Source of the DNA: Fragilariopsis cylindrus CCMP1102
Lineage: Eukaryota; Bacillariophyta; Bacillariophyceae; Bacillariales; Bacillariaceae
Direction of reading: 5' to 3'
NCBI GenBank assembly: GCA_900095095.1
Contig: FMBT01000081.1
Location: forward strand, 1 to 56,610
Length of the DNA: 56,610 bases
The translations under genes and the position numbers were made by a program. Below, one piece after another: positions 1-56,610 of the stretch (position 1 is its first letter; each line of letters starts with the position of its first letter). The notes under the pieces are model-generated. The model searched no databases and had not been told where the DNA came from. It saw only the letters and a list, made by a program, of their open reading frames with translations.

Positions 1-142
1 ACCATATCTTTCGTTCTTGATATACAGCTGCTAATGCTGCAGTCATAATAACGATTTCAGTAATAATAATAATTGGTAGTACAATTGCTGAGAACATAAT
101 CGTAATAATACATAGTAACAGTCCAATAATTATCCACATCAT
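1..142 (-). CDS. Membrane protein, partial (cut by window edge)
   Basis: On the minus strand an ATG at 142 opens 47 codons without a stop up to the window edge. The peptide is very hydrophobic: it starts MMWIIIGLLLCIIT and continues through Ile/Leu/Val-rich sequence to a charged end (YQERKIW). This suggests a signal anchor or two close membrane segments at the N-terminus of a longer protein that continues outside the window. No family can be named. The call rests only on the open frame, the hydrophobic pattern and the repeat-rich, leader-like sequence upstream (GATT/GAAT repeats at 145-195). It could be a chance open frame. Confidence 0.35.
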   Translation of the reverse strand, partial: MMWIIIGLLLCIITIMFSAIVLPIIIITEIVIMTAALAAVYQERKIW

Positions 143-658
143 CGTGATTGATTGATTTGTGATTGTGATTGTGATTTTGAATGAATGAATGAATGACTTG
201 ACTTGAATTGAATTGATAACAAAATAAAATAATCACAACAGAATCTGAATTTTTATTGATCGATTATGTTGTTCAATCGATGATTTCCACTTGATTCACG
301 CAATGCTTGTGTACGGTGTAGAGCTTATTTTTCTTTCGAATAATTCTTTCCGACCTTCGGTGCATATAGTGTAGACGATGATTTATGTCAAGAGTTTAGT
401 ACATCTTCGTTTTGACCTGTTGCTATGTTTTTTTTTTCTTGTCTTTTTTTTCTTGAAGATTAAAACATAAGATTCTTTGATCTTCGCGTTAATTCTGGGA
501 ATACTGTAATCAAAATCGAAGAGAAAGACTAAAAAATGCTTTTTTTGTTTCGAACGGTAGTATCATACTACTTCAAGTATGTTACCTAGCCTATTATAGG
601 ACCTTAGTATGTACGTACTGTACGTACATAAGTATCACATTTTTTTAATGAAAAGAAA
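143..658. other. Intergenic, no gene seen
   Basis: AT-rich spacer with short GATT/GAAT repeats near 145-215 and T-runs near 428-455. A short palindromic stretch (tacgtactgtacgtac) lies at about 611-627, just before the acetyltransferase gene. It probably holds the promoters of two divergent genes, but no specific site can be assigned. Confidence 0.4.
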
Positions 659-2638
659 ATGAGAAAAAAAGAGCATATGAAGTTGAACATAATATCCACC
701 ATGGTGATTTCTCGTACAGTTGAAAGTATTGACACCAATCAATTGTATCGTACAATGAAACTGCCACTCGCAGCCAAAAGTCATAGTAACAGCAGCAAAA
801 ATCTTGATGATATCAATGCTAATGATGGCCGAAATCGAAATCGAAAAAGAAAGAATTTGGAATTATCATCATCATCATCATCATCGTCGTCGTCATCATT
901 ATTAATGCATTTTCATAAGAATATTCAACGATTCTTGATAATAATATCATCATTCAGACGACGATATCAACATTATCGCTCTAATACTACTACTACTAGT
1001 ATCAGAAGTTCCTTCTTCCTTCTGCGACGCTCTTTGTTATTGGTGGGATTTCTACAGCTACTGTTTTGCTGTCATAGTAATAATGATGGTTCTTTCTTTG
1101 TATCCGGTTGGCAGATGAAATATATATCATCGTCGTATCAAGTCAGAAGATCATCATCCAGGATACCTTCTGCGACATCAGTAATTCTTTCGACGACAAC
1201 GCACTCATCGATATTTTCATCATCGTCATCGTCATCGTCATCATCATCGGAACTTGCAGCATCTGGTATGGATAGTAATGATAGTGATGATCATAGTGAC
1301 GTTGTTCTTGGTGTCGAACCACAGGAAGACGTAGTAGTAGTAGTAGTAAAGAACGACAAATGGCGATCAAATCTACCTCGGGACATGTACGCTTCACCAA
1401 AGTTATGGGAATCTCATACCGAATTTCTATCCTTTATGGAACAATTTGACATACTTGACGAAGAAGAAAACGAGAGCAAAAACAAGAACAACAACAAACA
1501 TGATGAGGATCAGGATCATCTTTGGGAACAAGTTAAATTAGAAGCATTATCATCTCTGAGTACGGAACCAGAAGCTGGACCACAATTATATCAAAGTATA
1601 TTATCACAAGGATCATTAGTAGAAGCTATCGTTAGTACTATTGCTCGTACGTTTATGAAAGCTCATATATAAAGCATCTTTTGCATGCTGCTTGTATCAT
1701 GTGCTTACCGTATTTTTATTTGTCTGCTGCTGTTGTTGTTGATCTAATATTTCGTCTCTTGACCTTTTTTTTTCCTCTCTCTCTTACTTTTTTAATTATG
1801 CATATAATAGACGAAGTCGAAACTGAATTAATTACAGCAACTGAGATAAAAAAATTATTCTTGGATGTGTTAACGGAGGAAGATGAGAAATCGATACATT
1901 GTGACGTCATTGCTGCTGCATATCGTAGCCCGAGTGTACAACTTGCAATGTTGGCTATTTTGTTTCAAACTGGACTACATACATTGGTTTGTTATAGAGT
2001 TGGTCATCGATTATGGCAAAATGATCGTACAGGACTAGCAAAATATCTTCAATCGGTTGTTAGTAAACATTACAGTGCAGATATCCATCCCGCATGCACT
2101 ATAGGTCAAGGTATATACTTATGTACGGCAGCAGGTGTAGGTAAGACAATAATAACCCAGATATATGTGATTGATATACGAAATTGCTAAATCTACGATA
2201 TTGAAACCAACTGTTTTTAAATCATTCTCTCTCAAATCAAAACATTTTACTTATCTCTGTCTCTCTTTTTCGAATTGCTTATTTTTTATGTTTACAGTAA
2301 TAGGTGAAACGGCAACTATCGGCAATGATGTGAGTATCTTACACGGAGTTACTTTGGGTGGTACCGGAAAGGAATTAGGTGATCGCCATCCGAAAGTTGA
2401 ACATGGAGTAGTATTAAAAGATTGTGCTACTATTTTAGGAAATATAAAGGTTGGTACAGGAAGTCTGATAATGGCAAAATCAATTGTAACGAAACCTGTT
2501 CCACCTCTATCTATTATGAGAGGTGTCCCGGCAAAGGTTGTAGGAACTAGAACCCTTACCGAAGATGCATTCGATAGTGACCTAGAAGAACATTTAGCAT
2601 TCAAGTATCTCGACGAATGGAAAAAATTACAGGAATAG
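659..2638 (+). CDS. Serine O-acetyltransferase-like protein, catalytic residues replaced
   Basis: Exons 659-1646, 1811-2140 and 2298-2638 join in frame (552 aa; introns 164 and 157 bp, both GT-AG). The first 240 residues are low complexity (Ser runs) with a hydrophobic patch (about SLLLVGFLQLLFCC), so the true start may be later and a targeting signal may be present. Residues from about 295 match the CysE N-terminal helical domain, followed by the left-handed beta-helix: ADIHPACTIG, then GVVIGETATIG, LHGVTLGGTGK, GDRHPK and MRGVPAKVVG. CysE makes O-acetylserine from serine and acetyl-CoA in cysteine synthesis. The LDHATG motif, which carries the catalytic His (H158 in E. coli) and a serine-binding Asp, reads LCTAAG (Cys-Thr at 2122-2127), and the Asp of the RDPA motif is Ser (1927-1929). 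GDRHPK and the DIHPA Asp are kept. The fold is confident; activity as a serine acetyltransferase is doubtful. Confidence 0.85.
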
Positions 2639-3046
2639 CGGTAGGAATTATAATGTAAAGGCAATGCGGAATCTAAAAAATAATTCTAAAATATGATATT
2701 ATATATAATATAATATACTCGAATACTACTACCACAAAAACTGCGAAAATACTAGTATTCTTCTTTAAAAAAAATCGTTCTTTTATTCGATTAACGATTC
2801 ATCCATTCCCGAGTACGCACCTAGTTTTGTCGAGTCAATGAAATATAATATAATAACGCGTCAGATTCATTCGTATCGATGCATGCATCGCACGTGATGA
2901 AGCGAAAAATTTTTGTCTTCCTTCATTCCGAATTACAGAAAATAAATAATTCGTGATCATTAAATCAATCGTAATATACACAGTAAACATAAAGCTTTGC
3001 TTAGGACGTATCCAACTATACAACTCATATCTATATTATTGACAAC
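2639..3046. other. Intergenic, no gene seen
   Basis: AT-rich spacer between two plus-strand genes, with TATATA stretches near 2700. It should hold the 3' end of the acetyltransferase transcript and the promoter of the Mpv17 gene. No site is specific enough to call. Confidence 0.4.
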
Positions 3047-3793
3047 ATGGTGAAAGTGCATATTATTCTTTTAAGTCTGTTCGTTTCAGTTACGAGCGGC
3101 TTTCAAGCATCACCGATCAAAACGAAAAGAGCAGGGATAATGACAAGTACGACGACGAGGACGGCGACGAACAGAAGGCATTCTAGGATATCATCGACGC
3201 TTAATATGATTGTTCCTGATCCTCAACAAGCTTGGACGGCCTATAATGACGCACTCATAACCAGTCCATTACTAACAAAGAGTGTAACCGCTGGCGTTAT
3301 TTTGGGTGCCGCCGATCTGGCGGGGCAAGCTGTACAAGACAAGATTAGTGGAGATGAAACCGAAATCGATATTGCCCGAACAGCTCGTTTTGCCTTTTTT
3401 GGGTTAGTACTACAGGCACCGTGGAATCACTTCTATTATCAATTGTTGGATGGGAGTATCCCTCCAACTGCCGAACCTTGGACGAGTACTACCGCCATCA
3501 AGACAGCAATCGATCAATTCATTCAGGCCCCAATTTTTACTGTTATAATTTTTGCGTTCCTAGGGTTTTTGGAAGGAAAGAGCGTCGAAGCTATTAAAAA
3601 CCAATTAGATGAGGACTATAAAGATACAATGGTTGCAAACTGGAAATTATGGGTACCAGCTACAGTAATCAATATTGCATTTGTTCCACCTATTCTACGC
3701 GTTCTTTATTTGAATTGTGTATTTTTCTTCTGGTCCATCTTTCTTTCACTCAAACTCAACAAAGAAGAAAGCAATTCAGATTCATCGATATGA
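3047..3793 (+). CDS. Mpv17/PMP22-family membrane protein, probably plastid-directed
   Basis: Single-exon gene, 248 aa. Residues 1-18 form a signal peptide ending TSGF; the Phe after a small residue resembles the diatom plastid-import junction and is followed by a basic stretch. The rest matches the four-helix Mpv17/PMP22 family of organelle inner-membrane proteins: W-x2-Y-x2-AL with SPLLTKSVTAGVILGAADLAGQ, then ARTARFAFFGLVLQAPWNHFYYQLLD, then IDQFIQAPIF, and the C-terminal signature NWKLWVPATVINIAFVPPILRVLYLN. The family is linked to membrane channels and organelle stress. The exact transport role is unknown, and plastid location is inferred from the leader only. Confidence 0.88.
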   Translation: MVKVHIILLSLFVSVTSGFQASPIKTKRAGIMTSTTTRTATNRRHSRISSTLNMIVPDPQQAWTAYNDALITSPLLTKSVTAGVILGAADLAGQAVQDKISGDETEIDIARTARFAFFGLVLQAPWNHFYYQLLDGSIPPTAEPWTSTTAIKTAIDQFIQAPIFTVIIFAFLGFLEGKSVEAIKNQLDEDYKDTMVANWKLWVPATVINIAFVPPILRVLYLNCVFFFWSIFLSLKLNKEESNSDSSI

Positions 3794-4041
3794 AAGGGCA
3801 TTAAAGATCATATTACAGTAGATAAGTATGTAATAGAAATGTCTATACTATTATTACTGCCAACTAGATTTTTATTAATATTCTTCATACAACTTGATCA
3901 GAGAGATCGATTCATTCATTCAGTCCTTCTCAGTAGGATTTTAATGGTGTTATCACATACTAATCGCCGGTACTTTTCATCCTATTACTACTACGTGTAC
4001 CTATGGAATTTATGGACACTGTCGATGACCACTTAATATTT

Positions 4042-6854
4042 TTATGCCCAAGCGCCTTCTGGGCTATTATGTGGCGTTGGGGTCGGCGTTAGACTAGCTT
4101 TGTCTGCGATAATTCGATCGACTTTCTCTTGGGGTTTCAATTTTTCAAGCAGTTCTTTGACATCAATCGCTCCACTATGTTTTTGTTGAAGATTTTTATT
4201 GTTGTGATGTTTATTATTGGAACTCTGGTTAGAGACTCGTTTTTGTGAACAGTAGACTTGGAATAGCCGATATTCAAAGTCTTCTTTGCCGTCATCACCG
4301 AGGAGCGTCCAAATAGTTCCACCCGTTCGATTGCTGTACTCGGTATCATCTCTTGGGTACGCGTATCGCTGCTGGATTGAAATCTGGGTGCTGGTAGATT
4401 GTATCTTGGGGAACTGTGGACCACTGACCTGCCACTTACAGACCTTTCTTGTTTTGATTTGCTTCACTTGAATATGAGCAAGATGAGGAGGAAGTCTACC
4501 CTTTCTAGTAAAGACATAGATTCCCTCTGGAAATTCAACGAATGGTGGGCTAATAATGTGATTGCCTTCCGTGGCAACAACTTGAATCGTCAAATGTGAA
4601 GGAAATTGTTGACTTCCCCGAAGGCTTTCAAAGATAGCTTTCGCATCGTTTTGTTCCAATCGAGGCTCGGCGTGATCAGAAGCTTGCTCCTTCTGAGGTG
4701 GCAAAAAAGGATCACTAACAGCAACTAGTTGACCACCCTTAGCCTTCTGAGGTTGTTTTACCTTTTGCCCGCCATAAGCGGCCTTCTTCCGCTGTCTCGC
4801 TAGTTTTCTGCGCAGGGAACGAGCTTTCGATTTCGAAGTCCACTTTCTCGAATCAAGTAGAACACCCATGTTGAAAGCTTCCGCATCGTTTTGATCTAAT
4901 CCAACTGGTTGCATGCCCTTATGCTTCTTGTTTCCGTCCTTTATTTCCTTCAAAAAGGGATGGGGCAGTCGTTGATGTTGCTGTTGATTTCTTTTTCGAG
5001 AACGAACAGGTGCTGTTGATGCCGCTTCCCCAATATCAATAAGACAGCGACGACCGCTTCGATTAGTACGACCAACGGCGTCTCGCAAAAGATGAGCGTG
5101 TAGTCTGCTCTCATCAATGAAGGGAGACGAATTGATGACGCCAACAGAATTCTCGTCATATTTGACATCGACTCTTCTTTCTTTTGTATGCACCGAAGTA
5201 ACAAATCCAACACCTCCCCGGCTTGTCGAAGAAGGATCAACCCTGACGTATGCCCCCTTGGAGAAGATATCGGTGGTGAGTGGAGGAGGAGGCTTCGTAG
5301 TGGCGTGCGATGGAAAGTTGCTGGTAAGTTCCTTTGGAGAAGACTTCGTTTTGAATTTAAGCCCTTCTTTCGTCTGGATAATATTTCTGGTAGATCGTAG
5401 CCAATATTCATAGCCAAGCCCATCCCAATGGAACGAGGCTAGTGAGTTCAAAAAGTTTTGTGTAAACTGATCAATCTTCTTCCTTTCGGCTTTTGGAACA
5501 AAAGGACAGGTCTCCAAATGACTGTTGTTCTCGCTGTTATTAAAATATCTATACAATGCATCTAGTTTCCTCGCGAAGACTAACGATCCTTGCGGTCGAA
5601 TAGCGACGGGGACGCAAAGACAATGCTTGCACCGCATTCCAACTTGACCAACAAATGCGTGCACGTTTTTGGATCTGCACAAAGCGACGTCCTCGGAGCT
5701 CCTGACAGAATAAGAAGTGAATAGAATAGAAAAATGAGATGAAGCACAAATAATAGTATCGATCAAATATCGTGTCAGACATAATTTTGGAAAATATCCA
5801 AAACGAAAACGAAACAAAGTAAATACTTACGCTTCGAAAAATTCAAATTGTTCCCGAATCAAACAGATATAACTACTGGGATTAGCCTCATCAAGAGGTT
5901 TGATAAATTCATTCTCCAAATTACGATGAGGAACGTTCCTTGTAGTATGCGAGGCGATTGGGGATGGTATAGGTAGAACGGCAGGAAATCGACTATTCGT
6001 TCGGTACATTGGTGGCAGAAGTCCATTTCCACTACTTGCCGGCGATCCTGTCTTAATATCAGAGAATATAGTAAGACTTGTTTCATTCTTCTTCGTCCAC
6101 GCTTGTGCTTTTGCTTGCGTTTCCCTGGCACTGATAGACGAGGTGTCTTACTTGCACTTGATGTTAGAGCTTTCATCGCAGATTTCAACGCGGGAGAGTG
6201 ATTATTAGAAAATCGTGAATTCAATTTGGTATTCGATGATAATTTGTCAGCGAAGGGAAGTCGCAATGGTTGCACTTTGACATCACTAGCAAATGAACCA
6301 CTTGTAGTAGCAATAGTAGCAGCAGTAGCATCTCTAATAGAAGCGGGCGTTAGATCGTAAAACCCCAAAGGAGTGAGGGTTAGATCGTAAAACTCCGAAG
6401 GAGTGAAGGGAGATAATGACATTCTCTCCTTAATCCTCTTCTTCAATGGTCCAGTCGTAGCCGGTGTAAACCCTACAGCAGTAGAATAAGAGTGAGGTTG
6501 ATGACGTTTTAGTCCCGGTGTTGTTGTACTTCGTTTATGTTCATCCAAATACGATCTGAAGTAACGGTCATGTTGATCTTCCACTATCTTGTTGCTGTTG
6601 CTGTTATCGTCGCCGTCGTCTATCTTAGTCTGAGCCTGTGCCAAGAATTGAGATTTTTGTGGTGAGAATTCGGCATCAGCGGTGTTGACGATTTGTTTGG
6701 TCTTCATCGTCGTCAAAACCGATGACGACGATGATGTGATAGGCTTCGTTTCGTCTAAGCAAGATGAAAGAAATTCGAATCCAACAGCAACACGATGTAC
6801 ATTTGTTTGGACTGTGGTCTTGGTCCCAGTTTTGGGGTTTTCCTCCTCTTTCAT
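4042..6854 (-). CDS. Unknown 859-aa protein with a short Cys/His cluster
   Basis: Three exons (6854-6152, 6047-5831, 5701-4042) join in frame through GT-AG introns of 104 and 129 bp; each junction restores the only open frame. Residues 1-300 are Ser/Thr-rich, basic and probably disordered (KRKQKHKRGRRR lies inside intron 1, so it is not translated in this model). A conserved-looking block spans the second junction: REQFEFFEA, SSEDVALC, VGQVGMRCKHC and HLETCPFVP. It gives a possible Zn-binding Cys/His group of a type I have seen in many diatom proteins of unknown function. A later block (GAYVRVDPSS...GVGFVTSVH...VDVKYDENSVG) resembles a small Tudor/SH3-like barrel, which is inference. The C-terminus is Lys/Gln-rich with no membrane segment. 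Probably nuclear; function unknown. Confidence 0.8.
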
Positions 6855-7723
6855 ATATTCTTCTTTATTGACAACAGATGTGTAGTAATACCGTCGTTCA
6901 CTCGTTCTTCAAACGGGAAACTTCTATCCAAATTCATATTTTGTTCAGCCATTCTTTGTCCTATATTATTGTAGATGGATTGATTCGATTCAGTTCAGTT
7001 GATTCGTTAATGAGGTAAAAAGATCACAACGGGAAGACTCGTACCTGAGATATTATTCGTGGTGTATGATTTCCGATACGTAGTGCAAGTTATGCTATAA
7101 AAGAGCGAGATTCGTCAGGCAGAATATTGCAAAACAATGGATTTTTTGTTCTTCACAATATATGTTGCTAATGAAATAAATAGACAGCGGAGATTAGCTT
7201 TTTTATGACACTGAGTGGTGGTGCAGTACAGCTTTCTCCGCTAAAGAATACATCTTTACGCGGTTGTTGATAAGTAGCAAGAATGCTATTGTAGGAGAAG
7301 AAATGTCGTTAGATCTTGTCTTGCCAACGGTTTTTGTTGTGTTTGCTTATTATCTTGTCGATGCATATTTTTGAGTTTCGTTTGTGTTGATCGATCGATA
7401 TTATTGAATATGAGATATTGAGATTTTTTTTTCAGTCGTATATTAGTTATTTTAGTTCCCGTATCATTTTTTGATGTTCAATTTTGGGGAGGGGTCAAAA
7501 TATAAAAAGGGTTTTTTGATGTCAACGAAAAGGCATCGCGATAGTCATTTATTTGGAAAGTGCGAAGCTTTTTTTAGTTAATTTGAAATTGTGTCGTGGT
7601 AATAATAGATTGTCATATGACGACAATAAAGATAAAAGGTACGAGCAGATACGGTACATTTTGTGTACGACGAGAACAGAAACCAACAACAATACCATAC
7701 AAATTAATAATAAAACGGCAATA
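6855..7723. other. Intergenic, no gene seen
   Basis: AT-rich spacer between divergent genes, with T-runs near 7427-7434 and no convincing open frame. The A-rich, repeat-poor sequence just before 7724 looks like a diatom 5' leader. Confidence 0.4.
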
Positions 7724-7950
7724 ATGGACGGTTCAGGTTATTCTTCAAAAATATCACGTAGTGGCGGCCGTCATCGGTTTGGAATGGTAGATCGTTTGGT
7801 GGCGGCGATATTATTGACGAAGAAACTGTTTTCGTTGGATCGACAACAACTCTGGTGACTATTTGTTTTTTACTCTCAATGGGATTTTGTATTGGATTTT
7901 TTCAAATCATTATGCAAATCCACAATGTATGGAGATGTCCACTGCCATAA
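7724..7950 (+). CDS. Small single-pass membrane protein with a frame break
   Basis: ATG at 7724 follows an A-rich leader and opens a Gly/Ser/Arg-rich start (MDGSGYSSKISRSGGRHRFG). In that frame the peptide stops after 44 residues. From about 7783 the next frame continues sensibly as SFGGGDIIDEETVFVGS and then a hydrophobic helix (LVTICFLLSMGFCIGFFQII) before a stop at 7950. Adding one base near GGAATGG would give one 75-aa protein: basic start, acidic linker, one membrane helix, short tail. No family is recognised. Either the break is an assembly deletion or only the 44-aa frame is real. Confidence 0.45.
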
Positions 7951-8848
7951 TGATGGCGTTTCGTCGTGGGCATTTGGTGTCCCTGAGCAGTAGCAAGGAC
8001 AAGGCACACCACAATAACGAAAAACTAATCTGCTGCTACATGCGATGCATGACCCACACACGAGAATGAAATGGTCAGATATATACATATATATATATAC
8101 TTGTTACGGACGATATTATGCGGAAAAGAAAATGCAATGAAGTCGAGAGTTATCGAAGGAAAACTTCTTACTATTTTCAGATTATACATCAATTATTAAT
8201 CGATGTATAGGATGATATTATTGTGCGATATTAATATTCTTACTTCGGAGCGCTGATACATAATTTAAATGATGCAAGAATCAAGAGGGGTACTGTTTAC
8301 TTCGAAAAAAAATGAGCTCCCATTTCGAGACCATGAATGTATGTTCTCATTTTCAAATATCCTGGCTTTTTCTTTTTAAGGTATATTATGATTTACACGT
8401 ATTCATTCTATATTCGAAGAGGATGGACATTGAATGATACGTTATATACTGATGAACAACAATCCTGTGCCTTTTTTCTAATCGTCTATCGAAATATAAG
8501 CAAAGATAAAGAAGTAGATCATAAAGAAAATCAGAATTAAGAACAGAATATAGGATATTGTTACTATCGTGCTATCGGATATTAGTTACTATATTGTCTG
8601 AATCGAAGATTAATTCATATCGATTTTCTTTTTTTGGTATTTTTTCATCACGCTATTAGTTATATTGTCTGAATCGAAGATTAATTCATATCGATTTTTC
8701 TTTTTCTTGGTATTTTTTCATCACGCAAGAACAAGGAGAAAGGATTCATTATTTTTTTTCCAAGTCCATGAACTTCCGCCTGAACAACAGTAGCAAAAAC
8801 AAGAGAGAGAGAGAGAGAGAGAATACAATTTCATAGAAGTAGTAACTA
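7951..8848. other. Intergenic with a local tandem duplication
   Basis: No gene seen. It holds a 73-bp tandem duplication at 8581-8726 (listed separately), an AT repeat near 8079-8097 and a GA repeat near 8803-8821 just before the 3' end of the capping enzyme gene. Confidence 0.4.
8581..8726. repeat. Tandem duplication, two copies of about 73 bp
   Basis: Copies at 8581-8653 and 8655-8726 both run from ATTAGTTA through TATTGTCTGAATCGAAGATT and a T-rich stretch to TTTTTTCATCACGC. They differ by a few bases and small indels in the T-runs, so this is a recent local duplication. No coding role is seen. Confidence 0.85.
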
Positions 8849-11654
8849 TTATCGTTTTGGCGATTGTCCCTGCTGCTTTCGTTTTTGATGATCCAGTAAT
8901 TGTTTCATCATTCCACTCAAATCTTTGCGATACGTATCACGTTGTCCTGGTGGGATACTCATTCGATACTGCAATCCTCAGTTGTTAAACTCTCCGACAA
9001 TTCCAGTAATGTACCCAAAACGGTACTACAGGATGCAATGCAATTGAGCACAAAACACAGATGGGAAAGTGTGAGTAATTGATAGATTGATTGGTATGTG
9101 TTAATTTCAAGTTATTGTGCATGCAGCATAGTTTTCTTCCTAATGCCGATTTTTCAATTTTTGCTACTTACGAAATATGATTTGGAGCAACCTTATCGGG
9201 ACGCATCGTCAAGTAGTACCATTCTCCCGATAATGGATCAAAACCCACCTCAGCAATGTGAATCCTAGCGTTCGTTTCCAATTTATCCGCCTCTAGACGG
9301 AAACGTTCACTCGCTGGTAATTTGACATACCGTGACATATCTACCGAAGTTTGTTCGTTACCCATCACTCCGGTAGTTAATGGATCGTCGTCATCGTCGT
9401 CTGCACGACGATGATTGTAACCACCATCGGCCATTATCTGCACATCAATCGTAACAGTATCAAGGTACTTCCACTTTAACAAGTTCATATCGGTCCCACA
9501 TTTATACGGGAGGTTGGGCTTAATCAACACATAGTTCAATCAAAAAGTTAACACACCAAGACAAAGATGATAAGATAAAAAAGCAGTAAAGTAAGAGAAC
9601 ATGGAAAATTTTTAAGAAAGCGCACAGAATGAAACAAAAATTGAAAAATTAAATGTATTTTTGGCTAATAATTAAGACAAATACGACGACAAGAATACAG
9701 AATAGCCGTTCTATCATCAGATCTATTTAAAACGAATATAATGTCTATAATTATTCTTACCTGAAAGATAATCCCGTCGGTCAAGTGATGATGGACGGGC
9801 AATCGACGATAGGATCGAAATCCTTTTTCTTCTACCACGTGACTTAACAAATCGACAATTTCTGTCCGTTGAACGAAGTTTTTTCGGACCAACGGTAGGG
9901 CGATACTTAAATCGGCAACAGAAGAATCTGCAAACATATCCCGATTAGCCGTGGGTGTTCTAAAATGGCATTTCCTCAAGTGCTCGAGTCTTTTCTCAAA
10001 CGGCAGATGTAATACGGCCGCGGTTGGTCCAATGGTCAACACGTCAAAGACGATGAACAATGGTCGGGCTTTGTGTTTATTGCCATTTCCCCGGTGCATA
10101 ACGACTTCCCCGTCGAATACGGTTCCCTTTTAAACAGAAAGAAACAAATTAGAATTGCTGTTGATAATGATATTGTACAGCAGTGATTCGATAATTCGTT
10201 ATTACTGTAACCACTACTTACCGGTTTTATTAATGGGATAACGGACGCCATCGGTTCTTCGCCTCCAGTCCCTTTATTGAGTGGTATGGGTTGCTTACCC
10301 CGCATGGCACGATCGACTAAGACAACAGTATCACCCGTAAAGACCATAAAGTGTCGAACACCGTCCGTTTTTTCGCTTAGGAAATATTTACTACCCCGTT
10401 GGACGTCTTCAATGTTATGACGGGAAAAATTGACAGGCATACATCCACAAAACTTCGTATTCGATACAGATGGAGAAGGTGTTTCATTAGGATTCGCCAG
10501 AGGTAAGTATCCAACTTCAATGGGTTGACCGGTTTTGTAGGATGGACGAGTGTCCATAAACTTTCTGAGTGCACCGCACGTCGCCAGAGCAAGTTGTACG
10601 GCTTTCTTGTTTGGATGATCTTGTAAATATTCTTCTACGTCGACCGTCTCTTCTAATGGATTGATCTGTTGTAGTATCCACCACAATTGTTTTGCCAGAT
10701 TTTGTGTCTCCCTCGATATCTGTTCAGGAGATTCGAGATTAATTAGATTCAATAAAACAGGAGCCTGTAATTCCATTTCAATTTCATACACGACATTCTT
10801 CTTCGATAAATCATGCTTGGACGTTGATGTAACTTCCGTCACATCAATTTGCCATCCCATATTCGTATCCTTCCGTTTGTAGGATCTTCGTCGTTTCACT
10901 CGATGTAAAGTCCATCCTGGTGGGATCGTTGTTACATTCGGATCGACGATCTTTTCGGTGGCTAATCCGATCCGTAAATCATATTTTGCAGCTGGTACGA
11001 TCAGATCTCTTTGGACTAATTTTTCTTGTATTCCATTTGTCCCGGTTTGGTAATAACTGGATGTTCCGCATCTACAAGGCCCGGAAATGAAACTCTTCGA
11101 TCACCCTGATATCCAGCAAACACAGTCTCGACATATTCATGTTCGACCAAATTTTGTTTGATCTCTTTATTGTTTTTTGTTACGACGCCCAAGGCCGATG
11201 ACAGTGGTGACGCCTCTGATAAGCCCGCTTGAGTCCAACCTACGTAATTACTACGAGAGATACCACTCACCATGGATGGTGGCTCAATTCCTCCTGGTGG
11301 AGCTGCACCATCGAAGGCTTGTACGACCTTACCCTGGATCCGTTTTATTCCACTTGACGTTACACGTCGATTATGGACTTTTAAAATCCCAATTCTGACT
11401 TCAATTTCACAAAATGGTTTCGTATATGGTTTATTATTATTACCACCATTGTACTTTCGTGCTGTGTTGCGGAATTGTGTTAACAACATTTGGAGAGTCA
11501 TTTCGGGATTATCGGTTTCGACAAATATGGGTTCTTTAAGCCACCGCTTGGATCACCATGTCCATTTGATTTGGCATTCGCTGCCGTCTTTTCATCTAGT
11601 TTCGATTTCTTGGCCATCAGGCCACTAATATTGAGGCCACCTGGTCGTTTGGAC

Positions 11655-11656
<2 letters not shown>
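8849..11656 (-). CDS. mRNA capping enzyme: tunnel-type RNA triphosphatase fused to guanylyltransferase
   Basis: Exons 11656-10222, 10126-9761, 9518-9172 and 9025-8849 (introns 95, 242 and 146 bp), about 775 aa. The N-terminal half has the paired acidic strands of the metal-dependent triphosphatase tunnel fold: FCEIEVRIGIL near residue 75 and YEIEMELQ near residue 265, with basic strands DLRIGLATE and RRRSYKRKD between. The C-terminal half has the guanylyltransferase motifs: SEKTDGVRHF (the Lys that carries GMP), TVFDGEVVMHRG, LTDGIIFQP and LLKWKYLDT, ending in a helical, Gln/Lys-rich tail. It would remove the terminal phosphate from nascent mRNA and add the GMP cap in the nucleus. Three frame breaks (near 11536, 11022 and 8973) each need one added base. 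The product is very clear, and loss of this essential function is unlikely, so the breaks are probably assembly errors. Confidence 0.88.
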
Positions 11657-11688
<32 letters not shown>

Positions 11689-12301
11689 TTTCTTGGTTCG
11701 TTGTCAGACCTGTAATGGAGACAAATCAGAGTGCTTGATTGATTATAGTTCTAAACTTCGTTACAACTTTTTGATTTCAAGAGAGTGACATGAAATGTGG
11801 CTCTCCATCGACCCAACTTTCATTGCATTGCGGTAATAGCAGCCTTCCTATTTTAGATCTCATCCTCGTTCATCGTTCTATCTTGCCTTGCCTGTCGCCT
11901 GTTTCAGGGGTAATAATTTTAGGTTTCAAGGTTGATTCGGGGGCATAATGCTAGCTGGAATTTAAAAGGGGGTTAGTTATGACAGTAGTGTCAAGTGACT
12001 GTTGTTCCCTACTTTGAACCTGAACTTGATGCCAATACTGTACTGTTCTAGTCCATTGAACATGATATTGTAGTACTATTAGCTAGCTACGTAGAGCTAC
12101 GGTAGGCTACTATTATAAAGTGGTCACGTGAAAATTTCTTCGGGTATTGATTGTATTGATAAATTTCTGTAAATTATTGCTCTCACTCATTTTAACACAT
12201 AACATCATCACGCCGACATACTACTATCATAACTTCTCTTATATTTACAACCATTCCATTGTCCATATCTATAAGCACAACTAAACAAGCAATCATTAAG
12301 A
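11657..12301. other. Intergenic between divergent genes
   Basis: Starts with a (GATT)n repeat at about 11657-11690 next to the capping enzyme start, then AT-rich sequence without an open frame. Probably a shared promoter region. Confidence 0.4.
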
Positions 12302-14099
12302 ATGGATATCGCACCGAGAAGGATTAAAAAGGCACAACAATTCCGTCGTCAACGCGCTAATAAGGGCGGAAGATTTGACGGCAAGAACGATAGCAATGAC
12401 AAAACATTGGTTGTGGGAGGAATCTGCACGTTGATCGGTGCTATCGTCATCGTTGGGGTTGGTATAGGATTGGCTCATTTGTCTTTCTATATATTCCAAC
12501 CATCTTGTGTGACGAACCACCATAACTACAACCACGAATTGACCGCAGCCGCGTTTGCAAAAGTCTCACCAACAACAACAACAACAACAACTGCTGGAAC
12601 TAACGATGCATCATCGTCATCGTCATCGAATAAAAGTAAACCTGATGATGCAATACAAATACGATTGACATTCCTGCGTCATCGGAACTGAAGGAACCAA
12701 TACTAAAGGTAAAGAAGCCGATATCTCAGTTTCCTGATTCTGCAAAATTTCCTGCTCAATGTACTACCGAACAATTGGATATATTAAAACAACAATTACC
12801 TGCTAAGGGGTGTGAAGAATTCCAAAAAAAAGCATGGATGATCCATGGCTGTTCATTTGCATCCAAAACTTTATGCGGTAATGCCAATCCACATTGGTTT
12901 TATGATTTCATTCAAAACGATAGCAACAGCAACGACGATGAAACATTCCGTGCGATCATTGTTGGATGCAATAAGGGATATGAAGCTATTGAGTTATTAC
13001 GCATTGCATCTCCTCACTCTTCTGATACAAACAAGTACGACTGGACGGCTTGGCAGTCAGAATTTCGTAATCTCGATGGTTCCAGTGATAAAATTGACGA
13101 ATCGGTAAGAAAGAAGTTTTGATCGTCTTCGAAGACGAAGAATATATACTCATTGTTACTATTATTGTCTCTATAGTATTATTACAAGTCAAATTTAGGT
13201 ATGATAACGTACCCACCACGTGCTCACATATTCCTATTTGCCTTTCTGTATGTGTCTGTGTGAAAAAGGTGACCTGTCCAATTCCTGGTACGGCATCGAG
13301 CAATACGAAGAGTTTTAAGAAATCACAAGTTTTCTGTATTGAGGGCTATCCAAAAACATTTGATCAACTTGTCAAGACGAAGAAGACATTAGGGTACGGT
13401 GATGAATTAGATCTTACAAATATGATCGCTAGTTCTAATGATCATAGTCAGCCGTATCCTGTCTTCATAGAAGATCCAATCGGCGCTACCGGTGTGGGAG
13501 TTTCTCATTGGGCAAAAAGTTGCAGGAGGCATGCTGAACAATGTACCGATGTGGACTCGAATAGTATCGACAATTGGATACAAACCAAGCCAAGTTTGAC
13601 AGCAGATAATAATAAAGCATCGATTCATTTTATGAGTATCACGGCGGAAGGATCAGATTACGACATCTTACGTGGTACAAGTCTGAACTTAGCTCGGATA
13701 CAGTATTTGGATTTTGGTTATCATTGGAATTGGCAGTGGGGTAGTAAAAGTTTACATGATTTAATTTTCCGTCTGAAAAAGAAAGGCTTTGTTTGTTACT
13801 GGACTGGTTCTGATGGGAATCAATTATGGCGGATAACAGATTGTAAGTAAATAGACAGGCATCATACAAAGTGCTCGAACCTTGTTATACTTCTTTTTGC
13901 ACTTATATGTATATCTTATTAACACTGCTCCTTTTGACTTCCCTTTTTGAATACAACACCTTCTTCTACAGGTTGGCAAGATCATTACGAATTAAAATTT
14001 TCTGCCTCTATTGGCTGCGTTAATTCCAATATTCCTGCAGCCGAACCATTGTTGTACCGTATGGAAAGAATGTTTTTTGATACATTAAAAATTAACTGA
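12302..14099 (+). CDS. FkbM-like methyltransferase-domain protein, type II membrane
   Basis: Exons 12302-13104, 13269-13842 and 13972-14099 (introns 164 and 129 bp), about 501 aa. A basic N-terminus (PRRIKKAQQFRRQR) is followed by one hydrophobic helix at residues 37-66, giving a type II topology, and then a Thr/Ser-rich stalk. The luminal part has FRAIIVGCNKGYEAIELL (like the FkbM SAM-binding D/E-G-A-N-x-G strand), then HFMSITAEGSDYDILRG, LDFGYHWNWQWG, GFVCYWTGSDGNQLWRIT and a short Cys-containing end. This matches the FkbM-like proteins common in diatoms, thought to methylate glycans in the secretory pathway; the substrate is unknown. The SAM motif is degenerate (Gly-Cys-Asn for Gly-Ala-Asn). 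A frame break near 12652 needs one added base. Confidence 0.72.
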
Positions 14100-14544
14100 T
14101 TATATAGTTAGCAGTTAGCAGCTAGTAGTTAGTAGTTTTTATTTTTCTGCTTTTTTCCTGGAAGAGTGTATATACTTTATTTATTTCCGTATTCTTGCAA
14201 AGCTTTACGAAGCAGGGTATTGAATAAGATATAGTAGTAGTAGTGCATCTTCTTTCTACAATTCGTACAACATACTGACAATGATATGGAAGTTGAGAGC
14301 ATGTATTATTGCAAAGAAATTTAAATTATATCCTAGATCTATTATTTTATCAGTATTATATTTTCTTGGTTCCCTTCATGCCTTGATATTGAGTTTTCTT
14401 GATTAATGCCGACCGTGAAGGAAAAAATCATCGTCCTGTAGTACTTAGCTAGATTCGGAACTTTCGGACTTTGAGTTTTCCCATCTGATAGACGAGAAGA
14501 AGACAAGAACAAGAACAAGAAAGTATACCATGATTTGTTTGCAT
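14100..14544. other. Intergenic between convergent genes
   Basis: AT-rich, with short TAGTAG repeats near 14233-14242. An open frame on the minus strand (14342-14578) overlaps the end of the next gene in another frame and looks like 3' untranslated sequence. Confidence 0.4.
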
Positions 14545-15468
14545 TTACGACGAGCTCGCTTTTATCTGATCGGCGCAATGGATTAAGAAATGAATATAAT
14601 CGCGAGTTTCCGGTTTATTCAGCACGAATTTTCTTCCTTCGATTCGTAACGCATCAAGAGACGATGGTGAACGGGCAAATTGACCAGCGATATCATCTAC
14701 AAAACCGACAAAAAATTCAGCCCCCGGAAGATCAAACTTATAGAAGGGATCTTTGTAATCGCATTCCATGATTTCGAAATGGTAAATTTCCAGAGTATTT
14801 TGCATATGATATTGTTCCTCCCATATATATTCTACCTGATTGCGAGCCAAATCAAGTTCATCCTGTTCGATATATCGAGAAGACTCTACCCCTCGGCATG
14901 GAGACATATAGAAGCACAAAGGCAACATACATAAATCGCGTGCCGATCGTAGGAGACGCCTCTCCTTCTTAAAATTCTTGTCGTCGGAGCAACTATTGCA
15001 TTCATAAATATATCATTAATAAGATCATGCCAATCGAGATCTGTGTCAATGATGTGCCTTGCTTCCTCACATAGATCTTTAGCTTCGAAGATATCGGATC
15101 GGGTGGGAACTAAAATTCGATTTTTATCGTTATATCTAGTCCTAACAATTTTCTTACACGGTTGTTCATCTTTGCGATACGTATCTTCCTGCGGGCAACC
15201 TCACGAGATACAATGAATTCACACATTTTGCTACAATCGCGAAACGTAACAAGATCAGGAGTGCTGAGGAATTCGACGATTAATCCCAAACCTACGGATT
15301 CGTAATCATCGTTAGTATCGCTAACGATACACCTGCGTTTACCCTCTTGACCTTTTTGGAACTCACAAGTCTACTAGCACCTGTAGTGTTGGCGCCAGTG
15401 CCAATAGCAGTAACAGGAGTAACAGGAGGCATAGCAGTAGTAGCAGCAGTAGTTCTGAAGCGCTTCAT
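14545..15468 (-). CDS. Unknown diatom-type protein, three frame breaks
   Basis: A readable protein of about 308 aa runs from ATG 15468 to a stop at 14545 but crosses three frames. Breaks lie near 15343, 15189 and 14893, and each needs one added base. Order: a short Ala/Thr-rich start (MKRFRTTAATTAMPPVTPVT), a basic patch (SSKKVKR), then a block DTNDDYESVGLGLIVEF, STPDLVTFRDCSKMCEFIVS, and a long charged region with DWHDLINDIF and FFVGFVDDIAGQFARS. The block LGLIVEFLSTPDLVTFRDCS is loosely like an F-box, which is inference. No stop codons or other damage are seen outside the three breaks, which argues against an old pseudogene. Function unknown. Confidence 0.5.
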
Positions 15469-16848
15469 CCTCTTTTCTATGAAACTATCAGATAATGAAA
15501 ACGAGACATGTTCAAATAATAGAGACCGTTTGCGTGCGTAGTAGCAGTAACGTTTTAACTAGCCAGAATAATAGGCCAATCCCAAAAAAATCAAGGTTCC
15601 TAGGTATCATAGGTATGTATTCAAGGTATATGAGGCTGATATCCAAATAACAATAGACTGCCACTGAAACAGCACACAAAACCATAGCAGAACAATCATC
15701 CACAGTATAAAATTCATAAATTACTATAGGTGAGATCTAGGTGAAACATTATGTGCTTTCCTTGCCCTGTGACAGGTGCATATCTATGAATCAAAAGTGC
15801 AGTATGTGTTGAGCTACGATATAACTTGAGTATCTCATCAGTATGATGCATATAATAGTTTATTAGGAAAATTGTGGAGGGTATGTAGTGTATTATAGTG
15901 GTTGCACAAGCTCCCCTTGGAATTAAAATTTGGAAAAAATCTCATACCATGTGCCCTTGCATAGAAAAAATCCATAAAAAGACGTATTTGCACATTGATA
16001 ACAACAACAGAAGAAAAGAAGTGTATACAAGCTAGTAATACTGCTTGTGTGGTGTTCTCAGCTGCCCAATTGTCTAAGCTTTTCAAAAAGCCAGGATAGA
16101 AGCGTATTTCTAGGTAGGACCTCTCTACTATTGCACAACTCATCAACAAAAGCTTTATCTAGCCACCATAGTAAACTGTTAAGTTCCAGAGGCCAGTGGA
16201 ATAAATAACAAGTTTCAAGCTCCTCTCTTACTTCTTGTTTTATTTTAGTTATAAGGGCCATATTGCATTATTGATTGTGGGACATACATGAGACATGGGT
16301 GTCATGGTTACTTTGGTAAAGAGGTTAAACTGAATTCATGACTGTGCTGCGCTGTGCAATCTCTGTTATTAATCTGTGCTTAGTATGCTATATATATTGT
16401 TATGTATGATGCCTCACAATATTCAACTGGATGTGTGTACTACTGTTGATTATGTTTCATCCGTGACAGCAGAACATAATAGTAAGGAAATATCCTACCT
16501 CATAGAAATGATGTATTTTTAAAGTCACACTGTCTATTCAAACAGACAACAACCTTGGAGGCAAATTTTCAACTTTGACAATATTCTGACAGATATAATA
16601 CATTATGTGGAACTGTTTTTGCAGAAACTTGGTGATATTTTATGATTTTCAGAAGAAGTGATCAGAATCAAGTATGGATGGAGGAGATCATTACCAAATT
16701 TCCAAACAAATAATATATAAACAGAATTATAGCTGTGTGATCTACATAATACCCTATACAATTTAAATAAACAATGAATCGTATTATTTTAGGTAGTATT
16801 AGTGACATTACTTCGTTTGGTTTTGTTTCGACAATATTTTTGTCGTTA
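15469..16848. other. Gene-poor stretch of different texture, possibly old repeat DNA
   Basis: About 1.4 kb without a supported gene. CG dinucleotides and the trinucleotide repeats typical of the neighbouring spacers look scarce here. Two minus-strand open frames (16058-16261 and 15838-16149) are next to each other in different frames and read as a Leu/Phe-rich peptide, but match nothing I know. Similar-looking sequence occurs at 30900-31350, 36780-37290 and 40700-41390, so all four may be decayed transposon or repeat remnants. Weak evidence, by eye only. Confidence 0.3.
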
Positions 16849-19517
16849 TCATTCTAAACTTTTCAGCCATTCCTCTTGTTCCCATGCCATGTGCAAGATG
16901 GATTCTTTTGCTCGATACGAATGGCGCTCATGAGGAAGCACACAGAGCCTAGATTCGATGCCGAACGCTTTCAAAGCAGCAAAATATCGTTCGCTTTGAA
17001 GCGTATGAGTCCCCGAGTTTTCGTCAACTTGTCCGTGGATCAATAGCATTTTTCCGACACGTTCCTGTTCGGAATATTTCTTGACGTGCATCAAGGGACT
17101 CATTGTGATATATGTGTCTTTAGCTTCCCATATAGATCGATCTTCCGATTGAAATGACATGGGCGTTAGGGTACGATTGAAGGCACCGCTTCGTCCTATA
17201 CCAGCGGCAAACAGACTGGTATGAGACAACAAATGCGCCGTCATAAAGCTACCGTATGAATGACCTCCAACAGCGCATTTGGTAGGATCACAAACCCCCC
17301 GGGTTCCTGCGTATTCAACTGCTGCCGTCGCACCTGCGACGATTTGGTCAATGAAGGTATCATTCGGATGTGCATCACCTTCCCCAATCACCGGCAACGA
17401 GAAGTCATCCATGATGCACCACCCTTTGGTGGCCCAATGGACCGGAGATGCCCATGATGCAGAAACAAAGCGATGTTTGCTTCCCTTAATTTGTCCCGCA
17501 GCTTTCGAATTTTTGAATTCTCTCGGATATGCCCAAAATAATGTCGGTCGAGGAGTTCCATCGTAATCTGGTGGAAGATAGAGGTTGGCCGTCAATTCGA
17601 TGCCATCCTTCCGTTTATATTGCACTAATTCTTTTTTGACACCAATTAAGTCGGGTTGAGGATGTGGAAAAGCAGTGATAGCGATCTCTTTTGATGTAGG
17701 GTTACTTAAGGAAGTCATGTAATAGTTCCTCGGTGTTGTTTTACTCTCGCGGCTGATCAAAATCGAATCGTTATCGTCCATGATAACGGCAATTGTTTCG
17801 TAAACGTCATCGCGTTCGTCGGGTTTCACCCTTCGACCTCCCACTTCTGATGGCGCCGATGCGTCTTCTTCCTCTGGATCCAGAAGTTCTCCTTCTTTTG
17901 GCGCCTTGCACCTCCAAAGGCGCTCCTTGGTACCGGTGTCTAGATTCAGGGTATCCAAAAATGGACGATCTCCAAGAGATGATGCACCAGCTCCCTTCAG
18001 AAATATTTGTCCCGGTTTCTTCTCGCGTAAGAAGTACTTGCCGTTCTTTCCGAGTCTCCTAACTGGACTCCCCGGTGAGTTATATCGATCTTCCCAAGAA
18101 CCTTCCCAAAGAATTGTTTTTGTAGACGTTTCGCCGTTCGATGAAAGTTTCGATTTCCGTTCCATTCGATCGCTCCATCTGTATTCATCGATCAATATTG
18201 TCGTTCCTGACTCTGTAAATTCAATATCGTCGTAACGCCATTCGCACCGAGATAATACGACCGGTTCTCGCAAAGACAAACTACAGCCGGTATGAACATT
18301 CGAGTCATCAGCTGTTATGATGTCTAGCGTGTATAAAGCGTCACGGTACGTACACTGTTTGTCTTCGTCGAGAAAGGGGTCGTTTGAAGGATCACCTCCA
18401 TCAAGTGCCAATGCGTAGAGTAGGGTATGAGGGAAACATGGATGAATTGAAATCGGCGCTTGTGTCTCGAACAAGCGTCGAAGCTTAATGGGATCTCATC
18501 GTCGACCGGATTAGATACGATTAGAATACTGTCATTATTATATAAATCCCACACCCACACTTCTTTTCCAAAGCGATGGAAGGGTACGGAATATGAAAAG
18601 TCTGTAGCTTTCTCAACAAGTAGGTAGCGACCGCATGGGCTACTTTCGATTCGATACGGGATGATCCCACCTTTAGATTGAGTTATAATTGAAGCAGAAT
18701 CGTAATTAGAAGAATCGCCACTGCTGCCTGCAGATTCAGCACAAGAAGTTGGGTTTGTCGTTAAATCGACTTTTAATAGTTCTGTCGATACAAAATATGT
18801 AAATTTGTCTTCGTCGTGTTGATTCTTTAACAAATCTTGATATGTACGAGTAGGAGCTTTTCGTGCATTTGACTGAACAGTTTGTATTTGGGGACTTGGT
18901 ATGATGGGTTCTGATGGTGGTTCAGGTGGACGATCTTCTGGAACAACCTTACACAACAACGATTTACCATCGGACGTAAATTGATACGAACATCCGTTAA
19001 CGAAATTAGGACGTTTTTCGTTTAATGCTGGAACGGAATGAACCACCCATTTATGACTCTTTTCGCTGCTAACGTCATCATCATCATTACCACCCTTGAT
19101 CAAATTGCACACATGTACCTCCAAATGGTTCTTCCGTTTGCTCGTAAAGACGAATTGCTGCAGTGTATACTCTGGAGGATTTGGATTGAATCGGATGTAT
19201 CTAATGCCTTCACTGTCGGGTGGAAGGGGAATATCTTCCATCACCGCTCCTTTATCTCCATCCAATAATGACAGATGTTGGGCCTTTAAATCGAAACAAT
19301 AATCAAGTCGTGACGGTGCCAAAAACAATGGATCGAAACGTAATCCTGCTAATTTTTCTTCCGGTTTTGAGAGCAATTCTATCGATGGTAAAGGAGGTTC
19401 GCCGGTGTGTAGAAGCCATTGAGAATCACTAGAAATTGCCAACGACGGCGTTTTTGGTGGCAAAAATAATCGTTTCAATATCTCGGAAGGCTCCTTGTAG
19501 TCTCCTGTAGACGACAT
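16849..19517 (-). CDS. Glutamyl endopeptidase, CGEP type (peptidase S9)
   Basis: About 889 aa across two overlapping frames; a break near 18486 (GAAGCTTAA on the plus strand) needs one added base. The N-terminal half is the S9 beta-propeller and begins, as in plant CGEP, with a stretch like SDSQWLLHTGEPPLPSIELL and KLAGLRFDP. The C-terminal alpha/beta hydrolase domain shows the triad: Ser in GGHSYGSFM, Asp in HGQVDENSG and His in LPHERHSY. It would cleave peptides after Glu in the plastid or cytosol and remove protein fragments. No clear plastid leader precedes the Met at 19517, so either the form is cytosolic or an upstream exon is missed. The start lies only about 300 bp from the transposon end at 19813, so the insertion sits in its promoter region. 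Confidence 0.88.
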
Positions 19518-19807
19518 CGTACGGTCTTATTTGAACTGAATCCCCTTCTCTCTGTCTGTACCTCTCTCTTCTTCTTCTTCTTCTTCGTCTTCTTTTCTGG
19601 TGCGTTAATGATGCGCTTGCCCCGATCGACTCCAGCAACAGTAGACAATAGGTAGATAAGCCAAGTGCAGACAACAGTGCTGTTGACTGTTGAAAGATAT
19701 TCGAAACTGTTATATTTGAATTTTTTAAAAGATCCAGATCTTCGGCCAGACGACGTTAGACGTGATTATTATTAGGCTTCAATTTTTGTATTTCTTCATA
19801 CTCAATA

Positions 19808-19812
19808 CATTG
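19808..19812. repeat. Target-site duplication, left copy (CATTG)
   Basis: CATTG lies directly before the left inverted repeat and recurs at 26710-26714 directly after the right one. It is the expected footprint of transposon insertion and fixes both element ends. Confidence 0.8.
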
Positions 19813-19837
19813 AGGTGACCGGAAACGCGCGATTTCT
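19813..19837 (+). repeat. Transposon terminal inverted repeat, left
   Basis: 25 bp starting AGGTGACC and ending GATTTCT; perfect inverse of 26685-26709. Just inside, GCGCGATTTC (19828-19837) and GAAATCGCGC (about 19855-19864) form a second, nested inverted pair spaced by 17 bp, a possible transposase site or hairpin. Confidence 0.9.
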
Positions 19838-19880
19838 CATTTATTCCGGTTCATGAAATCGCGCAGTTCTGATCGGCTCG

Positions 19881-19979
19881 CTTTTTCCTGTTCATGAAAC
19901 GGAAAATTTAAATATACAGTCATTCCGGTTGAGTACTGTTTTTAACGGTTCAATGAACGGGAATTTATGCGGGCAACCG
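19881..19979 (+). repeat. Transposon subterminal direct repeat, left copy
   Basis: About 100 bp matching 26508-26606 in the same orientation. The best part is ATACAGTCATTCCGGTTGAG, then CTGTTTTTAAC and GGAATTTATGCGGGCAACCG. It contains several copies of a CCGGTT / TTCATGAA-type motif, as expected for protein-binding sites near transposon ends. Confidence 0.8.
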
Positions 19980-20389
19980 CGTTTTCCAAAAGTTAGGGTC
20001 ATTCCGGTTGGCCGCATAAAATAAAAAAAACGAGTAGATGCTTAATATCCACCTTCCCCTTTCTTTTAAATTTACCGTTATTACACCTGCCGGTCCGATT
20101 CTAGTCACAACATACCGTTGTTTTGAACTGAAATTTTCACTTGACACATGAAAGAGTTGTCAGTTACTAGCACATTACAACCCATCACATAGAATCAAAA
20201 TTTTCCCCGGTTTGGTTTGAATTGGAACGATGGTTTTTACCGGGTTCATTATGGAGTATGCTTGTATACTGTGCGGAGCCTTGCACAATCAATATTCTGA
20301 TCCATACCTCTCACAACATTTCTTCTGTTCATAAAACAAAGAAGTGTAAGTTTACAAACAAAGTTGTTGAGTCTTCATTGAATACCACG

Positions 20390-22184
20390 ATGCCCCCCGT
20401 CGCAAAGAAAAAGCGAAAAAGTTGGGGAAACCCACAGCGGAAGGCTCTTCGCCAACTGATTGATGCTTTGTTGGTTGATCCAACAAAAGTTGCACCTGAA
20501 GATATCGATCCTTACTACAAGCTTGATCCAGCCTTTGCTGAGGTTGTTGATGAAGAAGGCTTCCGTCGCAACTTTAGAAAGTTCTGTGGAATTTACCTCC
20601 AGGGCATAGCATTGAAAGGTGTTCGTCGTGGTGAGAGTTGTCATTTGTTTACAATTATGTTGGTATATTAACATTCTCTCACTTTTATATGTAACATTTC
20701 CTTCTCTATTGCTTTCATTCAGAATATTTCCAGCACGCTTTAAAAACTCCCGAAGTTGCTACTGTACCCTCTCCAAAGAGCAAACGAACTCGTGAAGAAG
20801 AAGAAGAATACGTAGAAGAAGAAGAAGAAGAAGAAGAAGTATTAAAGCCTGCTGCAACTATGACACCTCGTACTCCTCCTCCAAAGAATGTATCTATTAG
20901 CCTTCCGTTTGCTAGTCCTGGAGCTAGCATTACCAGCGCATCTCATCAGCCCGGAGTTGCCGAAGCATGGCTCCATTGCCCTGGTATGGTTGGTACTGAA
21001 TTAATCAACTCTGTGGAGGCAGGACGCCACATTGGACAGAGAACTTCCATCCATCAACGATTTCTCATTGATAGCCTAGCTAATAATGAAGATTTGGGAG
21101 CTAATTGGGATGCAGATACAAACACACTTCATATTCTTCATCGTGTCCCAGTTTGGTATGCCAACCCAAACAATCAAGATGATTATGTTACAGACGATAC
21201 TACCGGCAAGCCGATGTATCCATCAAGTCATCCTCTGCTTGGGTCAATGGCATCATGTCAAACTGCAAAGAAGATTGATGGTGAAGTTAGTTCTCCTGGG
21301 AAGATTGTTTACGAACAAGCGATGGACCCAGATTCTGTTGACTTTTATCTACAACCAATTGATGCTACTTTGGGTAAATCTAATGGTCAAGTTCTTATTG
21401 TTGCTATGGATGTCTACGTTCCAAAGGAAGTTAAGAAAGGAAAAATTGTTGCTAAGAAGCGGTCTAATGCAGCTAGAGTAGACTTAGGTACGTTGCTAGA
21501 AGATCTTGTCATGGATGATGCATCTGATGGAACTACAGGTGTAGCTGCTGATGGTACAGGAGATACCACTACTACTCCTACTCCAGGTGAGTGTGCTGCG
21601 GGCACTGCCACAATAATAATTCCTCCTGATGCGGTCACTACTACTGCTCCTCCAGCTGGTGCTGCTATGGACGCTACCGCTCCTCCAGCTGGTGCTGCTA
21701 TGGACGCTACCGCTCCTCCTGTTTCTCCAGGTGTTGCGGCTGGTAATGCTGGTACTGCTGCTCTTGGAGTTGAAACATCAAGGCAAAGAACCAGCAGACA
21801 AACAATTCGAGCCTTATCTCCTCGTAGACGTCGATCAAAAAGAAACAAGAAACAAAGACAATCTAACCGTACCCGTGCATCTCCAACTTCTTCATCTCTT
21901 CCTCCCATCCTCAAGGGTAACAAATTTGACGTTGATGATGATGACGCGATATCACTTTAGATTGTCACTATCAGAAGAGAACTGTTCCAAATACTACAAG
22001 CAACAACAACAATCTCCTCTGGTATGAACAACGATCATCGTTCGACAACCAATCATCAACACCCTTCAGCTCTTTTGACGACTCGATTGAATCTATTCCA
22101 TCATTACCGGATGGTATAGATAGATTTGAGAGTATGTTAAAAGCACTTAGAGAAACTTCCAGCGAAATATTCAACATGAAATAA
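20390..22184 (+). CDS. Transposon gene 1: unknown 567-aa protein
   Basis: Exon 1 is 20390-20630 and exon 2 starts at 20723 (92-bp GT-AG intron). The start is basic (MPPVAKKKRKSWGNPQRK, a likely nuclear signal), followed by a helical block (LRQLIDALLVDP...FRRNFRKFCGIYLQGIALKG) that could bind DNA or protein. Next come a Glu run, then a folded-looking domain (EAWLHCPGMVG, IHQRFLIDSL, VLIVAMDVYVPKEV), Ala/Pro/Thr repeats (two copies of APPAGAAMDAT) and a basic tail. The first frame stops at 21960 (DDDDAISL), but the next frame continues for 75 clean residues (WYEQRSSFDNQ, SIESIPSLPDGIDRF) to 22184, so one base is probably missing near 21945. No known family is recognised. Its position suggests a transposition or DNA-packaging helper, which is inference. 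Confidence 0.7.
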
Positions 22185-22361
22185 CCAACAACAACAACAA
22201 GAACTTAAACGTATTAGAAGAATGATGTGTATGCATCATCTCATTCATGAATAATAAAAACAATAATAGAATAAATGCTTTGTGCGTTTGTCATTGAAAT
22301 AATTAAATAACTATTTAATAATAATATTCACTTAGTATTATTATTTTATTTTCTACTTGTC

Positions 22362-22996
22362 CTAGTATAATAGTCCACGTCCTTCCTTCTTCATGATACG
22401 ACAAACAAGCTTATGCTTCTTCCAGTGAATAGTTTGACATTCCTTACTGCAGTATGCAGCGACCATGCAGTCCCCACATTGCTTGAGAGGTTCCACACCT
22501 CGTGCACCTGTGTGGCAATATTCACAAGTGAACTGCATCTTCACTCTTCCGGATGCAATTTGTTTCATATAAGATTTTTCTCCAGACTTGGTGAATGATG
22601 TCTTAGTCTTAAATGTACCATTTGCTTCTCTTTTCAAACCCTCAGCCCAAGGAATCATTTCAAATCTACCATACTTATTAATAGTACCACAAGCAACTGG
22701 TGTAAACCTGGGTCCGTCTCCCGGGCTTTCAATGTCATCGCATCTAGAGAAAGAGGTTCTTCTGTATGCCAAACCTGTTGTTCATCCGCAGTTAAGATCC
22801 CATCAATGCGTTTCCCCTTTGCTTTCTCCTGCTCCATCATTTCCTCCAACACCTCATTTTTCTTAAACATTACCTCCAAAGTCTCAATCTGCTGCAAGAT
22901 CAACTTCTTTTTCATCTCCATTGCCTGCTCCATCGTTTTCTTTGCCACCATTGCCTGGAGACGCTCTCTTGCTACCTTTGCTCTATCGTTCATCAT
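22362..22996 (-). CDS. Transposon gene 2: coiled-coil MYND zinc-finger protein
   Basis: About 211 aa. The N-terminus is a charged helix likely to form a coiled coil (MMNDRAKVARERLQAMVAKK to MMEQEKAKGKR). The C-terminus is a MYND finger: CEYCHTGARG, LKQCGDCMVAAYCSKECQ, then HWKKHKLVC, with all seven Cys and the His in the usual spacing. MYND fingers bind Pro-rich peptides in partner proteins and are common in transcription and chromatin factors, so this may recruit the transposase or host factors. Two frames overlap near 22712 and need one added base to join. It is encoded opposite to genes 1 and 3 and is not a normal part of Harbinger elements. Confidence 0.8.
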
Positions 22997-23321
22997 CTTG
23001 ATTGATAGCTTTTTAATTTGAATTCAATTCGTATTATGACTACACTCTTATCATGAACGAATCGATCAAAAAATTCTTGATATGTACTCCACGATGGATC
23101 GTGTCTATTTTCTTCCACGGTCGATAATTTTTTAACTCAGGTTTTTTTTGAATTCAGTTTTTTTTGAGTTGAACACTGTATGTAGCGTGACACAAACTAT
23201 CTTTTTTCTTCTTATCCTTCCATCAGCTCATAAATCATTGTTTCGTACAAATAGAAACCTATCATTTATTCTTACTATACTCTTATCCATTAAATCCTTT
23301 ATCCTTTTACTTTGCTTTAAC

Positions 23322-23885
23322 ATGTCTCCTCATAAGTCCTCTACTTCCAGCACTCCTGTTGCCAAGGGTCAGATCTTACGTAAGAAGAAGATTGAGGCTG
23401 GTCGCAAGTCGTTGAAAGCGGCTGAGGTTTCTCGATTGCAACACGATGCTCTCGTTGCACATCATCTCGCCCAATCTCAGGTAGCTGTTGATACTGCAGC
23501 TGAACTGAACACTCAAATTGAGTTGGATACCTCGTTGCAGTTTTACAGCAAGAAGTCTGCCAGTACTGCCAAGAGCAACAATGTTGCTCTCCTTACTGAG
23601 ATGCTTGGTGGATCCTTTGCTCAGGACGTCACTCGTCCTGTTGTTGTTGCTTGTGCTACTCTCGTGGTTGAGGTGTGCTTATCTTTTGGGCCTGTCACGA
23701 ATGTGCAGATGAAGAGTCTTCATCGTGGTGCCAACCAATTGCCCTCTCTTTTTGAGGAAGCGAGGGATATGGCTTTGAAACATTCTTTGATTCTTAAGCA
23801 TGAAGTTGATCCAACTTGTACTTTCAATCCTCAGTACTGGGAATACATGTATTCTGCTAAAGGTTCTCCGGCTGAAGAAGCATAG
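23322..23885 (+). CDS. Transposon gene 3: unknown 187-aa protein
   Basis: ATG at 23322 starts MSPHKSSTSSTPVAKGQILR, a basic, Ser/Thr-rich N-terminus with a KKKIEAGRKS patch. A mostly helical, Ala-rich body follows (AEVSRLQHDALVAHHLAQSQ) and then a hydrophobic segment (VVVACATLVVEVCLSF), which is too polar at its flanks to be a sure membrane helix. The C-terminus has a Tyr/Trp-rich tail (YWEYMYSAKG). The frame is complete, with unbiased codons and no breaks. No family recognised. Located between the MYND gene and the acidic protein inside the transposon. Confidence 0.65.
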   Translation: MSPHKSSTSSTPVAKGQILRKKKIEAGRKSLKAAEVSRLQHDALVAHHLAQSQVAVDTAAELNTQIELDTSLQFYSKKSASTAKSNNVALLTEMLGGSFAQDVTRPVVVACATLVVEVCLSFGPVTNVQMKSLHRGANQLPSLFEEARDMALKHSLILKHEVDPTCTFNPQYWEYMYSAKGSPAEEA

Positions 23886-24395
23886 GATATATCCAAATGT
23901 TCATGTTAATGCAGTATAACTTATCGTCATAGTAGTATAAATTAACCTTTTAAACTAAATCTTAGGTCATCGAGGTATACATATTTATTTCATTGTTGTC
24001 TAATACAAAAACGATGTCTGTTGTAGTGATTTATGCCTTATAATTTACATCATTTTTTGCTTTGATGTCAATGAAAGGTTGTCAACAACTCCGAATTCAC
24101 CTCTACGAATTTTTTGACCGACCACAGACAGACACATAACAGAAAAGAAAAAAAACTATATTATATCTCATTGGTACAACCCTGTTACCACCTTATCTTC
24201 ACATCTTTTCTCTATTGCACATACCACATGCCTCTCTTATTTGCTAATTCAAAAAAAAAGCAACCCCGTCAAATGAAATGGGTTGAATGGGTAGGCAATA
24301 ATATAAAGGGACCTTTGTTGTCGAAAGGGATGAACTGTCATAAAACTGAAAAGGCGTACTAAAAATACCACAAACTACAAACAACAGCGCAAACA
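23886..24395. other. Spacer inside the transposon
   Basis: AT-rich sequence between genes 3 and 4. An open frame at 24114-24362 (+) is short, Lys-rich and lacks supporting signals, so it is not called. Confidence 0.35.
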
Positions 24396-24396
24396 A

Positions 24397-24969
24397 ATGT
24401 GTTTCTATTTTCCTTGTCTCGATTCTTTCTTCAAAAAGAAAGAAGACATTGTTTGTGACGATGATGGATCGATGTCATCCATGCCAAGTCTATATGATCT
24501 TCACTTCAGTGCCCGTATGAGTGGTGTCAATATTGTGCCCAACAAAGCTCTGCACTCATTTGATACTTTGGTTTATACTGGTGATGGTGGTGGTGATGAT
24601 GTTGTTGTGGACTTGCTTTCTTGTGATGATTATGTTGTTGTGAACTTGCCTTGTGATGATGATAGTGATGATGATGATGATGATGATGATGGAGACGAAG
24701 ACGGAGGCTTAGACGAAGACGAAGACGGACGCTTAGTTGAAGACGAAGACGGAGGCTTAGTTTGGAACACAGTAAGACCACCTTGGAACAGATACCGTGC
24801 TATGCTTAAGAGGGAGAAAGAGAGACATCTTGATATGGAATTTTTTGATTTGTATCTCAAAAATCGAAAGAAGGAAGAAGATCGTCGTACACGAATTCTT
24901 GATTCTCGGGATGATTTTCGGGATGGTGATCTGTATGATCCGGAAGATCGCGATGATAATGGTTTCTAA
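24397..24969 (+). CDS. Transposon gene 4: very acidic unknown protein
   Basis: 190 aa in one exon: a Cys-containing start (MCFYFPCLDSFFKKKE), then an Asp-rich middle with an Asp run (about DDDSDDDDDDDD) and three diverged copies of a GGL/GRL-x-EDEDG repeat, then a charged helix (RAMLKREKERHLDMEF and YLKNRKKEEDRRTRI). The acidic middle with a flanking basic helix is like chaperone or activation regions of nuclear proteins, which is inference only. The repeated GAAGACGAAGACGG DNA suggests recent expansion. No family recognised. Confidence 0.6.
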   Translation: MCFYFPCLDSFFKKKEDIVCDDDGSMSSMPSLYDLHFSARMSGVNIVPNKALHSFDTLVYTGDGGGDDVVVDLLSCDDYVVVNLPCDDDSDDDDDDDDGDEDGGLDEDEDGRLVEDEDGGLVWNTVRPPWNRYRAMLKREKERHLDMEFFDLYLKNRKKEEDRRTRILDSRDDFRDGDLYDPEDRDDNGF

Positions 24970-25228
24970 TAATTTCTGCCTATCTTTCCACATCCACATT
25001 AATCGATCGATGAATTGTTACATCATCTTGATACAACTATAGTAACTAATCGCACCAACAGTTCCTATCTTCATTGATGAATGAATTGGCTATGTACGAT
25101 AATCTAAAAAAATGTAAATAATAATACAAGCATATTAATATTAAAAAATGAAATAAAAAAGATTTATCTATTCTATAATGCTATTGTGAAATAGTATTTA
25201 TCTATTGTCGTAAACTTGTTGTTGTTTC

Positions 25229-26302
25229 TTATACACAACTATCATATGCATCTCCTAAACTCCACAATTCTTTGAAGCCCATTTCCATTGAAATCTGTTT
25301 GATAACTGCACAAGCATAGAACATTTTACCGTGCTTCTCTATTCTTTCTTCTGGCGAGCCATGACCTTTGAATGGTTTATCAAGGCAATTCCAATTTGCC
25401 ATATGTCCCATCAAACCCTCAATACGACCTTGTGCTCTTCTCCTCATACTCTGCGATTCCTCATTACCAATGCAAGCCAAAGAAGCCTGGCATTTCACAA
25501 ATTCTGGTGATTCTCCTACGTAAATGTCATCAGCCTCTACTTGCTCACCTGCATCTAGCATCCACTTTAATTCTGCTCTAAAGATTGATAAATCATTCAT
25601 TTCACCTGGTAAATACGGACCAGAAATGTTGACAATATCACTTGAACGTAGTGCAGAAGCAATCTCATACCGAAGTCCCGGGCCGTTTAACTTCTTTGCC
25701 ATGAATGCCTTATTTCGCTTCTTGTGACCTGGTTTTCTTATATTTGGACAAAGGATTTGTTGGAATGGACAATCAATTGTGTCGATACCAGCTAAACAAT
25801 CTTCATGATTATCATTTGTTTTTTGATTCTCCCATACAATTACATTTGGATGTAGATCGGAAATCGCTTCAATTGCTATCCAGATCCACTTATATATGGT
25901 CTTTTCGTCAGGCCTTCTATGTTCTGTCTCTTGCTTAACTGATGCTCCCATTATTTTCATATCTGGATAAACTTTCAGAAAGTACAAAGCCCACATCAAA
26001 TGTTTCTTTTTCATTTTTGGATTGGTGGATGTTTCGTGTTCTGAGATCATCTCCCAAACTTTGGCCATAACAATGGGTGGAATACCAAAACTAGTGACGA
26101 ATTCTCTTCTCTTATTATTGAAGCAATGAAGTGTACATTTTATAATTGCACGTCCAAGTAATTCGAATTCTGATACATTCCTAAGATCAGGCTGTGATAG
26201 CCGGTTTGATTGTCGAGTAATTTCCTTCACTTTCAGCATTGAAAGACCTTGGGTGAGAGCTTCCATAGCAAAATCAGCACTTTTAGCACCATTGAACGCC
26301 AT
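25229..26302 (-). CDS. Transposon gene 5: DDE transposase, IS5/PIF-Harbinger group
   Basis: 357 aa, one intact frame. The N-terminal 130 residues are helical and probably bind DNA (no clear zinc finger). The catalytic core follows the pattern of DDE_Tnp_4-type transposases: first Asp in GIDTIDCPF (D174 or D177), then KLNGPGLRYEIASAL, IVNISGPYLPGEMNDLSIFR, second Asp in GEQVEADDIYVGE (D258 or D259), and the Glu in RRRAQGRIEGLMGHM (E295), ending with a helix (HGKMFYACAVIKQISMEMG). The LNGPGLRYE and GPYLPGEMNDLSIFR strings match the algal/oomycete Harbinger-like family. It would cut the 25-bp ends and insert the element. All three acidic positions are present, so it may be active. Confidence 0.85.
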   Translation of the reverse strand: MAFNGAKSADFAMEALTQGLSMLKVKEITRQSNRLSQPDLRNVSEFELLGRAIIKCTLHCFNNKRREFVTSFGIPPIVMAKVWEMISEHETSTNPKMKKKHLMWALYFLKVYPDMKIMGASVKQETEHRRPDEKTIYKWIWIAIEAISDLHPNVIVWENQKTNDNHEDCLAGIDTIDCPFQQILCPNIRKPGHKKRNKAFMAKKLNGPGLRYEIASALRSSDIVNISGPYLPGEMNDLSIFRAELKWMLDAGEQVEADDIYVGESPEFVKCQASLACIGNEESQSMRRRAQGRIEGLMGHMANWNCLDKPFKGHGSPEERIEKHGKMFYACAVIKQISMEMGFKELWSLGDAYDSCV

Positions 26303-26507
26303 TTTGCAATACTGTATATTCTGTTCTTTTTCTTAACACAAGTGTAGTAAATATTGAGTTGATAGATCGTGGAACGATGATATCAAATCTATGTGAGAGG
26401 AGAGACAATGAATACAGTACACCCGGCGGCATGGAGGTGCAGAGGTGCATTGTGAGTCCTGTCAAAATTGAGGGGGCTCCGACATAATCTGAATTAGCGA
26501 TAATTTC

Positions 26508-26606
26508 TTTTTTCCGGTTCATCAACGGGAAAAAATGGCGATACAGTCATTCCGGTTGAGAACTGTTTTTAACTGATCAATGAACCGGAATTTATGCGGG
26601 CAACCG
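26508..26606 (+). repeat. Transposon subterminal direct repeat, right copy
   Basis: Second copy of the block at 19881-19979, in the same orientation, lying between the transposase start and the right inverted repeat. GCGGGCAACCG and CATTCCGGTTGAG are shared exactly. Confidence 0.8.
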
Positions 26607-26684
26607 GAAACTCCTAATCGTGAATGACCGTTGATTTTTCGCGCGCAAGCTTAAGAGAGTATGATTCTTGGAACGGAAAAAATT

Positions 26685-26709
26685 AGAAATCGCGCGTTTC
26701 CGGTCACCT
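26685..26709 (-). repeat. Transposon terminal inverted repeat, right
   Basis: 25 bp, perfect reverse complement of 19813-19837, ending GGTCACCT. It is followed at once by the second CATTG copy. Confidence 0.9.
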
Positions 26710-26714
26710 CATTG
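26710..26714. repeat. Target-site duplication, right copy (CATTG)
   Basis: Matches 19808-19812. The flank beyond it (GTACTTCAAAAGTACATT) is a small palindrome outside the element. Confidence 0.8.
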
Positions 26715-27032
26715 TACTTCAAAAGTACATTCATTGTACTTATACTTTATATATTATCTATCATCTATCTATCTTGGTAGGAATCTTCTGCTCATACTGA
26801 CAAAAGTGGTCCATGACGACTACTATTTTCGTTCCACCGCATAAGTCTTTCAAACCGTATCCATCTCTTGGCAGCACCCATATGAATGCATTGTTATTCC
26901 TGTCGGTGAAAGCGTTTTTGAGGTGTCGTTTTTCCTATATTACTGTCCTATCAAGTATGTGCGATATATGAATAGAAATATTGGAGTACATAATCAATAC
27001 AAAGAAAAACACGATATCATCATATTATAATC
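26715..27032. other. Spacer between transposon and kinase gene
   Basis: AT-rich, with a TATCTATC repeat near 26756-26773. No gene seen. It probably contains the kinase promoter. Confidence 0.35.
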
Positions 27033-28248
27033 ATGACCATGGGAGATTACTGGGTCGGCCCAACTATTGGCGAAGGTGGTTTTGCTCACGTTGTATACGG
27101 TGTTCACAAGACTACGCAACGAAAGGTTGCCATCAAGGTGATCGACGCTCATGCAACTTCTAGTCGTCGACAACAACATCAACAACAACAGCAAACCGCA
27201 ATGATTTGGAACGAACGACATATTTTGAGCCTACCAGAATTGAATTCGTCTCCTGGATTGTTAACTTGTGGGGTGCCTTTTGTGACGAACAACATCCATC
27301 GTCGAGATGTGTTTATTTTGTAATGGAATTGGCGACGGGCGGTGATTTAGAAGGTCTGATCCAACAATCATTGTCAACATCAACGTCAAAGTCAGCATCA
27401 TCCGCGTCAAATCGTCACTATTATGATTCCATTCCATTTTATACATCGCAATTGATTACGGCTGTGGATTTCCTACATTCTCAAGGGGTATTACATTGTG
27501 ACTTAAAACCGGCAAATATTCTTCTTGACGCTAATACAGGATGCCTCAAATTGACAGACTTTGGTTGCGCTTTGGACATCAAACAATTGTCATCTTCCTC
27601 TTCATCGTCGCCGTCTTCTTCTACGCTGATATTGTTTCCACGAGGAACATCTCAGTATTCAGCTCCCGAAATTTTACGTGCCGAATTACCGTCCACTCTA
27701 ACAGTTGCCCTTGACTATTGGTCTGTGGGATGTATCATACACGCCATGCTTCATGGACGATCTCCCTTCACCTGTGACACGGATGCAATGACCGTCCGGT
27801 CTATCTTTGATTACGTTGCTGTCCACACGACAAAATCTACACCAAATTATATTACTGTAGCTGCTGAGGATGACAATGATACTTTTAGTAACGTTAGCGC
27901 TATTATTATGAACCAAGATTTATGAACGATAATAATGACGATGACAACTTTAACGCAATCATACCTACTGAAATAGGTGAAAACGACAATAATGACAATG
28001 ATAATGATAACAATAATAATAACGATAACAATAATGATAAAAACCTACAAAAGTTGTCACTAGGATTGTTACATATTATCCCGAATGATCGAATTAAATT
28101 TTGGACGACTTCACAAGAAAAAGAGGATATCATTCCACCTACTAGTAGTACGAAGAACATTATACTTCCGGTTCCTAACTGGAAAGACGAAGTTGAAACT
28201 ACAACTTTAAGAGATGGGAGTCTGGGATGGTCTGTCTTTCAACTTTGA
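27033..28248 (+). CDS. Ser/Thr protein kinase, PDK1-like
   Basis: About 405 aa across three frames; breaks near 27250 and 27921 each need one added base. Motifs in order: Gly-rich loop GEGGFAHVVYG (residues about 11-21), VAIK Lys (about 33), WNERHILSLPEL (alpha-C Glu), then the hinge VYFVMELATGGDLEGLI, catalytic loop LHCDLKPANILL (HCD for HRD), LTDFGCALD, activation segment end GTSQYSAPEIL, and LDYWSVGCIIHAMLHGRSPF. The order and the NLWGAF block best resemble PDK1-type AGC kinases, but no PH domain is seen. HCD in place of HRD is unusual; such kinases can be active but weaker. An Asn/Asp-rich insert precedes the tail (LHIIPNDRIKFWTTSQ). Confidence 0.78.
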
Positions 28249-29178
28249 AAAGAAAAAATGATTTCATCGATACACCGAATAATCGTTTTTCTTTTCGACT
28301 TGCTTTGAAGGGTAACAATGACAATACAAGCACGACTCTCTAACCATAAATGACATTGTTGTCAATATGCGTTATGATATAGTTAGATCTTGCATGGTAT
28401 GCGAGAAAAAGATAATATGCATGTGAATTAAACTTGATTAGTCTCCTATAAGACTGTAGAACAGATTAGCTACTAAAATCAGCAACAAGTATAGAATAAT
28501 GACGATGAAGAAGAGCTCAAAGCCTCCTCGATTGACTAGTGGGGAAACCTAGCATTCCTATGAAATGAGAGATGTATCATATCATTATCAGCATTGGTAG
28601 GCCAACAACATCGTCTGTCGTTCAGACGAGGTACTTGGACTTCCTGAGGTGTTTCACTTTAGATTTATCACGGAGTGCAAAGCTCTTATTATTTAAATTT
28701 AATACCACATATTATATATTATTTCTATCAGGGGTAATAATTTTACCCCTTTTAATATTAATGGGGGGTGCGTGAATTTGACGCATCATAATATTATACT
28801 ACAGTATAAATAATGAGAATTCTTTATTTATTCCTCACGATTGATTCAATACTGAATACCGGATCTATTATTATTCTTTTTTTTCAATCGATCGTGTTCA
28901 ATGATAATTTTTCTTTTTAAATTATTGTAAACGATTACATATACTCTTTGCCACCACCTAGGACCTAATTCATTGGTAAACCCTAGCCCTACGAAGAAGA
29001 GAAATCGATATCTTTAGATAATTCTTATTTTTATGACGACTGTGTGATTAGTATTACAGATTACTATTACTGTGGATATGTAAAGCAACTAAATCTGCTC
29101 ATATCTTCTGATGCCTTTCAATTTCTCGTGTGTCGTTTTCATCCTCTGTTCATCATTCTCTCGAATAAATCATCAACC
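28249..29178. other. Intergenic, no gene seen
   Basis: AT-rich. It holds a short perfect palindrome, GGGGTAATAATTTTACCCC (about 28733-28751), probably a chance or repeat-derived hairpin. An open frame at 28572 looks random. Confidence 0.35.
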
Positions 29179-30591
29179 ATGATCAGTACTGCTACTAGAA
29201 CTGCACAGCGAGCTACCACCAATAAAGCCGTCATCGATCTCTTTCTAAAGGCAAACATTAGCACTACAAAGACTTCGACGTTCCCGTCCATCGGCCGTTA
29301 TAGTACCAATAATGAAAATAAGAAGGACAATGACAGCTATTATTCTTTCATGGCTGGCGGTATTCGTAATTTTTCTACACTTGGTGGACCAGCCGAACAA
29401 CATCAGGAACAACGACAAGAACAACGAAAGGAAATTCAAAAGGGGGTTATAATTGCGAAAATTATTCGCAAAATCAAAGCCGATCTAATCGAAGCTGATA
29501 TAAAGGGAAATTACGATGGTAAAATTGATGCTGACGAACTTAAATCCGTCCTTCAAAAGTATCCAGAAGTATTCGACGAACATGACGTGTTAGAAATCGG
29601 TGAACTATTCTATACATCTCGTGGTGGTGAAAGTGTCAGTCATGAACGATTCATGAAGGCTGTGTCCAATACAATTAATGCCGCCGAAGCCGACGGGAAT
29701 GACAATGATCATATTGATAATGATAGTGATGTGAAGGAGGAAGGTGTTCAACATCGACGAGAGGGTAGTCTTTCCCATCCGTTGGGATTAGGAACTTGTT
29801 CAACTGAATACATGTACAATAAGGGAAGGGGTGTTTATTCCGACGAGGAATTAGATGTCAAGTTGACTCATGTCCAACCGAAAACTACATCGGATAAGGC
29901 GGCAGCCGCGGCCGTCGGTGTTGTTAGACTGTGTTTTGATGCAGTCTCCTTATGGAAAATTGGACAAATCACACAAGCGAAAGTACTGAGACGGGTCATT
30001 TTCTTAGAAGCCGTTGCAGGGATACCTGGCTTTGTGGCGGCTATGTTCCGTCATTTCAAATCTTTACGGACATTTTCTCGAGACGGTGGTATGCTTAACA
30101 TGTTCTTGGATGAAGCAAACAATGAACGGATGCATTTATTAAGTTTTGTTCGTATGAGAGATCCTGGGATGTTTATGAGAGTATCAGTCATGATGTCACA
30201 GGCCGCCGTTGGTGTCGGATTTTCGATCCTTTATGCGATTTCACCTCATTTCTGTCATCGGTTTGTTGGGTACGTCGAAGAAGAGGCATGTCATACATAT
30301 ACGACTATTATTGATGCGATCGAAAACGCACCAGAATCCAATGACTTGTCTGAATGGAGGACGCAATTAGCACCAAAAATTGCACGTGGCTATTGGCATC
30401 TTGGTCCCGAAGGCACTGTCTTAGAAATGATATATGCTATTCGTGCAGATGAAGCGGAACATCGAGATGTCAATCACGTTGTTTGTGGACTGTCGGCAGG
30501 TCAACAAAATCCATTGTACAACCCCGAAGAACAATTCGATCAAGTTCTCAAGAAATACGTAGAGAACATGCTCGAAAGAGGCAAAAACTAG
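29179..30591 (+). CDS. AOX: Alternative oxidase with an N-terminal EF-hand-like segment
   Basis: 470 aa in one exon, ATG at 29179. Residues 1-75 are Ser/Thr/Arg-rich and amphipathic, as in a mitochondrial leader. Residues about 90-175 are unusual for this enzyme: KADLIEADIKGNYDGKIDAD resembles an EF-hand loop, and the next helix-loop (ESVSHERFMKAVSNTI) resembles a second. From about 270 the di-iron oxidase core is complete: FLEAVAGIPGFVAA, LDEANNERMHLLSF, VEEEACHTYTTI and IRADEAEHRDVNH give the four Glu and two His iron ligands. It oxidises ubiquinol and reduces oxygen to water in the inner mitochondrial membrane, bypassing complexes III and IV. The added segment hints at calcium control, which is inference; the loop lacks Asp at position 1. 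Confidence 0.93.
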   Translation: MISTATRTAQRATTNKAVIDLFLKANISTTKTSTFPSIGRYSTNNENKKDNDSYYSFMAGGIRNFSTLGGPAEQHQEQRQEQRKEIQKGVIIAKIIRKIKADLIEADIKGNYDGKIDADELKSVLQKYPEVFDEHDVLEIGELFYTSRGGESVSHERFMKAVSNTINAAEADGNDNDHIDNDSDVKEEGVQHRREGSLSHPLGLGTCSTEYMYNKGRGVYSDEELDVKLTHVQPKTTSDKAAAAAVGVVRLCFDAVSLWKIGQITQAKVLRRVIFLEAVAGIPGFVAAMFRHFKSLRTFSRDGGMLNMFLDEANNERMHLLSFVRMRDPGMFMRVSVMMSQAAVGVGFSILYAISPHFCHRFVGYVEEEACHTYTTIIDAIENAPESNDLSEWRTQLAPKIARGYWHLGPEGTVLEMIYAIRADEAEHRDVNHVVCGLSAGQQNPLYNPEEQFDQVLKKYVENMLERGKN

Positions 30592-31897
30592 AAGTAGAAA
30601 AATTGTACATCTAATATGCATATCCTGATTCAAATCGTGTCGTTGAGAGCAAATCGAAATTCAGAGAACCAGGAAAATGCGAAGCCTAAAATCTGCATAC
30701 TTAATTATTTTCCGTTCGCACTGTAGGTACCATACAAAGCAACCGGGATCCATTTAACTTTATAAGAAAGCACGTGCTCTTGAAAGGAGTATCGCGCACC
30801 CCAAAAGTTGTGCGCGCTAGCGGCATCATAGCTTTTAACTACAAAATTGCTTTCGAAATTTCAACATAAATGAGTTTACACGAAGGTCGTGGTGTATAGT
30901 TTGATGTACAGCAAGTTCTCTCATAACAAATTTATTACTAGTATCCATATCAAACTTCCAAGAACAAAACACATACAGCCTAACGAAACATGAGCTTCAT
31001 ATTATATCAAAGAACTCACTAATACTTTGCTTGACCTCACGAAAGGTCTTGTCCCTTACCTTATGATAGATTTCCAGCAGGAGCTTAGGAGACCATTCGT
31101 CTCACTCAGAGCAGACACAATACGAAGTAGTAGTAGTATCATATGAAAGAGGTCTCTTAGCTATATCACTACACAATAAAACAGTGAGAAACTGTTCATT
31201 ACTTGTTGCATACTGTAATCCATTATGCATGCTAGCTGCTCTAGATTTGGAGAAATAAGGACTAATTAATATTATAGATAACGACAAACCTGAAGAATGA
31301 ATATAGTGTAATTTACTGTACATAAAATTGTACAGCAGTTAGTGTACTTAGCATTTATAATTACTACTCCGCCGTTCAATAGTTCGAAATTAGTGTTACT
31401 TACATGTGACATTCATTCACTGCACTAATTTGAAAAATGTGTTCGCGCGCGCCTTTTGAAAATTTTGGTGAGAGGGGGTTAATTTTAATTCGTGTTTAGA
31501 CATTTCAAGTCTCTAAATTTTGGACTTCACCGCGCGTGACGGCACTTGTTAGAGGACGCACATCCTGATTTCGGCTGATACAACTGTCTGATTTCAGTTG
31601 TGTTTTACAGTGTTTAGTACCTTAGTTTTTGATACAATCAAAACGCTTCCTGGAGATTTTAGTCTTTTCCTCCTTGACTGTCACAACTGTTACACTTCAC
31701 CTCAACGCATTGTTCCGTATAGTATATTTACAGTTGTCACAGCATTAACATAATACAAATCTAGAAGCAACACCATTACCGCAATCATCGACAAAAACAA
31801 TAACAGCAACGTAACAATTACAACTTGTACCTTTCGAAAACTAACAAACCAACGAAATAAACAAAAGAGAAAAAATATATAACAAATAGAAGTAAAG
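30592..31897. other. Intergenic, 1.3 kb, no gene seen
   Basis: Contains sequence like the CG-poor block at 15.5-16.8 kb (about 30900-31350) and some GCGCGC clusters near 30795-30820 and 31443-31452. The last 150 bp before 31898 are rich in AAC/CAA repeats, typical of a 5' leader here. Confidence 0.35.
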
Positions 31898-32819
31898 ATG
31901 AATACATTTCAAAGTCTTATCGTACTTTTGGCGGCATTGATGATGTTGAACACCTCAACATCTACAGTATTATCATCAGAAGTTATCACAGCAGCAACAA
32001 CAACATCAACAACAGAGCATAATAACAATAACAATATTATCATAGAAGCTGAACTTCTTATCGATGAAAATGATAAACAACGATTACTAAGTAAGTGTTT
32101 TATAATCAATATTTTATCTTGAGGAGAGGGAAAACGAGAAGCGAATCGAGGCACGACCCATAGTAAATTAATAATACTGTAGCTAGCTTTCTTTCTGAAT
32201 TAAAGATTGATGCTAGCTAGCTACCTAGCCAGCCAGTCAGCAGCACAAGTTTTTCTTTCTCCCATCCAATTAACTCACAACGTTTTTTTTATTTTAATCC
32301 CGAATATATTCTACTTCTTCTTGTAGCTACGTCAACGCCACCTAAAGCCAAGCCTCCCCCATCAAATAGTGGTGGCTCTGGGGTTCTAGTTCTGGTGGAA
32401 GTAGTAGCAGCAGCAGCTCAGGAGGTGGATCCGGTGGAAGCAGTAGTGGCGGATCCGGTGGAAGCAGTAGTGGTGGATCCAGTGGAAGTAGTAGTGGTGG
32501 AGATGGATCCGGTGGTGGTGGTGGAGATGGCTCTGGATCCAATACTGCTAATGGAGCACAAAGCTCTGATTTGGTTAGTTCCAATAAATCGAAAAATCTA
32601 GCCGTCATGCTTAGTTTTGCAGCTGTTGCTGGTGTCGTGATTGCTGCATTTGCTGTGCCAAGACGAACCATCGCCACAAAGCCGGATCATCCACTTCGTG
32701 GGTCTCTGAGTCAACGAATTAAAATATTTAGTAACTTGGCACAACATGCTGATTCAACGACACGACCACCACGAAGAGATGAAGAAGGACGATACATCAA
32801 TGCTGATGCTATCGTATAA
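31898..32819 (+). CDS. Secreted/membrane protein with Gly-Ser repeat linker
   Basis: Exons 31898-32090 and 32327-32819 (236-bp GT-AG intron), about 228 aa. It begins with a signal peptide (MNTFQSLIVLLAALMMLNTS) and a Thr/Asn-rich region, then Pro/Lys (TPPKAKPPPSNSGG) and about 60 residues of Gly/Ser repeats encoded by a 24-bp minisatellite built on GGATCCGGTGGAAGCAGTAG. One membrane helix follows (LAVMLSFAAVAGVVIAAFAV) with a basic stop-transfer and a short cytosolic tail. A frame break near 32381, in a run of four G, needs one added base. This is a type I surface-protein layout; function unknown. Cell-wall or mucilage anchoring would fit. Confidence 0.6.
32391..32535. repeat. Coding minisatellite (Gly-Ser linker)
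   Basis: Units of about 24 bp containing GGATCC and AGTAGTGG encode the Gly/Ser run of the protein at 31898. Repeat number is likely to vary between strains. Confidence 0.75.
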
Positions 32820-33223
32820 GAAGAGCCCCATCTATATATATGGGATGTGGAATGGAATGAAAACAGAACTATAGAAACGCGGTTTGTTTATTGTTTCGAA
32901 GCGTTGGTCCTATTCTTATCACGTGATTTGATATATGATATTATATATAAGTATCTTCATCATCTCTTTCCTTTCGCACGCATTTTTCATGAGCGAGCCT
33001 GTGTGTATGTGTGTGCGTGTACTTTTATATCCAAGGGAAATCGGATAGTATGAACAAAGTCACGCACTCACTCATCTCAAGACTACTACTACTACTACTA
33101 CTATAACCGTCTGTATGTGTACCTATAATTTATACAGTATTATTTATTATTTATAGACTTTTTTCCAATTGTTAAAGATCATCGCATAGACTTTTAATGT
33201 TCTCATGTTTATAGTCTGCACTA
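32820..33223. other. Intergenic, no gene seen
   Basis: AT-rich with an ACT repeat near 33082-33103. It lies between two convergent genes. Confidence 0.35.
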
Positions 33224-33458
33224 TTATTCCCTATATAGTACTATTTTAGCATAGCTAGCTTGTGTATCGTCAGGAACAAAATCAATTGCAGAATGAAAGA
33301 TAGGATTTTCATCATCACCACAATCATCATTGGTATGTTCTTGCTCTACTACAGCCACCACGGAAGGTGATTGTTTGGTTGATGAACTATTATTATTTAT
33401 CTTTATGTTTTCGTTGGTGGTAGTTGTACTGCTCATATTCTTATTATCACCTCTACCG

Positions 33459-33496
<38 letters not shown>

Positions 33497-33541
33497 CAAT
33501 GATGATATACATGATTCTATTGCTGCTCTTTCTTTTTCCAT
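33224..33541 (-). CDS. Possible small Asn-rich protein (3' exon?)
   Basis: Open frame of 105 aa: MEKERAAIESCISSLN, then 13 Asn, then Thr/Asn/Ser-rich sequence and a distinct acidic end (DENPIFHSAIDFVPDDTQAS, YAKIVLYRE). The end looks like real protein. Just upstream the frame runs into a possible splice acceptor (ACTGTAG at about 33556-33562), so this may be the last exon of a longer gene whose first exon I could not fix; one candidate begins MMCSLEYEDVTQQLTASRAR at about 33764. No family is recognised. Confidence 0.35.
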
Positions 33542-34015
33542 CCTTCTTTCTGCTGCTACAGTATATCATGCCGATCAAATTAACGAAAAACGAAACGAAA
33601 AATATTACATAGCCCCTAATAATAATAGGCGGAAGCTTCGCTCAGCTTTCTTTCAGAACACAAAAAAACTGCGATTTAAATTTGGAATTCTCGCCCCTCT
33701 TCTGGCGCGACTGGCTGTTAATTGTTGAGTCACATCTTCGTATTCCAAGGAACACATCATGCCATGTACGTAGGTCCTACCTACTGTACCAGTGAGTGTG
33801 GCGTTTACTGACACCACGACGAACACACAACACGATGATATTTCGACTCAAGGTCAGCAAGATACCGTACTAGTACCGTACAAGTACTCAAATCATTTGC
33901 TAATAAAAAAGGCGCAACCGAAGATCATAACAACTTAATCTTACAAAAACAACGAACTAACAAACAAAATATCGTACGGCAAACAAGAAAAAGCAAGAAA
34001 AATAATTATCCTACC
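33542..34015. other. Divergent promoter region
   Basis: Mixed sequence between a minus-strand and a plus-strand gene. An A-rich, CAAACAA-rich leader precedes the ATG at 34016. Confidence 0.35.
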
Positions 34016-34873
34016 ATGAAGACTTCTTATACTACTCCGCTGTTGTTATCAATGAGCTCCTTGGCGTTCACTGACGTATCTGCGTTCACATTTATGCAGG
34101 CACCACAACAGCAACAACAACAACGACAAATGATTGGCAAATCTACTACTGTCAGCAATATGTCTCCATTATTATCGCAATCGAAGTCGACTACTACTAG
34201 CACTTCGCCGATGACGTTGTTTGCTGGTACCGACGTTGATAATAAAGACATTGATCTATTAGAGGAAGCTGATGAAATATTTGACTACGTCGATAGTAAT
34301 GGTGATGGTGTGATCTCATTAGAAGAATTACAAACTCATTTAGTGGAAGAGATGGGATATACTGCAGAATATACAAAATATTTATTTGCATCTATGATAC
34401 TGATTCAGATGGGTCAATTACAAAAGAAGAAATGAGATTTGCATTCTATAACTTTGAGGCATTAAGTATGTATATGACATTTGGTGTTGGTGGATCAGAT
34501 GTTACAACCGGAAGGCATTTAAGGAATTGGCACGTAAAAATTCATCAACGTCACCAGAAACTCGTGATAAATTATTATTAAATGACTTGGCTGATTTAAT
34601 TTTTGATATTATTGATACAGACTCATCAGGTGAAATTTCAAAAGAAGAATTGAAATCACATTTTGATAATGTCACAGCAAAATTTGGTGATGATGACAAA
34701 CAGGGTACAGAAAAACAGGCCAACGATTATGTTCTACAATGTTTGCAACATTAGATGCCGACAAAGATGGTGGGATTTGTAGAGAAGAAGTTCGTACTGC
34801 ATTTGAGAAGTATGATTTCAAATTATTAGCTAGAACATTCGGTCTACGTGTTTACAGAACGGCTGAGGTATAA
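34016..34873 (+). CDS. Four-EF-hand calcium-binding protein, probably plastid-imported
   Basis: About 286 aa over four frames; breaks near 34395, 34502 and 34741 each need one added base. It begins with a signal peptide ending DVSAFTF, which fits the diatom ASAFAP-type plastid junction, then a Gln/Ser/Thr-rich leader. Four EF-hands follow: DYVDSNGDGVISLEEL, DTDSDGSITKEEM, IDTDSSGEISKEEL and LDADKDGGICREEV, arranged as two pairs with a Gly-rich linker. The first, second and fourth loops have the usual acidic positions; the third has Ser at position 5. It is likely a calcium sensor in the plastid or a plastid-surrounding compartment. The pairing and loops are clear despite the breaks. Confidence 0.82.
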
Positions 34874-35763
34874 GAAGATATTGTATAAAATTAAATAAAT
34901 ATACCAAAATAAAAATAAATGAATGGGATTAATATGTATTATATATAATTGAATCTATAGTCACCATATACCATCACATTATAATTTGACTACTGTAAGA
35001 CTATATATAGTACACTGTAGTAACGAGCATAGCATTATCACATTTTCATTGTAGTCTGCCTATGTTGAACATTATATATTTACATATATATTATATATAT
35101 ATGTACATGATCACGAATAGAAGAAACAATGGAACTAATATGTATTATTTATGTGGATTGAAACTAAAGTTACCAAACCATCAAATCATAACTTAACGAC
35201 GACATATCTATAGTACTGTAATAACGTTGAACATTAATATTACGTCTATAATATATTCCAGAGATGAACCATTTTTGCTGTTGCTACATCATCCTACAAA
35301 CCTTCTGAAGCTACTACTTGAACATTATCCTACGAATAACGTAGTTAGTTCTGCTCTCAACTAACATAACCAGAAAAGGTACGTCCATAGGGATATATAA
35401 TAATAAATAACATAAAAAGTGGAATGATGTAAAAAGGAGCAGCATCGACTAATACCAGACTATTAAATGCTATATAGATAGATGTGTTGTATAATCTAAA
35501 AAATGAGATGATAATTTGTTTTTCTCCAAAATTGAAAATTATTATTTGCTTGTGATTGAAATAAATCTACAAATTATCTAGTTTTTACTTTTCTAAAGTA
35601 CAATATGTATGTGTTATGAATCGTAAGAAAACCATCGTCTGTGGTTATGTTTCTATCATTTTTTCCATTCGATAAATAAAATATTCAGTTATATATATAT
35701 TATTACATTCTCAGCATGCCCCCGCACCGAACTGCTTCGCAACAATACTTTTATTTTATTTTT
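34874..35763. other. Intergenic, no gene seen
   Basis: Very AT-rich, with ATATAT stretches near 35080-35105 and two diverged copies of a TATGTATTATATATAATTGA-like and TAGTCACCATA-type block (about 34930-35040 and 35135-35230). This suggests an old local duplication. Confidence 0.35.
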
Positions 35764-36077
35764 CTACTTGAGTAACGTCGATTGTGTTTCTTCTAATATT
35801 CTTCCTATCGTTCCACAGGTTGTTTCCATCCGCTTTTCTGCTGCAAAACATACTTGATCTTTTGAATTCGTTCGATGACATTCTGAAATCATTCTTGTCA
35901 CGTCTTGACAACTCGATAAGTTGTTGTTCGTTAACATCGCCATAATGACAGGACTATTCGCCCATACCGCTTGCTTCTATTGTTCTTCCTCTGTGATTCG
36001 ATCGTCTTGATACTTGTATAGTTTGGAATAGCCGTAGCAGTAGAGGTGGCAAGGGTTTGAGGTTTAGTTTGCGTCAT
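35764..36077 (-). CDS. Small twin-Cys (CHCH-like) protein
   Basis: Not visible as one long frame. ATG at 36077 gives MTQTKPQTLATSTATAIPNY and after a break near 35979 (one added base) the next frame reads AVWANSPVIMAMLTNNNLSS and then a Cys-rich helix pair ending at 35764; about 104 aa in total. The four Cys form C-x9-C, nine residues, then C-x10-C, close to the twin C-x9-C pattern of mitochondrial intermembrane-space proteins oxidised by Mia40. There is no leader, as usual for that group. Several members help assemble cytochrome oxidase or complex I. The second pair is one residue longer than the standard, so the family is likely but not certain. Confidence 0.55.
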
Positions 36078-37579
36078 GGTGTATAATAATATGGTGTATG
36101 AGGGATATGTTCGCGTTGCTTGGATATTGGTAACGGTTTTTCCAAAATTATTGTTCTTGTTCGAAAATTATGAGAATAGTTTGGGCGATTTGCTTTGAAA
36201 TGAACGCGATGACAGCTTGTACTTTGAACCAAGTTTGACGTCAAACAATGAAAATGTCCGCCGATTGATCGCTGACACCACTATTTTATTTTTGTCGGCC
36301 GTGCGTGTCGTGTTTATGTTTGTAGAGAATAGAAAAAGAATTTCGAAGAATTCGAGAAAGAACATGATTGATTGAATTATTGTATTCTGTGATTCTATTG
36401 GCCAAGAAAGACGTGACAAAAAATTATTAAACGTGACTTAAAGATACTAGTAGTACAGTACAGTAGATTCTTCGTTTGGAGGCCCAACAAGCTATTATGA
36501 ATAGATATCGGTCTAGCTAGCCAGACCAGTGAGAAACGAAGAGATGTAGATTCCAGTACAGCGTCTACACATTAGCCATGGGTGCTATAGAGACAAATCA
36601 TGAGGATACCAGGCTAGGCAGTAAATTGAATAGGAAGAACTTGGTAAAAAGATAGAGAGGTGATGGAAGGATGTGTTGTGAAAGCAATCCTTCCTTGTTG
36701 TTGTTGTTGTTATTTTAAAACTGGTTTATTACATCAATTTATGGTTGTGTTGTAGTTTGTGTTCAGTTTGTGATTTGAATTGCTGACTAAGCGTAGGCTG
36801 TACTTTTGTATCTGCGCTGCGTTGTCATTTCTGGTAACAGATTTGGGCAGAACACGGAAGTTGGGCGAGTTTCAACTCAATATATACCCTCTCCTCCTTC
36901 CTTCCTTGCAAACTGACAGGAGACTGTTTTGTATATATTGGCTTGACCCTTATATCATGAGATGGTGGGTGATGTTTTGTGTATTAATCTGCTAGAAGTT
37001 TATGTCCAGGCTAGGCTTCCAGTATACTCAAAATTATCCCTTGTTAACTATAGCAGCATCCCAGCAACCAGCAGTGCCAATAGTACATTACATTATGGGA
37101 ACTCCTTTATCGATGAGATACAAATATTTACTGATGGTACCTTCTTGTTATACTGTTTGAATTGTGAGATGTCCTCATGCCAGAAAGATATGAAGTTTTA
37201 TGTTGTACCTACTGTACTATTCTTCCAGCATACGACTAGTAGTAGTTGTGATGTGCGCCAGCCGCGCCTCATTTTTTCTTTTTTAAACAATTAATGGATG
37301 GACTTTAAAAAAAACGTGAAAAAAAACTATTCTTTTTATTCTTTAGAAGTAACGTTACTCAGTTCACAGCTGCTTGAAGTGCCGAGGTAAGCATGAAATA
37401 ATACACATAAAAAAGGCAACGACGAAGAGATGGCAACGGCAACAACTCATTTCATAAACACGACAACGACAACAAAAGAAAAGGAAACGAAATGCTGGAA
37501 GATAGAGAGAGGAAGAAAGAGAAAGAGTAGTGTTATCTGAAATCTACATGCTGACAATAAGCAAAACGACGAAAACATC
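36078..37579. other. Intergenic, 1.5 kb, no supported gene
   Basis: 36780-37290 has the same CG-poor texture as 15.5-16.8 kb, with two overlapping open frames (36780-36995 and 36962-37294) that match nothing. The last 150 bp before 37580 are A-rich leader-like sequence. Confidence 0.35.
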
Positions 37580-38950
37580 ATGCAATCAATTATCGGTTCA
37601 ACAATGCTAGGGATCGGTACAGTCCTCGTTTCGTCAATGTTTGCTGTATTGAAGTCTTTGGAACACGTGCATCCTATTATTCGCGCATCATGGAGATTAC
37701 AAGCGACAGCGTTAGCACTTGCCCCACCTTGTGCGTTGTCAATATACCTTGCAGCAACAACATTACCCAATAGTCGGGATCATAGTAATAATAAAGGAAA
37801 TCGCAGCAGCAAGATAACTTCTACTCGTATCCCTCCAATGGATACCGTTTGGTCAGGTATTGGTTATGCTATGTACAATGTTGGATTATGTACCGCATTA
37901 GCGAAAACGTCATTACTTCGTGCATCGATCTTATCACAATGTGCACCCTTATTTATTGTTCTTTACAATTATTCCCTTCATAAATTATATCCACGACGAC
38001 GTGGAGGAGGAGGCGGAAGCGGGGTTCACCTGAATCATATCCTAGGTGTTATCCTTACTCTTGTCGGTACAGCGATCTATGTTAACTCAACAACGCCAGA
38101 AACTTCTGACGACGTCGTCGACGTCGACGCGATAATAAATCCTATTACTACTAATCATCTACGAAATATCGAGGGTCAAGATGAAATATTGGTACCAGCA
38201 ATCGTTGTTGCTATCACTTCCGTCAACATCCAAGACGAAAGGTCACAGTCGCATTACATTAATAATAATAATAATAATAATATCATTGGTGATTTAAACG
38301 CGTTATTTGCAAGTGCGGGGTATGCAATTTATATCTCATGTGGTAGAAAAGCACGAAAAATTGTTCCAGTTTTCATCCATCTACCAGGTTGTGTTCTTGT
38401 TGCATTGCTATTAGTTTCCACCTTTTGTTTGGTGACGGTGGTACACGACGTAGCGGATGTTGATAAAACTACTACTACACCACAACATCACTATGACGGC
38501 GACGAATACAACGATAACGACGCCTTTATCAACCGAGGGAATATAATCCTTAACGAGGAAGAAGAAGAAGATAACGATTTACTATTCTGTTCAAATTTAT
38601 TTGGTTGGATGTGTCAACAATACTTACCTCGAGTTGCATTCCTTGGTATTGTTTGTGGAGCTATTGCTGTTTCCTTAATTAATTGGTCACTAAATCATGT
38701 ATCGGCACTTCAAGCTGCAGCAGCCAACAGCGCAGAACCTTTAATAGCATCTTTCATTGGTATAATCTTTTTCTATGAGCCTATACCAAATTTTACTGCC
38801 ATCACAGCAGCTGGTATAATCGTTATTGCTATGATGCTATGTTCAACCGACGATGCTGATGATGATGATAATGCTGATTATAATAATTCCAAAAAATGGG
38901 AGGATTCCAAAAAGTTAGATTCGTCGCGCGCTCGAGAATTTATCGCGTGA
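37580..38950 (+). CDS. EamA/DMT-family transporter
   Basis: 456 aa in one exon. The layout is about ten hydrophobic helices in two repeats. Repeat one: GSTMLGIGTVLVSSMFAVLK, the conserved EamA block HPIIRASWRLQATALALAPP, GIGYAMYNVGLCTALAKTSL, LRASILSQCAPLFIVLYNY and ILGVILTLVGTAIYV. Repeat two: LNALFASAGYAIYISCGRK, ALLLVSTFCLVTV, LGIVCGAIAVSLINWSLNHV, AANSAEPLIASFIGIIFFYE and ITAAGIIVIAMML. Two long Asp/Asn-rich loops are inserted. DMT carriers export or exchange small metabolites; the substrate cannot be read from sequence, and no plastid leader is seen. Confidence 0.82.
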   Translation: MQSIIGSTMLGIGTVLVSSMFAVLKSLEHVHPIIRASWRLQATALALAPPCALSIYLAATTLPNSRDHSNNKGNRSSKITSTRIPPMDTVWSGIGYAMYNVGLCTALAKTSLLRASILSQCAPLFIVLYNYSLHKLYPRRRGGGGGSGVHLNHILGVILTLVGTAIYVNSTTPETSDDVVDVDAIINPITTNHLRNIEGQDEILVPAIVVAITSVNIQDERSQSHYINNNNNNNIIGDLNALFASAGYAIYISCGRKARKIVPVFIHLPGCVLVALLLVSTFCLVTVVHDVADVDKTTTTPQHHYDGDEYNDNDAFINRGNIILNEEEEEDNDLLFCSNLFGWMCQQYLPRVAFLGIVCGAIAVSLINWSLNHVSALQAAAANSAEPLIASFIGIIFFYEPIPNFTAITAAGIIVIAMMLCSTDDADDDDNADYNNSKKWEDSKKLDSSRAREFIA

Positions 38951-39185
38951 TTGCTTGCGTGCGTGGTATTCAGTAGTATCTTTTGACTCACTCATTTATC
39001 ATCATCATTCTCAATTCATTCAGCTCTCACCAAGAAGAATGATCGAAGACACTTAAATCATCAATCTTGGCACTTATCTTCACCAACAACACTCCTATAA
39101 TAACAAGTCATCATCAACCGTTTCATTCATTATTTCTATTCGCACCCAAAATATTTCGCATTGAGCTACATTGAGCTATTTCAGC

Positions 39186-39683
39186 ATGAAAATGAATACC
39201 TGTAATTGTGAAAACAAAGGATTATTGATGATGCTCACTGTCGGTGTTGTCGTCATTATTATTCAAGCAACGGATTCAATCGCATTCACTATTCCACAAC
39301 CTATTAGTAATTGTGTGCGAAGGACGACGACGACGACGACGTCGAGTAATCCTTTTATTATTAAACCATTGCTTAGGGCAGAAGGAACCAATGGCGAAAA
39401 TCAAGTTGTAGAATTGGTGGACGATAACATAGAAGAACAATCGAACGAAACAGCGACTACAAATGAACCAAAAGAAGAAGGAACATCTACTGTTGCTCCA
39501 TTTTTAAGTCAAGGTGAAATTTCTGAAGAAGTAATGGAAATGAATTGGAATGATCCAAAACAAACAAGAGTTATATTCTATATTATACTATCACTTATAC
39601 CTGTAGTATTTTTGCTTCCACTCATGCTTGGATCACGTGACCTGATCCCCCTCGACGCATTACCGCCAGTGCCGTTGAGCTGA
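39186..39683 (+). CDS. Plastid-type single-pass membrane protein, unknown
   Basis: 165 aa from ATG 39186. The signal peptide ends DSIAFTIP, a diatom plastid-type junction with Phe. A basic Thr-rich leader follows, then an acidic middle (LVDDNIEEQSNETATTNEPK), the block SEEVMEMNWNDPKQTRV and one membrane helix (IFYIILSLIPVVFLLPLML) near the C-terminus. A short, acidic, tail-anchored layout like this is common among small thylakoid proteins, but no known subunit is recognised. The next gene (40531, opposite strand) is also a small plastid-type protein. Confidence 0.62.
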   Translation: MKMNTCNCENKGLLMMLTVGVVVIIIQATDSIAFTIPQPISNCVRRTTTTTTSSNPFIIKPLLRAEGTNGENQVVELVDDNIEEQSNETATTNEPKEEGTSTVAPFLSQGEISEEVMEMNWNDPKQTRVIFYIILSLIPVVFLLPLMLGSRDLIPLDALPPVPLS

Positions 39684-40089
39684 GCTGAACTAAAATTAAA
39701 TTAAATACATGAGAAATACATAAAAAGAAAGAATCCCAAATAATCAAGCAAACGAATCAATCAACTTGATAGCATCGTCTACTGTCAAGAATATTAGATT
39801 CGTCTACCGTACTTACCAAGAAGAACGATACTGACTAAACAAAATCTTACGACGACGACGACGAACGATGATAAATATAATGCGAATGAAAATATAGTAA
39901 ACAGTATAACTGTACCCTAATTATGCACATAATATATATATATATATATAATTCTCGACAAATAATAACATAGCTAAGAATTTTTTATTATTTTGTATTT
40001 AATGATTAATTATTTTTCCCAAGTTTTTCTCGGTCTATTATTCATTTTTGATCGAGGGTGCAAAAGATAAAAGATTAGATATGTATAGT
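39684..40089. other. Intergenic between convergent genes
   Basis: AT-rich, with a perfect AT repeat at about 39930-39950. No gene seen. Confidence 0.4.
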
Positions 40090-40531
40090 TTATTCTCCTT
40101 TTACTTTCTTGATTGTTTCATCGAAACCTTTATCCTTATCTGCCGCATCGAAGCTATAATTTATATATATATTCGTGAAACAATGGTATCACATCACATC
40201 ACATTCATTTATTTTAATATTAAATAAGATTTGATGGAAGAAAAGATGAGATAAGTAGGATGTGACACAACGGTTAATACATTTTCAATTCAGTATGGGA
40301 TAAAATTGATATCAAACAACACCATTCAAGCACCGTGTGCAGAACATTAACTTACATATCAAACATCTCTTCCAAATCCAAATCAAAACCACCCTCTTCT
40401 TCTGCTTCAGGTTCGGCAAAAAATGTTGTCAACGAAATCTTCTTCGTCGTAAATGCAGCTGATGGAGCAAACGACATAACGCTAGAAAGCGCTCCTAATG
40501 AGAAAAGACTGATAATAACTGAAGCCTTCAT
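40090..40531 (-). CDS. Small spliced plastid-type protein (79 aa)
   Basis: Exons 40531-40356 and 40153-40090 joined by a 202-bp GT-AG intron (GTAAGTTAAT donor, AATTATAG acceptor). The start MKASVIISLFSLGALSSVMS is a signal peptide and continues SFAPSAAFTTKKISL, with two Phe-containing plastid-type junctions. The mature part is about 45 residues and acidic: EEEGGFDLDLEEMFD, then, across the splice, DAADKDKGFDETIKKVKGE. There is no membrane helix, so it may be a soluble stroma or lumen protein or a peripheral subunit. The splice keeps a smooth helical pattern, which supports it. No named family. Confidence 0.6.
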
Positions 40532-41389
40532 TGTTCTTGTATTGTATTGTATATAGTAGTAGTAGTAGTAGTAGTAGCTGATTGTAGTGTTGTTTTAGGA
40601 TTACTTTCTTGTACGATGGTCGATAGGGCAGGGAGAGATGATGTCATCAATACTTTTCTAAAATTGATTTTGTACTAAAATACCGTTTCTGCGTCAGGCG
40701 TGCGGTTGACTTTTACACGTGGAAGCTTCCTACAAGTACTACATTAAACATCATGCTTACAAGAATTAAAATAAGTGGGTTAATAATTACTGTTGTATTG
40801 ATGTATATTGTATATTACTTTGAAAGCAGCTTTTGATAGATACCCTACTCACAATGTACAGTTATTGTAGTAGGAAAGAAGCAATATCTCAGTAATGGTA
40901 CTGATTTGACCAAGTGCAAGTTCAACAGCCATTAGCAAGATTCCAACCATTATCTCAATGCAAGATCTTCACACAGTTCAGAATAAAAGATGCGATTATA
41001 TCTAGTTATCATGGACAAAATGCTGGTCTTTCATTACATCCTTATGGTTGTTGATGAAGGGATACCTTCATCTTTACTACACTCCTGACGTGCTGCGCTG
41101 CGCTGTAGCGCAGCTGAGGGAGAAACCAATCATTGTGTGCATGTGGTTGACTAGATCTATCTGTTCTGTGGTATGTTGTGAATCCCAATAGTACAATAAT
41201 GTACTACTAATTTAAATCTGATATCCCTAGATGTACTTTGAAACTACTTATATTTGAAGGAACATAGAAATGTAACAGAATGATAGTATAAAGTGATGGT
41301 TTTTGACAATAGTTCAGGGATAATTGATACCTACTAGCTAGCTTTTGTATTTATACAACATTAACCTTTTCTAACACATATAAAAATAT
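40532..41389. other. Intergenic, no gene seen
   Basis: An AGT repeat (about 40556-40576) follows the small gene start. 40700-41390 has the CG-poor texture seen elsewhere, with one short perfect hairpin GCTGCGCT-GT-AGCGCAGC at 41097-41114. Confidence 0.35.
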
Positions 41390-42999
41390 CTAGTCCAAAA
41401 CCCATGTTTTCAATACTTGATCGATCCCACCTGATACCATGACTGGCAACGTATGATGCATATCCAATGCTGTTACAAAATGACTATGTGCATTGTTTAA
41501 TGTTCTCAAACATCTGTTGGCTTTTATATCAAATACTCGAATTGTTCGATCGTCCCCTCCACTGATGATATAATTCCCCGATGGATGGATAACAACCGAT
41601 TTGACCCAATTTTCATGAGCTGAAAACACCGCAAGACACGAGGCGGATGCTAACGACCAAAGTCGGACCGTTCGATCCCGTCCCCCACTAGCAAGATAAT
41701 CTCGGACCGTTTCCTTATGTTTAGCGTTACTTCCTCCAGCTCTATCCTTACCAAATGCTTCTTCAATCACAAACGAAAGAGATTCTATAACGTGTTCATG
41801 TCCTCGCAATTCGCATAATTTTTGTTTGGTGTTGACGTTAGCATCATACACGTTGATTACTGGATCATTCCCTGCCGATGCCCAAACAGCTCCATCGTGT
41901 GAACGTACGGCAAGTGTTCTAACCCAGTCTGTATGATCTGTAAAGGTATGATCACAAAATCCAGTTTCCATATCCCACAACTTAACTGTTTGATCCCTAC
42001 TAGCACTTAATAAATGCTTTGCGTTGGCCGCGACAATATCCATTCCCGTTGATGAATCTTCCGACGCAGAAGGGATGATATTTTGTAATGGAAGAAAAAT
42101 AATAGAAGAAATAGTATGATCATGTCCTCGCAAAGTTCGGACGCAATTGTAGGTAGAAAAATCCCATAGTTTGATGGACAAATCATTGGAACATGATGCT
42201 AAATAGTTTCCCATCGGAGTAAAAGCTAGTGAATTGACGTTATTAGTATGACCTTTCAGGGTCTTCATATAATCTCCACTCTCGTGATCCCAAACCTGAT
42301 TGGATGATCAGGTATCGTCAAGTATTTTATCAATTATTTAGTTAATGCCATTATATGATCGGCCATCGACGTTCATCAAAAATCATTAAGTTAATTTTAT
42401 ATGTGAGTGTGATATTTGTATGTGGACTCTCAAAAACAAAACTACATCAGACAAGTGTGTTTTCCTTTCCTTTTTTTCTCACAAAATAGTACAGTACTCA
42501 TTCATTCAACAAATTCTCTTTTTTTCTCTCTCTCTATAAAAAAACTTACCTTGATTGATCCATCTTCACTTCCACTGACTACTACCGTAAAGACAGGATG
42601 TACCTTTAAACACGTTATCGGTGCTGAATGGCCTGCTAGTGTTTCAGCACAAGGTAATCGAGGGAGCATTCGTCGTGATACACCACCACCACCACCGTTC
42701 GTAGTATTGCCCGAACTATCACCACCTGTACCTCGATGGGCATGTATTTTTGCATTTTGTGACACAATCCTTTCCAGTTCTAATACCTTTTTTTGTAATC
42801 GTGGTATAGCTGTCCATTTTTTCTCGAGAAGTGGTGTTTTCCCCACATTACTTGTTGTGGTCTTTTTCTCGGTAGCTTTTGGATCAGCTTCCGCAAATAC
42901 TTGAGCAGCTCCTTCAAATATATCTCCTTGACTGACAAGGTATTCATAAATTCCCGCGTGCAGGTCTTGTCGTTGTCTATCCGTCAAGACCATAATCAC
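41390..42999 (-). CDS. LIS1: LIS1 / PAFAH1B1-type WD40 protein (dynein regulator)
   Basis: Exons 42999-42550 and 42295-41390 (254-bp intron), 451 aa. The N-terminus [20 protein letters not shown] is a LisH dimerisation motif, followed by a helix ([17 protein letters not shown]) that forms the coiled coil. Seven WD40 blades follow: [30 protein letters not shown] with [22 protein letters not shown], the [20 protein letters not shown] blade, [26 protein letters not shown] with HENWVKSV, and [13 protein letters not shown] ending KTWVLD. LIS1 binds dynein and NudE and aids microtubule-based transport and nuclear positioning. The second-blade insert ([14 protein letters not shown]) and the Gly/Thr-rich linker before blade 1 are local. 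Frame intact. The start could be either of two ATGs two codons apart. Confidence 0.93.
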
Positions 43000-43622
43000 G
43001 TCACGATCCTATCTTGCTGATTGGTTGTCGTCGTTTGTCTTTTTCTTAACTCTTTCTATTGTTGGTTTGACTTAGTATTGCTTACATAAACCAAGTACAT
43101 TACATCATTGTCGTGAAGACGTATTTGTGTTTTGTGATGGTTCTTGTCCTAATTGAAAACTCACGTTTTTTTCAAAATTCGAAGCATGCGCCCCCAACGG
43201 CAGTAAATTTTAGAGATCAGTTGTCCACATTTAACGTGACTGGATTGAAAAAATCAAGAAAATCACAGCATTTTCCTGCAGGAAAAGATGTCATTGTGGA
43301 CAGCAGTAATATCATCCCACTCGTGGATAATCAATCAATCAAAGAATAGTCGAGTCGAGTCGAGTCGTCTTTTGTTTTTAAAAAAATCAACAATGATACA
43401 TGATTGTAGAAGCGAAATCTAATAGTAGAAAACTAAACCACTACAGTAATAGAAATACCTGTTGTATCGGAACCCTTGTAATAACAAGACAAGGACAAAG
43501 GCAAAGGCGTGTCATTCGAGTAAGGAGGGGTGAGAAAAAGAAAAGATCAGGCGTTCACGATTGTCAATAGCAAGAGAAGAAAGAAAGAAAGAAAGAAAAT
43601 AGACGAAAAGAAAAAAAAAACC
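43000..43622. other. Divergent promoter region
   Basis: Between LIS1 and the SET protein. A GTG-started frame (43113-43349) has a Lys/Ser-rich, secreted-looking peptide but no ATG and no support. GAGTC repeats lie at 43350-43367 and GAAA repeats near 43576-43598. Confidence 0.35.
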
Positions 43623-46091
43623 ATGAGAATTCACGGATGTTTTGTTGTTACCATGATAGTGGTTGCCACAATGAGCAATACCGTACAAATGGTATCATCG
43701 GCAAGACAAAGGAGTCCTGATTTTGATGATGTGAAAGATGCGGACGATTATGATGATTCGAAATGTGGTCTATACCTGGCAACATCCTCGACCTCTGATC
43801 CAGATGAAGAACAGACTAAATGGGGTGTCTATGCAGGAAAAGATATTGAATCGGATTCACCAATTGGTTATGGTGATGTTGCAATCCATACCTTCCATTT
43901 CATGGCGAATAATATCTGGATGGATACAGAAACAGAAGAAATTATGGACGATCTTGATAAGAATGAACTTGCTAATATTGTGGATTGGTTTGAACAATTT
44001 GTTTGGGTACCAAATTCCAGTGGTGGGTACGTTTTACGTTTACGTCTAAACTTGCTACAGACTGTTTATCTCGTCAGGTCTTCTCGCTCACTACTATTTT
44101 TGTTCTCCTAACTTTGCATTGCATTGCTTTGTATTCTATTCTATTCCAGTCAATATGAATTGGAGGATACAAATAATGGTGCTAAAATTGTGACAGCTAT
44201 TCCCGGAACGGGTGTACTTGGTGGATATAATCCTAAAATGACAAATGCTGATTGGAATCATTCTAGTGCCTACCATCGAGATGCCTGGAATGAATATCCA
44301 GAGGAAGCACATCCTGGTCGGGGTGCGTACACTAATTACTTTGGATTAGAATTAGCATCAAAAGAAGTTATTCCAGCTGGGAGAGAAATCTTCGTTGAGG
44401 TACGTTATAATTATACGTTACGTTTCTACTTCTACGTTCTATACGTTACGTAATATATACGAATATATACATTTGTTTTGCGCTGAATTGTCATCTGACT
44501 GACAATTGAGTCCATTGATTTTTTTCTTCGGTTTGTTGTTGTTTCTTGAAATATGATTGTGTATATTAAAGTATGGCGATAATTGGCAAGATGAAAATGG
44601 TGATAAAGAGAAGGAAAGTCTAACTAAAAAGGATTACGGTCGAGTCGATCAAACTATTGAAAAAATGATCCAATTCTTTCACAAACATGAAAGTAAGTTA
44701 GATGAAGGTTCGAAGAAGAAAATCTATGAATTCTTACGACGCGATGTTATGCTTGCTGCAGCAGGATCTGAAAAAGGTAAACAAATCCATAAGATGTTAC
44801 CTGATGATCCTGCTGAATTGAAAGATATTTTGGAGGACGGAGGATCCTTTGCGTCAAAAGCACCGGGTTCGGTACGTTCTATAGAATGGTTAGAAGCGAA
44901 TGGGTTATGTATGGACAATATTAAGCCAGGTCCATCCACTATTCCGTACGCCGGACGTGGGGCATTTGCAACTAGAGACATCAAGGAGGGAAATCTTGTT
45001 TCACCGGTCCCATTGATTCATATTTCAGATGAAACTGTCCTTGATATGCATCCAGTTGAAAGTGTTAGTTATAGGAATGATCCTGATGAGGAAGCTGAAT
45101 CTTTGTTCGTTCGTGAGAGTGATGAAAGAATTGGTATTCAATTATTAATGAATTATTGTTTCGGTCATCCCGAGTCATCTATGATATTTTTCCCCACAGG
45201 TGCTGTAGCAAGTTATATCAATCATGGATCATCGAAGGAAAAGGTCAATGCGAAAATAGTCTGGTCGGACCATCCTAACAACCACAAAGATTGGTTAGAT
45301 GAAGAGTTACAACCGTTTAACTCAATGGGAGGACTCGTATTGGAAATTGTTGCTACGAAGGATATCAAGGAGGGAGAAGAAGGTAAGAGGACAACAGAAT
45401 CGATTTTTGTCTACTATTTATTAAAAGACGACATACTATGAAATAGCCTACTTGTATCATCATCTGTCTTTGATGTAACATTACCGTATCTGAATTCAAT
45501 ATTTATTTTCGTTGTTCGTTGTTCGTTGTTCGTTGTTCGTGTGCAGTTCTCATTGATTATGGCGATGAATGGCAGGATGCCTGGGATAGGCACGTTGCGA
45601 TATGGAATGAGAATAAAGAGAAGTCCTGGCCATTGCAAGCCCTTGATTTGAATCAGATACACAAGAAGAAGGTATTTCGCACAAAATTCGAAGAATCGTA
45701 CCCGGACAATGTTATGATGAAATGCTTCCTCATGGTTAAAAAACCAGCCGGTGATGAAATAGAAACTGATGAGAAAGGTCGGAAGATTCGTATCTGGTCT
45801 GAGTCTGAATCAGGAAAACCAAATATTGTTAGCAACAATTTATTTGACTGCGAAATTCTGTCACATGAAGATACACCCGCAGGTCACTCATACAACGTAC
45901 TTTGGTCTAGTGGATCCACAGAAACTCTCGTCAAGGGAGTCCCTCACAAGGCCATTGTGTTTTTAGACAAACCTGAGGAGGGAGATCAACATATTTGGAA
46001 TAGTTTTCGTCATTATATTAGCCTGGGTGATATATTTCCCAAAAAATGGCGCGATCTCTATCGTGAAAAAGATGGTAATAATGAAGAGTAA
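43623..46091 (+). CDS. Secretory-pathway protein with two SET domains
   Basis: Exons 43623-44026, 44150-44399, 44572-45382 and 45547-46091 (introns 123, 172 and 164 bp), 669 aa, intact. The signal peptide is MRIHGCFVVTMIVVATMSNT. First SET-like unit (residues about 45-235): WGVYAGKDIESDSPI, later GRGAYTNYFGLELASKEVIP, AGREIFVEYGDNWQ. A helical linker follows (KIYEFLRRDVMLAAAGSEKG). Second unit (about 340-500): YAGRGAFATRDIKEGNLVSP, FPTGAVASYINHGSSKEKVN (NHGS in place of the usual NHSC), LEIVATKDIKEGEEVLIDYG. A C-terminal block (VMMKCFLMVKKPAG...DIFPKKWRDLY) is of unknown type. SET domains methylate lysine with SAM; a secreted or ER-resident form would act on non-histone targets. Target unknown. 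Confidence 0.8.
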
Positions 46092-46291
46092 GATGACTAC
46101 GAAGAAGAGCAATAATTAGTAGAATAAAATGAAACGTTTTAGTGTTTAAAATTGTGAAGAAAAGTATTCAATACAACTGGACTTTTTTTTAATTAAATAT
46201 ATTTCCCCACCAAAGCAAAGTAACAGTCATATCTATTTTGATATAGTTTTTATCGAATAAATGACCATGGAATAATGAAGTATGAGATAAT

Positions 46292-48115
46292 TCATACATA
46301 GTCGGATTGAACTAGTGGTGATGGATGATTTTCCTCAGCTATAGCATCAGATTCCATATCCTCTTCATGTTCATAGTTATAATCTATATATGCTTGCATT
46401 CCTGGACCAAATGACACCAGTACAGTGTCCTCGTCAGTGGTACCTGTAGTAGCAGGGGGAGGAAATGTCATAACTATTGTACCCCCACCACCCTCCTCCT
46501 CATCTGCGTCGTCTGTGTTGTCGTCGCTGCCCGGCAAGCCTTGATTAGACACAAACGGTAATTCGATACGATGACGTAATGTTTCGGACAAATCGTCTTC
46601 CTCTTCGATGAAAAGTTTTGGTATCGTCAGCGGAATCATTTCCAAAGGTAAATTATGAATAATATCATTACTATCCTCATTTAGAGTTGTTGATTCTGAC
46701 AAGTTTAGTATACATCCTCGAATTGCATTGTCCAGTACTTTCACGTTTGCGGGTCGCCGAAATTGCCATATATTTACAAGAAACGTAACACGAAACGCCG
46801 CTGTTGGTGCTTCCTCTCTTTCCTCCTCTAACGTTTGTCCGCAACTATTAAGATCTTTTTCATTTTGCGAGATAATTTTCTCAATATTGTTGTCGATAGT
46901 GGTTCTGCCATTGCTACTGTCGTTTTCTTTCGGGGACGGTGGTGTCGATGACGATAACAACAGAGATGGATGCGATGGAGCCCCGTGTAGTAACCTACCA
47001 TCAAAAACAAGATGCTTCCCTACACGAGGTCGACTCACCAACATACTTGACATCACTTCATCCTCGCTTTGGGTATAAGTATGGTCAAAGACGATCGTCG
47101 GAGCTGCTGCTGATGTTGCCATTTTTTGTGTTGTTGCAGTCACTGATGGTGCTGTCAAATACGTCACCGTAGATAGCGTTGGAAATGAACCGATACCAAA
47201 AGTTTCGGCTAACGCCTCATCTTTGTCATAATGTAAGTCAATTGAAGATGAATTCGTATGAGGAGGAATAGCAGTGTCGTTCGAAACGGTATTATTATTA
47301 CCGTCATCGTCACTATTTTCGGTCGCAGTTGTGGCGACATTTGTTACAGGAATATTCTTGACCTGAACCCACCATTCAGCACCTCCTTTCAAAGCGTGCT
47401 GATCATCGCCACTACTGCCATCATCATCACCAAGAAGAGTGACTCGATAACGCTCTTGATGCGATTGATATATACTCCAAGCAAGAGTTTCCAACAGACA
47501 CAGTTTTTTTGGTCGAGATACGTCGACGTCGTCGTTACTGCTATTGTTATTGTCGTCGTCCCTACTAGTGCCGATGAGTGTTTTGTCTATCCAAAGAGTC
47601 TCTTTGGTGTGGCGTATCAGCTCCCGTGCCTGTTGTATTAGTAAAGTTGCAAGATTTTTATTATCTCCGTCTTGTAAACTTGGAATATCAAAAACCTCTT
47701 GAATATATGAATTCGAAGAGGAAGAATCTTGTTGTTGCTTTCGTTGTGCTTGTCGTCCACTAGAGCAGGAAGTTGGTAGTGTTACTCCTAGTCGTTCTGC
47801 TTCTCGTAAAGATTTTTCATAGAGTTTACAAGTTCCTAAACGATGACAGTCGCAATAACTGGGTCCCATTGCAACGTATTGCACATCGACGCAACTATTG
47901 CCGTCATGACAAACCTCGGCACATGATTGACATACGCAAAGCGGTGAGTTGCTGTTGGTGTTGTTGGTGTTGTTACTGTTTTCTTCTTCTGGTAAGAAGC
48001 AGTCGTTGCAAAGGAAAATGGCTTGGAATGTAGCATTATTTCCCGTTACAGGGAGGGTACAAAAACGGTTCTCAGTGTCGTCGGCTTCGGCTTCGGCATC
48101 GACATCGGCGTCCAT
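46292..48115 (-). CDS. UBR-type zinc finger joined to a 2-oxoglutarate/Fe(II) oxygenase-like domain
   Basis: 607 aa in one intact exon. Residues 15-105 form a UBR-type finger close to that of UBR7: CTLPVTG, AIFLCNDCF, LCVCQSCAEVCHDGN, CVDVQYVAMGPSYCDCHRLG and TCKLYE, with Cys/His pairs in order. UBR fingers bind N-terminal degron residues. Residues about 190-500 look like a double-stranded beta-helix oxygenase: SIDLHYDKDEA gives H-x-D, TLSTVTYLTAP, GKHLVFDGRLLHGAPSH gives the distal His, and AFRVTFLVNIWQFRRP gives the Arg that would hold 2-oxoglutarate. The rest is acidic linkers. There is no E3 domain, so the oxygenase may act on N-degron-bearing proteins or replace the ligase role. The combination is inferred from sequence only. 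Confidence 0.75.
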   Translation of the reverse strand: MDADVDAEAEADDTENRFCTLPVTGNNATFQAIFLCNDCFLPEEENSNNTNNTNSNSPLCVCQSCAEVCHDGNSCVDVQYVAMGPSYCDCHRLGTCKLYEKSLREAERLGVTLPTSCSSGRQAQRKQQQDSSSSNSYIQEVFDIPSLQDGDNKNLATLLIQQARELIRHTKETLWIDKTLIGTSRDDDNNNSSNDDVDVSRPKKLCLLETLAWSIYQSHQERYRVTLLGDDDGSSGDDQHALKGGAEWWVQVKNIPVTNVATTATENSDDDGNNNTVSNDTAIPPHTNSSSIDLHYDKDEALAETFGIGSFPTLSTVTYLTAPSVTATTQKMATSAAAPTIVFDHTYTQSEDEVMSSMLVSRPRVGKHLVFDGRLLHGAPSHPSLLLSSSTPPSPKENDSSNGRTTIDNNIEKIISQNEKDLNSCGQTLEEEREEAPTAAFRVTFLVNIWQFRRPANVKVLDNAIRGCILNLSESTTLNEDSNDIIHNLPLEMIPLTIPKLFIEEEDDLSETLRHRIELPFVSNQGLPGSDDNTDDADEEEGGGGTIVMTFPPPATTGTTDEDTVLVSFGPGMQAYIDYNYEHEEDMESDAIAEENHPSPLVQSDYV

Positions 48116-48470
48116 CTTTGATTATGATAGTACAAATATTCATTAGGTTTTATACTGTAAACCTCATCGTCCATCGTCCTCAGTCCATCACCCATGCGCG
48201 CATCACTGATCACCCATAATAGTAACGATGAGAGGATGAGATAAGGTTTGTTGCTTGTTGTTGTTAAATTGGGGGGGGGGGGTAAAACAAAGGGGGAGGG
48301 TAAAAAGACAAAACTATCGTAATTGAACTACAGTACTATCAAACTAGTGCACAGTAATACGAAGTAGCTATCACAATACTATTGTTGATGTGTAAGTTAC
48401 ATCAAGGAAAAATTGCACTAGAATGAAAATACAATGTGATGTCATGTTTCAAAAAAAAATCACTTTCCAA
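48116..48470. other. Spacer before the satellite
   Basis: AT-rich, with an 11-bp G run at about 48271-48282. No gene seen. Confidence 0.4.
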
Positions 48471-49740
48471 TATGAGCCACTATACTACACTAATGAATTA
48501 GTTTTTTTTTATTTGTTGAGGTTTGTTCAGGTTTGTTCAGGTTTGTTCAGGTTTAGTTTGGGGTCAAATCCACCAATCTAATTTCAATACTAGAAATTAA
48601 ATGGAACACCTCCTTCTTCTCCTTCTCCCTATTCTCATCCTATTACTCTTGCACATTCATACTACTATCACTGACGCACACCCAAGTCAAACTGCAGACC
48701 TCATCCTAATATTGGCACTATTTGCCACTATACTACACTAATGAATTAGTTTTTTTTTATTTGTTGAGGTTTGTTGAGGTTTGTTGAGGTTTTGTTCAGG
48801 TTTGTTCAGGTTTGTTCAGGTTTGTTCAGGTTTAGTTTGGGTCAAATCCACCAATCTAATTTCAATACTAGAAATTAAATGGAACACCTCCTTCTTCTCC
48901 TTCTCCCTATTCTCATCCTATTACTCTTGCACATTCATACTACTATCACTGACGCACACCCAAGTCAAACTCAGACCTCATCCTAATATTGGCACTATTT
49001 GCCACTATACTGCACTAATGAATTAGTTTTTTTTTATTTGTTGAGGTTTGTTGAGGTTTGTTGAGGTTTGTTGAGGTTTGTTGAGGTTTTGTTGAGGTTT
49101 GTTGAGGTTTGTTCAGGTTTGTTCAGGTTTAGTTTGGGGTCAAATCCACCAATCTAATTTCAATACTAGAAATTAAATGGAACACCTCCTTCTTCTCCTT
49201 CTCCCTATTCTCATCCTATTACTCTTGCACATTCATACTACTATCACTGACGCACACCCAAGTCAAACTGCAGACCTCATCCTGATATTGGCACTATTTG
49301 CCACTATACTACACTAATGAATTAGATTTTTTTTATTTGTTGAGGTTTGTTGAGGTTTGTTGAGGTTTGTTGAGGTTTTGTTCAGGTTTGTTCAGGTTTA
49401 GTTTTGGGTCAAATCCACCAATCTAATTTCAATACTAGAAATTAAATGGAACACCTCCTTCTTCTCCTTCTCCCTATTCTCATCCTATTACTCTTGCACA
49501 TTCATACTACTATCACTGACGCACACCCAAGTCAAACTGCAGACCTCATCCTGATATTGGCACTATTTGCCACTATACTACACTAATGAATAAGTTTTTT
49601 TTTTAATTTGTTGAAATTTGTTGAGGTTTGTTGAGGTTTTTTTTTATTTGTGGTTTGTTGAGGTTTGTTGAGGTTTGTTGAGGTTTGTTGAGGTTTGTTG
49701 AGTATTGTTGAGGTTTAGGTTTGTTCAGGTTTGTGCATTC
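48470..49740. repeat. Satellite: about five units of 248-300 bp with an inner 10-bp repeat
   Basis: Units start near 48490, 48738, 49016, 49316 and 49584 (AATGAATTAG plus a T-run). Each holds a conserved core (AAATCCACCAATCTAATTTC, ACACCTCCTTCTTCTCCTTC, GACGCACACCCAAGTCAAAC) and a variable block of TTGTTGAGGT or TTGTTCAGGT. The inner repeat count sets the unit length. The last unit lacks the full core and ends in a longer TTGTTGAGGT array. Short frames here are spurious. Confidence 0.85.
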
Positions 49741-49851
49741 AATGACCATTCTTCTTCTTCTATAACAATTCAACTGTCTAAACAACAGGGCGAGCTAAGT
49801 TAGTCCTCAAGATCCCACGGACAAGGGACTAAAAGGAATTTTCCGCTTACT

Positions 49852-50942
49852 GGAACATCCTCGATTTAAAAATAATCGAAAATCGCCGAATATTCACAAC
49901 CCCCACCGAGCGCGCGCGACATGAGATGAATGGTTGGTCGACTCATCACTCGACTCAGAGTCGAGTGCTCGACTCTGAGTCGAGCACTCGACTCTGAGTC
50001 CAGTGATGAGTCAAGCGCTCGACTCTGAGTCGAGCACTCGACTCTGAGTCGAGTGATTTGACTCAATTTCTAGTCTGGTCCAAGGAAAATATTTTTTTAA
50101 GGTTTTCAATTGTATTACAACATCATAACAATGGGAATGTAATGAATCTTATCTCCATCAATATGGGACCAATTAATACAAACTTTATAGACGAAATATA
50201 GATATTCGTACGCTTAATAGAGACAAAAAGTTTCGCTGTGATTTGATCATTTAGAAAAAATTCTATAGGACAATTACTAAGAATTGAAATGGAAAACTAC
50301 CGTATTCACATCAACATGAAAATGGAAATGTAATGAATCGTATCTCCATCAATATGAGCTCATTTAATACGAACTTCATAAACGAAATATAGATATTTGT
50401 ACTGTTAATAGACACAAAAAGTTTCGCTGTGATTTGGTCATTTGAAAAATATTTATGAGGATTTATGTGGGTGGCAGGCAATTCCTGGCGATTCGAATGT
50501 GCCTGCCACCCACAATAATCATCATAGCATTTTTTCCAAATGACCAAATTCAACCAAAATTTTACGTGTTGTTAGGAGTACACATATCAATATTTCGTCT
50601 ATATAGTTTGTATTAAATGGAGCTATATTGGTGGAGCTACGATTTATTACATCCCATTGTCATGATGATAGGATAATTTTTGTTGTTTAAATACAAGTGA
50701 AAACTAGGACACAGGGCCAGGCAAAAAATTGCTTGAGTCGAGCGCTCGACTCTGAGTCGAGTGATGAGTCGAGCGCTCGACTCATCACTCGGCTCAGAGT
50801 CGAGTGCTCGACTCAGAGTCGAGTGCTCGACTCATCACTCGACTCAGAGTCGAGCGCTCGACTCATCACTCGACTCATGTCCCGCGCAGGGGGGGTATGA
50901 TTTTTCGCTGATTTTGGTTTTTTTTTAAATCGAGGATGTTCC
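49852..50942. mobile_element. 1.1-kb foldback / MITE-like element
   Basis: Ends: GGAACATCCTCGATTTAAAA (49852 onward) and its inverse ending at 50942. The inverted similarity runs about 75 bp with gaps, to ACATGAG / CATGT. Next inside are two arrays of GAGTCGAGC/GCTCGACTC units (about 49935-50057 and 50733-50880), themselves palindromic. The middle holds two direct copies of a 120-bp block (ATGTAATGAATC...CGCTGTGATTTG, 50138-50258 and 50326-50446), an inverted diverged copy (about 50543-50665) and a 14-bp hairpin at 50467-50513. No open frame is supported, so it is non-autonomous. A target duplication could not be fixed. Confidence 0.75.
50467..50513. repeat. Perfect 14-bp hairpin inside the foldback element
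   Basis: GTGGGTGGCAGGCA (50467-50480) and its exact inverse (50500-50513) are separated by 19 bp. It sits at the centre of the foldback element and can form a strong stem. Confidence 0.85.
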
Positions 50943-51306
50943 TGTATTACTCAATAGTCAATAGGTGCGCGATAAATCATTATTTTCAGATTTAGAGATT
51001 GAATGCCGAAGGGAACTAAAATAACTAATACGACTGAAAAAGAAATCTCAATATCTCATATTCAATAATATCGATCGATCAACACAAACGAAACTCAAAA
51101 ATATTTTTGGATGTTTCACTCACCGTGGACATTGCAACGACTAATGATGGATGATTTAGCGATCGACTTTCGTTTCCTCCAAGATGAATTCCTTGTACAA
51201 GGATTGTCCAGCAAACACCGACTGAACTGTGAACTTTTTCCTCACACATTTATTCATCAGAACAAATAATAGAACGAACAACTATTCTTAAATTAATCTA
51301 TCAAAG
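50943..51306. other. Spacer before the next gene
   Basis: AT-rich, no gene seen. An A/C-rich leader precedes ATG 51307. Confidence 0.35.
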
Positions 51307-52314
51307 ATGGATAATCATCATAGCAGCAACAACAGCAACAACATCATCGTCGACAGCGATGACGGTAGCGAGGTCAACCGCAGTACGAATACGCGAAGTA
51401 GCGATCGTAAAGAGTTAGAAAGGATATCTACATGGCGTCGATATAATCGTGGGAAACTTCGTACAGATGTTCAAGGATTGCTAAATCGAGCTAAGGAAAT
51501 TTGTATTGAAACAGATCCAATCACTGGTACGTACATATACTTTGTTGCTTGAAATTGTCCGGAATGTTATTGAAAGCTAACGCATGGAACAGAAAACATT
51601 TATCTTTTCAATTTAGATCTAACGTATTCATTTTTCTTTCTTTTTGTCTCCTTACTTATTAAAATAGTACTATTCTTTGTCAATGGAGCGCTCTATAAAA
51701 TCGAAGAAGAGAAAGATGATTCGACCGTTTGGACAAAACGTAAACCAAATTTCGCAACTGTATTCCAAGATGTCTGGTTTGAGATTAATCAACTACGTTT
51801 AGTTGCAGAGCAACAGCTTGCTGCTGCTGCTGTTGCTGCTGCGCCTACTACAACTGTCGCCCTGCCTGTCGTCAATAATAACTATACCTTATCGACTACT
51901 ACTACTACTACTATAAATAACAGTGCCAATGCGAACGATGCGAATGGGACAACTGCCACACCAACAGCAGCAGCGCCACCTCCAGCACAGGCAGCACCAC
52001 CACCAAACGATGTGAACAATGCGAATGGGACAATTGCCGCACCACCTCCAGCACAGACAAATGCAGCAGCACAACCATCAACCGATGCGATTGCGCAAAT
52101 GGCAACAGAGTTGGCAAATGGGAAGGCAAAGCTGGCAACATCTGAGGCAGATCTTGAAGCACGGAAAGTGATCAATCTTACTAATGATGATACATACGAC
52201 GAGGCTCGTCAAGATGAAGACTTTTGGTATCGGTTCATTTCCAACGCTATCTACGGTGACGTATTTGACAGCACCATCAGTGACTGCAACAAGTCTACAC
52301 AAAAGAATAAATAA
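51307..52314 (+). CDS. Unknown 288-aa protein, Ala/Pro/Asn-rich
   Basis: Exons 51307-51526 and 51668-52314 (141-bp GT-AG intron). The N-terminal part is a charged helical region (KELERISTWRRYNRGKLRTD, VQGLLNRAKEICIET), followed across the splice by VLFFVNGALYKIEEEKDDST and KPNFATVFQDVWFEINQLRL. The middle is low complexity (Ala, Thr, Pro, two copies of APPPAQ). The acidic C-terminus (DDTYDEARQDEDFWYRF) looks conserved. There is no signal peptide, membrane helix or known domain. The frame is intact. Confidence 0.6.
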
Positions 52315-53210
52315 GAGAGAGAGAGAGAAAGTTAAAGGAAGAAAGAAATGAATAACTAAATTGAACTGAAAAAAAGAAAGAAAGAAAGAAAAAGTTTGTG
52401 CATGATGATGACGATGATAGCGACAACGCGTGGAGTGTTGTAGTAGGACTGGATTGTTTTATTATCTATGGACACTCATCACAATCGAAAGTCAAAGGTT
52501 GTGTTTCGATGGTGGAAGAATACATCCTGCTTCGAAATACTACTCTTATCACGATGAGATAGACTACGCTATTGTACGCTACGCTCTATAATACTCTACT
52601 TGCGTCCGTACATACAAACATTCTTATTTTCTACTACATAAAAATAAATAAAAAATCATATGATACCTTAGCTATTCTGGTCTGCTTTTAGCGCTTTTAA
52701 TTAGATTCTAATTCTGCTAGCAGTATACGTACTGCCTCTACATCGTGTTCGTCCATTAGATTTAGTCCCACCAACTGAAAAAATGACTGTGATGGACGCC
52801 GCCCAAGGATCTCCTGTTGTTGTTGCTGGCAGTGAATTTCGCTATTATCAAAATAGACCACCGTATCAAGATTGTTGTGAAGTAGGAGGAGCATAAAGTA
52901 GGAAAGTAATATCATTCATGGTGGCATCGAAGCGACAAACTTGAGTGTTCTACTGGTGGATTTCTTTTTACGCGTTAATGATGGTTGAATTTAGCGTTGA
53001 TTTTTCTGTAAATACACCCATAGTAGTAGTCCTAGGCCCTACAGTATAAATATATAGGCCTACAGTATATATATTATATAAATATATATGCATATTGTAT
53101 ACAAAGTTAAGGTTCGATGCTATTGTACATTATTATTATTAAACTTGAGTTATATGATTGTGCTCGTTCTGTATATGATGCAACGAAACACTCTATAGTA
53201 GTAACTTGTT
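52315..53210. other. Intergenic; one weak open frame
   Basis: GA/AAAG repeats (52316-52392) follow the gene. A minus-strand frame at 52697-52915 (72 aa) ends EAVRILLAELESN and looks partly protein-like, but has no clear start context or splice partner and is not called. TATATA sequence lies near 53050-53095. Confidence 0.35.
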
Positions 53211-56071
53211 CTACATTTCAGCCATGGTTGATGATGAAGTTCGACGACCTCCATATACTTGGGACTGATGGAATTGTGTAGGCGAGACGACACGATGGTT
53301 TTCTTCCGCGTAACGTTGGTGGTAAGAAGAGGAATTCCGTTTCTGAGAAGAGTACTCTTTTGATGGAGAATACCGAGGAGAAGAAGAAGATGGCTTGGAT
53401 GTTGATACGCGTAAAGGTCTTCTTTCCTCTACTCTCTTGGAGGAGTTGCGACTTTTTGTCGAGGCTGTCCGTCTGGAATGATCCTGACTTCTATGAGGAG
53501 CGGACGATGATGTCTTCGACGACGATTTATTTCTCGGTGACGAAGCTGCTCGAGGGGGGGTAGTTCCTCTGTAGGATCTGGTTAAATCTTTGTTCTGACT
53601 TTTTTTATTATTGCTTTCCGGCCAAAACGTAGAACAAACGCAAAGAAGCATTATGAGGAAAACAGTAAACAAACCTGCTGCCCAAGCCCAAGATGACGTA
53701 GTCCATTTATCGGGGTGATCGACAAAAACGGAAATCAATGGGTCGAAAAAGTCCTGTTCGAGGTCGTTTAAAAGTCCACCAGCGTCTTCAAAAAAGTCTC
53801 CTTTTTGTATTTGTGAATCTGAGCATCCAGGGGAGGTGTCACTCTTGTCGAAGCATTCGCATGTTGGTTGGACGGTATTGTTAAAACCGATGGCATCATA
53901 GTTACAGACTCCTCGACCTGCACAATTGAATGGGCAGAAAAGATCTGGACACGCGGTACTTAAACGTGGACAAACTAATGTCTGCGGCAAGGCGCCTGCA
54001 CCCACTCTAACATCTAATTTTTGGAAATCGTACTCGCAAGCCAACCAATCTCCTCGAACATTGACTCGTACCACCATTTCGTCTTTTACACATGCAGTTC
54101 TGTAACATCTACCATCTCCTCCATCTGTAGGAATGCATTGACTATCCGAACCATAGACCTCGCTGTAAATATTCAGCGAATCAGCGTTCACAGTATCCGT
54201 ACACGCTAATTGTTCCGCTTCCATACCACCATAGGTACTTCCGTACAATGGACAATAGTCTATGTTAGGAAAGAAACAAAAGAATTAAAGAAAACACCGT
54301 TAGACACAATCCAATAGTTGTGGCAAATCCATTTCTGATTGATTTGCCATGCATTAACAAGATACGGTTATTTTAGTCTTTTTAATTTTTTTCATTGTTT
54401 ACTTACCCGCTTGTCGTGGACCACCCATAGTGATTTCATCCTTAAAGTATTGGAATCGAAACTCAGGAAGAGTTTGTGGTTGAATATAAAAGTAATCGAT
54501 AACGGAACACGCCAATTTGTGTGATAATGCAGGAGAACAACCTCTCGAGGAAGCATCCGAACAAAAATATCCCTTGGCGTAATCTGGAAGGGTGGGAAGA
54601 CCGTTTTCGTCATTCTCAAGGACGCAAGGACCATCAACGAAATCGCAACCAGCACCCAAACCCCATGGGTTCATTCGACCTTGAGTATAGTTGGCACGGT
54701 ACCAACCGGAATCTTCAAACAACGCAAGTGTCATGTGGGACATAATGTTGGTGGTAGGACTAATGACCCCACTGAGTGCTTCCGGGTAGTAATCGTGCTC
54801 ATCCCAATGATCACCGGTACAAGAATCAGACCCAGTGGGCTGGTTCTCCAATTTCGCTCCAACTAACGATTGACAGTTGAATTGATTCCGAGCCATAGCG
54901 CGGACTTTCGGAGTGACGATAGCGGCATATCGCTGACCATTATTCCCCTGAAAGAATTTCATGGTATCCTCTGCGGGCAAGATGAGTGACCGTTCAACAT
55001 CATCTACACAGGTTACCGTTCTCGATTCAAAGGGACGAGGCGTGCGTTCAATTCCCGTTTCTGCATCCCAAAAGAATCGGTACGAGTTTGATGAATGACC
55101 TAAAACGTGTGCAACTTCGTGCTTTAACACGTCAGTGTTGTCTTCCACAATTGCATCGCTAGCGGTTCCATCTTCGTTAAGATCTATCCGATCTAAACAC
55201 ACATTAATCGCACCGGCTGTTGGTCGATCAAATTGATCAAAGTTACATGCTACTGCCACTGCGAGAGTAGTTCCTCGACAAAACCGAGAACTGGGTGTCC
55301 CTGATACATATAGGACAAGATCGACGTCCGGGATGCCCGTTGAAATATGTTCCGTGGGAACCTGTGTAAATTCAGAATCTCCGCAGAATTCTCTATTCTC
55401 TAATTCTGCAGCGGATATTTTGAGATTACCATTAACTGGGACGACACTAAGTGCTTGAGACCAAAACTCGGCAGTATCAGGAAGAATTTGTGTCTTGATG
55501 AAGTCTATTTTAGCTGCATTAGCCGCATTTCGAGTATCATCGAGAGCCTGCGTTTCAAATCGTATTCGAAGTGGTTTATATAGATCCCCTCCTCCTCCTT
55601 CGCTGACGCTTCCATCGTCAGCTACTGTTGTGTCGATCTCGTCAATAGCACAACACCCTCCACCTCCCCCCTCCTCCCCTCCACCACCGCATAAAGATCT
55701 TCGTTTTGGAGTTGACGTTCGCGTTGACGTTCACGACGACGCCGATTGTAGTTTCTTGAAATGGATGGTTTCGTAGGGAATCTCGTGATCAAGGTCTCCC
55801 ATAAATCCTGTTCGGGATCGTTCCAACTTTTCTTCTATCAATCGAACATGTTTCCTAACCTCCCCATTATCAGGTCCATATAGTTCTCGAATCACAGATT
55901 TTCGATGATGTTTTTCCCCTGTTTATTGTCATTTATTAAATTGTTGTTGTGTTATTCGCTGCCGCTCGTAGACCAGCGGTGTTCTTATCAGATGTGTTGG
56001 CTTGGCACAAACAGTCATTAAATTATATTCATAGCCAAGATCAGAAGAGATATTGTCATGGATCTCGTCAT
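53211..56071 (-). CDS. Leishmanolysin-like zinc metallopeptidase (M8), membrane-anchored
   Basis: One clear intron (54260-54406). The start is probably ATG 56071 with a short hydrophobic leader (MTISLLILAMN); a short intron or break lies near 55925. The upstream part (HHRKSVIRELYGPDNGEV, HEIPYETIHFKK) is followed by a low-complexity Gly/Glu insert and then the M8 core: VDLVLYVSGTP, NVCLDRIDL, and the zinc motif LKHEVAHVLGH with the third His in WDEHDYYPEALSGVI / NIMSHMTLALFEDSGWY (Met turn). The Cys-rich domain (RQADYCPLYG) and an EGF-like unit (CPFNCAGRGVCNY) come next, then one membrane helix (AAGLFTVFLIMLLCVCSTFW) and a Ser/Arg-rich cytosolic tail. Frame breaks near 56022 and 55691 need one base each; another near 55755 is less clear. 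It would cleave surface or secreted proteins outside the cell. Confidence 0.82.
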
Positions 56072-56610
56072 AATTATAATTATACTTTCAAGTATGTAAT
56101 TGTTCTCTTTTATTATCCCAATCAATTCCTTTTCGTTATAATCTACGGTATGCTATGAACAAAGGCGGAATAAGTACTTTTGATGACGCTGCTCTTTCGT
56201 GCTGTTGATGATTCGATGTCACGATTGATGGAATTTTCTGTATTATTCTTGCTGTTGGTGGTATCGTTATCGTTACTGTTATTGCTATTGCTATTGCTAT
56301 TCTATTGCTTTCTATCACGTTGATCGGGACGACAAAAGGAGTGAAATCGAAAAGTTTGTGTCTTTTGTGATACGTGATAAAACGTGCTGGCCGCCGATAA
56401 TACAGCCAACAGATTCGAATTTTTTCTGTATTTTTGCACATAATCGTGCCAAAAAATTGAGTAAGGGCAATAGATTGCCGTTCTTAAATACAAATTGTAC
56501 CGATAGAACTTATCACGTTAATTTTGAGTCCTGCCGAGGATGCCAAAATTACAAAACAATTATCAACAGAAAAACGATCGTGGTAAGCCACTCCGTTATT
56601 GCTTCATTGA
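56072..56610. other. Window end, no gene seen
   Basis: AT-rich upstream region of the metallopeptidase. Overlapping minus-strand frames (56136-56493) are Ile/Ala repeat-derived (TTGCTATTGC repeats near 56275-56305). Nothing else is supported. Confidence 0.35.

Follow-up and report, generated by a model that had tools for sequence, protein, structure and literature searches.

The window, i.e. the whole analysed stretch of 56,610 nucleotides from the diatom Fragilariopsis cylindrus CCMP1102, contains a 6,899-bp insertion with inverted ends at positions 19812-26710. We consider it highly probable that this insertion, taken as a whole, is a PHIS element that entered an ANT site, is driven by a two-gene engine and carries exchangeable cargo. 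The first-pass annotation had proposed a large, autonomous-looking DNA transposon with extra genes, and this is supported; the atypical ends, the 5-bp target duplication and the missing helper gene, which it had read as signs of a new lineage, fall away. Judged by its duplication and its coding plan, the element is most likely of the Pangu type. It represents a known kind of transposon in a variant that bears cargo, not a new superfamily, and there is precedent for its target type, for its two-gene core and for cargo capture. Its features are as follows.

19809-19811, no strand: left copy of the target duplication, ATT, 3 bp
19812-26710, no strand: whole element, 6,899 bp; missing from C164, which looks like the allelic contig
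19812-19837, plus: left terminal inverted repeat, 26 bp, perfect; starts GAGGTGACC
19882-19979, plus: 98-nt subterminal repeat, 86% identical to 26509-26606 and in direct orientation to it
20390-20630, plus: exon 1 of ORF1, the putative partner gene; splice predicted from frame and GT..AG
20723-21960, plus: exon 2 of ORF1; carries the domain found also in the sister families' second gene
22362-22996, minus: MYND-finger gene, in two frames; frameshift relative to the C706 and C158 copies
23322-23885, plus: 187-aa gene, no assigned function
24397-24969, plus: 190-aa acidic gene, no assigned function
25229-26302, minus: DDE transposase, 357 aa; D174, D258, E295
26509-26606, plus: subterminal repeat, partner of 19882-19979
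26685-26710, minus: right terminal inverted repeat, 26 bp, perfect
26711-26713, no strand: right copy of the target duplication, ATT, 3 bp

Element limits and target duplication

Counted from position 19812, the inverted ends are perfect over 26 bp, one more than the 25 bp first described. Searching the genome with a 20-base end and up to 3 mismatches returned 6 sites; the reversed control returned 1. Among the 6, a 481-bp MITE on C80 has the same 20-base ends as the window element, and C356 and C464 contribute one further single end each. A second end pattern, which included the preceding G, returned as many sites as its reversed control (31 each). Of its own 31, reading covered the C311/C358 pairs and the 6 sites that had either 0 or 2 mismatches; C358 and C311 hold one 540-bp MITE insertion that is present on two contigs. 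Further full-length copies of the window family were not found among the best-scoring genome candidates, which comprised MITEs and fragments.

All 8 distinct ends of the window family read ANT|GAGG. They comprise two ends each from the window, the C80 MITE and the C358 MITE and one each from C356 and C464; C311, which repeats the C358 insertion, was left out. Six of the 8 were recovered with the query lacking the G, and both C358 ends with the pattern including it. Because a G precedes AGGTGACC at every one of these ends, G19812 and C26710 are end bases of the element.

The first-pass annotation had reported a 5-bp CATTG duplication, and these letters do flank the window copy on either side. 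This copy would also be explained by a new lineage with CATTG duplications of 5 bp and ends starting with AGGTGACC, but the other insertions contradict it. When read as 5 bp, the flanks of the three distinct two-ended insertions are identical at 5/5 positions in the window, 4/5 at C358 (CATTG/CATTC) and 2/5 at C80 (TAGTG/CAATA). The corresponding 3-bp flanks agree at 3/3 (ATT/ATT), 3/3 (ATT/ATT) and 2/3 positions (AGT/AAT, a 1-base mismatch). Together with the G before AGG at 8/8 ends and with the 3-bp repeats and GAG-starting ends of the sister families described below, this leaves the 5-bp lineage very improbable; as far as three distinct insertions allow, it is refuted. Thus, the duplication of the window element is the 3-bp ATT. 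More generally, the 3-bp duplication of a single copy can mimic 5 bp when the flanks match the end bases by chance.

Two sister families, X and Y, were found in the same genome through the transposase of the window element. Their ends, GAGCATCCGG in X and GAGAGCCCGCG in Y, start with GAG. Perfect 3-bp repeats of CAG or CTG, at different sites, border 13/13 paired insertions read. For X, which had 39 end matches, 7 paired copies entered this reading, and for Y, which had 29, the number was 6; pairs spanning 12 kb at C80 and 2.8 kb at C367 were left aside, as were unpaired ends. The left junctions of L022, L024, L025 and L027 are likewise CAG or CTG. A CWG target is also used by zebrafish Harbingers. 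The first-pass annotation had set its reading against copies with 3-bp TWA duplications and no extra genes: 3-bp duplications do occur, as ANT in the window family and as CWG in the sisters, and family X carries no cargo, but TWA was not seen.

An empty site was sought with a query in which both flanks were joined by one ATT. The sole junction-spanning match lies at C164:79302-79705, with 83% identity. The ~600 bp surrounding the insertion site are 85% alike between C164 and the window, and the 4,000 bp further right are ~100% identical. To the left, 1193/1194 bases agree in a 397-aa ORF (termed CGEP in the first-pass annotation; no family in Pfam or NCBIfam), and to the right a kinase exon is 99.8% identical. 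C164 therefore appears to be the allelic contig or else a duplicate of very recent origin. The insertion itself is genuine and probably of recent date. The 3-bp and 5-bp readings imply the same letters before insertion, and the site is locally diverged in C164, so the empty allele cannot judge the duplication length.

The two core genes

Assignment of the 357-aa protein as a DDE-type, Harbinger-like transposase, already proposed in the first-pass annotation, is supported by its relatives and by its predicted fold. D174 and D258 are invariant in the alignment of relatives, and E295 is present in 19 of the 20 rows that reach this position. The Pfam family DDE_Tnp_4 (PF13359) is matched by 6/22 aligned relatives, with a best value of 1e-9; the window transposase alone has no Pfam DDE match. 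Its relationship to DDE_Tnp_4, the mark used here for the PHIS superfamily, runs via these relatives. The structure model displays an RNase H-like DDE fold, and a plain Foldseek comparison of this model with the PDB gave no match at E 1e-3. A sequence search of the PDB returned five matches with E 0.39 or worse (four isomerases and one designed protein), which were taken as chance. The reading frame is open, and a database protein is 98% identical. Scans of viral contigs with P0011, the transposase and the 187-aa protein found no relative.

ORF1 is likewise open and has a database protein of 99% identity, and in a direct genome search it matched only itself. A profile built from the window ORF1 and four database homologues was run against the fetched loci, 1793 open frames in all, and retrieved the second gene carried by the C79 element (E 1.4e-9), and hhalign of the window ORF1 against the C79 gene gave E 2.1e-5. 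The same C79 gene was retrieved by a profile from families X and Y (E 7e-13), whose partner genes match each other directly at E 0.003. Direct comparison of the window ORF1 with X or with Y was not significant, so the link to their partner genes depends on the C79 gene as a bridge. Because the window profile and the X/Y profile converge on this gene, there is good support, at the level of sequence profiles, for ORF1 as the second core gene of the lineage. The helper that the first-pass annotation had missed would therefore be one of the four additional proteins that it listed.

ORF1 and the transposase lie tail to tail in the window, and the two core genes have the same arrangement in X and Y. 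Exon 1 of ORF1 has no relative among the fetched loci. No Pfam family and no Myb/SANT domain was recognised in ORF1, and the partner ORFs of X and Y, when scanned, gave no Pfam match either. The exon 2 model reached a pLDDT of 32, too low to give a fold. A match of ORF1 to NCBIfam GltJ (E 0.0015) is far under the cut-off and was rejected.

Cargo between the core genes

Five genes were found in the element, as first described, in the order ORF1 (plus), MYND gene (minus), 187-aa gene (plus), 190-aa gene (plus) and transposase (minus), so that the three extra genes sit between ORF1 and the transposase. Not all five are intact: the MYND gene is split over two frames in the window, and its copies at C706 (227 codons) and C158 (248 codons) each form one uninterrupted open frame. 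The earlier identification of the MYND finger itself is borne out by PF01753 (E 3.6e-11).

The frameshifted MYND gene and the single full-length copy could indicate a dead relic without present activity. We regard this as improbable, because the ends and the ATT repeats are perfect, the transposase and ORF1 frames are open with nearly identical database proteins (98% and 99%), and one allele only carries the insertion.

The MYND protein of C706 has 48 matches in the genome, of which 6, at 5 places, reach at least 71% identity. Each of the 6 has one of the 30 transposase matches within 2.6 kb; the remaining 42, at 64% identity or below, have none within 18 kb. With 98% identity at the MYND locus, C88 and C164 may represent a single locus, which brings the count of independent loci to four, not five. 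The neighbouring transposase is of the window type at C383 and, by similarity (33 to 51%, in two pieces), at C706; it is of the Z type at C158, where it is placed in the tree, and, by similarity only, at C88/C164. An end-finding script, which recovered both the window element and family X as a positive check, detected no convincing pair of ends at C158, C88, C706, C90, C570, C603 and C679; at C706, C158 and C88, the neighbouring transposase may thus belong to another element than the MYND gene. Given that each of the five places with this MYND subfamily is no more than 2.6 kb from a PHIS transposase match, and that two distant transposase types are involved, we take the MYND gene to be cargo that was probably exchanged between transposons of these two types.

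For the 187-aa and 190-aa genes, the case for exchanged cargo is weaker. The 187-aa gene has 11 genome matches, 3 of them within 3.4 kb of a transposase match. Its similarity to topoisomerase VI B is weak, with E 1.1e-4 and 6.9e-5 both falling short of the cut-offs, and serves as a lead only. Remnants of the 190-aa gene adjoin the transposases of C90 and C706.

The middle genes could instead be separate nested insertions, or captured host genes that are useless to the element. Such an origin would fit the 187-aa block, which is absent from C706 and recurs by itself at C603 without a transposase match nearby, and it would fit the occurrence of all five genes in one full copy only and the frameshift in the MYND gene. 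It is at odds with the presence of the MYND subfamily beside transposases at 5/5 places, with the 190-aa remnants next to the C90 and C706 transposases and with the borders of the 187-aa block, where no inverted ends were seen. On balance, we judge it unlikely, though less so than a dead relic, and prefer travelling cargo. Gene content also differs among the sister families: X was seen with the two core genes and no cargo, and Y has an additional gene of 321 to 385 aa between them.

Neither a Harbinger with a MYND gene nor the cargo set of this element was met in the literature searched. A MYND domain near an LTR element is described in PMC3562529.

Known relatives and a possible mechanism

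In Han et al. 2015 (PMC4482050), Pangu is defined by ANT duplications and NuwaI by CWG duplications. ANT is therefore a published target, and the ends of the window element are not atypical. Pangu as presented there shares with it the 3-bp ANT duplication (perfect in 2/3 two-ended insertions, with 1 mismatch in the third), a DDE transposase without other domain and a two-ORF core with a motif-less second ORF. The same paper gives Pangu an average of ~3.5 kb, in contrast to 6.9 kb here, and a two-ORF plan that the window element exceeds by three genes; the first end bases of Pangu are usually AG or GG, a soft feature, whereas those of the window element are GA when the duplication is ATT. Section 6 of that paper describes the second Pangu ORF as lacking a recognised motif, and its Discussion counts Pangu among the groups with a Myb/SANT ORF. 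One heterokont appears among the Pangu hosts given there, and Pangu is equated with Repbase Harbinger2 in a 2025 TET/JBP paper (PMC12730594).

A parallel in target and layout comes from the brown alga Ectocarpus, a stramenopile, whose Harbingers, according to PMC12477816, include ANT types with two tail-to-tail core genes. The window element differs from them by its cargo between the core genes, a comparison made by description only. NuwaI resembles X and Y in its CWG duplication, unlike the window element with its ATT; in PMC4482050, it is reported from animals only and with a Myb/SANT ORF, and X and Y were compared with it by description. Canonical PIF/Harbinger elements share the DDE_Tnp_4-like transposase, the 3-bp duplication and the two-gene core, but duplicate TWA instead of ATT, and no Myb/SANT domain was recognised by Pfam in ORF1 of the window element. 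The hallmarks of ISL2EU, a 2-bp AT duplication and a YqaJ ORF, were not found: the repeats at the window and C358 are 3 bp long, and no YqaJ occurs among the scanned proteins. As for cargo, PMC12730594 describes TET-bearing PHISTA transposons of rust fungi, which are also PHIS elements with an extra gene that crossed between superfamilies; they differ in their TA duplications and in the cargo itself.

From these features we infer the following course. The 357-aa transposase, aided by ORF1, would recognise the 26-bp ends and the subterminal repeats and integrate the element at an ANT site, with the joining staggered by 3 bases, and gap filling would leave ATT on either side. With the core genes tail to tail near the element ends, the middle could accept cargo such as the MYND, 187-aa and 190-aa genes, which might pass between transposons with different transposases, probably via recombination of nested or adjacent elements. 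The short copies at C80 and C358/C311 would presumably be mobilised by proteins of full-length copies. MYND fingers are protein-contact modules, and the cargo might act on host silencing or transcription.

If so, this PHIS case, anchored by its ends, empty allele, relatives and partner gene, would mark the middle of the element as a bay for cargo, one gene of which has been located next to two transposase types within one genome. A wider reading is a serious but tentative possibility: the ANT and CWG elements would be sister lineages with a common partner gene, in which the outer target base pair switched within one lineage, the duplication type that separates Pangu from NuwaI would be no clade marker, and a cargo-trading network would extend across transposases that are ~24% identical. 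With ANT and CWG targets on related transposases that have a common partner, the residues that govern the outer target base could be mappable by comparison.

A putative cargo gene and its copy on another contig

The comparison concerns the following features:

Window 23322-23885, + strand: 187-aa putative cargo gene of the transposon
C603:54577-55137: copy of its coding sequence on another contig of the genome

No base differs between these two coding sequences in the alignment. Within the 1.2-kb block shared by the window and C603, all 48 of the 48 differing alignment columns fall outside the 187-aa coding sequence. Residues 91-153 of the protein (window 23592-23780) show weak similarity to the topoisomerase VI B transducer, with E-values of 1.1e-4 (Pfam) and 6.9e-5 (NCBIfam) that are both under the cut-off.

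Insertion site and internal repeat

The coding sequence of the window and of the allelic contig C164, which lacks the element, is nearly identical; over the 600 bp around the insertion site (window 19512-19811 and 26714-27013), the two are only about 85% alike. Inside the element, window 22017-22326, located between ORF1 and the MYND-finger gene, is a separate repeat in its own right, because many contigs contain matches to it at 72-95% identity.

Related elements in the genome

Elements of the sister family Y, found on C678 and C56 (loci L045, L047, L057 and L058), have lengths of 6.4 and 6.8 kb and carry a gene of unrecognised kind, encoding 321 to 385 aa, between the two core genes. Their ends are common to 0.5-kb MITEs.

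Among the distant clade Z transposases, a single 589-aa open frame on C158 (L031:1483-3249) encodes a DDE_Tnp_4 transposase fused with a ubiquitin domain (E 5e-13). Several segments of window 49852-50944 are similar (70-86% identity) to the flank of a clade Z transposase on C648 (L037).
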